NCBI GenBank assembly: GCA_004297165.1
Contig: SCUJ01000005.1
Coordinates: forward strand, 240,947 to 304,946
DNA from: Gammaproteobacteria bacterium
Lineage (GTDB): Bacteria; Pseudomonadota; Gammaproteobacteria; Eutrophobiales; Eutrophobiaceae
Length of the DNA stretch: 64,000 nucleotides
Reading direction: 5' to 3'
Shown here piece by piece: positions 1 to 64,000 of this stretch. A model generated the notes under the pieces. The model saw only the letters and a program-made list of their open reading frames with translations, made no database searches and had not been told where the DNA came from. Every line of letters starts with the position of its first letter. Within the stretch, counting starts at the first letter, position 1. The translations under genes and the position numbers were made by a program.

Positions 1-326
1 CGATCCGGCCCCAGCAGCAGATCGGAGAAATTGATCTCCTTCTGATCGGTGATGGCCTCGATGGGTCGCCCCGCCGCGATCCGCCCCAGCAGCGGCAGGA
101 TGGTCAGACGCCGGGAGTTCTCGCCGGTCAGGCGTATGCCCCGCCAGTTGCGCCCGGTGCGTTGCAGGTGCCCCTTCCGGACCAGCGCCGCGACATAGCG
201 ATGGACGGTGCCTTTCGAACGGATGGACAGCGCCGCGCCGATCTCGGTCAGCGTCGGGGCATGACCCTCGCGGGCAATGTGGTGCGTGATGAATTGCAGG
301 ATCTTCTCTTCCAGGGGGGTCAGCAT
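1..326 (-). CDS. lexA: LexA-type SOS repressor, N-terminal part (truncated by window edge)
   Basis: The visible part encodes about 108 residues from an ATG at 326 and runs off the left edge. Residues 1-65 form a winged helix-turn-helix of the LexA type (MLTPLEEKILQFI..., then TLTEIGAALSIRSKGTVHRYV). They are followed by PLLGRIAAGRPIEA, which contains the Ala-Gly bond that is self-cleaved in LexA. The catalytic Ser/Lys dyad would lie outside the window. In the family, this protein represses DNA-repair genes until RecA filaments stimulate autocleavage. It is divergent from the gene at 495 and shares a 168-bp intergenic region containing a palindrome at 424-438. It could be a second LexA paralogue rather than the principal one. 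Confidence 0.8.
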   Translation of the reverse strand, partial: MLTPLEEKILQFITHHIAREGHAPTLTEIGAALSIRSKGTVHRYVAALVRKGHLQRTGRNWRGIRLTGENSRRLTILPLLGRIAAGRPIEAITDQKEINFSDLLLGPD

Positions 327-423
327 GAATATACTCCAAAGGTTCTCCGGAAAGCATAGAGAACATCAAGAGGACTTTCAAGCGCAAACGCGGGTTTCTT
401 TATTTCGCATTCTGCTTCACAAT

Positions 424-438
424 TTAACAGTCTGTTAA
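424..438. promoter_or_regulatory. 15-bp perfect inverted repeat in the lexA-like divergent region
   Basis: TTAACAG-T-CTGTTAA is a perfect palindrome around one central base. It lies 98 bp before the lexA-like start and about 57 bp before the start at 495. It is not the enterobacterial LexA box (CTGT-N8-ACAG) because its half-sites point the other way. LexA proteins outside enterobacteria use varied operators, so an autoregulatory site is possible but unproven. Confidence 0.35.
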
Positions 439-494
439 CTGCGGACCCGAACCAGATCCGGACAGGGAGTTCCAATACTCCGGAGTCACATACA

Positions 495-1031
495 ATGCGG
501 AAATCAAACCCTATGCATACATTGGATCGACAACTACTTGTAATCGCAACCCTGCTGCTCTGCGCTGGCGGGGCGGGCGCGGCCGATGAAGCCGCCACCG
601 CCGTGCTGGAAAGCGCCGTGGAGGCTGGATTCAGCGAGCTGGAAAGACAGATCATCGGCGATTATTACGTCGACCAGGCCGGCGGACAAACCGTAACGGA
701 GGAAACCGCCCCCGTCAGCCAGAAATCGGGAGGCAAGTCCAAACCGGGCAAGGGCAAGAATAAACAAGGCGCTCAAGGCCAACTGCCTCAAGGTCTCGCC
801 AAGCGGGACCGCCTGCCGCCCGGTCTGGAACGGCAATTACAGAAGAACGGAACCCTGCCGCCGGGTCTCGCCAAGCGCAGCCTGCCGGCGGACCTCGAAC
901 AGCACCTGCCGCCGGCGCCGGAAGGCTACGAACGGCAGATTATCGAGGATTCGGCCATCGTCCTGGTGGAGCAGGCGACCGGGCAGATAGCGGATATCAT
1001 CACTGACGCGATCCTTGGGCCAAGCGAATAA
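495..1031 (+). CDS. Small secreted protein, RcnB/CigR-like C-terminal region
   Basis: This 178-residue protein has a signal peptide (charged start, hydrophobic residues about 14-26, AGAADE cleavage region). A Lys/Gly-rich linker follows, then a repeated Leu-Pro-Pro-Gly-Leu motif (LPQGLAKR, LPPGLERQL, LPPGLAKR). The C-terminal part is YERQIIEDSAIVLVEQATGQIADII. That layout (LPPGL repeats, then a tyrosine and a short hydrophobic stretch) resembles the periplasmic RcnB/CigR group. The group includes a nickel/cobalt-homeostasis protein and an anti-virulence protein, so no specific role is assigned. GGAG at 482-485 sits 9 bases before the ATG. It is divergent from the lexA-like gene. Confidence 0.6.
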   Translation: MRKSNPMHTLDRQLLVIATLLLCAGGAGAADEAATAVLESAVEAGFSELERQIIGDYYVDQAGGQTVTEETAPVSQKSGGKSKPGKGKNKQGAQGQLPQGLAKRDRLPPGLERQLQKNGTLPPGLAKRSLPADLEQHLPPAPEGYERQIIEDSAIVLVEQATGQIADIITDAILGPSE

Positions 1032-1050
1032 TCGACGGGGAACCAAAACC

Positions 1051-1464
1051 ATGACGTACCGGCGCCATCCCGAATCCGCTGAGGAAACCAAACGACCCTA
1101 TGCCATCCGGGTCAAGGTGGAGACGGCATACATCCCCGAGCAATCCCGTCCGGAGGTCGATCGCTATGTCTTCGCCTATACGATCACCATCACGAATACC
1201 GGGACGGTGCCGGCGCGTTTGCTCCGGCGCCACTGGGTCATCACGGACGCCAACAGCAAGATCCAGGAGGTGCGCGGCGATGGCGTGATCGGCGAGCAGC
1301 CGCATCTCTCGCCCGGACAATCCTACATCTACACGAGCGGCGCAATGCTGGAAACGCCGCTCGGTTGCATGGAAGGCAGTTACGAGATGCTGGCCGATGA
1401 CGGCATGGAATTCGAGGCGCCCATCGCCGCCTTCCGTTTGTCCATGCCGCATACCCTGCACTGA
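1051..1464 (+). CDS. apaG: ApaG protein
   Basis: The 137-residue protein is a single ApaG/DUF525 immunoglobulin-like domain, recognised by YVFAYTITITNTGTVPARLLRRHWVITDANSKIQEVRGDGVIGEQPHL and by GCMEGSYEM near the end. ApaG is genetically linked to Co2+/Mg2+ phenotypes and dinucleotide polyphosphate metabolism in gammaproteobacteria, but its biochemical role is not settled. An upstream in-frame start at 1015 would overlap the previous gene. The ATG at 1051, behind GGGGAA, gives the usual protein length. apaH follows after 40 bp, the common gammaproteobacterial order, so the two are probably co-transcribed. Confidence 0.92.
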   Translation: MTYRRHPESAEETKRPYAIRVKVETAYIPEQSRPEVDRYVFAYTITITNTGTVPARLLRRHWVITDANSKIQEVRGDGVIGEQPHLSPGQSYIYTSGAMLETPLGCMEGSYEMLADDGMEFEAPIAAFRLSMPHTLH

Positions 1465-1504
1465 TTCCCCTTTACCGTTTACGACAGGCTGCTGATCCCA
1501 CCGC

Positions 1505-2356
1505 ATGGCGACCTTCGCGATCGGCGACATCCAGGGCTGTCACCAGGAATTGCTCGACCTGCTCGAAGCGATCCGCTTCGAACCGTCGCGCGATCGTCTG
1601 TGGTTTACCGGCGATCTCGTCAATCGCGGTCCGGACTCCCTCAATACCATGCGCACGGTGCGGGACACCGGAGGGATTGTCGTCCTCGGCAATCATGACC
1701 TCCACCTGCTGGCGATTGCCTATGGCAAGGCCCTGCCGCGGAAGAAGGACACGCTCGATGCCATCCTGGCGGCCCCGGACCGGGAGGAACTGCTGGAATG
1801 GCTGCGGACCCGGCCCCTCCTGCACATCGACCACGAACTTGGCTATACCCTGGTGCATGCCGGGCTGCCGCCGCAATGGGATGCCGCGACGGCCGAGTCC
1901 TGCGCCCGCGAGGTCGAACACGTCCTGAGGGGCCCCAAGGCGGGGAAATTCTTTGCCCGCATGTACGGCGACCTCCCAGACCTGTGGGCGGAAGGCCTCG
2001 AAAAGTGGGATCGTTACCGGTACATCGTCAATGCCCTGACCCGCCTGCGCTATTGCGATCAGGACGGCCGCGTGGCGCTGCGCTACAAAGGCCCGCCCGG
2101 GAGTCAACCCGCCGATTGCAAACCCTGGTATCACCTCAATGGACGCAAGAACCGCGGCACGCATATCATCTTCGGCCATTGGGCCACCGTCACCCTGGGG
2201 CAGGAGAAAGACTTCGCGCCCTTCGCCGTGCACCCCCTCGACACGGGCTGCGTCTGGGGCGGCCCCTTGACCGCCATGCGCTTGGAGGATCGCCGGTATT
2301 TCTCCGTGCCTTCACGCCAGCAGCCATTCGATGGCCGCTATCACGAGGCGGACTGA
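1505..2356 (+). CDS. apaH: Symmetrical diadenosine tetraphosphatase
   Basis: The 283-residue cytoplasmic metallophosphoesterase hydrolyses Ap4A to two ADP. The family metal-binding motifs are all visible near the N-terminus: GDIQGCHQE (about residues 7-15), GDLVNRGPDS (about 37-46) and GNHDLHLL (about 60-67). A C-terminal FGHWA motif is also present. Length and motif order match ApaH. It follows apaG and is convergent with folA, whose stop is 13 bp beyond this stop. No terminator hairpin is obvious in that short gap, so overlapping 3' ends are likely. Confidence 0.95.
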   Translation: MATFAIGDIQGCHQELLDLLEAIRFEPSRDRLWFTGDLVNRGPDSLNTMRTVRDTGGIVVLGNHDLHLLAIAYGKALPRKKDTLDAILAAPDREELLEWLRTRPLLHIDHELGYTLVHAGLPPQWDAATAESCAREVEHVLRGPKAGKFFARMYGDLPDLWAEGLEKWDRYRYIVNALTRLRYCDQDGRVALRYKGPPGSQPADCKPWYHLNGRKNRGTHIIFGHWATVTLGQEKDFAPFAVHPLDTGCVWGGPLTAMRLEDRRYFSVPSRQQPFDGRYHEAD

Positions 2357-2368
2357 AGCAACCGAGAA

Positions 2369-2854
2369 TCAGGACTTACTTAACAACACAAAACTGACGG
2401 CATGGATGTTCTGTACATCCGCCGGAAGTTCCTCCCGGCTCGCCTCCCGCCATTCCCTGCGATTGAAGACCGGAAAATGCACATCTCCATCCACTCGCGC
2501 ATGCACCTCGGTGAGATAGATCCTGTCGGCCAGCGGCAAGGCCGCGCGATAGACCTCCGCCCCGCCGGCGATCATGACCTCAGCGGCGTCCGCGCACGCG
2601 GCCAGTGCTGCATCCAGGCTGTCCGCCACCCGGCAACCGGGGCTGCGGTAATCCGGATCCCGGCTGATGACGATGTTCTCACGGCCAGGGAGGGGTTTGC
2701 CGATGGATTCATGGGTCTTGCGCCCCAGGATCACGGGTTTGCCGAGCGTCAACGACTTGAACCGGCGCAGGTCCGCCGGCAGGCGCCACGGGAGCTTGCA
2801 ACCCTGGCCGATGACGCCCTGTTCGTCCATGGCGACGATGAGCGAAACGATCAT
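2369..2854 (-). CDS. folA: Dihydrofolate reductase
   Basis: This 161-residue cytoplasmic enzyme reduces dihydrofolate to tetrahydrofolate with NADPH. Diagnostic features are the N-terminal MIVSLIVAMDEQGVIGQGCKLPWRLPADL, where the LPW-x-LPADL loop carries the catalytic acidic residue (D27 in the E. coli enzyme). The NADPH-binding VILGRKTHESIGKPLPGR and MIAGGAEVY are also present. Length equals the usual chromosomal type. The thyA stop lies 5 bp upstream, so the two genes that use and regenerate folate cofactors for dTMP synthesis are one transcript. Confidence 0.96.
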   Translation of the reverse strand: MIVSLIVAMDEQGVIGQGCKLPWRLPADLRRFKSLTLGKPVILGRKTHESIGKPLPGRENIVISRDPDYRSPGCRVADSLDAALAACADAAEVMIAGGAEVYRAALPLADRIYLTEVHARVDGDVHFPVFNRREWREASREELPADVQNIHAVSFVLLSKS

Positions 2855-2859
2855 CTCGT

Positions 2860-3654
2860 TTACACCGCTATCGGCGCCGGGATCGCCGGATGCGCCCGAT
2901 AGCCCGTCAGGGTGAAGTCAGCGTAACGGAAATCGTCGATGGATCTTATCGAGCGGTTCAATCCCATCGCCGGCAGCGGATAAGGATCGCGGGAGAGTTG
3001 CAGGTCCGCCTGTTCCAGATGGTTCAAATACAGGTGTGCGTCGCCGAGGGTAATAATGAATTCACCCGCCTCTAGCCCCGTGACCTGCGCTGTCATCAAG
3101 GTCAAGAGGGCGTACGAGGCGATGTTGAAAGGCACGCCGAGAAAGATATCCGCGCTGCGCTGATACATCTGGCAGGACAAGCGGCCTCCCGCCACATAGA
3201 ACTGAAACAGCGCATGACAAGGCGCCAGCGCCATTTTATCGATCTCGCCCACGTTCCAGGCGCTGACGATGAGCCGGCGCGAGTCGGGGTCGCGCCGGAT
3301 TCGCTCGATCACCTCGCCAATCTGATCCACCACGCGGCCATCCGCCGTGCGCCAGGCACGCCACTGCGCGCCGTAGACCGGACCGAGATCGCCATTCGCG
3401 TCCGCCCATTCGTCCCAGATGCTGACCCCGTGATCCCTGAGATATTTGATGTTCGAGTCGCCCCGCAGAAACCAGAGCAGTTCGTGGATGATGGACTTGA
3501 GGTGCAGCTTCTTGGTCGTGACCACCGGAAATCCTTCGGCCAGATCGAAGCGCATCTGATAGCCGAACACGCTCAGGGTCCCCGTGCCGGTGCGGTCGCC
3601 TTTGCGTATCCCCCGCGTCCTTACATGCCGCAATAATTCGAGATATTCTTTCAC
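2860..3654 (-). CDS. thyA: Thymidylate synthase
   Basis: The 264-residue enzyme converts dUMP and methylene-tetrahydrofolate to dTMP. It shows the catalytic [12 protein letters not shown] with nucleophilic Cys. The dUMP-binding RRLIVSAWN and [22 protein letters not shown] are present, as is the N-terminal [18 protein letters not shown]. Length equals the E. coli form. The start is a GTG at 3652-3654, giving MKEYLELL as in relatives, and I see no good ribosome-binding site before it. folA follows after 5 bp. A 7-bp tandem repeat block lies directly upstream, between this gene and lgt. Confidence 0.96.
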
Positions 3655-3660
3655 GCTTTA

Positions 3661-3757
3661 GTCACTTGTCACTTGTCATTTGTCATTTGTCATTTGTCAT
3701 TGGTCACTTGTCATAGGGCATAGGGCAGAAGAAAGAATAACAAGTGACAAGTGACTA
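3661..3757. repeat. Degenerate 7-bp tandem repeat (TGTCATT/TGTCACT) with inverted copy
   Basis: From 3661 the sequence reads GTCACTTGTCACTTGT and then several copies of TGTCATT up to about 3714. A 16-base reverse complement of its first part (ACAAGTGACAAGTGAC) occurs at 3740-3755 and overlaps the lgt stop codon. The block therefore fills the lgt-thyA gap and could fold into a large hairpin in the shared transcript. The unit length is the same as that of the tract before uvrA (about 54982-55055). Confidence 0.8.
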
Positions 3758-4549
3758 ATGACGAATACTTAATGACCTGTAACTTAATATCAGCATCGCT
3801 GCTCCAACCAGCACCATCGGCATGGACAACACCATGCCCATCGTGAGCCAGTCGCCCGCGAGGTAACCGATCTGACGATCCGGTTCGCGAATGAATTCCA
3901 CCAGGGTGCGAAAGATCCCGTAGAGCACCAGGAACAACCCGGATACCGCCATCACCGGCCGTGGCCGGGCCGAGAACCACCAGAGGATGACGAACAGCAG
4001 CAATCCTTCCAGAAAGGCCTCGTAGAGTTGAGAGGGGTGTCTCGGTATGCCGCCCGCCCTGGGATCGGGGAAGATCATCGCCCACGGCAGGTCCGAAGGC
4101 GCGCCCCACAACTCCCCGTTGATGAAGTTGCCGATGCGGCCGCTGCCGAGGCCAACCGGCCCCACCGGCACGATAAAGTCGGTCACCGCAAAAAATCCCC
4201 GCTGTGTTTTACGGGCATAGAGCCAGACCGCCAGCATCACCCCCAGCATGCCGCCGTGAAAGGACATGCCGCCTTCCCACACGCGGAACACGGCCAGCGG
4301 TTCCTCGATATAGTAGGGAAAATTGTAAAACAGAACCGACCCCAATCGGCCGCCCAGGATGATCCCGACCGTGGCGTAGAAGACCAGGTCCGAGACCTGT
4401 TCCCTGGTCCAGCCCCCGCCCCGAGTGCCCCGCAAACGCAACAACCACCAGGACAGCAGTATGCCGACCACATAACTGATGCCGTACCAGCGGATCTGCA
4501 CGGGCCCGAGGGCGATGGCCACGGGATCGATATTCGGATAGTTCAACAC
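3755..4549 (-). CDS. lgt: Prolipoprotein diacylglyceryl transferase
   Basis: This inner-membrane enzyme moves diacylglycerol from phosphatidylglycerol onto the lipobox Cys of prolipoproteins. The Lgt signature GRIGNFINGELWG is present, as are SFHGGMLG and about seven hydrophobic segments. I place the start at the GTG at 4549, which gives the typical opening LNYPNIDPVAIALGPVQIRWYG. AAGGG lies about ten bases before it. An ATG at 4588 would add 13 atypical residues. The resulting 264 residues match the family. It lies upstream of thyA on the same strand, and its stop codon is inside the repeat block. Confidence 0.93.
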   Translation of the reverse strand: MLNYPNIDPVAIALGPVQIRWYGISYVVGILLSWWLLRLRGTRGGGWTREQVSDLVFYATVGIILGGRLGSVLFYNFPYYIEEPLAVFRVWEGGMSFHGGMLGVMLAVWLYARKTQRGFFAVTDFIVPVGPVGLGSGRIGNFINGELWGAPSDLPWAMIFPDPRAGGIPRHPSQLYEAFLEGLLLFVILWWFSARPRPVMAVSGLFLVLYGIFRTLVEFIREPDRQIGYLAGDWLTMGMVLSMPMVLVGAAMLILSYRSLSIRH

Positions 4550-4632
4550 TCGGACGGCGCCCTTGTCATACCTGAAGCGGGCCCTCATGATACTGAAATC
4601 CGGTCCTGAACTACACCACGGGAGTCAAGCCC

Positions 4633-6699
4633 ATGCCCCGGCGCGAAGCGCCCAACGCCCTGATTTACGAAACCAGCCCCTATCTGCTGCAACACGCGCA
4701 CAACCCGGTGCGGTGGCATCCCTGGGGGGCGCCGGCGCTGCAACTGGCGCGGACCGCGGATAAACCCATCCTTTTATCCATCGGTTACTCAGCCTGTCAT
4801 TGGTGTCATGTCATGGCGCATGAATCCTTCGAGGATCCCGCGACCGCGACACTCATGAATGAGTTGTTCATCAATATCAAGGTGGATCGCGAAGAGCGTC
4901 CCGACCTCGACCGAATCTACCAACTCGCCCATCAAATGTTGACGCGCCGCCCTGGCGGCTGGCCGCTCACCCTGTTTCTTCATCCCGAGAATCACGCGCC
5001 GTTCTTCGCCGGCACCTATTTTCCGCCGGAAGACCGCTACGGCATGCCGGGATTCGGCGAGGTCCTGCGGCGCGTCGCGGCCTGGTACCGGGAGCAGCCG
5101 GCGGCGGTCCGGGAGCACAACCAGTCCCTGCTGGAGACCTTCCAGCGTCTCGATGCGACCTCTCCTTCGGCAACCCGCGCTGAACTCGATGCAACCCTGA
5201 TTGCACAAGGCATCGCCGAATTACAGCAAAGTTTCGATAACGAACATGGCGGCTTCGGCCAGGCCCCGAAATTTCCCGTCCCCTCAAATCTTGCATTACT
5301 GCTCAAGGCGGGAGGCGCCAATACAGAGGCCCGCGGCATGGCCCTTTTTACCTTAAGGAAGATGGCCCGCGGCGGCATCCATGACCTCATCGGCGGCGGT
5401 TTCTGCCGGTATTCCGTGGATGCGCATTGGGGGATTCCGCATTTCGAGAAGATGCTCTACGACAATGGTCAATTGCTCGAGCTGTATGCCGATGCCTGGC
5501 GCTTTAGCCGCGACGAATTCCTGCTCGGGATCTGCCGGGAGACCGCCGACTGGCTGATCCGGGAGATGCAGTCCCCGACCGGCGGATTCTATTCCTCGCT
5601 GGATGCCGATTCCGATGGCGAGGAGGGCCGTTTCTATATCTGGACCCCCGAACAGGTAATGAAACTGCTGAACCCCGAGGAATACCTCGTCTTCTCCCGG
5701 CACAGCGGCCTCGACCTCCCGCCGAACTTCGAGGGCGAATGGCACCTGTTCAATTACCGCGACGCCGGGGAACTGGCCGCGCTCCTGCGCCTGCCGGAGG
5801 ATCGCGTCCACCAGTCGCTGCGCAGCGCCAGGGAAAAACTCTACACCGCGCGCCGCTACCGCATCTGGCCGGGGCGCGATGAAAAGATCCTCACCGCCTG
5901 GAATGCCCTTGCGATCCGCGGGCTGGTCTCCGCGGGACTCGCCTGCGCGGAATCCGGCTATATCGATGCGGCCCGGCGCGCGCTGGATTTCATTCGCACC
6001 ACCCTGTGGCGCGATGGGCGCCTGTTGGCCACCTGCAAGGAAGATCGGGCGCATCTCAACGCCTACCTGGACGATTACGCCTTCCTCCTGGACGCCGTCC
6101 TGCATCTCCTCGAAGCCGCATGGTCGCTCGATCTCCTCGATTTCGCGCGCAGTCTCGCCGATTGTCTCCTGGAACATTTCCAGGATCGGGAACGCGGCGG
6201 CTTTTACTTCACCGCGCATGACCACGAGAAATTGCTGCGCCGCAGCCGGGAATTCACCGACGACGCCCTGCCCTCGGGCAATGCGATCGCCGCCAGGGCG
6301 CTGGCGCGTCTCGGACATCTGCTCGTCCGCGAGGATTATCTCGCTGCCGCGCGGGGCTGTCTAAGGGCCGCCCAATCCGGTCTCGAACAGTATCCATCGG
6401 CGCATTGCGGCATGCTGCTCGCGTTGCAGGATCATTGCGAGCCGCCCCGCCAGATCATCCTGCGCGGTCCTTCGGCAATACTTCCTGACTGGCGGCGGCG
6501 CTGTCACGAATCGATCGATCCGGTTGATTCGATCTACGCCATCCCGGGCGAAGCCGCCGACCTTCCCGAGGCGCTGGTGCAATATCGACCGTTGGCGGAA
6601 ATAACCGCGTACATCTGCGCGGGCAACCGCTGTCTCCCGCCCATTGTCGGGGCGACTGCCCTGGCGGATTATTTGAAAAGCCGGGACGGGCTGGCATAA
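4633..6699 (+). CDS. DUF255 / YyaL-type thioredoxin-domain protein
   Basis: The 688-residue protein has an N-terminal thioredoxin-like domain. It includes [25 protein letters not shown], with a CxxC-like CHWC at about residues 55-58, and the [10 protein letters not shown] start typical of the family. An alpha/alpha-barrel domain related to N-acylglucosamine epimerase-type folds follows ([46 protein letters not shown]). The family is widespread and its bacterial function is unknown. GGAG sits 9 bases before the ATG. It is divergent from lgt and precedes pckG by 137 bp. Confidence 0.88.
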
Positions 6700-6836
6700 T
6701 AACGGCCCATTCTCGTACCATGACTCGCCTTCCCGCCCCTGTGGTTCCGCGATGTTGAGGTTGCCGGGCGCGCATTGCCGCGGATTACGCGGTTAGAATT
6801 CATACAATTACAAGAGTTTATCTTTGAGGTTTTCGC

Positions 6837-8630
6837 ATGGCGTTGACGCATAAAAAATTAAACCAATGGGTCGCCGATCAGCAGGCGCTCTGCCAGCCCG
6901 ATCGGGTGGTCTGGTGCAACGGCTCCAGGGAAGAGTACGACGGCATGTGGGATCTCATGGTCCGCGCCGGCGCGGCAAAACGGCTGAACGAGGCCAAGCG
7001 GCCGAACAGCTACTACGTGCGGTCTGTGCCGGAAGATGTGGCCCGCGTCGAGGATCGCACCTTCATCTGCTCGAAATCCAAAGAAGAGGCCGGTCCCACC
7101 AACAACTGGATCGACCCGGGCGAGATGCGCAAGACCCTGCACGGGCTGTTCGCCGGCTGCATGCGCGGCCGGACCATGTATGTGATCCCATTCAGCATGG
7201 GGCCGGTGGGCTCCCATATCGCGCATATCGGCGTGCAGGTGACCGACTCCCCCTACGTCGTGGCCAGCATGCATGTCATGACCAGGGTCGGGGACAAGGT
7301 CCTGCAGGTGCTGGGTGAGGACGGCTATTTCGTGCCGTGCGCGCATTCCGTGGGGGCCCCGCTGGCAGCCGGCCAGAAAGATGTTCCCTGGCCCTGCAAT
7401 CCCGAGAATCGTTATATCGTGCATTTCCCCGATACCCGCGAGATCTGGTCCTATGGCTCAGGCTACGGCGGCAACGCCCTGCTCGGGAAGAAATGCTTTG
7501 CCTTGCGCATCGCCTCCGTCATGGCGCGCGATCAGGGCTGGCTCGCCGAGCACATGCTGATCATGAAACTCACCAACGCCAAGGGCGTGGTGAAATATGT
7601 CGCCGGGGCCTTCCCGAGCGCCTGCGGCAAGACCAATCTGTCCATGCTGACGCCCACCATCCCCGGCCTGAAGGTGGAGACCATCGGCGATGACATCTGC
7701 TGGATGAAATTTCATGAGGACGGCCGCCTCTACGCCATCAACCCGGAGGCCGGGTTCTTCGGCGTGGCGCCGGGCACCGGGATGGACTCCAATCCCAATG
7801 CCGTGCGCACACTGACGCACAATACGGTCTTCACCAATGTCGCCGAGACGGATGACGGCGATATCTGGTGGGAAGGCTTGACCCACGAACCTCCCGCGCA
7901 TCTGACCGACTGGCTGGGGAAGGATTGGACCCCGGCGGCCGGCGCCCCGGCGGCGCATCCGAACTCGAGATTCACCGTGTCCGCGAGCCAGTGTCCGGTG
8001 ATCGCCCCGGAATGGGACGATCCGGCCGGCGTGCCCATCAGCGCCATCCTCTTCGGCGGGCGGCGGGCCTCGGTGGTTCCGCTGGTGAACGAATCCCGGA
8101 ATTGGGAACACGGCACCTTCCTCGGCACGATCATCGCGAGCGAGATGACCGCCGCCGCCTTCGGCGCCATCGGCAAATTGCGCCGCGACCCCATGGCGAT
8201 GCTGCCCTTCTGCGGTTACAACATGGCCGATTACTGGAACCACTGGCTCCAAATCGGCAAGACACGGGGCGCGAAATTGCCGAAGATCTTCTACGTGAAC
8301 TGGTTCCGCAAGAACGGCAACGGGAAATTCATGTGGCCGGGCTTCGGCGAGAACAGCCGCGTGCTCAAATGGATCTTCGAACGTTGCGAAGGCACGGCGG
8401 CGGCGGTGGATACCCCCATCGGCTATCTGCCGCCCCGGGAGGCGCTGGATCTATCCGGTCTGCATGTGGACGGGGCCGACCTCGAAGGACTGCTCCGGGT
8501 CGAGGTGGATGGCTGGCTGAACGAGATCCCGCTTATCGGCGAATACTACGACAGTTTCGGGAAGCACCTGCCGGCGGAATTGCGCACGGAGTTGCGGGAA
8601 CTCAAGGAGCGGCTGGAAGCGGCGAAATAA
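6837..8630 (+). CDS. pckG: Phosphoenolpyruvate carboxykinase (GTP)
   Basis: This 597-residue cytosolic enzyme interconverts oxaloacetate + GTP and phosphoenolpyruvate + CO2 + GDP (gluconeogenesis or anaplerosis). The GTP-type signature [13 protein letters not shown] contains the P-loop and the reactive Cys. Also present are [27 protein letters not shown] and the GTP-pocket region FYVNWFRK. Length is as expected for the GTP family and unlike the shorter ATP family common in enterobacteria. The start is supported by GAGG upstream. It converges on typA with only 4 bp between stop codons. Confidence 0.96.
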
Positions 8631-8634
8631 ATCG

Positions 8635-10458
8635 TCACCCCGCCTTCGCGGCGCGCTTGCGTTGATGCTCCAGCAGGAGCTTCTTCCGCAGGCGGATGGA
8701 TTGCGGCGTCACCTCCACCAATTCATCGTCATCGATGAACTCCAGGGCTTGCTCCAGCGAGTACCGGATCGGCGGGGTGAGCAGGATGTTCTCGTCGCTG
8801 CCGGCCGCGCGGATATTGGTCAGTTGCTTGCCCTTCAGGGGATTCACCACAAGATCGTTGCTGCGTGAGTGGATGCCGATGATGGCGCCTTCGTACACCT
8901 CGTCTCCCGGTTGGACGAACATCCGGCCCCGTTCCTGAAGATTGAAGAGCGCATAGGCCAGCGCCTTGCCGGCGCCGTTGGCGATCAGGACGCCATTTAT
9001 GCGGTTGCCGAATATCCCCGGCTTCACCGGCGCATAGCGGTCGAAGACATGGTACATCAGGCCCGTGCCCTGGGTGGCGGTGAGGAATTCCGTCCGGAAA
9101 CCGATGATCCCGCGCGCCGGGATCACAAAATCCAGACGCACGCGGCCCTTGCCGTCGGGCGCCATGTTCCGCAGATCGGCGCCGCGGGCGCCCAGTTTTT
9201 CAATCACCGTGCCCTGATGCCGATCCTCGACATCCACGGTCAGTTGCTCATAAGGCTCGGAGAGGACCCCGTCGATCGTCCGGGTGATGACCTCGGGCCG
9301 GGAAACGCCGAGTTCATAACCCTCCCGGCGCATGTTTTCGATAAGGATGGACAGGTGCAGCTCGCCGCGACCCGAGACCTTGAATTTGTCCGGGTCCGCC
9401 GTCTCCTCCACCCGCAGGGCAACATTATGCACCGTCTCTTTCAGGAGCCGATCGCGGATCTGCCGTGAGGTGACGAAGCGTCCCTCCCGCCCTGCGAGAG
9501 GCGAGTTGTTGACCTGGAAGGTCATGCTGACCGTGGGTTCATCCACCTGCAAGGGCGCCATGGCTTCGGCGCGCGCGGGATCGCAGATGGTGTCGGAAAT
9601 GGCGAGGCCGTCGATGCCGGTAAAGGCGATGATGTCCCCGGCCCCGGCCTCCGGCTGATCGATCCGCTCCAGCCCGAGAAACCCGAATACTTGCAGGATC
9701 CGCGCATTGCGCTGACCGCCATTGCGATCGACAACCACCACCGGGCTGTTGGCCTTGATGCGGCCGCGCCGGATCCGGCCGATGCCGATCACCCCGGTGT
9801 AGTTGCTGTAATCCAGCAGACTCACCTGCACCTGGAAGGGTCCTTCGCTGTCCACGTCCGGAGGCGGCACATGATCGACGATCATCTGGAACAAGGGCTC
9901 CATGTCGCCGCTGCTGACCGACGCATCGGTTGCGGCATAGCCCTGCAGGGCGCTGGCATAGATCACGGGGAAATCGAGCTGGGCATCGCTCGCGCCCAGG
10001 TTGTCGAAGAGGTCGAAGGTCTGTTCGACCACCCACTCGGCGCGCGCCCCGGGCCGGTCGATCTTGTTGACCACAACGATGGGGCGGAAGCCCTGCGCGA
10101 GCGCCTTCTGGGTCACGAAACGGGTCTGGGGCATCGGACCATCCACGGCGTCGACCAGCAGCAACACGGAATCCACCATGGACAGGACCCGCTCCACCTC
10201 GCCGCCGAAATCGGCGTGCCCGGGAGTGTCAACGATATTGATGCGGTAATCGCGCCATTTGATCGCGGTCGTCTTGGCCAGGATAGTGATCCCCCGCTCC
10301 CGCTCCAGGTCGTTGGAATCCATGATCCTATGTGGCGTGGCGGCGCGCGGCCCCAGCGTGCCGGATTGCACCAGCAACTGGTCGAGCAGGGTGGTCTTGC
10401 CGTGATCGACATGGGCGATGACGGCGATATTGCGGAGACGGTCGGTCAAGGGGGTCAT
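8635..10458 (-). CDS. typA: Ribosome-associated GTPase TypA/BipA
   Basis: The 607-residue translational GTPase assists late ribosome assembly and stress adaptation. G motifs are visible: AHVDHGKTT (G1), RGIT (G2), DTPGH (G3), NKID (G4) and the SAL region (G5). EF-G-like domains III and V follow, then the BipA-specific C-terminal domain ending near IRLRKKLL. An open frame continues 40 codons further upstream, but [23 protein letters not shown] is the normal BipA beginning, so the ATG at 10458 is chosen. It is divergent from the selenoprotein-like gene and convergent with pckG. Confidence 0.95.
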
Positions 10459-10579
10459 TCCAGAGGTAACAACGGGCGGCGGATTATACGTCAATAAGCC
10501 CGGAAACACATCACCGGGCCGTGACGACGGGTTCTCCGAACCAGGCCGGAATCCCCTGGATGACTGTAAGCCATCCATT

Positions 10580-10614
10580 TGCTATATTGTTAGCAGGGCT
10601 AATTGTTAGCCCTG
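10580..10614. promoter_or_regulatory. Two overlapping inverted repeats before the UGSC gene (candidate MarR operator)
   Basis: TGCTA-N6-TAGCA spans 10580-10595. A second perfect palindrome with 9-base arms (CAGGGCTAA / TTAGCCCTG, 3-base centre) spans 10594-10614. ATTGTTAGC also occurs as a direct repeat at 10586 and 10602, 16 bp apart. The site ends 20 bp before the ATG at 10634. Palindromes of this size overlapping a promoter are typical MarR targets, and a MarR gene is the next gene in the set. The assignment is inferred. Confidence 0.5.
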
Positions 10615-10633
10615 ATTATATGTGGAGGCATCC

Positions 10634-12394
10634 ATGAAAAAAGCACTGCTCACATCTCTCAGCCTGTTATCGTCCTTATTACTCAGCGCTCCTGGCAGCA
10701 TGCCGGCTTATGCCGCAGCGGACGCGGCCAATCCGCCATTGCTCACCGTCCTGAATCCCGCCGTCACCGCCGAATTGGCGGACCGCGTGCCGCTCGCGCC
10801 CCGGCTCGACACCCTGGAAGGCAAGACCATCTACCTGGTGGACACCAATTGGGGCGGCTTCGGCAACAACGATATCCTGTTGCGGGAAATGCAGGCGTGG
10901 TTCGCCGAACACTTGCCCGGCGTGAAGACGATCCTGAAATCCAAGCAGGGCAACTTCGTCACTGACGACCCCGCCTTATGGAAGGAGATCGCCGATGCCA
11001 GGGCGGACGGGGTGATCATCGGCGTCGCCGGTTGACACGGCTGTGTCGCGGCCGTGAGCCGCGAAGCAGGCGCAATCGAAAGTCAGTATGGCATTCCAAC
11101 CGTCGCGGCGGCGGGCGAGAACGTCGTGCGCTTCGGGGTCGAGGCGAATGTCGCCTATGGCACCGGCATGCCGATCCGCTACGTCGCCTTCCCGTTTCCG
11201 TTTTCCGGCCAGAAGCGCGAGGTATTGAAGCATTATGTCGAAGGCGCCGACAAGGTGAGCGGCAAGCCCATGATGCAGGCCATCGTCGACGGACTCACCA
11301 ATCCCCTGACCGCGGCAGAACAGCTCTCCGGCCGGCCGCCGCAGGCGGCGGTGGCGCCGCGACTGCTGCCGCCGGATACGGAGGACAATCTGCAACGCCT
11401 CTTCAAGGAGAATCAATGGACCGACTTCAACCCCGTCATCCTGCCGACGGAGGAACGGGTCGCCGCGATGCTGAAGGGCACCCGACACAAGCCCGATGAA
11501 ATCGTGAAGACCGCCTCCGGCACCCTGGGGGCAAACCGGCCGTTCACGGTGGAGAAAGTAGCCATCCTCGCCGTCATGGCGGGCGCGAGGCCCGAATACC
11601 TCCCCGTAATCCTCGCCTTGTCCACCCTGGCGCCGTACCAGGATTCCACGACCTCCATCGCCAACATGGTGGTCGTGAGCGGGCCGATTCGCACCGAGAT
11701 CGGCATGAACGCGGGACTCGGCGCCCTGGGTCCGAACAATGAAGCCAACGCCGTCATCGGCCGGACCATGACCCTCATCCATAAAGTGATTCAGGGTTAT
11801 CAGGAGGGCGTGACCGGCTTCGCCTCGCTCAGCAACCCGCTGCGCTACAACAATCTGACCCTGGCCGAAAACGAGGAGGCGCTTCCGGAAGGCTGGCTAC
11901 CGTTCCATGTCCAAATGGGCTTCAAACCACAGGACAGCGTGGTCACGGTGTTTACCGGCTGGAATTTCGTCAACAGCGCGGGCTGGGTGGAGGAGCATTA
12001 CCCGCCGCAGATGTTGATGCGCGATTACATGCGGTCCCTGCCTGGCCTCGGCGCGGCCACCATCCTGATGGACCCGTCCGTCGCCACTCTGCTCAAGGAC
12101 AGCCAGGGCTTCGCCACGAATGCGGCGCTCGGCGAGTGGTTCGCCAGGAATGTTGAGGAAACCGCGGCCACCTATTGGGGCAACTCCATCGTATCGAGCA
12201 TGATCGGCCCATTGGCCGACCAGGGTCTGGAGCCCTACGCCACCTGGAAGAAGGCCCCCGCCGAGACGTTAATCAAGCCCTTTCCGAACGCCGGCAATAT
12301 CCGGACGGTCGTGGCCGGCGGCAATTCCGCGAGCGTATGGTTCGTGAGCGACTTCCGGCCGGGCCGGGGCGCTCTGGTCGATGACTGGCGCTGA
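10634..12394 (+). CDS. Probable UGSC-family selenoprotein (TGA at 11033-11035 read as selenocysteine)
   Basis: The frame opens at the ATG at 10634, behind GGAGG at 10624-10628, and stays open to 12394 except for one TGA at codon 134. The protein would be 586 residues with a signal peptide (MKKALLTSLSLLSSLLL...AYAAADA). The part before the TGA (LTVLNPAV, APRLDTLEGKTIYLVDTNWGGFGNNDILL, ADGVIIGVAG) and the part after it (HGCVAAVSREAGAIESQYGIPTVAA) form one continuous UGSC-type domain. In that family Sec-Gly-Ser-Cys sits at this point; here it would be Sec-His-Gly-Cys, a redox-like UxxC. Residues from about 240 on form a second domain I do not recognise. A SECIS-like hairpin follows the TGA. The alternative is a nonsense mutation. 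MarR starts 11 bp later. Confidence 0.72.
11036..11064 (+). promoter_or_regulatory. Candidate bacterial SECIS element
   Basis: Directly after the TGA, TCGCGGC (11046-11052) and GCCGCGA (11058-11064) form a perfect 7-bp stem closing a CGTGA loop. Seventeen bases separate the TGA from the loop, and a G occupies the second loop position. Both fit the general rules for bacterial SECIS elements (minihelix shortly after UGA, G at the start of the apical loop). A competing 6-bp stem CACGGC/GCCGTG (11036-11041 with 11051-11056) also exists. High GC makes hairpins easy, so this is supportive rather than conclusive. Confidence 0.55.
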
Positions 12395-12405
12395 GCGATT
12401 CGCCG

Positions 12406-12858
12406 ATGACTCCCCAGACGAATGATACCGCGCAGAAATTGTTGCAAGTGACCATGATGCTGATGCGGAGTCTCGCCTCCAGCATGCGCGCGGGGGAAGA
12501 CGGTCTCTCTCCCGCGCACGTCGGCATCATGGCCCGGCTGGACGGGGCGCCTTGCAGTCTGACCGAACTGGCCCGGACGCAATGGGTGCGTCTGCCGACC
12601 ATGTCGCGGTCGGTCAGCCTGCTCGTCGACAAGGGCCTGGCCGAGCGCCAGATACCCGAAGGCAACCGTCGCCAGACCATGGTCAGCCTCACGCCCGAGG
12701 GGAAACGGGTGTTGGAGCGGATCAAGCGCCGTAACGAACGTCATGTCGCGGAGGTGCTTGAACCGCTCGATGCCGCCGAGCGGACCAAGGTCCACGCCGG
12801 CCTCACCATCCTCGGGCGCATGCTCTCGCCGACCGACGCGGTTAAAAAAACACGCTGA
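12406..12858 (+). CDS. MarR-family transcriptional regulator
   Basis: The 150-residue winged-helix protein has the MarR core: LSPAHVGIMARLDGAPCSLTELARTQWVRLPTMSRSVSLLVDKGLAERQIPEGNRRQTMVSLTPEGKRVLERI. It contains the recognition helix and the D-x-R-like wing (EGNRRQ). Such proteins usually repress nearby genes and release DNA on binding small phenolic or oxidised ligands, or on Cys oxidation; a single Cys is present near residue 49. It lies 11 bp after the UGSC gene and 47 bp before the PQQ dehydrogenase, so it probably controls this set through the palindromes at 10580-10614. Confidence 0.85.
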   Translation: MTPQTNDTAQKLLQVTMMLMRSLASSMRAGEDGLSPAHVGIMARLDGAPCSLTELARTQWVRLPTMSRSVSLLVDKGLAERQIPEGNRRQTMVSLTPEGKRVLERIKRRNERHVAEVLEPLDAAERTKVHAGLTILGRMLSPTDAVKKTR

Positions 12859-12870
12859 TAAAAATCAGCG
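12853..12870. other. Hairpin at the end of the MarR gene
   Basis: CGCTGAT-AAAA-ATCAGCG forms a 7-bp stem with a 4-base loop and includes the MarR stop codon. The A-tract (12844-12850) lies on its left, so as a terminator it would work only for minus-strand transcription. No minus-strand gene ends here. It may attenuate or process the transcript between the MarR gene and the dehydrogenase. Confidence 0.4.
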
Positions 12871-12905
12871 ATCTCAACCATAACTCATCAACAAGGAAAC
12901 CACTC

Positions 12906-14138
12906 ATGAAGATTCTGTTCCGTCCGAGTCGACTGGTACTGCTCCCCTTGTATCTTATCTGCCTGTGCATCAGCCAGGCGCTTTCCGCCCAAGAGACCCT
13001 GGAGGCAATCTTGCAACGGGTGCCCAAGGCCCCGCCGGGCGTACCCGTGCCGCCGCTGCCCGATGCGCCGCGGCGCTATGACACGGCCGAAGGTCAGGCG
13101 ATCGAGGTCAGTGTCATCGCACGCGGTCTGAATCACCCCTACTCGCTGGCGCAGCTCCCGGATGGAACCATGCTGGTCAGCGAACGTGACAAAGGGCAGT
13201 TGCGGGCGATTCGCGAAGGCGTGCTCGATCCCGAACCGATCGCAGGTCTCCCCACGATCAAGGGCGGGTTATGGATGGGTCTTCTCGACATCGTGCCGCA
13301 TCCGCGCTTCGTGGAAAACCATCTTCTCTATATAACTTACGATAAGCCGCTCGAGAATAATGCGACCGGCCTCGCGGTGTTGCGCGGCGTGTGGGACGGC
13401 AAGTCACTGAAGGATGCGCAAGATATTTTCAACACCGGACCCGGCGTCGGCGGCTCGTCGCGCCTGTTGTTCGACAACGCGGGCCTGTTGTACGTCTCGA
13501 TCTACGGCGGCGGCGAGGAGGCGCAAAAACTCTCCGAGCTGCGCGGGAAGGTGCTGCGTCTGACCGAGGACGGCAAGGTCCCCAAGGACAACCCGTTCGT
13601 CAACACGACCGGCGCGCGGCCGGAGGTCTTCACGTACGGTCATCGCACGATCCAGGGGCTGGCGCCACATCCGGAAACCGGGGCGATCTGGGGCCTCGAA
13701 ATGGGTCCGAACGGCGGCGACGAGATCAATATCCTCAAGGCCGGCGTGAACTACGGCTGGCCATTCGTGAGTCTGGGCCGTGACTACGCCGGTCCCTGGC
13801 AGGCGAAGGATTTCAAGAAAGCGGGATTGGAGGATCCCATCGTGTACTGGATGCCCTCCATCTCGGTCTCCGGCATGACCTTCTATACCGGCGACAAGCT
13901 GCCGCTGTGGAAGGGCGACCTCTTTGTCGGCGGATTGCGCATGGGTGAGATTCCCGCGACCGGGCATTTGCAGCGCATCCGTTTCAATGCCAACGGCGAG
14001 GAGATTAGGCGCGAGCAATTGTTGACTGACCTGAGACAACGCATACGCGGGGTGTATCAGGGCAGCGACGGATTCCTCTATGCGCTCGCCGACGAAGAAG
14101 ACGGCGCGGTGTTGCGGATTGGACCGGCGGGAAAATAA
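12906..14138 (+). CDS. PQQ-dependent sugar (sorbosone/glucose-type) dehydrogenase, exported
   Basis: The 410-residue protein has a signal peptide (residues 1-28, ALSAQE) and a six-bladed soluble glucose dehydrogenase/sorbosone dehydrogenase domain. Characteristic stretches are LNHPYSLAQLPDGTMLVSERDKGQLRAI, EVFTYGHRTIQGLAPHP (His/Arg of the PQQ site), GLEMGPNGGDEINILKAGVNYGWP and a final GVYQGSDGFLYALADEEDGAVLRI. Such enzymes oxidise aldose-type sugars in the periplasm using PQQ and Ca2+. The exact substrate cannot be read from sequence. It follows the MarR gene and is followed after 45 bp by an exported methyltransferase. No PQQ biosynthesis gene is in the window. Confidence 0.85.
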   Translation: MKILFRPSRLVLLPLYLICLCISQALSAQETLEAILQRVPKAPPGVPVPPLPDAPRRYDTAEGQAIEVSVIARGLNHPYSLAQLPDGTMLVSERDKGQLRAIREGVLDPEPIAGLPTIKGGLWMGLLDIVPHPRFVENHLLYITYDKPLENNATGLAVLRGVWDGKSLKDAQDIFNTGPGVGGSSRLLFDNAGLLYVSIYGGGEEAQKLSELRGKVLRLTEDGKVPKDNPFVNTTGARPEVFTYGHRTIQGLAPHPETGAIWGLEMGPNGGDEINILKAGVNYGWPFVSLGRDYAGPWQAKDFKKAGLEDPIVYWMPSISVSGMTFYTGDKLPLWKGDLFVGGLRMGEIPATGHLQRIRFNANGEEIRREQLLTDLRQRIRGVYQGSDGFLYALADEEDGAVLRIGPAGK

Positions 14139-14183
14139 AGGAAATAATAGGCCCTCTCATCAATTCTCCAAGGAGAAGACCGC

Positions 14184-14966
14184 ATGCGATTCCTGTCCAC
14201 CTTGTCAGCCAGCGTGATACTCGCATTCACCGCCTGTTCGGTGATGGCGCAGATGCAGATCCCCGCCCCCGTGTCCCTGGGTCCTTACGTCATGCCGGAA
14301 GGTACGCCGGATCACATCCGCCAGGCCATCGAATCGCCGGAGCGGACGGATGCGGAAAAGGCGCGCGATTCCTCGCGCAAACCGGCCGAGATCCTGATGA
14401 AGTCCGGCATCAAGCCTGGCGATCACATCATCGAGATCGCCGGCGTCGGCCAATACTATACCAAGATCCTCTCGGCCGTGGTCGGGCCGAACGGCAAGGT
14501 CGATGTCTATGACCTGCCCTATACCGAACGCTTTGCCGGAGAGGCATCGCGGGCCTTCGCCGCCGCGCATCCGAACACGGCTTACCACCAGGAGGATTAC
14601 AACAATTCGGACTTTCCCCAAGAAGTCGATGCGGTGTTCAACATGCTGTATTACCACGACCTCATCCTGCAGAAGATCGACACGGCGAAGATGAACGCGA
14701 AACTACTCGCGGCCCTCAAGCCCGGCAGCGCCTATGTCGTAGAGGAACACAAGGCGGAGGACGGCTCCGGCGCCCGCGACGTGGAAAAACTCCATCGCAT
14801 CGATGTGCAGATCGTCAAGGACGAACTACTGGCCGCCGGTTTCGAACTCGCCGAGGACAGCGCCATCCTCGCGCACCCGGAGGACGATCGGACCAAGATG
14901 GTGTTCACCCCCGGCACCCGCGGCGCGACCGATCGCGCCTTGTTTGTCTTCCGCAAACCGAAGTAA
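14184..14966 (+). CDS. Exported class I methyltransferase-like protein
   Basis: This 260-residue protein begins with a signal peptide (MRFLSTLSASVILAFTACSVMAQMQ). A Rossmann methyltransferase domain follows: GIKPGDHIIEIAGVGQYYTKILSAVVGPNGKVDVYDLP corresponds to the SAM-binding motif I, with EIAGVGQYY in place of the usual E-x-GxGxG. DAVFNMLYYHDLIL and LKPGSAYVVEEHKAEDGSG follow. It belongs with predicted methyltransferases that carry export signals; a distant counterpart is encoded at 35812-36711. Whether it uses SAM outside the cytoplasm is unknown. It is the last gene of the plus-strand set, and AAGGAG precedes the start. Confidence 0.75.
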   Translation: MRFLSTLSASVILAFTACSVMAQMQIPAPVSLGPYVMPEGTPDHIRQAIESPERTDAEKARDSSRKPAEILMKSGIKPGDHIIEIAGVGQYYTKILSAVVGPNGKVDVYDLPYTERFAGEASRAFAAAHPNTAYHQEDYNNSDFPQEVDAVFNMLYYHDLILQKIDTAKMNAKLLAALKPGSAYVVEEHKAEDGSGARDVEKLHRIDVQIVKDELLAAGFELAEDSAILAHPEDDRTKMVFTPGTRGATDRALFVFRKPK

Positions 14967-15004
14967 CGCATCACCCGCCGGCCCCATTCACGTCATCCCG
15001 GACA

Positions 15005-15025
15005 GGGCGATCACAAGGATCGCCC
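15005..15025. terminator. Hairpin between convergent genes (terminator or REP-like element)
   Basis: GGGCGATC-ACAAG-GATCGCCC forms a perfect 8-bp stem between the stop of the methyltransferase (14966) and the stop of the kinase (15067), which converge here. There is no clear T-tract. The sequence resembles intergenic palindromes repeated in many proteobacterial genomes, so a REP-like element is as likely as a terminator. Confidence 0.5.
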
Positions 15026-15066
15026 CTACATCTATCGATAACGCCGCGGGCTGGTGGTGAGGATCC

Positions 15067-16383
15067 TCATGTCGCAGGCAGTCGGACCCGGGCGACACAA
15101 CCCCGCGCACCGACGCGATTTTCAAGGGATATCCTGCCGCCATGGTTCTCGACGATCTCCCGCGAGAGGACCAGACCGATGCCGGCGCCGCCCGGTTTCG
15201 TCGTGAAGAACGGCACCCAGAGGTTGTCCGTATGCGCAAGACCCGGTCCGTCATCCTCGACCTCGGCCACGAGTTCCCCATCCGTGACCTGCCAGCGGAC
15301 GCATACGGCGCCATCTGTGCCGGTCGCTTCAACCGCGTTCTTCACCAGATTGATCAATGCCTGCTCGATCTGATCGACATCGATCGCGAGTGACGCCGCC
15401 GGACCGTTTTCGACCCGCACGCGATCGCCGTGCAACGACGCCACGCCCCGCACGATCGCCGCGAAATCCGCCGTTTTGCGCGTGGGCGGCGGCAACCGCG
15501 CCAGCCGCGCGTACGCCCCCATGAACCGCTCCAGGGCCTCGGCCCGATCATGGATGATCGCCAGTCCCGTGCGCGCATCGTCGCGCCAATCGTCCGGCAT
15601 CCGTTCGAGATCGAAGATCTTGCGCAGGGTCCCGGCCATGGATTTTATCGGCGTGAGCGAATTGTTGAGTTCATGGCCGATGACCCGCACCAGGCGCCGC
15701 CAAGCCTGCCGCTCCTCGTCGCGCAGGGCGCGGCTGAGATCGGAGATGACAAGGAGTTCGTGCGGCCGGCCTCGTTCGCGAAACCGGCGGCGGCGCACCT
15801 CCCAGCGGCCCGCCCCGCCTGGAAATGCCTGGTTGACTATGGACGCCGGGACGCCATCCAGCATGGCGGCAACCCCGAGTTCGGCGGCGCTCTTGCCGAT
15901 GAGATCCGCCGCGCGTCCGCCGAGGAGCGATTCGCCGGCACGGTTGAGGAGCCGGAGCCGGCGTTCGGCATCGAAGGCGAACACGGCAATATCGACCTCG
16001 GCGATGACCTTCGCCAGCAAGACATCCGCCTCCAGCGCCGCGAGCCGCTGATCCTGCAACATCCGGCTGAGCGCATTCACCTCAATCATCACCTCGCCCA
16101 GCGCGTCTTCGGGATCGACGTTGCGGGCGCGCAGCGAATAGTCGCCCTCCCGCAGGGCCTCCAGCATGTTCGAGAGCGCCTGCATGGGGTGAACGAGGCG
16201 CTGTCGCATGGCAATCACTCCGCCGGCAACGAACGCGCTGATGAAGATCAATAGTGTCCAGCGCAGGGCCGGGCTTGCCTCCCATCTCCAGAGCAGCCAG
16301 GCTGAGGTCAGCCAGGCCGGGGCGACCGCGATCAGCGCCATCCAGGCAAGCTGGTCCTGGAACAGCGGGCGGAGGCGGTTCAC
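15067..16383 (-). CDS. NtrY-like sensor histidine kinase
   Basis: The 438-residue membrane kinase has two N-terminal hydrophobic segments (about residues 13-32 and 42-60). A HAMP-like linker follows (LVHPMQALSNMLEALREGDYSLRAR), then a PAS-like domain (AEVDIAVFAFDAERRLRLLNRAGESLLG). The phospho-acceptor region is RVIGHELNNSLTPIKSMAGTL, with His at about 240. ATPase boxes are N (LINLVKNAVEAT), G1 (VEDDGPGL), F (PFFTTKPGG) and G2 (GIGLVLSREI). The start overlaps the stop of the response regulator gene by 4 bp, so the two are translationally coupled. The periplasmic loop is very short, which suggests sensing in or at the membrane. It probably drives the sigma-54 regulon described below. Confidence 0.92.
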   Translation of the reverse strand: MNRLRPLFQDQLAWMALIAVAPAWLTSAWLLWRWEASPALRWTLLIFISAFVAGGVIAMRQRLVHPMQALSNMLEALREGDYSLRARNVDPEDALGEVMIEVNALSRMLQDQRLAALEADVLLAKVIAEVDIAVFAFDAERRLRLLNRAGESLLGGRAADLIGKSAAELGVAAMLDGVPASIVNQAFPGGAGRWEVRRRRFRERGRPHELLVISDLSRALRDEERQAWRRLVRVIGHELNNSLTPIKSMAGTLRKIFDLERMPDDWRDDARTGLAIIHDRAEALERFMGAYARLARLPPPTRKTADFAAIVRGVASLHGDRVRVENGPAASLAIDVDQIEQALINLVKNAVEATGTDGAVCVRWQVTDGELVAEVEDDGPGLAHTDNLWVPFFTTKPGGAGIGLVLSREIVENHGGRISLENRVGARGCVARVRLPAT

Positions 16384-17744
16384 TGGACAGTTTTTTCCAT
16401 CCGCCGGTACAGGGCGGATCGGCTGATCCCGAGTTCTTCGGCGGCGGCGACGACATTACCCGCGTGGCGATCGACCGCCCTGCGGATCGCCTCACGCTCG
16501 ATCTCGTCCAGCGTCGCAGGCCGGGATTCGGCGGTGGGCGAGGAATCCAGGCGCAGGTCGACAGGGTCGATGACCGGACCGCGGGCCAGCAGCACGGCGC
16601 GTTCGATGACATGACTGAGCTCACGCACATTGCCCGGCCAGGGATAACGCCGCAGCGCCGCCAGCGCGGGATCGCTGAATGTCTCCAACGTCCTGCGATT
16701 GCGCCGCGCATGGCGTTGCAGGAAATACTGCGCGAGGCGCACGATGTCATCGCCGCGTTCCCGCAACGGCGGGAGGTGCAGATGGATCGTGTTCAAACGA
16801 TACAGCAGATCGCTACGAAAACGGCCGGCTGCGATTTCGGCGTCGATGTCGGCATTGGTAGCCGCCAGCATCCGGACATCGGTTCGCTGCGTGCGCGAGG
16901 AACCCAGCCGCTCGAACTGGCCATCCTCGAGGACCCGCAGGAGTCGGGCCTGCTGTGTGACCGGAATGCTCGCGATCTCGTCCAGAAACAACGTGCCGCC
17001 ATCCGCCAGCTCGAAGCGGCCGATGCGATCATTCCTGGCGTCCGTGAAGGCCCCCTTTACATGGCCGAACATCTCGCTTTCGAACACGGTCTCCGCCAGA
17101 CTGCCGATATTGACCACCACGAAACTGCGCTCGCGACGCGCGGATCGTTCGTGGATCAACCGCGCGACCAATCCCTTGCCGCAGCCGCTCTCGCCGGTGA
17201 TCAGGACATTCGCCTCCGACGGCGCGATACGCTCAATCATCTCAATCGCCGGCCGCATCGCCGGCGACTCGCCGATGAAATCCCCCTCGATGGCCGTCAG
17301 TTGCCGGTTCTCGGTTTCCAGCGCCCGCGCCCGGTGGATGGCCTGCCCCAGCGCGATCTGAGTGCGCAACACCGAGAGCATGCGTTCGTTGTCCCAGGGT
17401 TTTTCCACGAAATCCTGCGCCCCGCGCCGCATCGCCTCGACCGCCAGCCCGATGCTGCCCCACGCCGTCATAACAATGATCGGCGTACCGGCGTCGAAGG
17501 CGCGGATGCGCGCGACTGCATCCAGTCCTTCCGCGCCCGAGGTGGTATCGCGTGTGTAATTTAGATCCATCAGGATGGCGTCGGCCTCGGCGCGGCGCAA
17601 CGAGTCAATCAGCGCGCCAGGGCTGGAGAAGCCTTCGACTATGAAACCCTCGCCCTTGAGCAGCAGCCGCAACGCCTCGACAACGTCATGCTGATCGTCC
17701 GCGATGAGGATGCGAGGTTTGCGGGTTGACATGGGGTTTTTCAT
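16380..17744 (-). CDS. Sigma-54-dependent response regulator (NtrC family)
   Basis: The 454-residue activator has a receiver domain (ILIADDQHDVVEAL; phospho-Asp in AILMDLNYT, about residue 60). The AAA+ domain shows Walker A GESGCGKGLVARLIHERS, Walker B GGTLFLDEIASIP and the arginine-rich region PLRERGDDIVRLA. A Fis-type HTH closes the protein (GNVVAAAEELGISRSALYRRME). The loop that contacts sigma-54 reads GAFTDA instead of GAFTGA. It is co-transcribed with the kinase. Three minus-strand sigma-54 promoters with matching upstream inverted repeats occur before the ADOP permease units at 21940, 31897 and 53790, making this the obvious candidate activator. Confidence 0.93.
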   Translation of the reverse strand: MKNPMSTRKPRILIADDQHDVVEALRLLLKGEGFIVEGFSSPGALIDSLRRAEADAILMDLNYTRDTTSGAEGLDAVARIRAFDAGTPIIVMTAWGSIGLAVEAMRRGAQDFVEKPWDNERMLSVLRTQIALGQAIHRARALETENRQLTAIEGDFIGESPAMRPAIEMIERIAPSEANVLITGESGCGKGLVARLIHERSARRERSFVVVNIGSLAETVFESEMFGHVKGAFTDARNDRIGRFELADGGTLFLDEIASIPVTQQARLLRVLEDGQFERLGSSRTQRTDVRMLAATNADIDAEIAAGRFRSDLLYRLNTIHLHLPPLRERGDDIVRLAQYFLQRHARRNRRTLETFSDPALAALRRYPWPGNVRELSHVIERAVLLARGPVIDPVDLRLDSSPTAESRPATLDEIEREAIRRAVDRHAGNVVAAAEELGISRSALYRRMEKTVQ

Positions 17745-17801
17745 ACTTACCGACAGGGACTGGCTGGTGCGGTAATGCGGTTCAGAAAGCGATCCCGGAG
17801 A

Positions 17802-18623
17802 TCAGTACTGCTCTTTCTTGTTCGGAAAATCCCGGCTCTTCACATCCTTGATGTAGCTGCCCACCGCATTTTTAATCTCGTCGTAGAGATTCAGGTACCG
17901 GCGCAGGAATCTCGGGGAAAACTCCTCGTTGAGTCCGAGCATGTCGTGCAGCACCAGCACCTGTCCGTCCACCTCCGCGCCCGCGCCTATGCCGATGATT
18001 GGCACGCTCACATTCCTCGTTACCTGCGCGGCAAGTTTGGCGGGGATCTTTTCCAGCACAATGGCAAAACAGCCCGTTTTTTCCAGCAGATCGGAATCCT
18101 GGAGGACCCGCTCCGCTTCCTTTTTTTCGCGCGCGCGCACCTGATAGGTCCCGAATTTATAAATCGATTGCGGCGTCAGGCCCAGATGGCCCATCACGGG
18201 AATGCCGGCGGATAATATCCTTTCGACGGATTCCTGCACCTCCCTGCCGCCCTCCAGCTTCACGGCATGCGCGCCCGATTCCTTCATGATGCGGATGGCG
18301 GAGTTGAGAGCTTCCTTCGAGTTCCCCTGGTACGACCCGAACGGCAGGTCCACGACAACCAGGGCGCGATCCACGGCGCGCACCACGGAAGTGGCATGAT
18401 AGATCATCTGGTCGAGTGTGATGGGCAGCGTCGTTTCATTGCCCGCCATCACATTGGAAGCGGAATCGCCCACGAGCATCACGTCGATCCCGGCGGCATC
18501 CAGGATCTTCGCCATGGTGTAGTCATACGCGGTGAGCATGGAGATCTTTTCTCCCGCCTTCTTCATCTCCTGCAGGACATGCGTCGTGACTTTCTTAATC
18601 TCTTTTTTTACTTTATTCGGCAT
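17802..18623 (-). CDS. panB: 3-methyl-2-oxobutanoate hydroxymethyltransferase
   Basis: The 273-residue enzyme makes ketopantoate, the first committed step of pantothenate (CoA) synthesis. The family signature regions are [35 protein letters not shown] (metal and substrate loop), [22 protein letters not shown] and [12 protein letters not shown]. Length is typical. panC or panD would usually be nearby but are not in the window; the neighbours are a two-component system and an unknown secreted protein. The start is chosen at MPNKVKKE, slightly longer than average; later Met codons at residues 20 and 29 lie too close to the core to be better. Confidence 0.94.
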
Positions 18624-18680
18624 CGACCATCACTCATTCAAACAAAGACCGGCAAGACCCTAACTTCCATTCAGGGCATT

Positions 18681-19328
18681 CTACCTTCCTTTACTTTCAA
18701 GCGCAGCTTCGCAGACGTAAACGCAGACCTTGGGCGCGCAGCCAACCCGATCATAGGCGTAACCGACCCTGACCATCCGGCCGCCGTAATCCTTCATGAG
18801 ATCGCCGCCTTCTACTTCGTATGTTTCACCGCCGAACTTCACGCGCTTCACCGCCTGGAAGTGACACCACTTTTCTCCGGCATTACAGAACATCCGGCCG
18901 CGGACCACACTGTCGGAAGGCGAAAGGACATATGTTGAGATGCCCTCCGGCTGGTGTTCCAACACCTCGGCCAACATGCCGAAAAGATTTTTCCCATCCT
19001 CGGACAGGATTTTCGCATCCCGCAGACTCCTGACGAAATCCGGCGCCTCTGATGTCAGGCCGGGATTCTGGTCGGAATGTGCGAACATGGAATTGCTGCG
19101 TCGACCCTGTGGTCCAAAGGCGTTAAATACCTCATTGTCGCGAATAATTATCTCTAGCGGACTGGCCGGCGTCGGCTCGCCACCATCAAGAACAGAGCAT
19201 TGCTCGGTTCCTTGCCACTCGCCCTGCAACGGCAGCCGGTCAACACTAACCGGATTTTCATCGCCGTATACGACAACCATGCCTCCGACCGTCAACCACG
19301 CCATTGCCACCAATAGTCTTTGTCTCAT
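18681..19328 (-). CDS. Unknown secreted protein
   Basis: From the ATG at 19328 (GAGGG eight bases upstream) the protein has 215 residues and a signal peptide (MRQRLLVAMAWLTVGGMVVVYG). The mature part (LQGEWQGTEQCSVLDGG...PLEIIIRDNEVFNAFGPQGRRSNSM...VVRGRMFCNAGEKWCHFQAVKRVKFGGETYEVEGG) has six Cys. It looks like a small beta-rich extracytoplasmic domain. I do not recognise the family. It lies 105 bp downstream of the first ADOP permease on the same strand, so it may belong to that sigma-54-controlled transcript. Confidence 0.65.
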   Translation of the reverse strand: MRQRLLVAMAWLTVGGMVVVYGDENPVSVDRLPLQGEWQGTEQCSVLDGGEPTPASPLEIIIRDNEVFNAFGPQGRRSNSMFAHSDQNPGLTSEAPDFVRSLRDAKILSEDGKNLFGMLAEVLEHQPEGISTYVLSPSDSVVRGRMFCNAGEKWCHFQAVKRVKFGGETYEVEGGDLMKDYGGRMVRVGYAYDRVGCAPKVCVYVCEAALESKGR

Positions 19329-19433
19329 CTCATAGCCCTCATTAATTGGGTTAAGGTCACAGATCCGGGAATTGCCATACACGATCGATTTTATGCCCTT
19401 GCTAGCGAAACAGAACAGGTTTATTTCGTGGCG

Positions 19434-21905
19434 TCACTCCTCCCGCAATGCCCGCATCGGATCGATGCGCGCGGCGCGGCTCGCGGGGAGCCAGCAGGCA
19501 AGTAACGAGGCGCCGGCTATGCCGCCAAGAGCCAGCGCATAGACCGCGGGATCGGCGGCGGTTACCGCCGGTATCTTAGCGGCCAATAATCGCCCGAGGG
19601 CCATCGCGCCGATACAGCCGAGCAACATACCGGCTGCGAGCAGACGTCCACCCTGCGCGAGCACCAGGCGCACCACATCCGCGCCGTGGGCGCCCAGCGA
19701 CATACGCACGCCCATCTCTCCGGAACGCTGCGTCACAGTCCAGGTCAGCACGCCATAGATGCCTATCACGGCGAGCGTGAAGGCGATCGCTGCGAATGCC
19801 AGCGTCAACGTCATGGGCGTTCGCTGTGGGCCAAGCGAACGCTTTAAGCGCGCGTCCATCGACATCACATCGAATAGCGCCAGGTCCGGGTCGATGCCGG
19901 CGATGACGTTGGCGGCGGCGCGGGTCAGATCGGCCGGGTTGAGGGTGGTGCGCAACGTGAACGCGCCAACGCCGAACTCGCTTTCTTTCCGATAATGCCA
20001 GTAAACCGTTTCCTTGCGCGGGTCCTCGGTCAACGTCTCGTGTTTTATTGCGGGCACGATGCCGACGATCGTGTACCAGATGATGTCTCCCGCGGCGTTC
20101 GCGTCCCCGATGCGCTTACCGAGCGCATCGCCGCCCGGCCAATATTTACCGGCGAGATTCTCGTCGACAATCGCGACCTGCTCCGGTTCATTGACCGTGA
20201 AGTTGCGGCCGCGGATCACCGGGATGTCGAGCGCCGGCAGAAAGCCTTCATTGATGCTGCGTTTTTGCGCATGTGGCGGCGCCGCTCCGGCAGGCGGCGT
20301 ATATCCGTCAATAGAATAACTACCTTGGGAGTTGTTGCCGGAGAATGGCAGCGCCGAGGTGAATCCGGCGTGCATGACGCCGGGCAGCGCGCGCAGTTCA
20401 GTGAGCGCCCGGTCGTAAAACCGTGTCCTTGATTCCGGGTCGGGATAGCGGCTGTCCGGCAACGCGATGCGCGCGGTCCATACCTGTTCGGCGTTGAAAC
20501 CCGCGCCTTCCCGTTGCAACTGCTGGAAACCCCGCGTCAACAGACCCGCTCCGACCAGCAAGGCCACGCTGACCGCGATCTGCACGATCACGAGCGCGCC
20601 GCGAAACGCCCGCGCCCGCGTTCCACCGTCGCCGAGGCGCCCGGCTTCGTGCACGGTCTGTGCGAGATCCGATCGCAGCAGCACAAACAACGGCAGCAGG
20701 CTCGACGCGAGGGCCGCGAACATGGCGGCGCAGACCGTGTAAATGTATACATTACCATCCTGTACGAACTCGATACCCTGACTGGAATTATCGAACCCGA
20801 GAAAGCGGACCAGATCGAGCCCGCCAACGGCAAGCGCAAGTCCCGCGCCGGCGCCAGTAACCGCAAGCAGCAGACTCTCGACCAGCACCAGTCGAATCAG
20901 GCGCCGCGGGTCCGCGCCAAGCGCGAAGCGCGTCGCCAGTTCCTTGCGCCGCGCCAGCATCCGCGCGAGTTGCAGATTGGCGACGTTGGCGCAGGCGATG
21001 ACGAGCACCGCGATCACGATGCCTTGCAGGATGACCATCATCTGCCGGTAGTCCCCGACCATGCGCTCGCGCAGCGGCTGGGCGCGTCCGGTAAAACCCG
21101 TCGTTGCGATGAAGGACTCACCCTGCGGCAACCGTCCGGCCTCGAGGTTCTGCAGTACGATGGAATCGAGCTCCGCCTGCAGCGCGGCAACCGACGCGCC
21201 CGGCCGCAAACGCCCGATGCTGCCCGAATACTCCCGCCCGCGTTCCCTGTCGCTCATCTGCTCCGGGGTGAACGCAAACGGCGTCCAGACATCCATGGAG
21301 CGATCCGGAAACATGAAGCCCTCCGGCATCACGCCGATGATGCGGTAGGGTATGCCATCGAGATCGAGGTCGGCGCCGATCGCATCGTTGCGCGCACCGA
21401 AGCGTTCCCGCCACAGACGCTGGCTCACGACCGCCACTCGATCCTGGCCCGGCTGCATTTCCGCTTCGTTGAATATCCTGCCGAGCAGCGGCGCGCCGCC
21501 GAGTACGCTGAACAGCGATGACGACGCGTTCACGACCTGGATCCTTTCCGGCGCGCCGTTGCCGCCCAGAGTGCGCGGTCTGGCCGTGAAGATTGCTAGA
21601 TCCTCCAGCGAGGGTGCGCGTTCGCGCCGATCGAGATAATCCGGGATCGAGGTCCCGGCGAACATGAGGTTCATCTTGGGATAGACATTGAATACCGCCA
21701 CCAACCGATCGTCATCCGGGTACGGCAGTGGCCGCAGGAACAGGCCATTGAAAACGCTGAATACGGTCGTATTGGCGCCGAGCGCGAACGCGAACACTGC
21801 AATCGTCACCAGCGCGTAACCGGGCCGCTGCGCCAGCGCGCGCATGGAGTAACGGATATCCTGAACCAGATTGCTCAGCATGGCGTGTGTTTTAGTGTCA
21901 TTCAT
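19434..21905 (-). CDS. FtsX/MacB-type ABC permease, ADOP family (copy 1)
   Basis: The 823-residue protein has the ADOP layout, two fused MacB-type permease halves. The N-terminal segment is ALAQRPGYALVTIAVFAFALGANTTVFSVFNGLFLRPLPYPDDDRL. Periplasmic domain 1 carries PFNEAE-like and GIPYRIIGVMP stretches. The FtsX core is [37 protein letters not shown] second periplasmic domain follows, then the C-terminal FtsX core ending [15 protein letters not shown]. No ATPase gene is adjacent, so it must borrow one. Transcription should start at the sigma-54 promoter at 21940-21956, giving a 25-base leader with a GGGAG ribosome site. Confidence 0.88.
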   Translation of the reverse strand: MNDTKTHAMLSNLVQDIRYSMRALAQRPGYALVTIAVFAFALGANTTVFSVFNGLFLRPLPYPDDDRLVAVFNVYPKMNLMFAGTSIPDYLDRRERAPSLEDLAIFTARPRTLGGNGAPERIQVVNASSSLFSVLGGAPLLGRIFNEAEMQPGQDRVAVVSQRLWRERFGARNDAIGADLDLDGIPYRIIGVMPEGFMFPDRSMDVWTPFAFTPEQMSDRERGREYSGSIGRLRPGASVAALQAELDSIVLQNLEAGRLPQGESFIATTGFTGRAQPLRERMVGDYRQMMVILQGIVIAVLVIACANVANLQLARMLARRKELATRFALGADPRRLIRLVLVESLLLAVTGAGAGLALAVGGLDLVRFLGFDNSSQGIEFVQDGNVYIYTVCAAMFAALASSLLPLFVLLRSDLAQTVHEAGRLGDGGTRARAFRGALVIVQIAVSVALLVGAGLLTRGFQQLQREGAGFNAEQVWTARIALPDSRYPDPESRTRFYDRALTELRALPGVMHAGFTSALPFSGNNSQGSYSIDGYTPPAGAAPPHAQKRSINEGFLPALDIPVIRGRNFTVNEPEQVAIVDENLAGKYWPGGDALGKRIGDANAAGDIIWYTIVGIVPAIKHETLTEDPRKETVYWHYRKESEFGVGAFTLRTTLNPADLTRAAANVIAGIDPDLALFDVMSMDARLKRSLGPQRTPMTLTLAFAAIAFTLAVIGIYGVLTWTVTQRSGEMGVRMSLGAHGADVVRLVLAQGGRLLAAGMLLGCIGAMALGRLLAAKIPAVTAADPAVYALALGGIAGASLLACWLPASRAARIDPMRALREE

Positions 21906-21939
21906 CCCGCAAGATCTCCCTCTTAATGTATCTTCCAGA

Positions 21940-21956
21940 TGGCAACTCTCGTGCCA
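21940..21956 (-). promoter_or_regulatory. Sigma-54 promoter of ADOP copy 1
   Basis: Read on the minus strand, the sequence is TGGCACGAGAGTTGCCA. It matches the sigma-54 -24/-12 consensus TGGCAC-N5-TTGC, with the required 10 bases between GG and GC. The predicted transcription start is near 21930, 25 bases before the ATG at 21905. An inverted repeat resembling the shared upstream site is centred about 110 bp further upstream. Confidence 0.8.
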
Positions 21957-22032
21957 ATAGCCTAATCACTGGCAACGCCTTGATTTAACTCCGGTCAGGG
22001 GTGGGGAATGGCGATTGCTTCAACCCTGATTT

Positions 22033-22046
22033 TCCCGGAATCGCGA
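22033..22046. promoter_or_regulatory. Candidate activator (enhancer) site for ADOP copy 1
   Basis: TCCCG-GAAT-CGCGA is an imperfect copy (one mismatch) of the TCCCG-N4-CGGGA inverted repeat that occurs upstream of the other two sigma-54 promoters. It is centred about 110 bp before the predicted transcription start, in the normal range for NtrC-type enhancer sites. It lies inside the divergent region shared with tag. Confidence 0.5.
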
Positions 22047-22089
22047 TACAGGATTCCAGTATTGGGACGAGGTGTATACTGGCAAATCC

Positions 22090-22701
22090 ATGAACGCAAC
22101 GATTACAGGTCCCGATGGCAAGCTGCGTTGCCGCTGGTGCGGCGCCGCGCCGGAATTTCTGGCGTATCACGATGCCGAATGGGGATTCCCGGTCGGCGAT
22201 GACCGGCGTCTGTTCGAGAAATTGTGTCTGGAGGGTTTTCAATCCGGGCTCAGTTGGCGCACCATCCTCGCCAAGCGCGAGAACTTCCGCGCCGCCTTCC
22301 ATGATTTCGACTTTGACCGGATCGCGCGCTATGCCCAACGCGATATCGACCGTCTGCTGAAAGACGCGGGCATCGTCCGCCATCGCGGCAAGATCGAGGC
22401 GGCGATCAACAACGCGCGACAGGCTCGGGAACTCGTCAAACGGGAAGGATCGCTGGCGGCCTTCCTCTGGCGTTATGAACCTCACCCGAAGAGTTTCGCC
22501 AAACCGCAGACCGTTTCGACCTCCGCGGAGTCGCTTGCCTTGTCGAAGGCCCTGAAAAAACTCGGCTGGAAATTCGTCGGCCCGACCACGGTGCATGCCT
22601 TCATGCAGGCGATGGGGCTAGTCAACGATCATGTCGAGGGTTGTGTGATTCGGGCCAAAGTCGAACGCGCGCGCAAGAGTTTCAGGCGGCCTGACGGCTG
22701 A
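22090..22701 (+). CDS. tag: DNA-3-methyladenine glycosylase I
   Basis: The 203-residue repair enzyme excises 3-methyladenine from DNA. It has the Tag features LRCRWCG...YHDAEWGFPVGDDRRLFEKLCLEGFQSGLSWRTIL. These include Zn-ligand Cys/His near the N-terminus and the substrate-contacting Glu in LFEKL. The C-terminal NDHVEGC supplies the other Zn ligands (His-x3-Cys). FVGPTTVHAFMQAMGLVNDH is diagnostic. An upstream in-frame Met (22072) would add MYTGKS, but the ATG at 22090 gives the standard length. It is divergent from ADOP copy 1, with that gene's promoter and upstream site lying in the intergenic region. Confidence 0.93.
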   Translation: MNATITGPDGKLRCRWCGAAPEFLAYHDAEWGFPVGDDRRLFEKLCLEGFQSGLSWRTILAKRENFRAAFHDFDFDRIARYAQRDIDRLLKDAGIVRHRGKIEAAINNARQARELVKREGSLAAFLWRYEPHPKSFAKPQTVSTSAESLALSKALKKLGWKFVGPTTVHAFMQAMGLVNDHVEGCVIRAKVERARKSFRRPDG

Positions 22702-22787
22702 TATTGGCGTTGTCCGGCCCCTGGACACGCCCCTGTTCTGCAGATCGGGCGTCCAAGGAAACCGGGTTTATCTTGCCGTTTGAAATC

Positions 22788-25196
22788 CTACTTCAGCGCC
22801 TGCAGGATTTCCTCTTCCTGAACCTCCCAAACTTTCTCGTAGGCCGTCCATTCGTTTTCCGCGACTTCGACTTCGGGCACAAGCCGGCGTCCCCTCGATA
22901 AAATGAACCACGCCAGAGGCAACACGCCGCCGAAGATGAACACAACCCCTCCGATAGTACGGAGATAAGTCAGAGTCGCAAATACGGGCCCCGTTACGAA
23001 CTCCTGTGTGCGGGCGTACCAGAACCCGTGCGTGAAAACGGCTGCGATTTGATACACTCCTGCCGGGAACAGATCCAGCGTCATCATCAGCACCAATCCA
23101 CCATTCAGCGACCAAAAGGCGGTTTTGATCAGTTTCTCGTTCCAGTAGGCTCTTTGGAACAGATGCTGGCAGCAAAACAGCATTCCAGCCAGGGCAACGT
23201 TGCCTTTTACCCCAAACATGGCGGCGTGAGCATGATTGCCTGTAAGGTAGGTTCCATGCTCGTAGTAATTGATGATGGGAAGATTGATTAACGAGCCAAA
23301 TACTCCCGCTCCCACAATGTTCCAGAAATTGACGGCGAGAATGAACATCCAGACCCCGTCCATCACGAATTTCTGCTTCCCTTCGTGCAGGTATTCGCTG
23401 GCCCGGACCATTTCCGTTCGCATCCGCCATGCATCCAGGGTGAGCAGGAGCAGAGGCAACACCTGAAGCGTGGAGAAGACGCTTCCAAGCGCAATGATGC
23501 CCGACGGTTTGGCGATCCAGTAGAAATTATGGGAAATTCCGATCAACGCCGTGATCAGAAACATCATCACCGCAAGAAAAATAACCCGTTCCGCCATCGA
23601 GCGGGTGAGAAGGCCCATCTGCACGAGCATGTACCCGATCACACAGGTCGTGAACACCTCAAATGTGACCTCAACCCACATATGGATGTTCATCCAGCGC
23701 CAGTAGTCCGATATGGCAAAATTCTGCGTCGGAGTCATGAACATGCCGAAGAACAGGAACAGGACCATGATGCCGCTGCCGTAAAACAGCCATGCGGGAA
23801 CGGACCATAGGTTCTGCTTTGTGATCCACTGCCTCACGGAGCGGAAGATGATAACGATCCAGAGGACGAATCCGCACAACATGAGGATATGCCAGAATCG
23901 CCCGAGCTCCAGGAACTCCCAGCCTTGACTGCCGAACCAGTACGCAACCTCGTCGCTCAGGCGTCCCGTCTGCCCGAGATAAATGCCAAACAGCGCTCCG
24001 GCGCCCACGATGAAACACACCCAAAATAGCAGGTTGATCAGGAACCGCTGACCGCCCGGGACGTTGGAAAGTCTGGGCAGAAAAAATATGGTGTAACCGA
24101 CCCAGCACATGAAGAACCAGTAGATCTGCAGGATAAGATGCCAGCCTCGAACCACCGTGAAGGGGATGGTAATACCAAACAGATTGACGATGGCGGTGGT
24201 GGGTCCGCCTTTGACGAAATCTTCCGCGCTTAAGACGCCGGCCAGAACCTGCAACAGGAATAGAACGATTGCGAAGGCAAAAAACTTGTAGGTGGAGCTT
24301 TGGGTTGGCCGAACGTGGGCGTCTCCCGAATTCTCAAGGTCCACCGTTGTAAGCGACCAGCCCTTTCCCTTGAACGGATCTGCGGGCAGTGCTTTCATTT
24401 GACCGTACACATACAGGACCAGCATGGTCCCCGCGAGCAGCGCGAGAATTGAAGCAAGACTCCAGAAAATGGTTGCGAAGGTGGGAGTGTTGCCGGCCTC
24501 CGGATCATAGGGCCAGTTGTGAGTATAACTATATGTCTCACCCGGACGATCCGCCGCGGCGACCCAACCTCCCCAGAAGAAATAGGCTGTTAATGCCTCG
24601 ATGTCTTCCGGGTCGGAGATGTGTCCCATCATTCTTCCCGACTGAAAGGCTTCGGGATATTCGGGGTCCGTAAACATCCGGGTGTAATGATTAATCAACT
24701 CCCGGTAAGCGGCAACCTGGGCGTCGTTGATGCGAATGACGGCAGCCTTCTCGTCCCATCCGTTCGTATGGACTTCTCTTGTAACCCTCGCCGCGATCGC
24801 GTCCTTGTCGTATTGAGCCAGATCAGTCTGACGACTCGTCACCTCTTTTCCATAGAAGGACCGCATGGATACAATCGTTCGGTGCAGGGCATCGGCCGTG
24901 AAATCCGGCCCCCGTTCGGCGCCATCGCCCCAAAACGAACCATAAGACATCAAACCCTTGAGATGGAACACCTCCTTGCCCCGCTGGATGCGCCATTCTG
25001 GAATCACTACCTCCCCGGTAGTGGACGACACGAATCCGGTCAGCGGTGGAGATCCGGAATAGGTCCACAGGCCGAGAGCAACTAACCCGATGGTGCTTAT
25101 CCCGGCGACTATCAGGAAGTGTGCCCACCAGTATTTTTTGGCGAGCAGAATGTGCGCAAAGTTTTGATGCTTGCTTTTTGGGAAATCGATTTGCAT
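22788..25196 (-). CDS. nod: qNOR-like haem-copper oxidase with NO-dismutase (NOD) residue pattern
   Basis: The 802-residue membrane protein has the qNOR architecture: an N-terminal TM segment, a cytochrome-c-like periplasmic domain without CxxCH, and about 13 further TM helices. Retained: H505 and E509 in NIHMWVE, H556, and putative haem-ligand His in RGWH and GNHAH. Replaced, by alignment to remembered Geobacillus qNOR numbering with constant offset: H560 (FeB ligand) is N557 in GISHNFYW; E581 is Q578 in FSTLQVLP. Quinol-site H328 and E332 are E325 and K329 in SAEDFVKGG; D746 is G750 in RTIGG. This is the set reported for putative NO dismutases (2 NO to N2 + O2). Start ATG 25196 has AGAGGG five bases upstream; a TTG at 25256 is the alternative. 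No norC or nir gene is adjacent. Confidence 0.85.
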   Translation of the reverse strand: MQIDFPKSKHQNFAHILLAKKYWWAHFLIVAGISTIGLVALGLWTYSGSPPLTGFVSSTTGEVVIPEWRIQRGKEVFHLKGLMSYGSFWGDGAERGPDFTADALHRTIVSMRSFYGKEVTSRQTDLAQYDKDAIAARVTREVHTNGWDEKAAVIRINDAQVAAYRELINHYTRMFTDPEYPEAFQSGRMMGHISDPEDIEALTAYFFWGGWVAAADRPGETYSYTHNWPYDPEAGNTPTFATIFWSLASILALLAGTMLVLYVYGQMKALPADPFKGKGWSLTTVDLENSGDAHVRPTQSSTYKFFAFAIVLFLLQVLAGVLSAEDFVKGGPTTAIVNLFGITIPFTVVRGWHLILQIYWFFMCWVGYTIFFLPRLSNVPGGQRFLINLLFWVCFIVGAGALFGIYLGQTGRLSDEVAYWFGSQGWEFLELGRFWHILMLCGFVLWIVIIFRSVRQWITKQNLWSVPAWLFYGSGIMVLFLFFGMFMTPTQNFAISDYWRWMNIHMWVEVTFEVFTTCVIGYMLVQMGLLTRSMAERVIFLAVMMFLITALIGISHNFYWIAKPSGIIALGSVFSTLQVLPLLLLTLDAWRMRTEMVRASEYLHEGKQKFVMDGVWMFILAVNFWNIVGAGVFGSLINLPIINYYEHGTYLTGNHAHAAMFGVKGNVALAGMLFCCQHLFQRAYWNEKLIKTAFWSLNGGLVLMMTLDLFPAGVYQIAAVFTHGFWYARTQEFVTGPVFATLTYLRTIGGVVFIFGGVLPLAWFILSRGRRLVPEVEVAENEWTAYEKVWEVQEEEILQALK

Positions 25197-25283
25197 TTTC
25201 GCCCTCTGGGTCGCCGCTTGCATGTCTGATTGAATATTTGAGAAAGGGGCGGACAATAACCCATGGGTTTACTGCCATCAAAT

Positions 25284-25335
25284 TGGAATTTTCTATTAAA
25301 CTGGAATTATCTATCGTCCTTTCTATTGGAATTAT
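25284..25335. promoter_or_regulatory. Three GGAATT-containing repeats upstream of the NOD-like gene
   Basis: TGGAATT-N-TCTAT occurs at 25284-25296 and 25302-25314, 18 bp apart. A third, shorter copy (TTGGAATTATGG) begins at 25326. The tract is AT-rich and lies 90-140 bp before the chosen start, where a promoter or operator is expected. It does not match the FNR/DNR box, the NorR site or the NsrR consensus as I know them. The binding protein is unknown. Confidence 0.4.
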
Positions 25336-25388
25336 GGACGGGATGCCGGCGTTAATCTGTACAAAGAACCCGTGACACGGTTTCCATG

Positions 25389-27203
25389 TCACTCCGCCTT
25401 GGTGGTGACCACCGCCAGGATCTCCTGCTCCCGTCGATGCAACCATTCGGCCTGACGGTCCAGGATGATCAGATACAGCCATATCATCAGCGCGGTCTGA
25501 ATGAGGACAAGCACGAGGAACGTGGGGAAGCCCTCGCCCCATGCCATGAGGTGCATCAGATATTCGATGCCCAGGGGCAGGGCCAGCAGGACGAGGGGCA
25601 CGAGCGACGCCAGGGTGGCCAGAAAGCGCAGCAGTAATTTAAGACTCTGGCCGGTGGCCGGCATGGCCGTACCCGGTTTAACCACCAATGGCAGGTATAT
25701 CGACATCGCGTTCCCCGCCACGCAAAACCACAGAAAGATCGGGATTATCTGTAACGACACGGCAGCGAGGTGATCCGGCCGCAGCGGCGCCAGCCATTGG
25801 CATAGACCAATCGCCAGAACCATCAGGCCGGCGCCGAACGGGAAGAAGGCCAGATTCTTGCCCAGCAACACGTCCCGGCGTGAGGCGGGACTCAGCACAA
25901 AGGCACGAAAACCGGAGCGGTCGTAGGCGAATTGATTGGTCTGCAGATAGAGAATGCTCATCAGCAGCATTAAAGCGGCGAAGCCCAGGGCCCGCAGCGC
26001 GCCCGGATACTCCGCAATCTCCGCCTTCCCCGAACCTGACATCCCGCCGAACACCAACAGCATGATCAGCGGCGACAACAGCGTCAGTTTCATTTCCGGT
26101 ATCCGCAACAGATAGCGGAAACTTGCAACGCTCACGGCATATGCGCGCTCCGGGACCCAGGGGAGGCGCAGACCGGCATGGGCCCGCCTTCCGTTGACGG
26201 GACGCGTCCGGGGGCGCGCCTGGACCTGGGACGCGGCGCGTTGCTTCGATCCATGCCCGGCACTGAACTCGCCCCGGTAAAGCCGCAGCGTCGTCTGATA
26301 CGATCGCCGCAAACTCCAGGCGCCGATCAATCCCATTCCGAAAAAACACGCCAGGGCGGGAATAATCCTCCCCTCCAGGGTGTTCACGACCCCATACGCC
26401 AACCACCCTGGCGGCAGGATCGCACTGGCAAAACGCGCGCGCGATTGCAGCTTGAAAACTTCCTCAGGCGTCATGGGTTGCCGGCGTTGATTCCGTCTCG
26501 CCTGCAGGTCCACGCTTTTATCCCCGGCATTCACGGTCACGGCTGGGGCGTTTGTATCGGCGTCTGCCTTATGGCGATACATCGAAACGATGCCCGGCAG
26601 GGATGGCGACATCATCACCAATAGAAATGCCATGGTGATAATCACTATCATGGTCTGCCGGCGCCGCGGATTGGCCAACATGCTGGCCAGCCAACCGCGG
26701 AACTGATATATCAGCGCCGTCATCATCAGAAAAAACACGACAACAAATAACGGCAGGATAAATGCCGCGGCCCCGTCCGACTCGATCGACAGTCCCAGTG
26801 ACAAGCCCAGCATCCCGGAGAAGAACACCAGCGCGCTCAGGTTCATGCTGGAGCCGAGATAATTAATCAGAAACGCCCCGCTCAGCGTCATTGGCAGATG
26901 CATAAACTTGTCAAGCGACAACATTTCAGCGCGCTGCAATTCGACCATGATTCCGATGACGGTAAAAAACAGATAGGCAACGATCACGCCGGCGAATGTG
27001 AGCATCGCCACCTCCGGCGGGCGGTTGGGGAGTGATGTGGCGCCGAGCAGGAATCCAATAATCAAGGCGGCCAGGGCGCTAAGCGCAAAGACGATCTTGA
27101 AGATAAAGAAGAGCGCAAGGCTGACCGCCCCGTGCCGCCGGCTGTGATTCAGGACCAACCGCCAGCGCAGCCAGAGGAATGTCTTGAGATGATGCCAGGT
27201 CAC
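25389..27203 (-). CDS. ABC-2-type transporter permease
   Basis: The 604-residue protein has about twelve hydrophobic segments (for example SLALFFIFKIVFALSALAALIIGFLLGA and FILPLFVVVFFLMMTALIY). A hydrophilic loop sits at about residues 215-245 and a basic cytoplasmic loop at about 325-350. It overlaps the upstream ATPase gene by 4 bp, so the pair forms one exporter. The long double-length permease resembles those of ABC-2 export systems. The substrate is unknown. The sequence gives no obvious link to the NOD-like gene 192 bp downstream. Confidence 0.75.
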   Translation of the reverse strand: MTWHHLKTFLWLRWRLVLNHSRRHGAVSLALFFIFKIVFALSALAALIIGFLLGATSLPNRPPEVAMLTFAGVIVAYLFFTVIGIMVELQRAEMLSLDKFMHLPMTLSGAFLINYLGSSMNLSALVFFSGMLGLSLGLSIESDGAAAFILPLFVVVFFLMMTALIYQFRGWLASMLANPRRRQTMIVIITMAFLLVMMSPSLPGIVSMYRHKADADTNAPAVTVNAGDKSVDLQARRNQRRQPMTPEEVFKLQSRARFASAILPPGWLAYGVVNTLEGRIIPALACFFGMGLIGAWSLRRSYQTTLRLYRGEFSAGHGSKQRAASQVQARPRTRPVNGRRAHAGLRLPWVPERAYAVSVASFRYLLRIPEMKLTLLSPLIMLLVFGGMSGSGKAEIAEYPGALRALGFAALMLLMSILYLQTNQFAYDRSGFRAFVLSPASRRDVLLGKNLAFFPFGAGLMVLAIGLCQWLAPLRPDHLAAVSLQIIPIFLWFCVAGNAMSIYLPLVVKPGTAMPATGQSLKLLLRFLATLASLVPLVLLALPLGIEYLMHLMAWGEGFPTFLVLVLIQTALMIWLYLIILDRQAEWLHRREQEILAVVTTKAE

Positions 27204-27970
27204 GTCCCGGACTCGTCCAGCCAGGAGAGCTTCTGCACCGCCTCCGCGTCGGCGCCGACCTTTTCCAGAAACCGTGCCTCAAGCGAACTGCCCCGCCGGA
27301 TATCGTCGAGCGCGGCCTGCTCCACCAGCCGCCCCTTGGCAATGATGCCGACGTGGGTGCAGAGTTTTTCGACCACTTCGAGGACATGCGAGGTCAGAAA
27401 CACCGTCGAGCCGCGTCGTACATAATCGGCGAGCAGATCGCGGATGACGCGAGAAGTGACGGCATCGACGCCCTCGAACGGTTCATCCAGAAACAGCAGG
27501 TCGGGATTCGGCAGCAGCGCCGCGGCCAGCGCGAGTTTCTTTTTCATCCCGTGTGAATATTCGAGCGTCAGCTTCTTTTCATCGCCGTCCAGCCCGAGCA
27601 GGGATAACAATTCGTCGATCCGTTGCTGGATCGTCCCGCCGGGCAGCAGGTACATGCGGCCGATGAAGGTCAGGTGTTCGCGCGCGGTCAGGTGATCGAA
27701 CAAGGCCAAATCTTCCGGCACCACGCCGATTCGCTGTTTCGCCTCCAGCGCCTCGTCCATCTCGAAGATGTTTTTTTCGAGGACGCGCGCGTGTCCGCCG
27801 GACGCGGCCAGCAGGCCGGTGAGCATTTTGATGGTGGTCGATTTTCCAGCCCCGTTGGGGCCGAGAAATCCGTAAAACGTGCCGCGCTCCACTTGCAGAT
27901 CCAGACGATCCACCGCGCAGACGCCATCGAAATAGCGGGTGAGTTGATTGGTTCTAATAGCCAGGTCCAT
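27200..27970 (-). CDS. ABC transporter ATP-binding protein (ABC-2 exporter type)
   Basis: Starting at MDLAIRTNQLTRYF (ATG at 27970) the protein has 256 residues. Motifs are Walker A GFLGPNGAGKSTTIKML, Q-loop GVVPED, signature LEYSHGMKKKLALAAALL (SHGMKKK, typical of the ABC-2/CcmA-like group rather than LSGGQ), Walker B PDLLFLDEPFEGVDAV and switch His in TSHVLE. It overlaps the permease start by 4 bp and the end of the cyclase-domain gene by 17 bp, so all three are translationally coupled. Confidence 0.88.
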   Translation of the reverse strand: MDLAIRTNQLTRYFDGVCAVDRLDLQVERGTFYGFLGPNGAGKSTTIKMLTGLLAASGGHARVLEKNIFEMDEALEAKQRIGVVPEDLALFDHLTAREHLTFIGRMYLLPGGTIQQRIDELLSLLGLDGDEKKLTLEYSHGMKKKLALAAALLPNPDLLFLDEPFEGVDAVTSRVIRDLLADYVRRGSTVFLTSHVLEVVEKLCTHVGIIAKGRLVEQAALDDIRRGSSLEARFLEKVGADAEAVQKLSWLDESGT

Positions 27971-28550
27971 TGGAATCTCCCGCGATGCAAAATACTTCAA
28001 ACTGCAAATCGGCGATGTTAAGGGTGCGTTGTTCGTGATGGAATTTATTACTGGCGTCCAAGGCCTTGATGAAATCGGCGGTAGCCAGGACCTCGCCGCT
28101 GTTGGCGACATCCTCGCCGAGCTTGAAGGCCAGATTGGTCGCGTCGCCATGCGAATCCCAACCCGGAACGAGGAGGATCCTGCCGTACGAAAGCCCGATG
28201 CCCACGCATTGGCTTGGCGTTCCCTCTAGCAGCCGCTGGCGCATGGACAATGCCGCGCCCAGCGCCTGAGCGGGATCCGGGAACACCGCCAGCAGATTGT
28301 CGGCCTGGTACTTCACCACCTCCCCGGAATACGCCGCCACAATCGGCCCGGTGATCGCGTGCATCCGCCGGATGCGGGACAGATACGGCAGCACGCCATC
28401 GCGATGGACCGACGCCGTGAATAAACACATATCGAGCACCAGCACGGCCCGCACGACCCCGTAACGTTGCCATATCTCGGCTTCGATGGCCTCCCGCTGC
28501 CAGGACGCGGCGGCGGCATACCGATCGATCAGGGCATAGAAGGTCTGCAT
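27954..28550 (-). CDS. Class III nucleotidyl cyclase-domain protein
   Basis: The 198-residue protein is essentially one cyclase homology domain with no membrane segment. Metal-binding Asp are D40 (VLVLDMCLFT) and D84. Purine-specifying Lys is K80 (GEVVKYQADNLLAVF). Transition-state Asn N139 is present, but the usual Arg four residues on is K143 (GDATNLAFKLGE). It may therefore be an active adenylate-type cyclase or a regulatory domain. Its end overlaps the start of the ABC ATPase gene, a coupling that suggests it controls or reports on that exporter. It lies 129 bp downstream of ADOP copy 2. Confidence 0.7.
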   Translation of the reverse strand: MQTFYALIDRYAAAASWQREAIEAEIWQRYGVVRAVLVLDMCLFTASVHRDGVLPYLSRIRRMHAITGPIVAAYSGEVVKYQADNLLAVFPDPAQALGAALSMRQRLLEGTPSQCVGIGLSYGRILLVPGWDSHGDATNLAFKLGEDVANSGEVLATADFIKALDASNKFHHEQRTLNIADLQFEVFCIAGDSNGPGY

Positions 28551-28679
28551 GGCTTTGCGCTCGTGAACTCCCTTGCCGATTCGCCCGGCTGCGAATCGTC
28601 ATCTGAGGACACATTAAGGTAACCAACTGCGTCAAGCAAGAGCGGGAGAGACCCGGTAAGTTTTTATATCTTCCTCTAC

Positions 28680-31139
28680 TTATTCATACCTCAGCGCCTC
28701 CATCGGTGCGATGCGCGATGCGCGCCGCGCCGGGCGCCAGGCCGCGCCGAATATCACTATGGACAACAGCGCGGCGGCCGCGGTAAAGATGAACGGAGTT
28801 TGGCCGGCAATGCCAAACAGCAGGGACTCGGCGACGCGGCCGAGGCCGATGGCGACGGCGAGTCCAAGCCCGATGCCGATCGCGGTCATCGCCGCGACCT
28901 GTCGCAACACCAGTTTCTGTAGAGTTTCCGGTCGGGCGCCAAGGGCGAGCCGCAGGCCCAACTCGCGCGTGCGCTGCGCAACGTTGCAAGTCAGGACACC
29001 GTAGAGTCCGATCGCCGTCAACAACGCCGCGAGCCCGGCAAAACCCACCGAGAGCGTCGTGACCAGGCGATCGATGAAGATGTTCTCCTGCGCCTGGCGC
29101 CGCAGGGTGATGACATTGCTGACCGGGAGTTCTGGATCGACGCCCGCGACGATGCGCGGGATGACCGGCGGCAAGGCATCCGGGTCCACTCCCGTGCGAA
29201 TGTAAAACGTCATGGTTCCACTGAACATCGGCAGCGCGCCGCGCGGCAAGAAGATCTGCGGAGGAGCCGATTCCTTGACGGAGCTGTAGGCCGCATCCGC
29301 GACAACCCCGACAATTTCCCAACCATCGCCGCCCGCCGGACCGAATCGGAGTCGGCGTCCGATCGCCTTATCGCCCAGACCGTACTCCCGCACGAACCGC
29401 TCATTGACGATCAGTTTGCCGGAGGGCTGGGCCATGTCTGCGGCATTAAATTCGCGTCCGGCGCGCAGCGGTATCGCCAGCGTTGAGAAAAACCCAGGCC
29501 CAATCGTATTGAAATTCGCGGTGATGGGTTGGTCCGCATTCTCGTAGCCGTCGATCCCCAGACCAACTTCCATTGCATTACCGGTGATCACCGGCAGCAT
29601 GGCGGAGGTCACGGCCGTAACGCCGGGGTAGGCGATAAACGCCTGCGCGATCCTGTCGTAGAGCGCCTCGGTTTCTCCGGTCTCGTATCCGCTCAGGCGC
29701 GGCGCAATGCTGAAACTCGCCATCCCGTCGATGCCGATACCGAGATCGAGGCGGGCAATATTCGTCAGGCTGCGCGAGAACAATCCCGCCAGCGCGAGCA
29801 GGATCATCGCGAAGGCGATTTGCGCCGTGGCTAGCGCGACGCGCAGCCGCATCGCGCCATGTCCGCCCTGGCTGTGCGCGGCTTGCCCTTTCATCGCCAG
29901 CGCCGGACTCATGCGCGCCATGCGCCAGGCCGGCAACAGCCCGAACAGCAACGTGGTCGCCAGCGTCAAGCCGGCGGCAAACGCCATTGCAGTGGTTCCG
30001 ATTTGCAACGCGAGCCCGCCGGCAAGCCGCGCCGGCAGCATCGGCGCGATGGCGCCGAGCGTCAGTATCGCCACCGGCAGGCTCAAAAGGCCTCCCAGCA
30101 GGGCCGGCAAGACGGTCTCGGTCAGGAGTTGCGCCAGCAGTCGGCCACGGCTCGCGCCCATGGACTCACGCACCGCCAGCTCCACCCCGCGCGCCAACAG
30201 CAGGTTGGCGATGTTTACACAAACAATGAGCAATACGAGCAGCGTTACGCCGAGCAGAATTCGCAGCGATTGGGATGCGCCTACGATATTCCCCTGGCCA
30301 TGCGCGCCGTTAACGAGTTCGACCGCCTGTCGTTCGAACTGCTGCTGTTGATCGGCGGGCGCCGTTGGCTGCGGCAACTCGAACTCGTTCAGGATGCGGC
30401 GGAACTGGGTATTGATGCCCACGGTCGCCTCCGCCGCCGAGATCCCCGGGGCGAGACGCGCGAACATCCTTACCCAGATCATATTTCTGTTTTCAGCCAT
30501 GCCCCGGGGCTGGTTTGGGTTTAACCGCCAGATCATCGTAAACGGCACGAAGATTTCCGAGCGAACGCCGAGCTGCGTTCCGGCGAACCCCGGCGGCGCG
30601 ACGCCGATAATCGTAAAGACCTCGCCGTTGATCGTCAGTGTCTCCCCGACGATCTCGGGATCGCCGCCAAGGCGGTTTTGCCAGAAGGCGTGGCTCAACA
30701 CGATAACCGGTGACTCATCGATGCGCGGTTCATCCCGCGGGTCGATCAGACGGCCAAGTACAGGTGTCAGTCCAAGCGCTTTGAAATAGTGCCCGCTTGC
30801 AAATATGCCGGAAACCGTGATCGCCCTGCCCCGATGCACCAGGTTCATCTGCAACTCGCTGAACGCCGCGATGCCGTCAAAGACCGTCTGCCCTTTTTCC
30901 AGATCGCGAAACATCGGGTAACTGAACGCCTCGCGTCCGCGCGCGTCCGCCGGTCCCGCGCGCACGATGTTGACTAGGCGATCCGGCTCGGGCGTGGGCA
31001 GCGGCTGCACCAGCACCTGGTAAAACACCGCGAAGATCGCCGTCGTCGCGCCGATGCCCAGCGCGAGCATCAGGACGATGCACAAGGACAACCCCGGATG
31101 CTGGGTAAACTGGCGCATGGCATGGCGCAGGTTATTCAT
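28680..31139 (-). CDS. ADOP-family ABC permease (copy 2)
   Basis: The 819-residue permease has the duplicated MacB/FtsX layout. Its N-terminal part is [41 protein letters not shown]. The first FtsX core is LLVLLIVCVNIANLLLARGVELAVRESMGASRGRLL. A second periplasmic domain contains ADAAYSSVKE-like stretches, and the tail is ARRASRIAPMEALRYE. The ...EALRYE ending groups it with the copy at 46690 rather than with the ...ALREE copies. It overlaps the upstream ATPase gene by 4 bp, giving a complete permease-ATPase unit driven by the sigma-54 promoter at 31897-31913. Confidence 0.88.
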   Translation of the reverse strand: MNNLRHAMRQFTQHPGLSLCIVLMLALGIGATTAIFAVFYQVLVQPLPTPEPDRLVNIVRAGPADARGREAFSYPMFRDLEKGQTVFDGIAAFSELQMNLVHRGRAITVSGIFASGHYFKALGLTPVLGRLIDPRDEPRIDESPVIVLSHAFWQNRLGGDPEIVGETLTINGEVFTIIGVAPPGFAGTQLGVRSEIFVPFTMIWRLNPNQPRGMAENRNMIWVRMFARLAPGISAAEATVGINTQFRRILNEFELPQPTAPADQQQQFERQAVELVNGAHGQGNIVGASQSLRILLGVTLLVLLIVCVNIANLLLARGVELAVRESMGASRGRLLAQLLTETVLPALLGGLLSLPVAILTLGAIAPMLPARLAGGLALQIGTTAMAFAAGLTLATTLLFGLLPAWRMARMSPALAMKGQAAHSQGGHGAMRLRVALATAQIAFAMILLALAGLFSRSLTNIARLDLGIGIDGMASFSIAPRLSGYETGETEALYDRIAQAFIAYPGVTAVTSAMLPVITGNAMEVGLGIDGYENADQPITANFNTIGPGFFSTLAIPLRAGREFNAADMAQPSGKLIVNERFVREYGLGDKAIGRRLRFGPAGGDGWEIVGVVADAAYSSVKESAPPQIFLPRGALPMFSGTMTFYIRTGVDPDALPPVIPRIVAGVDPELPVSNVITLRRQAQENIFIDRLVTTLSVGFAGLAALLTAIGLYGVLTCNVAQRTRELGLRLALGARPETLQKLVLRQVAAMTAIGIGLGLAVAIGLGRVAESLLFGIAGQTPFIFTAAAALLSIVIFGAAWRPARRASRIAPMEALRYE

Positions 31140-31855
31140 GAGGCTTCGCTCCTCGCCTGGGTCTCATTTACATGGATCTTCTCCCGATCGGCCGACAACC
31201 ACCCGTCCGCCAATTCGATGACCCGCCGGCTGAAGCCGGCGACGCGCTCGTCGTGTGTGACCTGGATGATGGTGGTGCCCTGCTCGTTCAGTCCGCGCAT
31301 CAACTCCATGATCTGTCTGCCCTGGCCCCAGTGCAGACTGCCGGTCGGCTCGTCGGCGAGCACCACGCGCGGCTCCGCGATCACCGCCCGGGCGACCGCC
31401 ACCTGCTGTTGTTGCCCGCCGGAGAGTTGCGCGGGGAAGAGGTCCTTCTTGCCGACGATCTGAAACCGGTCGAGGATCTCCGCCACGCGCGCCTGCCGTT
31501 CCTTGCGCGGCACGTCGCGATACGACAAGGGGATATCCAGATTTTCGTAGACCGTCAGGTCATCGAGCAGATGAAATTGTTGGAAAACGAAACCTACGTT
31601 GTGCTTGTGCAGCCGGTTGCGTTGCCCTGGTTTTAAATCATGCACCGGCTCGCCGTCGAACCAGTATTGTCCGTCGAATTCGCCATCCAGCATGCCGAGG
31701 ATACCAAGCAGCGTGGATTTGCCGGAACCGGAAGGACCCATGATCGTCACGAACTCGCCTTCCTGGACCTCGAACCCGATCTGCCGCAGCACCCAGGTGC
31801 GCCCTCCTTTGTACGGATACGCTTTACCCACATCTTGCACGCGGACCATGGCCAT
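31136..31855 (-). CDS. MacB/LolD-type ABC ATPase for ADOP copy 2
   Basis: The 239-residue ATPase shows Walker [17 protein letters not shown]-loop VFQQFHLLDDLTVYEN, signature LSGGQQQQVAVARA, Walker B PRVVLADEPTG and switch His in VTHDERV. These place it in the MacB/LolD group that powers FtsX-fold permeases. The D-loop is unusual: DEPTGSLHWGQG, where NLDS is normal (and is found in the ATPase at 51703). The leader has GAGAGGGG before the start and is 32 bases long from the predicted sigma-54 start. It overlaps the permease gene by 4 bp. Confidence 0.9.
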   Translation of the reverse strand: MAMVRVQDVGKAYPYKGGRTWVLRQIGFEVQEGEFVTIMGPSGSGKSTLLGILGMLDGEFDGQYWFDGEPVHDLKPGQRNRLHKHNVGFVFQQFHLLDDLTVYENLDIPLSYRDVPRKERQARVAEILDRFQIVGKKDLFPAQLSGGQQQQVAVARAVIAEPRVVLADEPTGSLHWGQGRQIMELMRGLNEQGTTIIQVTHDERVAGFSRRVIELADGWLSADREKIHVNETQARSEAS

Positions 31856-31896
31856 CGATCGAACCCCTCTCTTTTTGAAACCCGATTGTTACGACA

Positions 31897-31913
31897 TGGC
31901 AACACTCATGCCA
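31897..31913 (-). promoter_or_regulatory. Sigma-54 promoter of the ATPase-ADOP copy 2 unit
   Basis: On the minus strand this reads TGGCATGAGTGTTGCCA: TGGCA, correct spacing, then TTGC. The predicted transcription start is near 31887, 32 bases before the ATG at 31855. The sequence is close to the element at 21940-21956 and has the same GG-to-GC spacing as the one at 53790-53805. Confidence 0.75.
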
Positions 31914-32008
31914 GGTCAGTCGGGTTGTCAGTCGGTTGATTTACATGGATTTTATCCCGCCTCATTCAACCGGCGCGCATCGACGTAATCCCGTATTTGT
32001 ACTGGCAA

Positions 32009-32022
32009 TCCCGAAAGCGGGA
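32009..32022. promoter_or_regulatory. Candidate activator (enhancer) site for ATPase-ADOP copy 2
   Basis: TCCCG-AAAG-CGGGA is a perfect inverted repeat (7-bp arms if the flanking AA/TT are included). It is centred about 128 bp before the predicted sigma-54 start. An extra TCCCG half-site lies 20 bp away at 31989-31993. The same 5-4-5 pattern recurs at 53902-53915. Between 31856 and 32169 this site, the sigma-54 promoter and the phased repeats are the only features I see; no gene is present. Confidence 0.6.
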
Positions 32023-32070
32023 TTTCACAGACGTAGAGATGGATTGAGTGGTATTTCCGAAAAGTAAAAT

Positions 32071-32119
32071 ATTATGTACGTTATTATTGATATTATGTCC
32101 AATGTTATTTACATTATGT
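32071..32119 (+). repeat. Three ATTATGT repeats phased at exactly 21 bp
   Basis: ATTATGT occurs at 32071-32077, 32092-32098 and 32113-32119, two helical turns apart, within a very AT-rich stretch. It lies 51-99 bp before the operon at 32170-33841, which includes an XRE-type regulator. The arrangement suggests cooperative binding of a protein on one face of the helix, plausibly autoregulation by that regulator. Confidence 0.55.
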
Positions 32120-32169
32120 CTATATATTAATACTTGCATCGTTCTATTATCCGTTTCCGGAGACAACCG

Positions 32170-32586
32170 ATGTCATTTCACGAGAAAAGCGCCTGGGTCA
32201 CCCTGATATCCATTTTATCGGTATCGGTCCTTTACTTTCTGCATATGCCAATACCTTACGGCGATCCCCCCGAACCCGGGTTTTTCCATGCCACTGTTGC
32301 ATGCATCGTCGTTCTCATCGTCATCGAGATCATCGCGCACATCATCATCGCTCTGCACAATCCCAAGGATGCCCAGACGCCAAAGGACGAGCGCGAACGC
32401 CTGATCGAACTCAAGGCCACTGCCATCGCCGCCTATGTTTATGTCGTCGGCACCTTCGCGGCGGTCGTAACTGTCCATATCGGCGCCGATGGCTTCACGG
32501 TCGGCTACGGCATTCTGCTGGCATTCGTCATCGCCGAAGTCGTCAATTACGCCATGCGCATCTACTACTACCGGCGTGGTGTTTGA
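32170..32586 (+). CDS. Small inner-membrane protein paired with an XRE regulator
   Basis: From the ATG at 32170 (MSFHEKSAWVTLISIL) the protein has 138 residues and four hydrophobic segments (about 10-26, 42-63, 90-106, 113-128). A cytoplasmic-looking loop with DERERLIELKATAIAAYVY sits between segments two and three. The DERE...KA...AY pattern resembles small membrane proteins (DUF2178-like) that are usually encoded beside a short HTH protein, as here. The function of the pair is unknown. Its stop codon shares a base with the next start. The ATTATGT repeats lie upstream. Confidence 0.75.
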   Translation: MSFHEKSAWVTLISILSVSVLYFLHMPIPYGDPPEPGFFHATVACIVVLIVIEIIAHIIIALHNPKDAQTPKDERERLIELKATAIAAYVYVVGTFAAVVTVHIGADGFTVGYGILLAFVIAEVVNYAMRIYYYRRGV

Positions 32587-32834
32587 TGATGGGCAGCGCA
32601 ACAGCCATCACCAACAAGATTCGGCGCCTGCGTTTCGATCACGACGAGATGACCCAACAGGAACTGGCAGAGCGAGTCGGCGTTACGCGCCAGACCGTCA
32701 ACGCTATCGAACTCGGCAAATATTCGCCGTCGCTTGAGGTCGCCTTCCGCATCGCGCGGGTCTTTGGCGTGCCGCTCGAAGAGGTGTTCCAGTACGATGA
32801 CGCAAGGACTTCAAATCGGGAAGAGCCGCGATGA
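32586..32834 (+). CDS. XRE-family transcriptional regulator
   Basis: The 82-residue protein is almost entirely one HTH: ITNKIRRLRFDHDEMTQQELAERVGVTRQTVNAIELGKYSPSLEVAFRIARVFGVPLEEVFQYDD. That is the compact DNA-binding type paired with small four-TM membrane proteins. Two adjacent ATG codons (32586, 32589) are possible starts. It overlaps the preceding stop by one base and the following gene by 4 bp. I infer that it regulates its own operon through the phased repeats at 32071-32119. Confidence 0.85.
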   Translation: MMGSATAITNKIRRLRFDHDEMTQQELAERVGVTRQTVNAIELGKYSPSLEVAFRIARVFGVPLEEVFQYDDARTSNREEPR

Positions 32835-33841
32835 ACACACAAGAACGCCCTGTCCCTGTCGTCGGTAATCGACACGAAATCTGCGTGCTGTGGTTCGTGG
32901 CCTCACTCTGCGCCGGGTTGACGGGTTGCTGGAGCCCGGAACCGATGACCGGCGAAGGCGAGTTCCGTTTCGCGGTATTCGGCGATGGTCCGTATTACCT
33001 CCATGAAAACGGCCGCGCGCGGCGCGTCATCGAAGCGCTGAATGCGCGCCCACTCGAGTTTGTCATTCACGTCGGAGATATCATGTGGCAGCGGTGCACC
33101 GACGCTGCGTATCGCGAGCGGCGCGAGCTCATCGAGCGCATTCGTCATCCGGTGATCTACACGCCCGGCGACAACGAGTGGTCCGATTGCGTCGATATCG
33201 AGCGTGGCGTCGATCCGCTCGATCGATTGACAAGCCTGCGCGCTGTGTTCTTCGCGATTCCGCAACGCAGCTTGGGAGCGCAGCCGCTCGCGCTCGAATC
33301 ACAGTCAGCCGATCCCGAATACGCCGAGTTCGTCGAGCATGCGCGCTGGTCGCAGGGCCGTGTCTGGTTCGTCACGATCCATGCTGTCGGTGGCGCTAAC
33401 GGCCGCAGGCCCTTCGCCGGCCGCGAACAACGCCACGACGACGAAGCCGCGCGGCGCATGGCGGCCGCGGTCGCCTGGCTGCACGAGAGTTTCGAAGTTG
33501 CGGTTGCTGCCGACGCTGCCGCCATCGTGGTGACCATGCACGCGAACCCGCTCTACGACGCAAGCGGTATCGAGCCCGCCGCACTCACGCCGATCCACGA
33601 CGCCCTCGTCGTGCTTGCCACGCATTTCGGCAAGCCGGTACTCGTCATTCACGGAGACGAGCACCGCTATACCGTAGATCGCCCGTTCCGCGACGCCACG
33701 GGCGCCGGGATTCGGAACCTCTATCGCCTCGAGACCTTCGGCTCGCCCGACATCGGCTGGGTCGACGTCGTCGTGGATACGCGGATCGAGGAGCCGTTCC
33801 GCTTCGAACCGAACGTCACGCCCCCCTGGCTGTGGTGGTGA
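32831..33841 (+). CDS. Predicted metallophosphoesterase lipoprotein
   Basis: The 336-residue protein has a lipobox (LCAGLTGC, Cys about residue 33) after a hydrophobic segment. A calcineurin-like phosphoesterase domain follows, with metal motifs in order: FAVFGDGPY (about 48), FVIHVGDIMW (about 78), TPGDNEWSDC (about 111), IVVTMHANPL and VIHGDEHRYTV. It lacks the canonical GNHD, having GDNEW instead, as in a subset of extracytoplasmic family members. The substrate is unknown. Its start overlaps the regulator stop by 4 bp (ATGA), so it belongs to the membrane protein-regulator operon. Confidence 0.78.
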   Translation: MNTQERPVPVVGNRHEICVLWFVASLCAGLTGCWSPEPMTGEGEFRFAVFGDGPYYLHENGRARRVIEALNARPLEFVIHVGDIMWQRCTDAAYRERRELIERIRHPVIYTPGDNEWSDCVDIERGVDPLDRLTSLRAVFFAIPQRSLGAQPLALESQSADPEYAEFVEHARWSQGRVWFVTIHAVGGANGRRPFAGREQRHDDEAARRMAAAVAWLHESFEVAVAADAAAIVVTMHANPLYDASGIEPAALTPIHDALVVLATHFGKPVLVIHGDEHRYTVDRPFRDATGAGIRNLYRLETFGSPDIGWVDVVVDTRIEEPFRFEPNVTPPWLWW

Positions 33842-33859
33842 TCGGTGCTGCGTTCATCG

Positions 33860-34207
33860 CTAATCCACCCCCAGCTTGGCGAAATGGGTCTCCTCGACCT
33901 CGACGAGACAAGGCAACCGCCATGGAAGGTCACAAGTCGCGCTTACAGAAGCGCAGCCCAGGGGCATCACCGCTGGCGCTTCCATCGCCGCCTGCCTCGG
34001 GAGCGGCTTCGCCAGTACTGAGATCAGCAATTCATTAACGACCTTCTGCTGGCGCCGTTCAATTGTCGCCTGCAGCCGCTCTCTCGCCGCCATCCGAAAC
34101 CGCGCAATTTGTCCTGCATGTGCGCGAGTCAAAGTTTCGTCATCAGGATCGGCGGCAACGTCGATTGCCATGAAAGTCAGGACCGTCATCATCAATAGCA
34201 TTTTCAT
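33860..34207 (-). CDS. Hypothetical small secreted protein
   Basis: This 115-residue product would start at the ATG at 34207, with GGAGC six bases upstream. It has a short signal peptide (MKMLLMMTVLTFMAIDVAADP). The mature part begins DDETLTRAHAGQIARFRMAARERLQATIERRQQKVVNEL, probably helical, and its C-terminal part is Cys/Pro-rich. I recognise no family. Its 5' end overlaps, head to head, the possible lipoprotein frame starting at 34170 on the other strand. I prefer this one for its better ribosome-binding site. Confidence 0.45.
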   Translation of the reverse strand: MKMLLMMTVLTFMAIDVAADPDDETLTRAHAGQIARFRMAARERLQATIERRQQKVVNELLISVLAKPLPRQAAMEAPAVMPLGCASVSATCDLPWRLPCLVEVEETHFAKLGVD

Positions 34208-34445
34208 ACTATGCTCCTTCCTCTTCGTACTGCATTTGCTGAGTGCCGGTTGCGCTGGCACGCATCTCGAGCCGACCTTCAGTCCGGGCTGCCTGTCCAT
34301 GCGTTGCGAGAAACGTGCCAAACAGGTCTTGCAGCATGTTGTCGAAGAGTTGAGCGTGAGGAACGATCCGTTCCTGAAACTTATATTCGCTTCACATCAG
34401 ACACTTACGCATGTGGCGCGGGAATACGCGATCTCCCGCGAGTAG
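34170..34445 (+). CDS. Possible small lipoprotein (alternative to the minus-strand gene)
   Basis: This 91-residue frame begins MKVRTVIINSIFILCSFLFVLHLLSAGCAG. It has a hydrophobic stretch and a convincing lipobox LSAGC, followed by a mature part rich in charged residues (CEKRAKQVLQHVVEELSVRND). No good ribosome-binding site precedes the ATG. It overlaps the minus-strand secreted-protein frame by 38 bp at the 5' ends, so at most one start region is probably as drawn. It fills most of the otherwise gene-free stretch 34208-34540. Confidence 0.35.
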   Translation: MKVRTVIINSIFILCSFLFVLHLLSAGCAGTHLEPTFSPGCLSMRCEKRAKQVLQHVVEELSVRNDPFLKLIFASHQTLTHVAREYAISRE

Positions 34446-34489
34446 AAATGATCCGCCTTGACTGAGCCTCCTCAGCCAGTGTGACTGCC

Positions 34490-34512
34490 CTCCCATGGTG
34501 AATCCATGGGAG
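34490..34512. terminator. Hairpin between convergent units
   Basis: CTCCCATGG-TGAAT-CCATGGGAG is a perfect 9-bp stem with a 5-base loop, 28 bp beyond the stop of the alpha/beta hydrolase at the end of the long minus-strand operon. There is no T-tract on either side. It probably marks the 3' end of the operon, or is a remnant of a palindromic repeat. Confidence 0.4.
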
Positions 34513-34540
34513 CAACCGCTCCATTTCGGACACCTGCTTT

Positions 34541-35797
34541 CTAACTTTTGAAATGCACCTCGGGAAATTCGTCGTCCGGACCATCGAGCAACGGGTCGGG
34601 CAATCCTTTCAAATGTGTGTCGAAGAAGGCCCGGACGTAGCGGCGTGCCACGACGAGCGCGCGTATCGGATTGATCGATCCGAGCGCACCGAACAGCCGC
34701 CAGATGGTCGGCTCGGTCAGCAGGGCCTGATCGAAGAAATTGAAATGTGCCGCGCCTTGCAACAAGAGCAGGCTTGGTCGGGAAGGTATCCGTTGCCGCA
34801 TGCGCTCCAGCGCTGTCAGAAAATCGCGCTCTGGGATGCTTAATTCAGCCATCGGCGCATCGAACATCGGCCGGTTGGCGCTGACAAACAGGAACGGCTT
34901 CGCGATGCCGTGGAGCACCACCTCGCCATACGGCATGCCGTCAAGATTGACGCCAGCCTTGCACCGCGCATCCTCATGGCAGAACTGTAACGCGGCAGCG
35001 CCGCCGAGGGAGTGACCCAGCGCCCCCACGGCGTTCAGATCCAGCCGGCCGGTGAATCGCCCTGACGGGTCCGCATCATTGAGCGTCTGGAGCCGATCAA
35101 GGATGAAGCGGTTGTCCTTGACCCAGACATCGACGACCGGAAGGTGCAGATCATTCGGCTGCCCGGGCGCCAATTCGCTGACGCGACCCGGCGCCGATTC
35201 TGGGGGATGGCCCGCCAAAGTCCGCAACGCGATGCGTCCATCCTGATAGGCCACGCCGGGCGTGGTGTAGGGGGAATCCGAACCGACGACGACAAATCCG
35301 TGGCTTGCGAGGTCCTCGGCGAGCGCCGAGTTCTGGACCACGGCGGCGCCCACGGCGGGCTTCAGCAGCAGCACGGGAAATCCATCCGCACCCGGCGCGA
35401 GCGCCGGGGCATCGAGCGCGTGCGCGGTCACGCTGGCGCGATCGATGGTCAGTCGCTCCATCACGAAGCGAACCAGGAACGGCGGGTGCGGCTGCATTGC
35501 CTCGATCACCCGCGACGGCATATACGCGGCGCGTGGCTGCGGCGCGTCGCGGGCGGCGGGATACCAGATCCACACCGGCAGTTCCCGCTTCGTATCCCCG
35601 GCCGGCGCAAACGGATCGATGCGCGCATCGTCGCGCCAGTCGACGACGATGCGGCCCACGGCGTACGGCCCGGTCGGCGTCGGTAATGTGAGGCTGCCCG
35701 GGTGGCGCCAGCCAAGTACCACGATGAACGCGACGACAGAGACGCTACCGAGCAGCAGAAGGGCCGACAGCCAGCCGAAGACCCGGACAATTCTCAT
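34541..35797 (-). CDS. Membrane-anchored alpha/beta hydrolase
   Basis: The 418-residue protein has one N-terminal membrane segment (VFGWLSALLLLGSVSVVAFIVVLGW) and an extracytoplasmic alpha/beta hydrolase domain. It shows the nucleophile elbow GALGHSLGGAAALQFC, then GVNLDGMPYG and a late LLLQGAAHFNFFD that should carry the catalytic His. The overall layout (GPYAVGRIVVDWRDDAR..., PVWIWYPAA, VLLLKPAVGA) resembles platelet-activating-factor acetylhydrolase/dienelactone-hydrolase relatives. The substrate is not known. It is the last gene of the sigma-54-controlled operon, 14 bp after the methyltransferase gene. Confidence 0.8.
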   Translation of the reverse strand: MRIVRVFGWLSALLLLGSVSVVAFIVVLGWRHPGSLTLPTPTGPYAVGRIVVDWRDDARIDPFAPAGDTKRELPVWIWYPAARDAPQPRAAYMPSRVIEAMQPHPPFLVRFVMERLTIDRASVTAHALDAPALAPGADGFPVLLLKPAVGAAVVQNSALAEDLASHGFVVVGSDSPYTTPGVAYQDGRIALRTLAGHPPESAPGRVSELAPGQPNDLHLPVVDVWVKDNRFILDRLQTLNDADPSGRFTGRLDLNAVGALGHSLGGAAALQFCHEDARCKAGVNLDGMPYGEVVLHGIAKPFLFVSANRPMFDAPMAELSIPERDFLTALERMRQRIPSRPSLLLLQGAAHFNFFDQALLTEPTIWRLFGALGSINPIRALVVARRYVRAFFDTHLKGLPDPLLDGPDDEFPEVHFKS

Positions 35798-35811
35798 GAT
35801 GTGTGCGCCCT

Positions 35812-36711
35812 TTACTCGGATGCGGGCTTTACGAACTTGAGAGTCAGGCGATCCGACTCGCCGATATCAAGGTATTTCTGCCGGTCGCCCCCCGCGGGAA
35901 CAGCGAGATCCGGCGGCAAGGTCCAGACGCCATTCGGATGATCGTGTGTGTCCAGAGGATTTCTGTTGACGTCCGAGCCTCCCGCGAATTCGAAGCCGGC
36001 GGCCTTGGCAAGCGCGATCACCCGTTCCTCGGAAATGTAACCTTTGGCCGCCGCGGGGTCTTCAGTCGCGGGATCGGGCCACCGGTGATCGACAACTCCG
36101 AGAATTCCACCCGGTTTCAAAGCCGTGAAAAACGCGCTGAACATTCGCGCCGGGTCCTGACCATAACCGGAGTCGAACCAGTTGTGCACGTTGCGGAACG
36201 TCACGACCAGGTCGGCCGTCCCGGGCGGGGCGATCTCAATCTCATCCGGGGACCACAACGAGGTGAAAACAACTTCGCCGAAGACCTCCGGATAACGCGC
36301 CGCCTTCTCCGCCAGCGTCGCCATCTCGTTGCGCTGGTAGTCGAACGCCGCTTTCGATCCGTATTGCGCGGCATACAACTTGCCTTTACCGCGCAGTACG
36401 GGCGCCAGAACTTCCGTATACCATCCGCCGCCCGGCCAGATCTCGACAACCGTCATGTCGCGGCGCAGTCCGAAAAACGCGAGCGTTTCCTTTGGATGCC
36501 GATAGCGGTCGCGCGCCTTGTTGCGTTCGCTGCGGTGGTCTCCGGCGAGTGCGGTGTCCAGCGCGGCGTCAGTCGCGGGATCGAGCGCCTGCGCTGACAC
36601 GGCCGTCGCCTGGAGCAATGCGGCAGACAGAAACAGCGCGGCAAGAACGCCTTGGGACAGGAATTTACTTTCCTGCATCGGGGTATGACCGACTTCTCGT
36701 GTATTCATCAT
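35812..36711 (-). CDS. Exported class I methyltransferase-like protein (second copy)
   Basis: The start ATG at 36711 (next Met at 36708) follows GGGAGG by five bases and gives 299 residues. The signal region is about 20-42 (GVLAALFLSAALLQATAVSAQA). The domain shows KETLAFFGLRRDMTVVEIWPGGGWYTEVLAPVLRGKGKLYAAQYG, with motif I EIWPGGGWY. DLVVTFRNVHNWFDSGY and LKPGGILGVVDHRW follow. It resembles COG4798-type predicted methyltransferases with export signals and is a distant relative of the protein at 14184. It lies 44 bp after the sixth permease and should be transcribed with the exporter. Confidence 0.8.
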   Translation of the reverse strand: MMNTREVGHTPMQESKFLSQGVLAALFLSAALLQATAVSAQALDPATDAALDTALAGDHRSERNKARDRYRHPKETLAFFGLRRDMTVVEIWPGGGWYTEVLAPVLRGKGKLYAAQYGSKAAFDYQRNEMATLAEKAARYPEVFGEVVFTSLWSPDEIEIAPPGTADLVVTFRNVHNWFDSGYGQDPARMFSAFFTALKPGGILGVVDHRWPDPATEDPAAAKGYISEERVIALAKAAGFEFAGGSDVNRNPLDTHDHPNGVWTLPPDLAVPAGGDRQKYLDIGESDRLTLKFVKPASE

Positions 36712-36755
36712 TTTGTCCTCCCTTCTGGTTTGCTTAAAAATGAAACGATGCGGGT

Positions 36756-39248
36756 TCATTCCGCCGCCAGCGCTTCTGCCGGATCCACGCTCGACGCGCG
36801 GCGCGCCGGCAAATAACTCGCAAGCGCCGCCACGACCGTGAGCAGCACGGCGACTGTCGCGTAGGTGATCGCGTCGAGCGGCTGCACGCCGTGCAGCAGC
36901 GATGCCATCAGTCGCGTCACCGCCGCGGCGGCGCCGAGTCCGAGCGCGACGCCGGCGATCGCGAGCGTGACGCCGTACTGGACGAAGCTGCGCGCGATGT
37001 CGCGCTGCCGCGCCCCCAGCGCGAGGCGGATCGCGATGTCCCGACGGCGCTGCGCGACGATGTAGGACAACACGCCGTACAGGCCGATCACGCCGAGCGC
37101 CAGCGCGACGCCGCCGGCGATGGCCAGCATCGCCAGCGTGAACGAGGTGTGCACGAGCGAGCGGTCGTAGATGTCCGCCATGGTGCGCGGCGATGCTACC
37201 GGCAAGTCCGGGTGCACCGACCACACGGCCTGTTCGATCTGCCGGAGCAGCGTTGCGGTCCCGGCCAGCGGGCTGCGGATGATAACGGTGACCCCGCGGG
37301 TGACCCACGGAACGTTGGGCGCAAAGAAATTTGCATTCATCGCGGGCCAGTACACGATGGCGGGCGCCGGTTCGCTCACGCCATTCTCGCGCACATCCTG
37401 CACGACGCCGATCACCTCGCTCCACGGCGCATTGGCGGGCCACCGTATTCGTTTGCCCACTGCAGCCGCCGGTTCGCGCCACAGTTCCCGGGCAAGATTC
37501 TCCGGAAGGAGGACGACATGCCTGCCGTCGTAGATATCGGACCAGGTGAAGTCGCGCCCCGCGATCAACTGCGTGCCGGCGGTGTGGAAGAATCCCGGCG
37601 ACACGAACTTGAAGGTGCGCATCACGCCGGTATCACCGGGCTGGCGGGGCTGCCCTTCAACGTCGATGCTGTCCCACATGGAGAGCGCCCCTTCCAGCGG
37701 CATCGCGCTGCCGAACGCGGCGGAACTTACGCCGGGCAGCGCGGCGAGCGCATCCACGATGTCGTTCTGCATGCGTGCGACGCGCTCCGCGTCCCGTTCC
37801 AGAGACTCGGGTATGGCAATGCGAAGCGTTTGCAGCGTGGCGCCGTCCGTGAAACCCGGCGCGACGGCATGCAATGCCTGGAAGGTGCGGATCATCAGTC
37901 CCGAGCTCACCAGCAGCACCAGCGCCAACGCCACCTGCGCCACCACCAGGATGTTCTGCGTGCGGTGCTGTTCGCGCCCCTGGCTGGCGCTGCGCCCGCC
38001 GCTGTACAGCGCCGCGCGTATCCGCGGGCTCGAAAACCTGAGCGCGGGGATCAGTCCCAGCAGCAGGCCGGCGAGCAACGACACGAGGAACGTCACGCCC
38101 AGTGCGCGCGCATCGATGCCGATTTCAACCAGACGCGGCAGGCCGGCCGGCGCCATCGCGATGAGAAGTTTCAACATGGCAAAGGCAAAGGCAAGACCCA
38201 GCACACCGCCGATGAGGCCGAGCAGCGTGCTTTCGATGAGCAGCGTGCGCGCGATGCGCCCCGATCCGGCGCCGAGAGCGGCGCGCACCGCCAGCTCGCG
38301 CTGCCTGCCATCGGCCCGCACCAGCAGCAGGTTGATCACATTCGCGCAGGCGATCAACAGCACGATGCCGATGGTGCCCATGACCACCCACAGCACATTG
38401 CCGACGTCGCCGATCACATCCTGCTTCAGCGAGCGTAGCGCCGGCGTGATCTTCCAGCCGTCCAGATAGTTCGCTTTCCCATCGCCGCGATACGGCCACG
38501 ACGCAACCCAGATCGGCAGCATGCGCGCCACGTCGGCGTTGGCCTGCGCGAGCGTCACCCCCGGCTTCAGCCGCGCAATGCCCTGGCAGCAGAAGGGCGG
38601 CAGCGTCAGACGTGTGCGGTCGATCTGGTTCGGCAGGATCAGATCGCCGCGGGAATCGGCGATCCGGAATCCCCTGGGCATGACGCCGACGATCTGGGCC
38701 GGCATCGAATTGACGTTGATGCTCCGGCCCACGACCGATAGATCGCCGCTGAAACGGCTCTGCCAGTACTCGTGGCTGAGGATTACGGTCAGCGCCCCTC
38801 CCGGCCGGTACTCCTCGGCCGAGAACCCGCGCCCCAGCGCGGGTTGAATGCCCAGCGTTTGCAGGACGCCGTTGCTGATACCCAGCGTGCGCACCTCTTC
38901 GGGTTCCGCGAGGCCCGTAACGCTGGCGACGCCTAGCTCCCATAAACCGACGCTCTGAAACACGCGGTTCTGTTCAGCGTAAGTGAAGAACATCGATGGC
39001 GACGGGCGCAGTCCCCCGGATTCCGCGATGGCGCCCGGCGCGCCCGGCGCCGTATGCCAGATGGACACCAACTGTTCGGCCTGTGGATAGGGCAATGGCT
39101 TCAGCAACACGCTGTTGACCACGCTGAAAATCGCAGTGTTCGCGCCCAACCCAACGGCCAGCGTCAGCAATACAGTCAGCGTGAAGCTGGGAGTCCGGAC
39201 TAACGCGCGAATGGCATAGCCGAGGTCGCGGAGAAGATTATCGATCAT
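36756..39248 (-). CDS. ADOP-family ABC permease (array member 6, copy 3)
   Basis: From the ATG at 39248 (AGGAGAAACGCC upstream) the protein has 830 residues. It starts MIDNLLRDLGYAIRALVRTPSFTLTVLLTLAVGLGANTAIFSVVNSVLLKPLPYP. The core is GIVLLIACANVINLLLVRADGRQRELAVRAALGAGSGRI, and the tail is [20 protein letters not shown], slightly diverged from the ...MQALREE of its neighbours. An open frame extends far upstream into the preceding gene, but the conserved start and ribosome site fix the beginning. It is the last permease of the array. Confidence 0.87.
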   Translation of the reverse strand: MIDNLLRDLGYAIRALVRTPSFTLTVLLTLAVGLGANTAIFSVVNSVLLKPLPYPQAEQLVSIWHTAPGAPGAIAESGGLRPSPSMFFTYAEQNRVFQSVGLWELGVASVTGLAEPEEVRTLGISNGVLQTLGIQPALGRGFSAEEYRPGGALTVILSHEYWQSRFSGDLSVVGRSINVNSMPAQIVGVMPRGFRIADSRGDLILPNQIDRTRLTLPPFCCQGIARLKPGVTLAQANADVARMLPIWVASWPYRGDGKANYLDGWKITPALRSLKQDVIGDVGNVLWVVMGTIGIVLLIACANVINLLLVRADGRQRELAVRAALGAGSGRIARTLLIESTLLGLIGGVLGLAFAFAMLKLLIAMAPAGLPRLVEIGIDARALGVTFLVSLLAGLLLGLIPALRFSSPRIRAALYSGGRSASQGREQHRTQNILVVAQVALALVLLVSSGLMIRTFQALHAVAPGFTDGATLQTLRIAIPESLERDAERVARMQNDIVDALAALPGVSSAAFGSAMPLEGALSMWDSIDVEGQPRQPGDTGVMRTFKFVSPGFFHTAGTQLIAGRDFTWSDIYDGRHVVLLPENLARELWREPAAAVGKRIRWPANAPWSEVIGVVQDVRENGVSEPAPAIVYWPAMNANFFAPNVPWVTRGVTVIIRSPLAGTATLLRQIEQAVWSVHPDLPVASPRTMADIYDRSLVHTSFTLAMLAIAGGVALALGVIGLYGVLSYIVAQRRRDIAIRLALGARQRDIARSFVQYGVTLAIAGVALGLGAAAAVTRLMASLLHGVQPLDAITYATVAVLLTVVAALASYLPARRASSVDPAEALAAE

Positions 39249-39258
39249 GGCGTTTCTC

Positions 39259-41769
39259 CTATTCCTCCCGCAGCGCCTGCATCGGATCGATGCGCGCGGC
39301 GCGGCGCGCGGGAAGGTAGCTCGCGAGAGCCGCAGCCGCGAGGATGATCCCGATCGCGGCCATATAGGCTGCGGGGTCCATGGGCTCGATACCGAACAAC
39401 AGCGAGGACATCGAGCGTCCCAACGCCGCAGCCACGACCAGCCCGACCACAACCCCCACGCCGCTGAGCGTGAGCCCGTGCAGCAGGAACATCTTCTCGA
39501 GCTGCCGAGGCTCGGCGCCAAGCGCCGAGCGAATACCGATCTCCCGAGCTCTCCGTGAGACGACGTAGGCAATGACGCCGTAGATGCCGATGACACCGAG
39601 GAACAGTGCCATGCCGCCGGCAATCGCAAGCATCACGAGCGTGAACGACGTGCGCGCCAGCGAGCCGGCGTAGTAGTCCTGCATCGTGCGCTCTTCTCCG
39701 ATCGGGATCGTCGCGCTCAACGACCGGATGGCGTCGCGGATCTCGTTCATGAGGGTGGCCGCGCCCGCACGCTCCGTGCGGATCGCGAAGACGGGCCATG
39801 GCCACGCAGCCGCGGGCCTGGCGAACATGTTCCGCGAGAGCACGGGCCAGTACACGGAGCTCGGCGTGGCCTGGTACAACCCGTCCTGATGGACGTTTTG
39901 CACCACGCCGATGACCTCCTTCCAGTCATCCTGAGGAAACGGACCGATCTTGATGCGACGCCCGAGCGCGCCGGCGGGGTCGACCGCGAGCTCGCGAGCG
40001 AAGTCCTCCGAAATCACGGCCACGCGGCCACCCGTCTCGATGTCGGTCCACGTCACGTCGCGACCCGCGATCATTCGCGTGCCCATGGCCGCGAAATAGC
40101 CCGGTGAAACGTAGATCCATCTGCGCTGCGGCGGCATAGCTCCCGCCACCAGCGTATCGCCTTCGATCGTCACTGGTCCGTTGCTCTGCTGCGTATCCAT
40201 CGGAACGTTGCTCGAGAAGCCGACCGCAACCACGCCCGGAAGTGCCGCGATCTTGTCGAGGATCTCGTGCTCGATAAGCGTGGTCTGCTGCTCGTCACGG
40301 CCTGGCGGAATCCAAATCCTCGCGGTTTGAATCGTCGCCGGGTTCGAGAAGCCTGGGTCTACGTCGCGCAGCGCTTGGAACGTGCGAATCATGAGCACGG
40401 CACTCACGACCAACACCAGCGCGAGCGCGACCTGCACGACGACGAGCATGTTGCGCGTCGCGCTGCGTTCGCGGTTCGCGCTCGATCCGCGCGTAGCGCC
40501 CGTCGCAGGCGTCTCGATGTGCAAGGCATGCTTGAGCGCCGTGATCGAGCCGAACACGAGCGTCGATGCCAGCGAGATCACGACAGTGAACACGAGCACG
40601 GGTGGATGGAGGGTGATCTCTTGCAGACGCGGCAAGTCGCTCGGGCCAATGGCAACGAGGCCCCGTAGTCCAACGTAGGCGAACACCAAGCCGAGCGCGC
40701 TGCCGGCGGCGCCTAGAACCAGGCTCTCGCTGAGCAACTCCCGCGCGATTCGCGCCGGCAGCGCACCGAGCGCGGCGCGCACCGCGAACTCCGGCCGCCG
40801 CGCGTCCGCACGCACGAGCATGAGATTCGCGATGTTGGCGCAGGCGATCATCAGCACGGCGCCGATGGCACCCATGAGCACCCACAACATGCTCGCCACG
40901 CCGCCGACCAAGTCGTCGAGCAACGGATGCGCGACCGGCGTGATTTGCATGTTCACGAACTGCTCTTTCGTCGTGCCCGGAAACGGCGGCCAGGCGTCGA
41001 ACCAGATCGGTCGAATTCGATCGAGATCGGCTTGCGCCTCGGCGAGCGAAACACCCGGCTTCAGTCGGGCGAGCATCTGGTAGGAGTAGATACCGTGGGC
41101 CTGCCGGGCGGGGTCGAGGCGCATCGGGATGACGATGTCGGGCTGCAGCGCCGCATCAAGGAAGCGAAAATCGGGCGGCAGGATGCCGACGACCTGCGAC
41201 GACGGCGGCAAGCGCAAAGTACCGCCGCCGCCCGACGAATCGAGCGAGAGCGCCCGCCCGAGCGCCGCTTCGTCGCCGCCGAAGCGGCGCTGCCAAAACG
41301 CGTACGAGAGAATCACGGGCGCAGGGCCCTCTGCCGCGGCTCCGTGCTCCTGCTCCGTGAACCAACGGCCGAGCATCGGCTGTATGCCGAGTGCCTGGAG
41401 TGTGCCGTCTGTGACACGCAGGGCGCGCACGCGGTCCGCCTTGCCGCGGTCGGTCAACGTCGCGGAGTCCTCTTGCCACAGGCCGATACTGGCAAACGTC
41501 CGGTTCTCGTCGCGGTACGTCAGGTACATGTTCGTGCTGGCGAAGATGTCGTTGACGCCGAGACCGACCGCGCTGTGCCTGATCCGCATGAGCTCGCCGG
41601 AGTTCGGATACGGCAACGGCTTGATCAGCACCGAGTACACGACGCTAAAGATCGCCGTGGTCGCACCGATGCCGAGCGCGAGTGTTAGCACTGTGGCAAA
41701 CGTGAATGCGGGCCGCCGCGGCAAACCGCGCAGAGCGTAGCGAAGGTCGCGTAACATACTATCGATCAT
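39259..41769 (-). CDS. ADOP-family ABC permease (array member 5)
   Basis: This is an 836-residue permease: [60 protein letters not shown], core VLMIACANIANLMLVRADARRPEFAVRAALGALPARI, tail [20 protein letters not shown]. Between residues about 60 and 260 lies the first MacB-type periplasmic domain (PMLGRWFTEQEH, VILSYAFWQRRFGGDEA). It is separated from the next gene by only 10 bp, with the start AGGAGGAACGCCATGATC. That junction is nearly repeated at two other places in the array. Confidence 0.88.
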   Translation of the reverse strand: MIDSMLRDLRYALRGLPRRPAFTFATVLTLALGIGATTAIFSVVYSVLIKPLPYPNSGELMRIRHSAVGLGVNDIFASTNMYLTYRDENRTFASIGLWQEDSATLTDRGKADRVRALRVTDGTLQALGIQPMLGRWFTEQEHGAAAEGPAPVILSYAFWQRRFGGDEAALGRALSLDSSGGGGTLRLPPSSQVVGILPPDFRFLDAALQPDIVIPMRLDPARQAHGIYSYQMLARLKPGVSLAEAQADLDRIRPIWFDAWPPFPGTTKEQFVNMQITPVAHPLLDDLVGGVASMLWVLMGAIGAVLMIACANIANLMLVRADARRPEFAVRAALGALPARIARELLSESLVLGAAGSALGLVFAYVGLRGLVAIGPSDLPRLQEITLHPPVLVFTVVISLASTLVFGSITALKHALHIETPATGATRGSSANRERSATRNMLVVVQVALALVLVVSAVLMIRTFQALRDVDPGFSNPATIQTARIWIPPGRDEQQTTLIEHEILDKIAALPGVVAVGFSSNVPMDTQQSNGPVTIEGDTLVAGAMPPQRRWIYVSPGYFAAMGTRMIAGRDVTWTDIETGGRVAVISEDFARELAVDPAGALGRRIKIGPFPQDDWKEVIGVVQNVHQDGLYQATPSSVYWPVLSRNMFARPAAAWPWPVFAIRTERAGAATLMNEIRDAIRSLSATIPIGEERTMQDYYAGSLARTSFTLVMLAIAGGMALFLGVIGIYGVIAYVVSRRAREIGIRSALGAEPRQLEKMFLLHGLTLSGVGVVVGLVVAAALGRSMSSLLFGIEPMDPAAYMAAIGIILAAAALASYLPARRAARIDPMQALREE

Positions 41770-41779
41770 GGCGTTCCTC

Positions 41780-44200
41780 CTACTCCTCTCGTAATGCCTG
41801 CATCGGATCGATGCGGGAGGCGCGCAGCGCTGGAAACAGCGCGGCCAAAACCGCGACAGCCATCACGATGGCGATGACGCTGGAAAGCGTGATCGGGTCG
41901 GAAGGGGATACGCCGAAGAGCATCCCGGATAGGGCCCGCGTGAACGCGAGGGACAGCGCGAGACCGGCAATGCATGCCATGCCGACGACCCGCAGGGTTT
42001 TCCACAGAAACTGCGAGACGATGCGGCTGCGCAGCGCGCCCAAGGCCACGCGCAAACCCACCTCGCGGCGGCGCAGGCTGACGATGTAGCTCAAGGTTCC
42101 GTAGAGGCCGACGCAGGTCAGTGACAGCGCCGTGCTGGCGAACAACATCAGCAGGATCGTGCGCAGGCGATTCTGCGCGTATTGATCGTCGATGCGTTCG
42201 GCGAGCGGCGCGATGTCATACATGGCCTTGGTCGGCTCGATCTCCTTGAGTTTCGCGCGCACTGCCTCGGCGATTGCCGCAGGCTCGCCGCGCGTGCGCA
42301 CCAGAAAGGACAGCGGCGGGTAGGCGACGGCGGTGGTGCATTGGTAAACGGTCGGCACGGGTTCGCGCTCAAGGCCGTATTCGCGCGCGTCCCCCACGAT
42401 GCCCGCGACGGTAAGAACGTTGTCGCCGGCTTTGAGACGGCGCCCGACCGAGGACAGGCCCGACAGATACCGACTGGCGAACGCTTCGTTTACGACAACA
42501 TCGCGATTCACGCCTTGCGCTTGGGTGGTCTGAGCAACTTGATCGGGCGGCTGCCGGCGGCACGGTTCGCCGGTGAGCAGCGGGATCTGCATGGTGTTGA
42601 AGTAGCTCGGGGACACGATACGGATCTCCCCAATCGCGCGCACGTTGGAGTCGGCTCGCCCTTCTACCTCGTACTCATTCGCGAAGAACTGGAAACCGCT
42701 GCCGTCGCTGAGTACGCCGGGCACGGGCGATGACGTGGCGGTCGCGACGACGCCGGGCAGCGCGCTCAGCTCATCGAGCATGCGTTCGATGCGCCGAATC
42801 ATCTCCTCGTATGGTTCCCCGTAAGACCCGCTCACGCGAAAACTCAAAACACGGTTCGGTTCGAACCCCGGATCGACGCGCCAAAGTTCTTGCATGCTGC
42901 GGATGAGCAGCCCGGCGCCCGCGAGCAACATGATCGACAAAGCGACTTGCGCGCCGACGAACGACCAGTGCAGGGAATGGCGCGCCGATACCTGGGTGCG
43001 GCGCGCTTCTGCCAGGTTGCCGCGCGAAGCATCGCGGGTACTGTGAACGGCCGGCAGCAAACCGCAGGCAACGGTGACGACCACGACGGAGAGCAGTGTG
43101 TAGAGCAGGATGCGACCGTCGAGCGCGATTTCATCGACACGCGGAAAATCCGGAACGAGCGCCTGAAACGCGAGCGGAATTCCGGCAGCGACGGCCAAAC
43201 CCAGCAAGGCGCCGGCGCCGGCCAGCACGGCGGTTTCGGTCAATGCTTGCGCGGTGATGGACGACCGCGGCGCGCCGAGCGCGAGTCGCACGGCGATCTC
43301 CCGTTGCCGCTCCGCCGCGCGCGACAACAACAGCGCGGCGATGTTGGTGCAGGCGATCAGCAGCAATACGGAGACCGCGCCGAACAGCAGCCACAGTGAA
43401 CCGCGGACATGCCCCACGGTTGCATCCTTGAACGGTACGATGGTGACTCCGACGTCGAGATCGCTATCGGGATACTGCTCGGCAAGCCGGGCCTGCACCA
43501 GCGCCAGGTCGGCGCGCGCCTGCTCCAGAGTGACGCCTGGCTTGAGACGGCCGACGCCCTGGAACCACAACATGCCCCTGCCGAACCACGGCATGTAGAT
43601 TTGTGGCGCCCACAAGTCCACATCCCGATCCGGAAAACGGAACGAGGCAGGCAGCACGCCGACAATCGGATAGGATTGATCTCCGATCCGGATCTGCCTT
43701 TGCAGCACGTTTGGATCGCCCTCTAGGCGCGTTTGCCAGAAGCGATGGCTGATGATCACAAGCGGGGGAGCGCCTTCCTGGTGCTCAGCGGCGGTGAAGC
43801 CGCGCCCAAGCTCGGGAGAGACCCCCCAAACCTCGAGAAACCTCGGGGAGACGCTCGCCATCCGCGCCCGTTCCGGTAGATCCCCGGACGTCTCGGCAAC
43901 GTCCTGAGTCGTGTAACCGTTCATCGCCTCGAAGGAGGAATTGAGCCGGTTCCAGTCTTCCAGGCGCAGCGGCGCGATGTTGGAAAACGGCGCGCCCTCG
44001 CGCGCTTCGTCCAAGGTTACGAGGCGATCGGCGTCCGGAAACGGCAGCGGTCGCAACAACACGGCATCCAGCATAGAGAACACCGCGCCGTTGGCGCCGA
44101 TGCCGAGCGCAAGCGTCAGCACGGCCATGAGCGTGAAGCCTGGCGTGCGAGTCAAGGTGCGGATGGCGTAGCGCAGATTGCGTAGAAAGTTATCAATCAT
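41780..44200 (-). CDS. ADOP-family ABC permease (array member 4)
   Basis: The ATG at 44200 ([55 protein letters not shown]) gives 806 residues. The core LLIACTNIAALLLSRAAERQREIAVRLALGAPRSSI and tail ALRASRIDPMQALREE fit the family. The second periplasmic domain carries an unusual Cys-containing loop (LLTGEPCRRQPPDQVAQTTQAQG) not seen in the neighbours. Upstream and downstream junctions are both 10 bp. The frame is open further 5', into the previous gene's end, because that end is conserved at nucleotide level. Confidence 0.88.
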   Translation of the reverse strand: MIDNFLRNLRYAIRTLTRTPGFTLMAVLTLALGIGANGAVFSMLDAVLLRPLPFPDADRLVTLDEAREGAPFSNIAPLRLEDWNRLNSSFEAMNGYTTQDVAETSGDLPERARMASVSPRFLEVWGVSPELGRGFTAAEHQEGAPPLVIISHRFWQTRLEGDPNVLQRQIRIGDQSYPIVGVLPASFRFPDRDVDLWAPQIYMPWFGRGMLWFQGVGRLKPGVTLEQARADLALVQARLAEQYPDSDLDVGVTIVPFKDATVGHVRGSLWLLFGAVSVLLLIACTNIAALLLSRAAERQREIAVRLALGAPRSSITAQALTETAVLAGAGALLGLAVAAGIPLAFQALVPDFPRVDEIALDGRILLYTLLSVVVVTVACGLLPAVHSTRDASRGNLAEARRTQVSARHSLHWSFVGAQVALSIMLLAGAGLLIRSMQELWRVDPGFEPNRVLSFRVSGSYGEPYEEMIRRIERMLDELSALPGVVATATSSPVPGVLSDGSGFQFFANEYEVEGRADSNVRAIGEIRIVSPSYFNTMQIPLLTGEPCRRQPPDQVAQTTQAQGVNRDVVVNEAFASRYLSGLSSVGRRLKAGDNVLTVAGIVGDAREYGLEREPVPTVYQCTTAVAYPPLSFLVRTRGEPAAIAEAVRAKLKEIEPTKAMYDIAPLAERIDDQYAQNRLRTILLMLFASTALSLTCVGLYGTLSYIVSLRRREVGLRVALGALRSRIVSQFLWKTLRVVGMACIAGLALSLAFTRALSGMLFGVSPSDPITLSSVIAIVMAVAVLAALFPALRASRIDPMQALREE

Positions 44201-44210
44201 GGCGTTCCTC

Positions 44211-46667
44211 CTATTCCTCCCGCAGCGCCCGCATCGGATCAATACTCGCGGCGCGGCGCGCAGGAAGGTAACTTGCGAGAAGCGCCGCCAGCGCCAAAAA
44301 CGCGGCCGCCATTGCAAAGGATGCGGCATCGACTGGGGTGACGCCGAACAGCAGCGACGACAGGAGACGCGTCACGCCGGCGGCGACCCCCGCGCCTAGG
44401 ATAATCCCGAGGCCCGAGAGCAGCATCCCGCGAAAGACGAACATCCTTTTGACCTTGCGGGGCGCGGCGCCCAGCGCGATCCGGATGCCGACCTCGCGCC
44501 GGCGCTGCATCACGGCATAGGCGAGCACGCCGTAAATGCCGACGATGCTGAGCGAGAGCGCCATCGCCCCGGCGATCCCGAGCAGGACCAGCGCGAAGTT
44601 CGTTCGCCCCAGCGAGATCTCGTACATCGCCGCCACGGTGTTTACCGAGACGAGCGGCAGGTTCGGATCCACGGCGGCGATCGCCTGGCGCAGTTCGGCG
44701 ACAAATGTCTCCGTGCCGGTGCGATCGCTGCGCAACACGAAGGCGACCGAGGTCGGCGTGGCGGGCCCGATCATCTCGTGCTGGCGCGCCGGCGAGTAGA
44801 CGATCGCGGGCGCCGGCTGATCCGCGCCGTTGTCATGGACATCCGCGACCACGCCGATCACCTCCTGCCAGTCGCCGGTTGTTCCGAGCTTGATGCGCTT
44901 GCCAACCGCGCCCGCGACCGTGTTCCAGGTCTCCCGGGCGAAGGTCTCCGACACCAGCGCGACATTCCGTTCGTCGTAGAGCTCCGGCCAATCGACGTCG
45001 CGCCCCGCGATGAGCGGCGTTTCCAGCGTGCGGAAGTACCCGGGTGAAATCATCTTGACCGTGCGGGATGGAGGCAGCTCGCCAGTCGCGTAGGTCTTGT
45101 CCTCAGCAGCCACGATCACGTTCGCCCCGCGGTCCATCGGCAGCGAATCGACATAGGCCGCCGCCGCGACGCCAGGGACTGCCTTGAGCCGCTCAAGAAT
45201 TTGCTCCTGCATCCGCACCAGCCTGTCCGGCGCCGCGGTCACTGCCGCAGGCAGGAGGGGTCGCACCGTCTGGAGCGTCTCCGGGTGGGCGAATCCGGGA
45301 TCGACCGCGCGCAGATTCTGAAAGGTGCGGATCAACAGACCCGAGCAGACGAGCAACACCAGCGCAAGCGCCATCTGGGCCACGACCAACGCATCCTGCG
45401 ATCGGTTCCGGCTCTTGCCGGCGCTCGCCCAGCGCGTGCCTTCGCGGATGAACGCGGCCAGACGCGATCCCGATTTCGATCCGGCGACTTTCAGGATCGG
45501 GAAGAGTCCGAACAGCAACCCGGAGGCGATCGATATCATCAGAGTAAACAGCAGAACCGCGGGGTCGATGGCGATCTCGCCAAGCCGCGGCAGGTACGTC
45601 GGCCCATACGCCGTCAACAACCGCAGGCCGCCGTACGCGAGACCGAGTCCCACGAGTCCGCCGAGCCCGCTGAGCGTCAGGCTCTCCGCCAGCAGGGCGC
45701 GCGCGATGTGTCCGCGTCCGGCGCCGAGCGCCACGCGGATCGCGAGCTCCTGGCCACGGCCCTCGGCCCGCACCAGCAATAGATTCGCGACGTTCGCGCA
45801 GGCGGTCAACAACACGATGCCGATGCCGCCGAGCAGCACCCACAGCATGCGGCCGATGTCGCCCACCACGTCCTGCTTGAGCGGCCGTACGGCGGGCTCG
45901 AGGTGGAGGGCATCCATGCGATGCCCCGCATAGCGCTCCAGAAACACCGGCAGCATGCGGCCGATGTCGGCATTGGCCTCGGCCACAGCGATGCCCGGCT
46001 TGAGCCGGCCGATCGCGCTGTAGCGCCAATCCGCGGCCGGCTGCGCGAGATCGAGTCGCGCCGGCACGATCACGTCGATGGGGGCGCCGAAGTGCGTGAA
46101 TCCCGCGGGCATCACGGCTATGACCGTACGCGGCCTGCCATCGAGTATCACCGTGCGCCCGATCACGCCCGGATCGGAACCGAAACGGCGTTGCCAGTAA
46201 CGGTCGCTCAGTATTGCGGTCTCCGCCGCGCCGGGTTGATCGTCGGCGGGCGAGAACCACCGGCCCAGCGCCGGTTGCACGCCCAATGCCTGCAACGCGC
46301 CGTGCGTGACCTCCAGCGCCGTCGCCACCTCCGGCGTTTCGATCCCGGTGACGGTCAGGCTGGCGAAGCGCCACAACCCGAGTTCTTCGAATGTACGATT
46401 GTCCGCACCATATACCGCGAACATCTGCGGCGAGAACACGAAATTGTCGCCGCGCACATTGCCCATCACGGCCGAGTGCGTCACCGTCATCACCCGATCC
46501 GCATCCGGATACGGCAGCGGTTTGATCACGATGCCATTGACCACGCTGAACATGGCCGTCGTCGCGCCGATGCCGAGCGCAAGCGTCAGCACGACCGTGA
46601 GCGTAAAGCCGGGCGAGCGGATGAACATCCGGAACGCGAGGCGCAGGTAATCCACCAAGGCTGACAT
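44211..46667 (-). CDS. ADOP-family ABC permease (array member 3)
   Basis: The 818-residue permease begins [59 protein letters not shown]. The first FtsX core is [39 protein letters not shown], and it ends [16 protein letters not shown]. The N-terminus ([12 protein letters not shown]) differs from the MIDxxLRxLRYA start of the next three members, while the 3' junction is the conserved 10-bp type. The gap to the previous gene is 22 bp. Confidence 0.88.
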
Positions 46668-46689
46668 GCATCATTCCTCTCTGGGTTGT

Positions 46690-49215
46690 TTACTCGTAAC
46701 GCAACGCTTCCATCGGCATGACCGCCGCTGCCTTGCGCGCCGGCAGCCAGCTCCCGCCCAGCATGAACACCACGAGCGCAAGCACGGCCATGGTCAACAC
46801 GATGGGGTCATAAGCGGTCAGGCCGAACAACAGCGACTGGGCGACCCGGCCGAGCGCGAGCGCGGCGACGAGGCCGATGGCGCCGCCGATTGCCGTCAGA
46901 CGCGCGACCTGGATGAGCACGAGCTTGCGCAGCGCCGCGGGTTTCGCGCCGAGCGCGAGACGCAGCCCGAACTCGCGCTTGCGGCTCACGACGTTGAACG
47001 CGAGCACGGCGTAGAGGCCGATCGCCGCCAGCACGGTCGCGAGCCCCGCGAACGTTGCGGACAACAGCGACAGGAAACCGTCCTGCGCCGTATAGGTGTC
47101 GATGTGGCGGCGCAAAGTCGTCACGGCGCTCACCGGGACGTTCGGATCGATGCGCTCAATCGCCTCCGGGATCATGGCGGCGAGCGAGTCGGCGTCGATC
47201 GAGCCGCGTACATAGAAGAATAAGCCTGGAAACTGTGCGTCGAACGGCGGTCGCGGCGTGAAGACCTGCGGTCGCGCCGCATCCTTGATGTCCGCGTACT
47301 TCGCGTCGGCGACCACGCCGATGATCTCGACGGGACCTTGCGGCATGAACGGGCCGTCGAGCCGAAGCACGGCGCCAACGGCGCCGGCGCCGAGATCGAA
47401 CTTGCGCACGAAGCTCTCGTTGACGATCACGACCGCCGGTTCCGGGATGCTGTCGGCATCAGTAAAGTCGCGACCCGCGCGCAGCGGAATGGACACCGTC
47501 CTGAAGAAACCTGGGCTGGCCATCGGATTGGTTTGCGTGATGTTGTCCCCGGCCGTACCCTCCTTGCCGGCCACCGTGACATCGGCGCCTGATGCCATGC
47601 CGTACAGCATCGGGAACGCCACGTACGCGACCGAGGCGATGCCGGGTTGGGCGGCCAGCTCTTCGCGCGTCCGCTTGAGAAATGTATCGAGGCGCTCGCC
47701 CGAGTAACCCGCCAGCAGCGGCGCCACATTGAACGCGACCAGCGAGTCCACATCCATCCCGTAATCGATGTGCGCGACGTTGACCATGCTTTTCGTAAAC
47801 AGTCCCGAGAGGGCGAGCAGCACGAGCGACAGCGCGATCTGCACAACCACCAGGCCATCGCGCAGGCGCGTCAGACCGCGTCCGCCGGGCGACTGCGCGG
47901 ATTGTTCCTTGATCACGCCGCCGGGATTGGCGCGACCGGCCGAGAGGGCGGGCGCGAGGCCGAACAGCAGCACCGTGGCGAGCGTAATCGCCGCCGCAAA
48001 CAGCAGCACCGGCGGGCTCAACTCGACGGCGAATTGCCGGGCGATGTCATCGGGCACCAGCGCGGCGATCGAGCGCAGCGTGGCGCTGGCGACCGGCAGG
48101 CTCGACAGACCGCCGGCGGCGGCAAGCACAACCGATTCGGTGAGCAGTTGCGTCAGCAGCCGCCAGCGGCTTGCCCCGATCGAAGCGCGAATCGCCATCT
48201 CCCCGGAACGCGCCGCGCCGCGCGCAAGCAACAGGTTCGCGACGTTGACGCACGCGATGAGCAGCACGAGCCCGGTCGCGCCGAGCGCGAGTGTCAGCGG
48301 ATCCGTCAGGCGGACCTCCACGTACTCCTGCCCGCGCGCGCCGGGGTCAAGCACGACGCTGCCCTCCAGAAACTGCGCGCGCTGCTGCGCGGAAAGGCCC
48401 AGGAGGTTCGGCGCCTCCACGTCCCGCAGGACCCCGCGATAGAAGGCATTGATCTCGGACTCCGCCGCCGCCATCGATACGCCGGGTTTGAGCCGTGCGA
48501 ACAGCGTGACCCAATAGGCCTGGCGATCCTCGTCGTTGCGCGGCTCCTCGGGCTGCATCAGCCAGCGCAGCGTGAGCGGCACGAATACCTGCGGTCCCCA
48601 GCCGCGCATCGTGCCGGAGAAGCCCTCCGGCGCAACGCCAATGATCGTCAACGGCTGGTTGTTGACCGTGAGCGTCTGGCCGATCACGCCCGGATCGCCG
48701 CCGTACTGGTTCTGCCAGTAGCGGTAACCCAGAACGACCACCCGCGATTCGCCGACGCCCGGCGCATCCTCGGGATCGATCAGACGACCGAGCACCGGCC
48801 GCAGTCGCAACGTGCTGAAATAGTTGCCGGATACGAGCACGGCGTCGTGCAGCGTGGTCTGTTCGCCGGATTTGAGATTCGCGGGAAAGGCGTAATGCGC
48901 CGCGATCCCGGTGAACACGTTCTGCGCAACCTCGAGATCGCGATACATCGGAAAGCTGAACTGCAGATCGCCGCTGCCGACGGCGAGATCGCCCCGGGTG
49001 CTGCCCGGCTTCAAGCCCGGAGACCGCAGACTCACCAGCTCATCGGGCGCCGGCACGGCGACCTCCGCGAGGATCGTCTGATGGATGAGCGAATACATGG
49101 CCGTCACCCCGCCGATGCCGAGCGCGAGCGTCACGATCACGGTGAGGCTGAACGCGGGGTGCATACGCAGCGTGCGCAGGGCGTAGCTGAAATTACGCAA
49201 TAATTCGTCTATCAC
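46690..49215 (-). CDS. ADOP-family ABC permease (array member 2)
   Basis: The 841-residue protein is the longest of the array: MIDELLRNFSYALRTLRMHPAFSLTVIVTLALGIGGVTAMYSLIHQTILAEVAVPAPDEL, core GLVLLIACVNVANLLLARGAARSGEMAIRASIGASRWRL, tail ARKAAAVMPMEALRYE. Its ending and the LLARG core group it with copy 2 (28680) instead of its neighbours. A distinctive loop follows the first periplasmic domain (NLLGLSAQQRAQFLEGSVVLDPGARGQEYVEV). The array therefore mixes at least two subfamilies. Confidence 0.88.
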   Translation of the reverse strand: MIDELLRNFSYALRTLRMHPAFSLTVIVTLALGIGGVTAMYSLIHQTILAEVAVPAPDELVSLRSPGLKPGSTRGDLAVGSGDLQFSFPMYRDLEVAQNVFTGIAAHYAFPANLKSGEQTTLHDAVLVSGNYFSTLRLRPVLGRLIDPEDAPGVGESRVVVLGYRYWQNQYGGDPGVIGQTLTVNNQPLTIIGVAPEGFSGTMRGWGPQVFVPLTLRWLMQPEEPRNDEDRQAYWVTLFARLKPGVSMAAAESEINAFYRGVLRDVEAPNLLGLSAQQRAQFLEGSVVLDPGARGQEYVEVRLTDPLTLALGATGLVLLIACVNVANLLLARGAARSGEMAIRASIGASRWRLLTQLLTESVVLAAAGGLSSLPVASATLRSIAALVPDDIARQFAVELSPPVLLFAAAITLATVLLFGLAPALSAGRANPGGVIKEQSAQSPGGRGLTRLRDGLVVVQIALSLVLLALSGLFTKSMVNVAHIDYGMDVDSLVAFNVAPLLAGYSGERLDTFLKRTREELAAQPGIASVAYVAFPMLYGMASGADVTVAGKEGTAGDNITQTNPMASPGFFRTVSIPLRAGRDFTDADSIPEPAVVIVNESFVRKFDLGAGAVGAVLRLDGPFMPQGPVEIIGVVADAKYADIKDAARPQVFTPRPPFDAQFPGLFFYVRGSIDADSLAAMIPEAIERIDPNVPVSAVTTLRRHIDTYTAQDGFLSLLSATFAGLATVLAAIGLYAVLAFNVVSRKREFGLRLALGAKPAALRKLVLIQVARLTAIGGAIGLVAALALGRVAQSLLFGLTAYDPIVLTMAVLALVVFMLGGSWLPARKAAAVMPMEALRYE

Positions 49216-49284
49216 GGCAGTCGTCCTCCACTTCCAGAAAACTTCACCGGGTCGCCCTCACTCGCATCAGGCAATCTTGACCCG

Positions 49285-51693
49285 TCAGTCCCGCCGCAGC
49301 GCGGTGACCGGATCGACCTGCCCGGCGCGCAGCGCGGGCACGAGCGATGCCCCCGCGCACGCCGCGATGACCAGGAGCAGGCTGGCGCCGTAGGCAAGCG
49401 GATCGAACAGGCGCACCGTCTGTCCGATCAGCTCCGCCGCCGGCGTCGCGAGCAGCAGTGCGCCGAGCGCCGCCGCCAGGCCGCCGCCGAGCAGCAGGCC
49501 AATGCCGACGGGGCGAATCGACTGCGCCAGCGCGAGCGCGCTGATGCGATAGCGCGTCGCGCCGAGCGCGATCCGCACGCCGATCTCGCGGGTGCGTTGC
49601 GCGACGAGATACGTGAGCACGCTGAACAATCCGGACAACGTCAGCACGAGCGCCAGAGCCCCGAGCGCCAGCGTCAGCCAGAACGGTATCTCGAGCAGCG
49701 TCGCTTCCATGCGCGCGAGCTCCTGCAGCGGAACGATTTCGCCGATGGCCGGATCGATCGTCGCCAGCCGCTCGCGAAGTCCGCGGACCACGATCGCGGG
49801 ATCGCCGCGCACCCGCAGCGCCAGCGACGTGCCGGCGGTCTCGGTGGTGGCCTGCAGATAAACGTCCGGTCCCGCCAGCAAGGTTGCGCCGCCAACCCGA
49901 AAACCCGCCACGTCCCGCGCGACGCCAATGACGACGGCGGCGCCGGTAAACCGCGGCATCTGCGCAGGCGCAACGGGCGCTCCTTCCGCCTCGTTCGGGT
50001 CTGGTTCGAGCCGCAGTTCCTGCCCGAGCGGATCGCGCCCCGGCCACAGTGCCTGGGCCATGCGTTCCGACACAACCGCGACCGGCGCGCCTCGCTCATC
50101 CGGCGTGAACAGGCGCCCGCGCATGACCGCGACGCCGAGGATGTCGAAGTACTCCGGCGACACCCACCGGTAGGTGGCGGCGCTCTTGCCCGCCGCCGTT
50201 CCGGCGAGCGCGCGCAGCGCGGCTGGCGACATCGCCGCCAGCGCGGCGACCTCCGGATCAGCGCGGACGGCATCGAGTATCGAGTCGCGCGCCTGCTCGT
50301 TGCCGATCCCGAGAAAGACGGTGTCGGCGATGCGTACTCCGGGGTCGTTTGACGCCGCCCGCCAACTGCTGCGCAGAAAAATCGCGGCGCAGATGAGGAG
50401 CAGCACCGAACCCGTCACCTGCAGCGCGATCAGCATGTTGCGGGCGCGGCCGGGCCGGACGTCGTGCGTCACCGCGCCGTGCATCGCCTGCGCCAGCTCC
50501 ACGCGCGTCGCCCGCAACGCCGGTACGAGGGCGAAGCACAGCGTCGAGGCGATCGCGGCGGCGACCAGAAACAGCACGACGCGCCAATCCGCCGGCATCA
50601 GCGCGAGGCGGATGTCGCCCAAGCCGGTCATCGCCGACGTGACATAGTTAACGACCGAGGCGAGGACCAGCCGCGATACGCCAAAGCCGAACGCGGCGGC
50701 TGCAAGCGCCAACACCAGGCTCTCGGTGAGCAACTGCCGCACGATGCGCCGCCGCGACGCGCCGATCGCGAACCGGATGCCGATCTCGCGCTGGCGGGCG
50801 ACTCCGCGCGCGAACAACAGGTTGGCGACGTTCGCGCAACCGATCAACAAAATGAGTCCGAAGGCGAAGAACAGCGGCAGAAACGTCAGCATAGTGTCGA
50901 CCGACAGCGGGACCTTCCCCTGCCGCGGCTCAATCACGAGGCTCGCGGCGGGGCGTGCGCCTGTAGTCTCGGCCGATCGCCGCAGGTCCCATGCGTCGAG
51001 TCGCGCCAGCGCTTCGCCATGCGACATGCCGGGGCGCAGTCGCCCGACGATATCGACCGGCAGGGCGCCGTCGGCGCCGCGACCAAGGTCACCGGCGAGC
51101 GCGAGCGGCATCCAGAAGTCCGGCGGGTCGATGCCGAGGCCGCGAAAACCTGCCGGCATCACGCCGAGCACATCGAAGGTCATCTCGTTGACCCGGACCG
51201 TCCGCCCGATGATGCCCGGATCGCCCGCGAAATAGCGCTGCCACGCCCGCTGACCGAGCACGAGGACGCGGTTGCCGGCGAGATCGTCCGCCGCGGTGAA
51301 CGTGCGTCCGAGCGCCGCGCTCACCCCGAGCACCTGGAAGAAGTTGCCGGTCACGAGCGGGCCTTCCATGCGCTGGCCGTCGATCCAGCGATCGATCTGG
51401 GGTCCCAGCGCAATGGCATCGGTAAATATTTCGGTCTCGCGGAGCAAGGCGTCGTATGCGTCCTGCGTGAACGGCTCGGCCTCTGCGGTCGCCGTGGGCT
51501 GGCGGCGCACCGCGAACAGCTCGTGGGGATCCCTTACCTCATCCGCGCGGAAGATGTAGGCATTGAAGATCGTGAACACCGCGGCCACGAGTCCAAGACC
51601 AAGTCCCAGGGTCAGAATCACCGTGCAGGCAACGCCCGGGGTCTGTGCCAGGGTGCGGACCGCATAGCGAAGGTCGTATAGCAGCTTATCCAT
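49285..51693 (-). CDS. ADOP-family ABC permease (array member 1)
   Basis: The 802-residue permease is the first after the ATPase gene, with a 9-bp gap. It starts MDKLLYDLRYAVRTLAQTPGVACTVILTLGLGLGLVAAVFTIFNAYIFRADEVRDP. Its core is [41 protein letters not shown] and its tail is VPALRAGQVDPVTALRRD. It lacks the PLPYP-D motif after the first helix that most copies share and is the most divergent member. A 69-bp gap follows before the next gene, the largest gap between permeases of the array. Confidence 0.87.
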   Translation of the reverse strand: MDKLLYDLRYAVRTLAQTPGVACTVILTLGLGLGLVAAVFTIFNAYIFRADEVRDPHELFAVRRQPTATAEAEPFTQDAYDALLRETEIFTDAIALGPQIDRWIDGQRMEGPLVTGNFFQVLGVSAALGRTFTAADDLAGNRVLVLGQRAWQRYFAGDPGIIGRTVRVNEMTFDVLGVMPAGFRGLGIDPPDFWMPLALAGDLGRGADGALPVDIVGRLRPGMSHGEALARLDAWDLRRSAETTGARPAASLVIEPRQGKVPLSVDTMLTFLPLFFAFGLILLIGCANVANLLFARGVARQREIGIRFAIGASRRRIVRQLLTESLVLALAAAAFGFGVSRLVLASVVNYVTSAMTGLGDIRLALMPADWRVVLFLVAAAIASTLCFALVPALRATRVELAQAMHGAVTHDVRPGRARNMLIALQVTGSVLLLICAAIFLRSSWRAASNDPGVRIADTVFLGIGNEQARDSILDAVRADPEVAALAAMSPAALRALAGTAAGKSAATYRWVSPEYFDILGVAVMRGRLFTPDERGAPVAVVSERMAQALWPGRDPLGQELRLEPDPNEAEGAPVAPAQMPRFTGAAVVIGVARDVAGFRVGGATLLAGPDVYLQATTETAGTSLALRVRGDPAIVVRGLRERLATIDPAIGEIVPLQELARMEATLLEIPFWLTLALGALALVLTLSGLFSVLTYLVAQRTREIGVRIALGATRYRISALALAQSIRPVGIGLLLGGGLAAALGALLLATPAAELIGQTVRLFDPLAYGASLLLVIAACAGASLVPALRAGQVDPVTALRRD

Positions 51694-51702
51694 GACCCGC
51701 GC

Positions 51703-52464
51703 CTAGGCAGTCCGCCCGCCCCGGGCATGATCGGCGATGCGGCGATCCTCTTCCTCGCGCAGCCGGTTGAGCGTCTCCTCATCCACGATGCGGCCGTCGA
51801 ACATGTGGATCGAGCAGTCCGCGTATGCCGAATAGCGCGGGTCATGGGTGACCATGCAGATGGTCGCGCCGCCTGAGTGCAACTCGGACAACAGCCCCAT
51901 CACCGCTTCGCCATTCTTGGAATCGAGATTGCCGGTCGGCTCATCGGCCAGCAGGATCGACGGTTTGCCGACCAGCGCGCGGGCCACGGCGACGCGCTGC
52001 TGCTGGCCGCCGGAGAGCTGCGCCGGATAGTGCCGGATCCGGTGCGCCATGCGCACGCGCTCCAGCGCCTCATGCACGCGCTCCTTGCGCTCCTGCTTCG
52101 AGATCCCCGAGCGGTAGGTCAGCGGCAGCTCGACGTTTTCGAACACCGTGAGATCGCCGATCAGATTGAACGCCTGGAAGATGAAACCGATCTCGCGGTT
52201 GCGGATGTGCGCGCGCTGGGCGTTATCCAGACTCTCGACCGGCTCGCCGTTCAGCAGGTAGCGTCCACCGCTCGGCGTATCGAGCATGCCAAGGATCGAC
52301 AGGAGGGTCGATTTGCCGCTGCCGGATGGACCTTCGATGGCGACATAGTCGCCCTGGGCAATATCGAAGTGGACGCCGGAGAGGGCGTGCGTCTCGACTT
52401 CGTCGGTGAAGAACACCTTCTTCAGGTCTACGAGGTGGATCAGCGAGCGGTTGGTTTCATTCAT
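51703..52464 (-). CDS. MacB/LolD-type ABC ATPase of the permease array
   Basis: The start at MNETNRSLIHLVDLKKVFF (ATG 52464) gives 253 residues. Motifs: Walker [17 protein letters not shown]-loop IFQAFNLIGDLTVFEN, signature LSGGQQQRVAVARA, Walker B and D-loop ILLADEPTGNLDSKNG, switch His VTHDPRY. All catalytic motifs are intact. It is the only ATPase gene in an operon with six permeases, so it presumably serves several of them and perhaps copy 1 as well. Genes: adaptor 59 bp upstream, permease 9 bp downstream. Confidence 0.92.
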   Translation of the reverse strand: MNETNRSLIHLVDLKKVFFTDEVETHALSGVHFDIAQGDYVAIEGPSGSGKSTLLSILGMLDTPSGGRYLLNGEPVESLDNAQRAHIRNREIGFIFQAFNLIGDLTVFENVELPLTYRSGISKQERKERVHEALERVRMAHRIRHYPAQLSGGQQQRVAVARALVGKPSILLADEPTGNLDSKNGEAVMGLLSELHSGGATICMVTHDPRYSAYADCSIHMFDGRIVDEETLNRLREEEDRRIADHARGGRTA

Positions 52465-52523
52465 GACTGTCGGTCCTGTATGAGATTTCAAAGAGATTGG
52501 TCGTAGCATGGCCTCGGCGTCCG

Positions 52524-53777
52524 TTAATCCAGGCGCAATTTATCGTAGTCGCCCCAGGCCGTGGTGTCGGAGAGGATTACCTCGTCGCCTGGCGCAAGGC
52601 CCTGTTTGATCTCGACCGCGTTCACCGAGGTGCGGCCGATCTGTACCGGCACGCGCAGCGCATAACGGCCGCCGTCGACGAGTTTGAACAGGCCGATGGT
52701 CGAGTCAGGCTGGCCGTAGACCGGACGGCCGGTATAGACCACGTCATCCAGGCGCTCAATCTCGATCGTGCCATCGACGGAGAGATCCGGCCGGGCGCCG
52801 CGCGGCAGCTCGCCGGTGATCTCGACATCGACCTGCACAGTCCCCTCCTGCACGGCCGGATCGATGCGCGCAACGCGGCCCGCGACGACCCCGTTGCGGG
52901 TATCGACGGCGACCTGCTGCCCGACCTGCACATCGCGGGCCTGCGTCTCCGGGACGCGCAATTCCGCCTGCAACTCATCCGGCCGGGCGACCCGTGCGAT
53001 GTTCGCGCCGATCGCGACGCGCTGGCCGACCTCGATCAGCAGCTCCTGGAGCACGCCGCCGAGACCAGCGCGCACCTCCAGAGTGCGGACCTGTTCCTCG
53101 CGCCGCGCCAGGGCGTTTTGCGAGAGTTCCAGACGCGATCGCTGCGAACTTATCTGGGCCTCCATCAGTCCCGCGAACTGATCGAGACGCTCGTTTTCTA
53201 TATCCAGCCGCAACTTTAGTTGTTCCTCCAGCAACAGCGACCGTTTGTACTGGATCTCCGGAACCACGCCCTGCTTCGCGAGGTCCCGCTCCGCTTCCGC
53301 TTGCAGACGCGCGCTCTCGTACTCGGCGCGCGCCACGCCCACGGCGGCGCGCTTGTCGAGCTGCTGGCTCTTGAGCTGCAATTTCGCATCCGCGAATTCC
53401 GCCTCCGCCGCCTCGAGCGCGAAGCGGGCCTCGTCCCGCTGTTGCAGGAGGTCGTTGTTGGACATCTCCACCAGGATCGTTTGTTCATCCACGATCGCGC
53501 CCGGCCGCACCAGGATGCGTTCGACGCGGCCGTCCGTCTGCGCCACGATCCAGCGGATCTCACGCGGCACGAGCGTGCCTGTCCCCCGCACCTGGCGCAG
53601 CAGTTCCCCCTGGCGCACCGTATCCACCCACACGGAGGAACGGGGGACGGAAGGCACCGCCTTCTCCAGGGTGGCGATCCAGGCGGACAGGATGACCGCG
53701 AGCACCAGAATGCCGCCGCCGATCAGCGATTGGCGGATGATTTTTTTGCGTCTGAGTTCGGGGCGCGGGATATCCAT
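52524..53777 (-). CDS. HlyD/MacA-type periplasmic adaptor
   Basis: From the ATG at 53777 (MDIPRPELRRKKIIRQ, then a membrane anchor GGGILVLAVILSAWI) the protein has 417 residues. A lipoyl-like half (GTLVPREIRWIVAQTDGRVERILVRPGAIVDEQTILVEM) is followed by a long coiled coil (about residues 105-225). The second lipoyl half is VRAGLGGVLQELLIEVGQRVAIGANIARVA, and beta-barrel/membrane-proximal domains end the protein. It bridges an inner-membrane MacB-type pump to an outer-membrane channel; no tolC-like gene is in the window. It is the first gene of the operon. The predicted sigma-54 transcript begins only about two bases before this ATG, so its mRNA would be leaderless. Confidence 0.9.
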   Translation of the reverse strand: MDIPRPELRRKKIIRQSLIGGGILVLAVILSAWIATLEKAVPSVPRSSVWVDTVRQGELLRQVRGTGTLVPREIRWIVAQTDGRVERILVRPGAIVDEQTILVEMSNNDLLQQRDEARFALEAAEAEFADAKLQLKSQQLDKRAAVGVARAEYESARLQAEAERDLAKQGVVPEIQYKRSLLLEEQLKLRLDIENERLDQFAGLMEAQISSQRSRLELSQNALARREEQVRTLEVRAGLGGVLQELLIEVGQRVAIGANIARVARPDELQAELRVPETQARDVQVGQQVAVDTRNGVVAGRVARIDPAVQEGTVQVDVEITGELPRGARPDLSVDGTIEIERLDDVVYTGRPVYGQPDSTIGLFKLVDGGRYALRVPVQIGRTSVNAVEIKQGLAPGDEVILSDTTAWGDYDKLRLD

Positions 53778-53789
53778 GGACTGGATAGT

Positions 53790-53805
53790 TGCAAGGCGTG
53801 TGCCA
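53790..53805 (-). promoter_or_regulatory. Sigma-54 promoter of the ten-gene export operon
   Basis: On the minus strand this reads TGGCACACGCCTTGCA, an exact match to TGGCAC-N5-TTGCA. The predicted transcription start is near 53779, almost at the adaptor start codon (53777). A perfect TCCCG-N4-CGGGA repeat is centred about 129 bp upstream. Confidence 0.82.
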
Positions 53806-53901
53806 GCCGGGTACAACGCCTAACCGATTGAATCGATTGGCTTGATGCGGTTAAGGCACAGTCTTCATGCGGGCCTCCTTTCCCACAATCAGGAATCCTG
53901 G

Positions 53902-53915
53902 TCCCGCGAGCGGGA
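53902..53915. promoter_or_regulatory. Candidate activator (enhancer) site for the export operon
   Basis: TCCCG-CGAG-CGGGA is a perfect inverted repeat with the same arms and spacing as the one at 32009-32022, and nearly the same distance from its sigma-54 promoter (about 129 versus 128 bp). It lies just after the stop codon of the PfkB-family kinase gene. The likely ligand is the response regulator encoded at 16380-17744. Confidence 0.62.
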
Positions 53916-53931
53916 AAAAGTGAAGGTGCGA

Positions 53932-54864
53932 TTAAAACCGGTAGCCGAAGTTTTCCGCGAAGCGATCGGCGAATTCCGCCGGACTGAATTTATGATTCTG
54001 GGTGCCATGCGTTTCGATCTTGAAGGCGCCCATCAGGGAGGCGATGCGGCCGGTGGTGGCGAGATCCAGATCGTTCATCAACCCGTACAACAAACCGGCC
54101 CGGTAGGCGTCCCCGCACCCGGTCGGGTCCTGCACCCTGGCCGCCTTTGCCGGCGGGATCTCGATCTCCGATTCGCGCGTGACGATGAGCGAACCCTTGG
54201 CGCCGCGCGTGACGATCAGCGCCCTGACCTTGGCGGCGATCTCGGCGGCGGTGAGTCCGGTGCGTTCCTGCAGCAGTTCCCATTCGTAATCGTTCAGGCA
54301 GACCCAGGCGGCCTGCTTGACGAACTGGAGCAGGTCCGACCCGTCGAACATCGGCATGCCCTGGCCTGGATCGAAGATGAAGGGGATGCCGGCCTCGGCG
54401 AATTGTTGCGCGTGCTGGATCATGCCATCGCGTCCGTCCGGCGAGACGATGCCGAGCGTGATGCCGGCGGCGTCCGTCACCTTGTTGTGATGCGAACACG
54501 CCATGGCCCCGGGGTGAAAGGCCGTGATCTGGTTGTCGTCGAGATCGGTGGTGATATAGGCCTGCGCCGTGAAATGCCCGGCCACCTGGGTCACGTGCTG
54601 CCGGCTGATCTCGTGGGCGTCCATCCAGCGGGCATAGGGCGTGAAATCCTGGCCAACAGCACCCATGGGCAGCCCCGCCCCGCCCAGTAATTTGAGGCTG
54701 TAGGAGATGTTGCCCGCGCAGCCGCCGAATTCGCGGCGCAATTCCGGGACCATGAAGGAGACGTTAAGGATATGAACCTTCTCTGGCAGGATGTGGTTCT
54801 TGAAGTGATCGGGGAAGACCATGATGTTGTCGAAGGCAAAGGAACCACAAATCAGTGCGGACAT
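53932..54864 (-). CDS. PfkB-family carbohydrate/nucleoside kinase (adenosine-kinase-like)
   Basis: The 310-residue cytosolic kinase belongs to the ribokinase/PfkB superfamily. Visible are the N-terminal SALICGSFAFDNIMVFPDHF and the GG motif FGGCAGNISYSLKLLGG. The C-terminal catalytic signature is DPTGCGDAYRAGLLYG, with catalytic Asp in the GCGD position (Cys where Ala is usual). The N-terminal pattern resembles bacterial adenosine-kinase-like members, but the substrate is not certain. It has no obvious operon partner. The export-operon enhancer site lies just downstream, and a low-complexity tract separates it from uvrA. Confidence 0.85.
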   Translation of the reverse strand: MSALICGSFAFDNIMVFPDHFKNHILPEKVHILNVSFMVPELRREFGGCAGNISYSLKLLGGAGLPMGAVGQDFTPYARWMDAHEISRQHVTQVAGHFTAQAYITTDLDDNQITAFHPGAMACSHHNKVTDAAGITLGIVSPDGRDGMIQHAQQFAEAGIPFIFDPGQGMPMFDGSDLLQFVKQAAWVCLNDYEWELLQERTGLTAAEIAAKVRALIVTRGAKGSLIVTRESEIEIPPAKAARVQDPTGCGDAYRAGLLYGLMNDLDLATTGRIASLMGAFKIETHGTQNHKFSPAEFADRFAENFGYRF

Positions 54865-54981
54865 GAAATTAATTACTCCGGGATCTTATTAATTAGTTTG
54901 CTGCGAGAAAGTATATATGACTTTTGATTGATGATTGAGGATCGCTGATTGCTGATTATTCGAAATGTAACAATTTCAACC

Positions 54982-55055
54982 TCTAACCCCCTAACCCCTA
55001 TCCCCTATCCCCTATTCCCTATTCCCTATTCCCTATTCCCTATTCCCTATTCCCC
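54982..55055. repeat. 7-bp tandem repeat (CCCTATT) between uvrA and the kinase gene
   Basis: The tract starts with CCCCTAACCCC-like units and becomes regular CCCTATT heptamers up to the uvrA stop codon. To its left (about 54921-54958) lies a second simple stretch rich in TGATTG/GCTGATT. Together these fill the 190-bp gap. The heptameric period equals that of the lgt-thyA tract at 3661-3757. Such tracts could be length-variable. Confidence 0.85.
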
Positions 55056-55056
55056 A

Positions 55057-57888
<2,832 letters not shown>

Positions 57889-57995
57889 AGTACGAACCGT
57901 CTCATCTTCTGTTTCGCCGAACCCGGCGGAACCTGTTAATATAAAATCTCCCGGCAGCGCAAAGCAAAGAATATTCACTTTTTGGAGGAGCAATC

Positions 57996-58472
57996 ATGGC
58001 TCGTGGAATAAACAAGGTCATACTGGTAGGCAACCTCGGCAATGACCCGGACGTTCGTTATACCGCCAGCGGAGCGGCGGTCGCCAATGTTTCAATCGCC
58101 ACCACCGATTCCTGGAAGGACAAGGAGAGCGGGGAAATGCAGGATCGGACCGAATGGCACAAGGTGGTGTTTTTCGGCCGGCTCGCCGAGATCGTCGCGG
58201 AATACCTGAAAAAAGGTTCGCAGGTCTACGTCGAAGGCCGTTTGCAGACCCGCAAATGGCAGGACAAGGAAGGCCATGACCGCTATACCACCGAGATCGT
58301 GGCCGGCGAGATGCAGATGCTGGGCGGCCGCGGCGGCAGCGGCGGTGGCGGTGGCGGCAATCAGACGCAGGATTCGTCGTCAGAAGATGGTCAGACCCGC
58401 GGCGGCGGCAACAACAAGCGGCAAAGCAAACCGCCCGCCGAGGATTTCGTGGATGACGATATCCCGTTCTAG
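57996..58472 (+). CDS. ssb: Single-stranded DNA-binding protein
   Basis: The 158-residue protein has an OB-fold (residues 1-110: [40 protein letters not shown]...[40 protein letters not shown]). A Gly/Gln-rich flexible linker leads to the conserved acidic tip DDDIPF, which recruits repair and replication partners. It forms tetramers on ssDNA in the family. GGAGGAG lies before the ATG. It is divergent from uvrA, and a strong terminator follows. Confidence 0.97.
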
Positions 58473-58486
58473 GAATCTCTGACTAA

Positions 58487-58515
58487 AAACCCCTCGCCTT
58501 CAAGGCGAGGGGTTT
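58487..58515 (+). terminator. Rho-independent terminator of ssb
   Basis: AAACCCCTCGCC (58487-58498) pairs with GGCGAGGGGTTT (58504-58515) around a TTCAA loop, followed by ATATTTTAT. The stem is 12 bp and its A/T ends make it usable in both directions. It begins 15 bp after the ssb stop codon. Confidence 0.85.
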
Positions 58516-58547
58516 ATATTTTATCGGCTGCAAGCCGACTAAATAAT

Positions 58548-58660
58548 CTCCCTTCGCCCTCCGGGAGAAGGGTTGGGGATGAGGGAACTACGATCTCTGA
58601 TATACCGCTTTCCCTCACCCGCCGCTCCGCGGCGGCCTCTCACGGCGGGAGAGGCGAAAA
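58548..58660. repeat. REP-like intergenic palindrome cluster
   Basis: The stretch contains several nested inverted repeats: CCCTTC/GAAGGG around GCCCTCCGGGA, then GGATGAGGGAA facing TTCCCTCACCC across about 25 bases, then CCGC-TCC-GCGG. The GGGTTGGGGATGAGGG motif is of a kind repeated between genes in many proteobacteria. It fills the gap between ssb and the FkbM gene. The last codons of that gene include another small palindrome (CGCCT-GA-AGGCG, about 58702-58713). Confidence 0.6.
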
Positions 58661-58693
58661 CAACTCACGTTCGCTTTACTCACACATCGCCAA

Positions 58694-59575
58694 TCATTCT
58701 TCGCCTGAAGGCGAGGCGTTTCCACCATCCCCAGTGCCGCGATATCGATACACCGTATTCATCCGCGTCCTGAACTCGATCCGATATCCACGACGTTCCA
58801 GGATTGACGCCAGATCGGCTCGCCACAAACGTTCGGAGTTCTCGATGATCATGTAGCGGGGTAACAGCCTGGCATTGGCGTCGTGCAGGAACGGCGCCAG
58901 GGCGATGTCCTCGGCCCCTTCTATATCGATTTTCAGGATATCGATCTTCACCACGCCGCATTCGGCGAGAACCGGCAACAACGGGCGGCACTGCACCCGG
59001 ATCTTCCCGCCGACGTCCGCATGACCTACCAGGCTGCCCCCGCCGAGATTGGTCCGATCGATGTGCAGATCGATCTCGCCCTCCCGGTCGCTTACCGCGA
59101 TGGGCAGCACCCGAATATCCGGCCAGTCCTGGCGCAATTCCCGGTTGGCTTGCAGGTTGAACAGCAACCGCGCCTGGGCGCGCGGCTGCGGCTCGAAGGC
59201 GATTATCCGGCCCTGCCCGGAAAGCGATCGGGCGGCCCACAGCGTGTAGATCCCCACATTCGCGCCGATATCCACGAATACCCCGTCTTTCGGCAACTCA
59301 CGCGTAATCAGATCGCGTTCCTCCGGATCGTACAGCCAGGGCAGGAATAAAAACTTACGCTCGGATACGTTGTCATGCAGATGGCAGCGCAGCCTGATGT
59401 CTTCCACGGTCACATCCACCGGCTGCTTGCGAAGGAGCAGCGCGAGTTTTCTGAGCGACAACGCCAGCAATCTCCCGAGCCGGTTTCGGGGGCAACGCTG
59501 GGCGGCGGCAATAAGCGCGGCAATGAACGGCGGAGGCGCGTAAAACCCGTAATCTAAAGTTTTGTCGCCAGTCAT
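58694..59575 (-). CDS. FkbM-family methyltransferase
   Basis: The 293-residue protein has the FkbM Rossmann fold: DGVFVDIGANVGIYTLWAA (motif I, SAM binding), IIAFEPQPRAQARLLFNL (motif II acidic residue), VLPIAVSDREGEIDLHI and VVKIDILKIDIEGAEDIALAPFL, the family hallmark KIDIEGxE. Members methylate hydroxyl groups of sugars, polyketides or lipids; the substrate here is unknown. The first 70 residues are basic and amphipathic, without a signal peptide. The C-terminal ASPSGEE is encoded by a REP-like palindrome and may be an extension of the original gene. Confidence 0.88.
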   Translation of the reverse strand: MTGDKTLDYGFYAPPPFIAALIAAAQRCPRNRLGRLLALSLRKLALLLRKQPVDVTVEDIRLRCHLHDNVSERKFLFLPWLYDPEERDLITRELPKDGVFVDIGANVGIYTLWAARSLSGQGRIIAFEPQPRAQARLLFNLQANRELRQDWPDIRVLPIAVSDREGEIDLHIDRTNLGGGSLVGHADVGGKIRVQCRPLLPVLAECGVVKIDILKIDIEGAEDIALAPFLHDANARLLPRYMIIENSERLWRADLASILERRGYRIEFRTRMNTVYRYRGTGDGGNASPSGEE

Positions 59576-59677
59576 GAATGGCTCATTGGCCGCGCCAGAT
59601 CGCGACGGCTGATCGGTGTGTTGCGCAACCCCGGCTCGTGTGACCGGGGTTATGTTTACCTGTGTTCCCCCGCCCGG

Positions 59678-61852
59678 TTAGCGGTGTGTTTCCGGCGGCG
59701 GGGCGGCTGCTCCCTGTCCGGCAGGCGCCGGCGCCACAGGTGGCGCGGTCCCCGCAGGGGGTGCGGGCGGTGGCCCGCCAAAGGGAGATTGCGGTTGCGG
59801 ATTGTTCTTCGCCTCGTTCGCCAGTGTGACGACATAGGCGCGGATCGCCTCCGCGTCTTCCGGCGTCAGTGACTCGCGAAACGACACCATACCGTTGTCG
59901 GTTAGCGCTCCGTCGATCACGATGACCTTGAACAACTCGGGTTCGCCCAGGGCCGTGGCGTAGCGCAGGTCCGGGAACAGACTGCTCACGCGTCCGCTGT
60001 TGCCGTGGCAACTGGCGCAATGCGCGTTGTAATGCGTCTCGCCGCGGGCCAACAACGCGGCGTCGCCGAAGTTCGCCGGCGGATTGAGCGCCGGCGGGGT
60101 ATAACTCACGCGCTCGGGCAGGGTGGCTTTCCCCCCCAGTTTGTACACCAGCAGGCGCGCGTAGTTCGGGGCCCAGTAACTGGCCGGTCCGAAGCCGCCG
60201 CCCTGCCCGGCCACCACGGCGATATATTGCGCGCCATCGATCGAGTAACTCGCCGCGCTGCCGACAATGCCGGCCTGCGTTGGCGTGGACCATACCTGCT
60301 CGCCCGTATCGGCCCGGAAGGCGGCGAAGGTTTGTTGTTGCGCGCCCTGGAACACGAGGTTGCCGGCCGTCGTCAGGACACCGGCGCGGGCGCTGCCCTG
60401 CGGTTGCTGCCAGACTGCCTTTTTATTCACCGGATCCCATGCCAGCAGATAGGAACCCGAGCCCTCAAGTTTGGGCGCCGGGTCCTGGGGACGTTTGCCG
60501 ACATTTATCGAGAGCAACTGGTTGCCCATCTTCGCGCCGGCCTCGGCCACCAGCGGGAAACTGCTGTAGTTGGTCGGGATGTACATCAGGCCCGTGTCCG
60601 GACTGAACGCCATCGGATGCCAACTGTGCGCGCCGCCCGCCGATGGCACGACATGAAAGCCTTTGTCGCCGAACGCGCCATAATTCGCCGCCGGATCCAG
60701 GATCGGTCGGAAGTTTTCATCGAAGCCGGTCATCCAGTTTGCCGTCGGCACGAACAGATCGGCGGACAGCACCTTGCCAGTGGCGGCCTCGAGCACGTAG
60801 AACACGCCGTTCTTGGGCGCCTGCATTAATACGTGTTTCTTCTCGCCGTTGATGACGAGATCGGCGGTAATGATCGACTGCGTATTATCGAAATCGAAGC
60901 TGTCGGCTGGCGTCGCCTGATAGTGCCAGCGGTACTTGCCGGTCTTCGCATCCAGGGCGACGATCGATGCCGTAAACAGATTGTCGCCGCCGCCCGGCGA
61001 GCGGATCTCCGCCGGCCAGGGCGCGCCATTGCCGGTGCCGACATAGACCAGGTTAGTGACCGGGTCATAGGTGATCGCATCCCAAGGCGCGCCGCCGCCG
61101 CCGGTCTTCCACCATTCGCCGTTCCAGGTCTTTGCCGCCGATTCGAGCTCCGGCTGTTCGAAACCCAGGGCGGGATTACCGGGCACGACCCACCAGCGCC
61201 ACAGTTCCTTGCCGTTGTCGGCGTCATAGGCGGCCATGTAACCGCGTTGATGAAACTCGGAACCCGCCTCGCCGATGAAGATGCGGCCATCGGCGATGCG
61301 CGGCGCGCCGGTGATGGAAAGCCAAAGCTCGCGATCGGTGACCTGGACCTCCCAGACCTTCTCGCCGGTCTTCGCCTTGACGGCGATCAGGCGCCCGTCG
61401 AGCGTGCCCCAGATCACCATGTCCTTCCACGCCGCAACCCCGCGGTTCACGATCCCGCAGCAGAGTTTCACGGCCCATTCGCCGGGCACCTTGGGGTCAT
61501 ATTTCCAGAGTTGTTGGCCGGTCTTCGCGTCGAAGGCGTAGACCTTGCTCCAAGGGGAGGTGACGAAGATGCGGCCATCGACGACGACCGGGGTTGTCTC
61601 GTAAGAGCCGCCGCGTTCGGCGAGATCGCCGTACCACGCCAGGCCAAGCTGGCCGATATTGTCTGCGGTGATCTCTTTGAGCGGGCTGTAGCGTTGCTCG
61701 CTGTAGTCGCGGCCGTATGCCATCCACTGACCGGCGTTCTCTTCGGAATCAGCCGCCTTGATTCGGGCCGTATCGACCTCGGCAAACCCGGGGGTTATAC
61801 CGGCAACCACCAGCGTGATAATGGATAAAATGGAAGGTTTCAGGCTGTGCAT
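59678..61852 (-). CDS. PQQ-dependent alcohol dehydrogenase with fused cytochrome c (quinohaemoprotein)
   Basis: The 724-residue periplasmic enzyme has a signal peptide (SILSIITLVVAGITPGFAE). Residues about 35-580 form an eight-bladed PQQ propeller. It contains the vicinal-Cys disulphide motif KLCCGIVNRG, W-motif repeats such as AFDAKTGQQLWKYD and AWDPVNKKAVWQQ, and the active-site region GGGAPWDAITYDP...GGGDNLFTAS. A C-terminal cytochrome c domain (CASCH, later Met in NGMVSF) and a Pro/Ala-rich tail follow. The residue two after the likely catalytic Asp (GGGDNL) is Leu, which argues against the lanthanide type. It oxidises alcohols and passes electrons to its haem. No PQQ synthesis genes are near. 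Confidence 0.9.
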   Translation of the reverse strand: MHSLKPSILSIITLVVAGITPGFAEVDTARIKAADSEENAGQWMAYGRDYSEQRYSPLKEITADNIGQLGLAWYGDLAERGGSYETTPVVVDGRIFVTSPWSKVYAFDAKTGQQLWKYDPKVPGEWAVKLCCGIVNRGVAAWKDMVIWGTLDGRLIAVKAKTGEKVWEVQVTDRELWLSITGAPRIADGRIFIGEAGSEFHQRGYMAAYDADNGKELWRWWVVPGNPALGFEQPELESAAKTWNGEWWKTGGGGAPWDAITYDPVTNLVYVGTGNGAPWPAEIRSPGGGDNLFTASIVALDAKTGKYRWHYQATPADSFDFDNTQSIITADLVINGEKKHVLMQAPKNGVFYVLEAATGKVLSADLFVPTANWMTGFDENFRPILDPAANYGAFGDKGFHVVPSAGGAHSWHPMAFSPDTGLMYIPTNYSSFPLVAEAGAKMGNQLLSINVGKRPQDPAPKLEGSGSYLLAWDPVNKKAVWQQPQGSARAGVLTTAGNLVFQGAQQQTFAAFRADTGEQVWSTPTQAGIVGSAASYSIDGAQYIAVVAGQGGGFGPASYWAPNYARLLVYKLGGKATLPERVSYTPPALNPPANFGDAALLARGETHYNAHCASCHGNSGRVSSLFPDLRYATALGEPELFKVIVIDGALTDNGMVSFRESLTPEDAEAIRAYVVTLANEAKNNPQPQSPFGGPPPAPPAGTAPPVAPAPAGQGAAAPPPETHR

Positions 61853-62176
61853 GTTCGGCTCCCCAGAGTCTTTTATATTATTACCCGATAGTACAGGAGG
61901 CTTTAGCGATATAACAAGTGGCGCTAAAAAACCCTACACATAGAACTCTCGCCAAGACGCAAAGCATGCCAAGACAAGATAATGCCGGATAAACCCACCT
62001 GGACACCCCGGATATGCGCTGCCTATACTCTGCCCTCAAGAGATCACAATGAAAAATTTAGAGGATTCACGGATGTCCAGTTGTGCTTCTATATATTGTT
62101 ATTGGACAAGGTGACCGATAAACGCCTGGATATGCGCTAAACACGGCTGTCCCAGATTTTCAATGAGGAGAACGAA
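61853..62176. other. Gene-free divergent region
   Basis: This 324-bp stretch separates the alcohol dehydrogenase from the DUF5343 gene. It should hold both promoters, but no clear -35/-10 pair stands out. GGATATGCGCT occurs twice (62010-62020 and 62128-62138), each preceded by GATAAAC and CCTGGA in similar order, so an element of about 25-33 bp has been imperfectly duplicated. A 21-codon frame at 62049 has no ribosome site. From here to the right the sequence becomes more AT-rich. Confidence 0.5.
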
Positions 62177-62809
62177 ATGGCGATAAATCTTCCCTACCTA
62201 ACCTCGCAATCGGGGCTTAAGAAGGTTCTCGATAAGGTCAAGGAAGCCAGCACGCCGGACAAGTTTAACGAGAAATATCTCAATGAAAAGCTGAACATGC
62301 ACGGTGGTTCGGCAAAGGCGATACCTCCATTCATGAAGCGCATAGGATTCATTTCATCAGACGGAAGCCCTACCGAATGGTATAGGGAGTTCAGGAACCC
62401 ATCACTATCTGGAGTAGTGGCATACAAGGCGCTGAAACACGCTTACAAAGAGATCTATGAAATTAGTGAGATCGCGCATAAGAAAAGTGACGCGGAGATA
62501 AAAGGAATCGTGGCTCAAATTACTGGGCTTGATCATGACAATCCAGTCATCACATATATTGTCGCAACTTTTAAGACTGTGAAGTCCTATGCGTTATTTA
62601 ATGAGGCCCAGGAGATTGCTGTTTTGAAGAAGATCGACGATCAGGGCAGCAAAGAAACCAGCACGTCGCCACATAATAACGAGCAGCAAGGCCAAGTCGG
62701 TTTGAATATCGGCTACAACATTAACCTAAATCTTCCTGCGACTTCTGATATTGCTGTGTTCGACGCAATATTTAAGAGCCTCAAGGAACACCTTCTAAAG
62801 GGTCAGTGA
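62177..62809 (+). CDS. DUF5343-family protein
   Basis: The 210-residue protein starts MAINLPYLTSQSGLKKVLDKVKEASTPDKFNEKYL, then GGSAKAIPPFMKRIGFISSDGSPTEWYREFRNP. This is the DUF5343 pattern, a winged-helix-like domain of unknown function found in accessory gene clusters. The rest (AYKEIYEISEIAHKKSDAEIKGIVAQITGLD..., then NLNLPATSDIAVFDAIFKSLKEHLL) is helical. GAGGAG precedes the ATG. Base composition is more AT-rich than the rest of the window, which suggests acquisition. It is immediately followed by an HEPN-type protein gene, so the two probably act together. Confidence 0.78.
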   Translation: MAINLPYLTSQSGLKKVLDKVKEASTPDKFNEKYLNEKLNMHGGSAKAIPPFMKRIGFISSDGSPTEWYREFRNPSLSGVVAYKALKHAYKEIYEISEIAHKKSDAEIKGIVAQITGLDHDNPVITYIVATFKTVKSYALFNEAQEIAVLKKIDDQGSKETSTSPHNNEQQGQVGLNIGYNINLNLPATSDIAVFDAIFKSLKEHLLKGQ

Positions 62810-62811
62810 GT

Positions 62812-63396
62812 ATGCCGGAGAATTTATTAAAGTTGTTTGGCATGTCCAATCAACTTCTGATCCATGACCTTGATAAAGTCGAATCGACTTTTGATGTCGT
62901 CTTGGGCCATAAGCAAGTTTCACCAAAAGAACGGAACGAAGCGTATTATCCTCAATTTGACGCTCGCATCAGGGTCCGAGCTAAAGAAATGGCTGAGCAC
63001 TATGAAGCCTTTTACTGCCTAGAGGTTTCAATACGCACCTTCATAACCGAAGTTCTTCGTGAGAGTTCCGGTGCTTCCTGGTGGGAAAAGGAAGAAGTTG
63101 TCCCTAAGGTTGTTCAGGATGGCGTCAAAGCTAGAGTTCAGAAAGAGCTTGATAGCGGCATATCAAGAAGATCAGACGATCCAATTGATTACACAAATTT
63201 TGGTGAGCTAGGAGAGATTATTAAGAAAAACTGGGCAGTTTTCGGTTCCATATTTAACAGCCAAAAAGGGGTAGAGCGTGTTTTAGCAAGTCTCAATACT
63301 CTTCGAGGCCCTATCGCTCACTGTAGTTTATTAGCAGAAGATGAAGTTTTGCGACTCAAACTGAGCGTCAGGGATTGGTTTCGCTTAATGGAGTAA
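62812..63396 (+). CDS. Swt1-type HEPN-domain protein
   Basis: From the ATG at 62812 (GGG nine bases upstream) the protein has 194 residues; a GTG at 62806, overlapping the previous stop, is the alternative. It is all-helical. It has a late RGPIAHC, i.e. the R-x4-H motif that forms the ribonuclease site in many HEPN proteins, within LASLNTLRGPIAHCSLLAEDEVLRLKLSVRDW. The fold-level pattern (VFGSIFNSQKGVERVLASLNTLRGPIAH) resembles Swt1-like HEPN domains. HEPN RNases occur in toxin-antitoxin and phage-defence systems. The DUF5343 partner may be the regulator or sensor. Confidence 0.68.
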   Translation: MPENLLKLFGMSNQLLIHDLDKVESTFDVVLGHKQVSPKERNEAYYPQFDARIRVRAKEMAEHYEAFYCLEVSIRTFITEVLRESSGASWWEKEEVVPKVVQDGVKARVQKELDSGISRRSDDPIDYTNFGELGEIIKKNWAVFGSIFNSQKGVERVLASLNTLRGPIAHCSLLAEDEVLRLKLSVRDWFRLME

Positions 63397-63480
63397 CGCG
63401 TATAACCACTAACGGAAGCGCGACAGTCCTGACGGGCTGCGGCCGAAGATCAAACGTCAAGCGACCATAAGAGTGAATTC

Positions 63481-63846
63481 GTGACGTCACCTCCAAAAAC
63501 AGCCCTGGCTCAGCCTTTCCTTCCCGCGAAAGACTTCACCGTCTCGAAGCAGTTCTACGAAGCGCTGGGCTTTGAACGGCTGGTTGACGGGGAAGTTGCG
63601 ATCTATCGGATCGGCGCCAGTCAGTTCATTCTGCAGAACTACTACCAGAAGGACTGGGCAGAGAACTTCATGATGCAGCTCGTAGTCGACGACCTGGATG
63701 CCTGGTGGTCTTTCATCCTTTCCCTCGACCTGCCCGGCAGGTTTGGCGTGCAGCCCCCGAAACCTCCGACCATGCAGCCGTGGGGGCTCAAAGTCGCCTA
63801 TGTCTTCGACCCCTCCGGAGTGCTCTGGCACATCGTGCAGCGCTGA
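63481..63846 (+). CDS. VOC (glyoxalase/bleomycin-resistance-like) family protein
   Basis: The 121-residue protein opens with a GTG (63481). It shows a single VOC unit: QPFLPAKDFTVSKQFYEALGFERLVDGEVAIYRIGASQFILQNYYQKDWAENFMMQLVVDDLDAWWSFI, ending VAYVFDPSGVLWHIVQ. Small VOC proteins bind metals or hydrophobic ligands and are common on mobile cassettes. The residues that usually ligate metal are only partly evident (the His in the final WHIVQ). No good ribosome-binding site precedes the start. No complete attC site is visible on either side. Confidence 0.8.
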   Translation: MTSPPKTALAQPFLPAKDFTVSKQFYEALGFERLVDGEVAIYRIGASQFILQNYYQKDWAENFMMQLVVDDLDAWWSFILSLDLPGRFGVQPPKPPTMQPWGLKVAYVFDPSGVLWHIVQR

Positions 63847-63880
63847 CTCATCTACACAAATCTTCAAAATTACGACTCAC

Positions 63881-64000
63881 GTAGCCTGGATGGAATGCAA
63901 TGGAATCCAGGAAAGGATTCCCCGGATATGATGGACAGGAGTCCGAATGTCGCGGGTGCAGGGAAGCACAGTAGCGACCGCTGCGCTTCATCCGGGCTAC
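63881..64000. repeat. Inverted pair of REP-like sequences
   Basis: GTAGCCTGGATGGAATGC begins at 63881. A related sequence in the opposite orientation ends the window: the reverse complement of 63978-64000 starts GTAGCCCGGATGAAGCGCAG. GTAGCC(C/T)GGATG-type palindromes are repeated intergenic elements in many gammaproteobacteria, often spread by RAYT transposases. The two copies are about 70 bp apart, forming a BIME-like unit. Confidence 0.65.

What the first reader, a model, noticed from the sequence alone, without database searches (positions are those of the whole stretch)
22788..25196. Putative nitric oxide dismutase in a gammaproteobacterial genome
The qNOR-like protein keeps H505, E509 and H556 but has Asn for the FeB-ligand His (N557, codon 23526-23528) and Gln for the catalytic-site Glu (Q578, codon 23463-23465). 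It has Glu and Lys where the quinol-site His and Glu sit (E325, K329), and Gly for the quinol-site Asp in the R-x-P-G-D motif (G750). One offset fits the first six positions against remembered Geobacillus qNOR numbering; D746 is placed by its motif and needs a small gap. The substitutions match those reported for the putative NOD enzymes of Methylomirabilis and the alkane-degrading strain HdN1. If right, the organism may make O2 from NO and run oxygen-dependent steps anaerobically.
Basis: partly seen in the sequence, partly recalled or inferred. Interest (0 to 1): 0.95.

Follow-up and report, generated by a model that had tools for sequence, protein, structure and literature searches.

The report
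Nitric oxide dismutase in gammaproteobacterial denitrifier
This gene encodes an intact member of the nitric oxide dismutase family in a likely gammaproteobacterium that also has nitrate- and nitrite-reduction genes; the enzyme is predicted to split nitric oxide into nitrogen and oxygen, which would likely let the cell respire oxygen it makes itself, and it is a new member of a kind already known rather than a new kind.

Summary
The 802-aa ORF at 22788-25196(-) keeps H505, E509 and H556 but has N557, Q578, E325, K329 and G750 where qNORs have His, Glu, His, Glu/Asp and Asp. Asn, Gln and Gly stand together in 115 of 119 listed homologs and in 0 of 8 canonical qNORs. The protein is 73% identical to Candidatus Methylomirabilis NODs and sits in a supported NOD clade apart from qNORs. 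UvrA on the same contig points to Gammaproteobacteria. Yet it groups with Methylomirabilota, Acidobacteriota and Myxococcota NODs, and joining it to the main gammaproteobacterial NOD clade is rejected, which suggests horizontal transfer. The genome has narGHI with a narJ-like gene, nirS, cNorB, and aa3-like and ba3-like oxidases. Searches found no NirK, convincing NosZ, AlkB-type desaturase, P450 or pMMO. Best reading: 2 NO -> N2 + O2, with the O2 respired rather than used on hydrocarbons. Dismutation is untested here, and the passages I read give no purified-enzyme proof. New member of a known kind.

The parts
22788..25196 (-). nod-like gene (qNOR paralog), 802 aa, single intact ORF
23526..23528 (-). 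codon of N557, Asn in place of the FeB-ligand His (3AYF H560)
23463..23465 (-). codon of Q578, Gln in place of the catalytic-site Glu (3AYF E581)
24222..24224 (-). codon of E325, in place of the quinol-site His (3AYF H328)
24210..24212 (-). codon of K329, in place of the quinol-site Glu (3AYF E332)
22947..22949 (-). codon of G750, in place of the quinol-site Asp (3AYF D746)
23682..23684 (-). codon of H505, retained FeB ligand (3AYF H508)
23529..23531 (-). codon of H556, retained FeB ligand (3AYF H559)
25202..25207 (-). AGAGGG, likely ribosome-binding site 5 nt before the ATG
   Evidence: read
25268..25281 (-). TTGATGGCAGTAAA, FNR/DNR-like box with 1 mismatch (consensus recalled), 72-85 bp before the ATG; the only intergenic one of 6 such sites in the window; weak evidence
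55057..57993 (-). uvrA, used as the host marker on the same contig

Best explanation
The gene encodes a nitric oxide dismutase-family protein that is predicted to convert two NO into N2 and O2 without outside electrons, and the O2 is likely respired by the cell's own aa3-like and ba3-like oxidases. Shown: sequence, diagnostic residues, clade, predicted-model fold match, and the accompanying nar, nirS, cNorB and oxidase genes. Inferred: NarGHI and NirS supply NO under anoxia. NO binds at the heme b3 / non-heme metal site, where one His ligand is Asn and the catalytic Glu is Gln. With no quinol site or usual proton relay, the enzyme couples two NO instead of reducing them. The product O2 goes to terminal oxidases, sparing N2O, for which no convincing NosZ was found. 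The gene likely reached this lineage by horizontal transfer.
For: Residues. Identity 73% to Candidatus Methylomirabilis NODs: P0020, P0022; L005; P0019 (73%) is named norZ of a 'Candidatus Methylo...' record, the name cut off. Clade. Fold. Transfer: of 24 sampled same-genus or same-family genomes 1 has a full-length match, only 43% identical; AU test rejects joining it to the main gammaproteobacterial NOD clade (263 log-likelihood units, p 1.7e-50; group named after the trees were seen); gene GC 54.2% against 62.1% for the window. Context: narGHI and narJ-like, nirS, norC-like and cNorB, CtaD-like (660 bits, cut-off 670.75), ba3-like oxidase. NosZ model: only a 23-bit hit beside the ba3-like oxidase. 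FNR-like box.
Against: No activity data. Ettwig 2012 itself calls dismutation speculation pending purification (PMC3413370, section 7). Foraminifera with nod-like nor sequences made N2O (Woehle 2018 as told in PMC6636425, passage). The genome also has a cNOR, so NO can go to N2O. nod stands alone, on another contig than the nir-nor cluster. The FNR-like box is imperfect, and 25 of 29 related loci lack one at 1 mismatch or fewer. The NosZ search had no control over the cut-off.
Confidence: 0.58

Rival explanations
1. It is a modified NO reductase that still makes N2O, taking electrons from a donor other than quinol.
For: Fold and most metal ligands of qNOR are kept. Foraminifera with nod-like sequences made N2O (PMC6636425 passage).
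Against: The three quinol-site residues read and the catalytic Glu are replaced, and the Gln is kept in 119 of 119 listed homologs and 120 of 120 of the second clade. The genome already has a cNOR.
Confidence: 0.22
2. It is a dismutase, but the O2 serves oxygenases (hydrocarbon or other) rather than respiration.
For: This is the role proposed for M. oxyfera and HdN1 (PMC3413370 passages). Rieske dioxygenases and flavin monooxygenases were not searched.
Against: No FA_desaturase, P450 or pMMO match in a 98.95% complete genome; PF02332 not found, no control.
Confidence: 0.1
3. It is an NO scavenger or sensor, or an inactive relic of a transferred gene.
For: Stands alone; transfer-like placement with different GC.
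Against: Intact ORF without stops, with the NOD-typical metal-site residues kept.
Confidence: 0.08
4. It is an ordinary quinol-dependent NO reductase.
For: 28-32% identity in structure-based alignments and the same predicted fold as solved qNORs.
Against: Outside the qNOR clade (SH-aLRT 100); lacks the FeB His, the Glu and the quinol site.
Confidence: 0.02

Closest known systems
Candidatus Methylomirabilis putative NODs (L005, P0019, P0020, P0022)
   Same: 73% identity; Asn, Gln, Gly and Glu(328) at the diagnostic sites. M. oxyfera too lacks identifiable enzymes for N2 formation (PMC3413370 abstract)
   Different: Gly instead of Lys at 332; Methylomirabilis species sequenced have two nod genes (PMC6636425 passage) and pMMO (G040), here one nod and no pMMO found
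Other gammaproteobacterial NODs (L015, L017-L019, L021; same-class L064, L065)
   Same: Asn/Gln/Gly set
   Different: Only 61-65% identical; other sub-clades of the tree; Thr, Trp or Met at 328 instead of Glu
Second NOD-like clade (P0241-P0360; includes Algoriphagus and Ferruginibacter proteins)
   Same: Asn 120/120, Gln 120/120, Gly 119/120
   Different: 41-46% identical (20 rows); 107 of 120 keep the quinol-site His328
Canonical qNOR (3AYF, Geobacillus)
   Same: Fold, FeB ligands H508/H559, E512, H651, H653
   Different: H560, E581, H328, E332, D746 all replaced here

Membership tests
Putative NO dismutase (NOD) | Asn for one FeB-ligand His | tested here: met
   N557; 118 of 119 listed homologs
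Putative NO dismutase (NOD) | Gln for the catalytic-site Glu | tested here: met
   Q578; 119 of 119
Putative NO dismutase (NOD) | Quinol-binding residues replaced | tested here: met
   E325, K329, G750
Putative NO dismutase (NOD) | All other metal-ligand His kept | tested here: met
   H505, H556, H655, H657; H353 invariant in A2 (numbering +1)
Putative NO dismutase (NOD) | Clade with Methylomirabilis NODs, apart from qNORs | tested here: met
   SH-aLRT 100 in both quick trees
Putative NO dismutase (NOD) | NO converted to N2 + O2 | not testable with these tools
   needs labelled-gas assay
Quinol-dependent NO reductase (qNOR) | FeB His triad, catalytic Glu and quinol-site His/Glu/Asp | tested here: not met
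   N557, Q578, E325, K329, G750; 8 of 8 qNORs have the canonical residues
Quinol-dependent NO reductase (qNOR) | Overall qNOR fold | tested here: met
Intra-aerobic hydrocarbon or methane oxidiser | pMMO, AlkB or P450 in the genome | tested here: not met
   PF02461 0 (Methylomirabilis genome G040 rings), PF00487 0, PF00067 0
Intra-aerobic hydrocarbon or methane oxidiser | sMMO-type hydroxylase | tested here: inconclusive
   PF02332 0 matches, but no control rang
Oxygenic denitrifier | NO-forming nitrite reductase present, NosZ absent | tested here: inconclusive
   NirS found; NosZ not found but no control over cut-off

The most novel reading that the evidence does not exclude
A gammaproteobacterium has taken up a Methylomirabilis-type NOD and uses it for respiration alone: nitrate to nitrite to NO, NO to N2 + O2, and the O2 burned by a high-affinity ba3-like oxidase. 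It would be an anaerobe that breathes its own oxygen with no hydrocarbon to attack, choosing per NO between N2O (cNOR) and N2 + O2 (NOD).
Probability: 0.35. Interest if true: 0.75.

Novelty: new member of a known kind. Interest (0 to 1): 0.5.

Why it matters
If the enzyme works as predicted, nitrate respiration in this organism releases N2 and usable O2 instead of N2O. It separates two ideas usually tied together: NOD as an O2 source for monooxygenases, and NOD as a respiratory branch. This genome has the second set of partners (nirS, cNorB, aa3-like and ba3-like oxidases) and, as far as searched, not the first, so it makes the respiratory role testable.

Tried and rejected
Canonical qNOR: rejected by residues and tree. 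Hydrocarbon role: four families searched, none found. NirK not found. NsrR control of nod: I compared the regulator-norC gap and the nod upstream by eye and saw no shared motif. FNR box: the window site has 1 mismatch; 4 of 29 related loci have a site with at most 1 mismatch in 200 bp upstream against 0.5 expected from simple base shuffles; 3 loci were dropped for short upstream DNA; norC upstream has only a 2-mismatch site and nirS upstream none. NCBIfam gave no family for the NOD protein. The sigma-70 scan gave no nod promoter. A paper search for purified or heterologous NOD showed no such work among the 20 listed of 28; listing only.

A first AU test (p 1.77e-6) held the window with seven gammaproteobacterial or same-class NODs that are themselves not one clade on that tree (L064 and L065 stand apart), so it could be rejected for their sake. 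I repeated it with the clade of L015, L017, L018, L019, L021 and the unnamed P0093 (263 log-likelihood units, p 1.7e-50). Both groups were named after a tree was seen, and the trees are 'quick' with SH-aLRT only.

Rows dropped: the trees used 46 and 49 of the rows in hand; long qNOR branches were flagged. L025, L028 and L029 are cut off before the FeB site and are the 3 misses of the 25 of 28 count. Exceptions among the 119: P0013 (Thr at the FeB position), P0078, P0088 and P0103 (Ala, Ile, Thr for Gly at 746).

Full report
Observation. The ORF at 22788-25196 on the minus strand is intact, 802 aa, and carries the qNOR domain pair. Against the PDB its best sequence match is Geobacillus qNOR 3AYF (organism from PMC3413370). 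Aligned on 3AYF, the window has E325/H328, K329/E332, H505/H508, E509/E512, H556/H559, N557/H560, Q578/E581, H655/H651, H657/H653 and G750/D746.

More than chance. In the 119 other homologs listed (the best 120 of 1149 hits, itself included), Asn stands at 560 in 118, Gln at 581 in 119, Gly at 746 in 116 and the kept ligands in 119; Asn, Gln and Gly stand together in 115. The 8 canonical qNORs (3AYF, five plasmid-borne, two from class relatives) have His, Glu and Asp. Among 28 loci of named genomes, 25 show Asn, Gln and Gly and 3 are cut off before those sites.

Host. uvrA, 30 kb from nod in the window, has 12 listed hits with an organism name, 10 of them 'Gammaproteobacteria bacterium'. The genome G000 has 3.53 Mb, 13 contigs, 98.95% completeness and 0 contamination. 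In a sample of 369 genomes of the class, 28 listed genomes have a match above 300 bits. Residues were read in full for 20 of them, 5 with Asn/Gln/Gly (the window's, G119, G127, G144, G019) and 15 with His/Glu/Asp; one was partial and seven unread.

Transfer. Of 24 sampled genomes of the same genus or family, only G019 has a full-length match, at 43% identity and with Asn/Gln/Gly. The one same-genus genome is only 76% complete. The window NOD does not join the main gammaproteobacterial NOD clade: holding it there costs 263 log-likelihood units, p-AU 1.7e-50 (group named after the tree was seen). Its GC is 54.2% against 62.1% for the window, and GC3 0.68 against 0.77 (SD 0.068, 34 simple ORF picks); membrane proteins can differ for other reasons. 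Horizontal transfer is the likely but inferred reading.

Metabolic setting. Four heme-copper proteins were found: NOD, cNorB, CtaD-like (660 bits, cut-off 670.75) and a ba3-like oxidase. A norC-like cytochrome and norB lie with an Rrf2 regulator, a VWA protein and nirS. narG, narH and narI pass NCBIfam cut-offs and narJ is below its cut-off; a perfect FNR-like box lies about 1.2 kb before narG with a gene between. NirK was not found. The NosZ model gave only a 23-bit hit next to the ba3-like oxidase, with no control over the cut-off. FA_desaturase and P450 were not found with ringing controls; PF02461 was not found while the Methylomirabilis genome rings; PF02332 was not found without a control. 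Rieske and flavin oxygenases were not searched.

Regulation. A one-mismatch FNR/DNR-like box (consensus recalled) lies 72-85 bp before the nod ATG and is the only one of six such sites in the window that is intergenic. Related loci: 4 of 29 have a site with at most one mismatch against 0.5 expected. This is weak support for anaerobic control.

Mechanism. Committed reading: NarGHI and NirS make NO; NOD couples two NO to N2 and O2; aa3-like and ba3-like oxidases use the O2. The residue changes explain why quinol-driven reduction would fail (Ettwig 2012, PMC3413370 section 7). That paper calls dismutation speculation. Nod-like nor sequences occur in foraminifera that made N2O (PMC6636425 passage). 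High O2 affinity of ba3-type oxidases is general knowledge, not tested.

What is known. NODs are reported from Methylomirabilis, HdN1 and Muricauda (PMC3413370 passages), Sediminibacterium and Algoriphagus (PMC10264387 passages), ODZ MAGs (PMC10359470 passages), and Gammaproteobacteria among others (PMC12285268 passages). Sequence clusters with other residues at 328 and 332 than the NC10 NODs are reported in PMC6250046 (passages). So this is a new member of a known kind. What it adds is a Methylomirabilis-type NOD in a gammaproteobacterial nirS/cNorB genome without the usual monooxygenases, as far as searched.

Noticed in passing
L031 / L062:9334-11676 (G019, same family as the host) and P0241-P0360: A second NOD-like clade has Asn (120/120), Gln (120/120) and Gly for Asp746 (119/120) but keeps quinol-site His328 in 107 of 120. 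Loss of His328 therefore does not define all Asn/Gln proteins; PMC10286720 (passage) mentions qNor-related clusters between nod and qNor.
   Followed up: partly
L059:15179-17401 (G000:C13): NirS of 740 aa: residues 203-740 match cd1 nitrite reductase, and an extra N-terminal cytochrome c domain (about 74-183) matches residues 348-457 of copper nitrite reductases of 468 aa; a lipoprotein-like signal precedes it (by eye).
   Followed up: partly
L062:12427-13185 and upstream of L031: In G019 a PhyH dioxygenase-family gene lies two ORFs upstream of the NOD-like gene on the same strand, and a perfect FNR-like box (TTGATGTAAATCAA) starts 76 bp before its start.
   Followed up: no
L081:4817: Perfect FNR-like box TTGATATTTATCAA about 1.2 kb before narG, with a cytochrome-like gene between.
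   Followed up: no
window 28680-31139, 44211-51693, 19434-21905: At least five large permease ORFs that look like MacB/FtsX-type exporters by eye (not scanned), with ABC ATPase-like ORFs nearby.
   Followed up: no
window 59678-61852: PQQ-dependent dehydrogenase with a C-terminal cytochrome c domain (Pfam PQQ and Cytochrome_CBB3).
   Followed up: no
P0013: The single homolog of 119 with Thr instead of Asn at the FeB position; the rest of the pattern is kept. May be a sequencing error or a variant.
   Followed up: no
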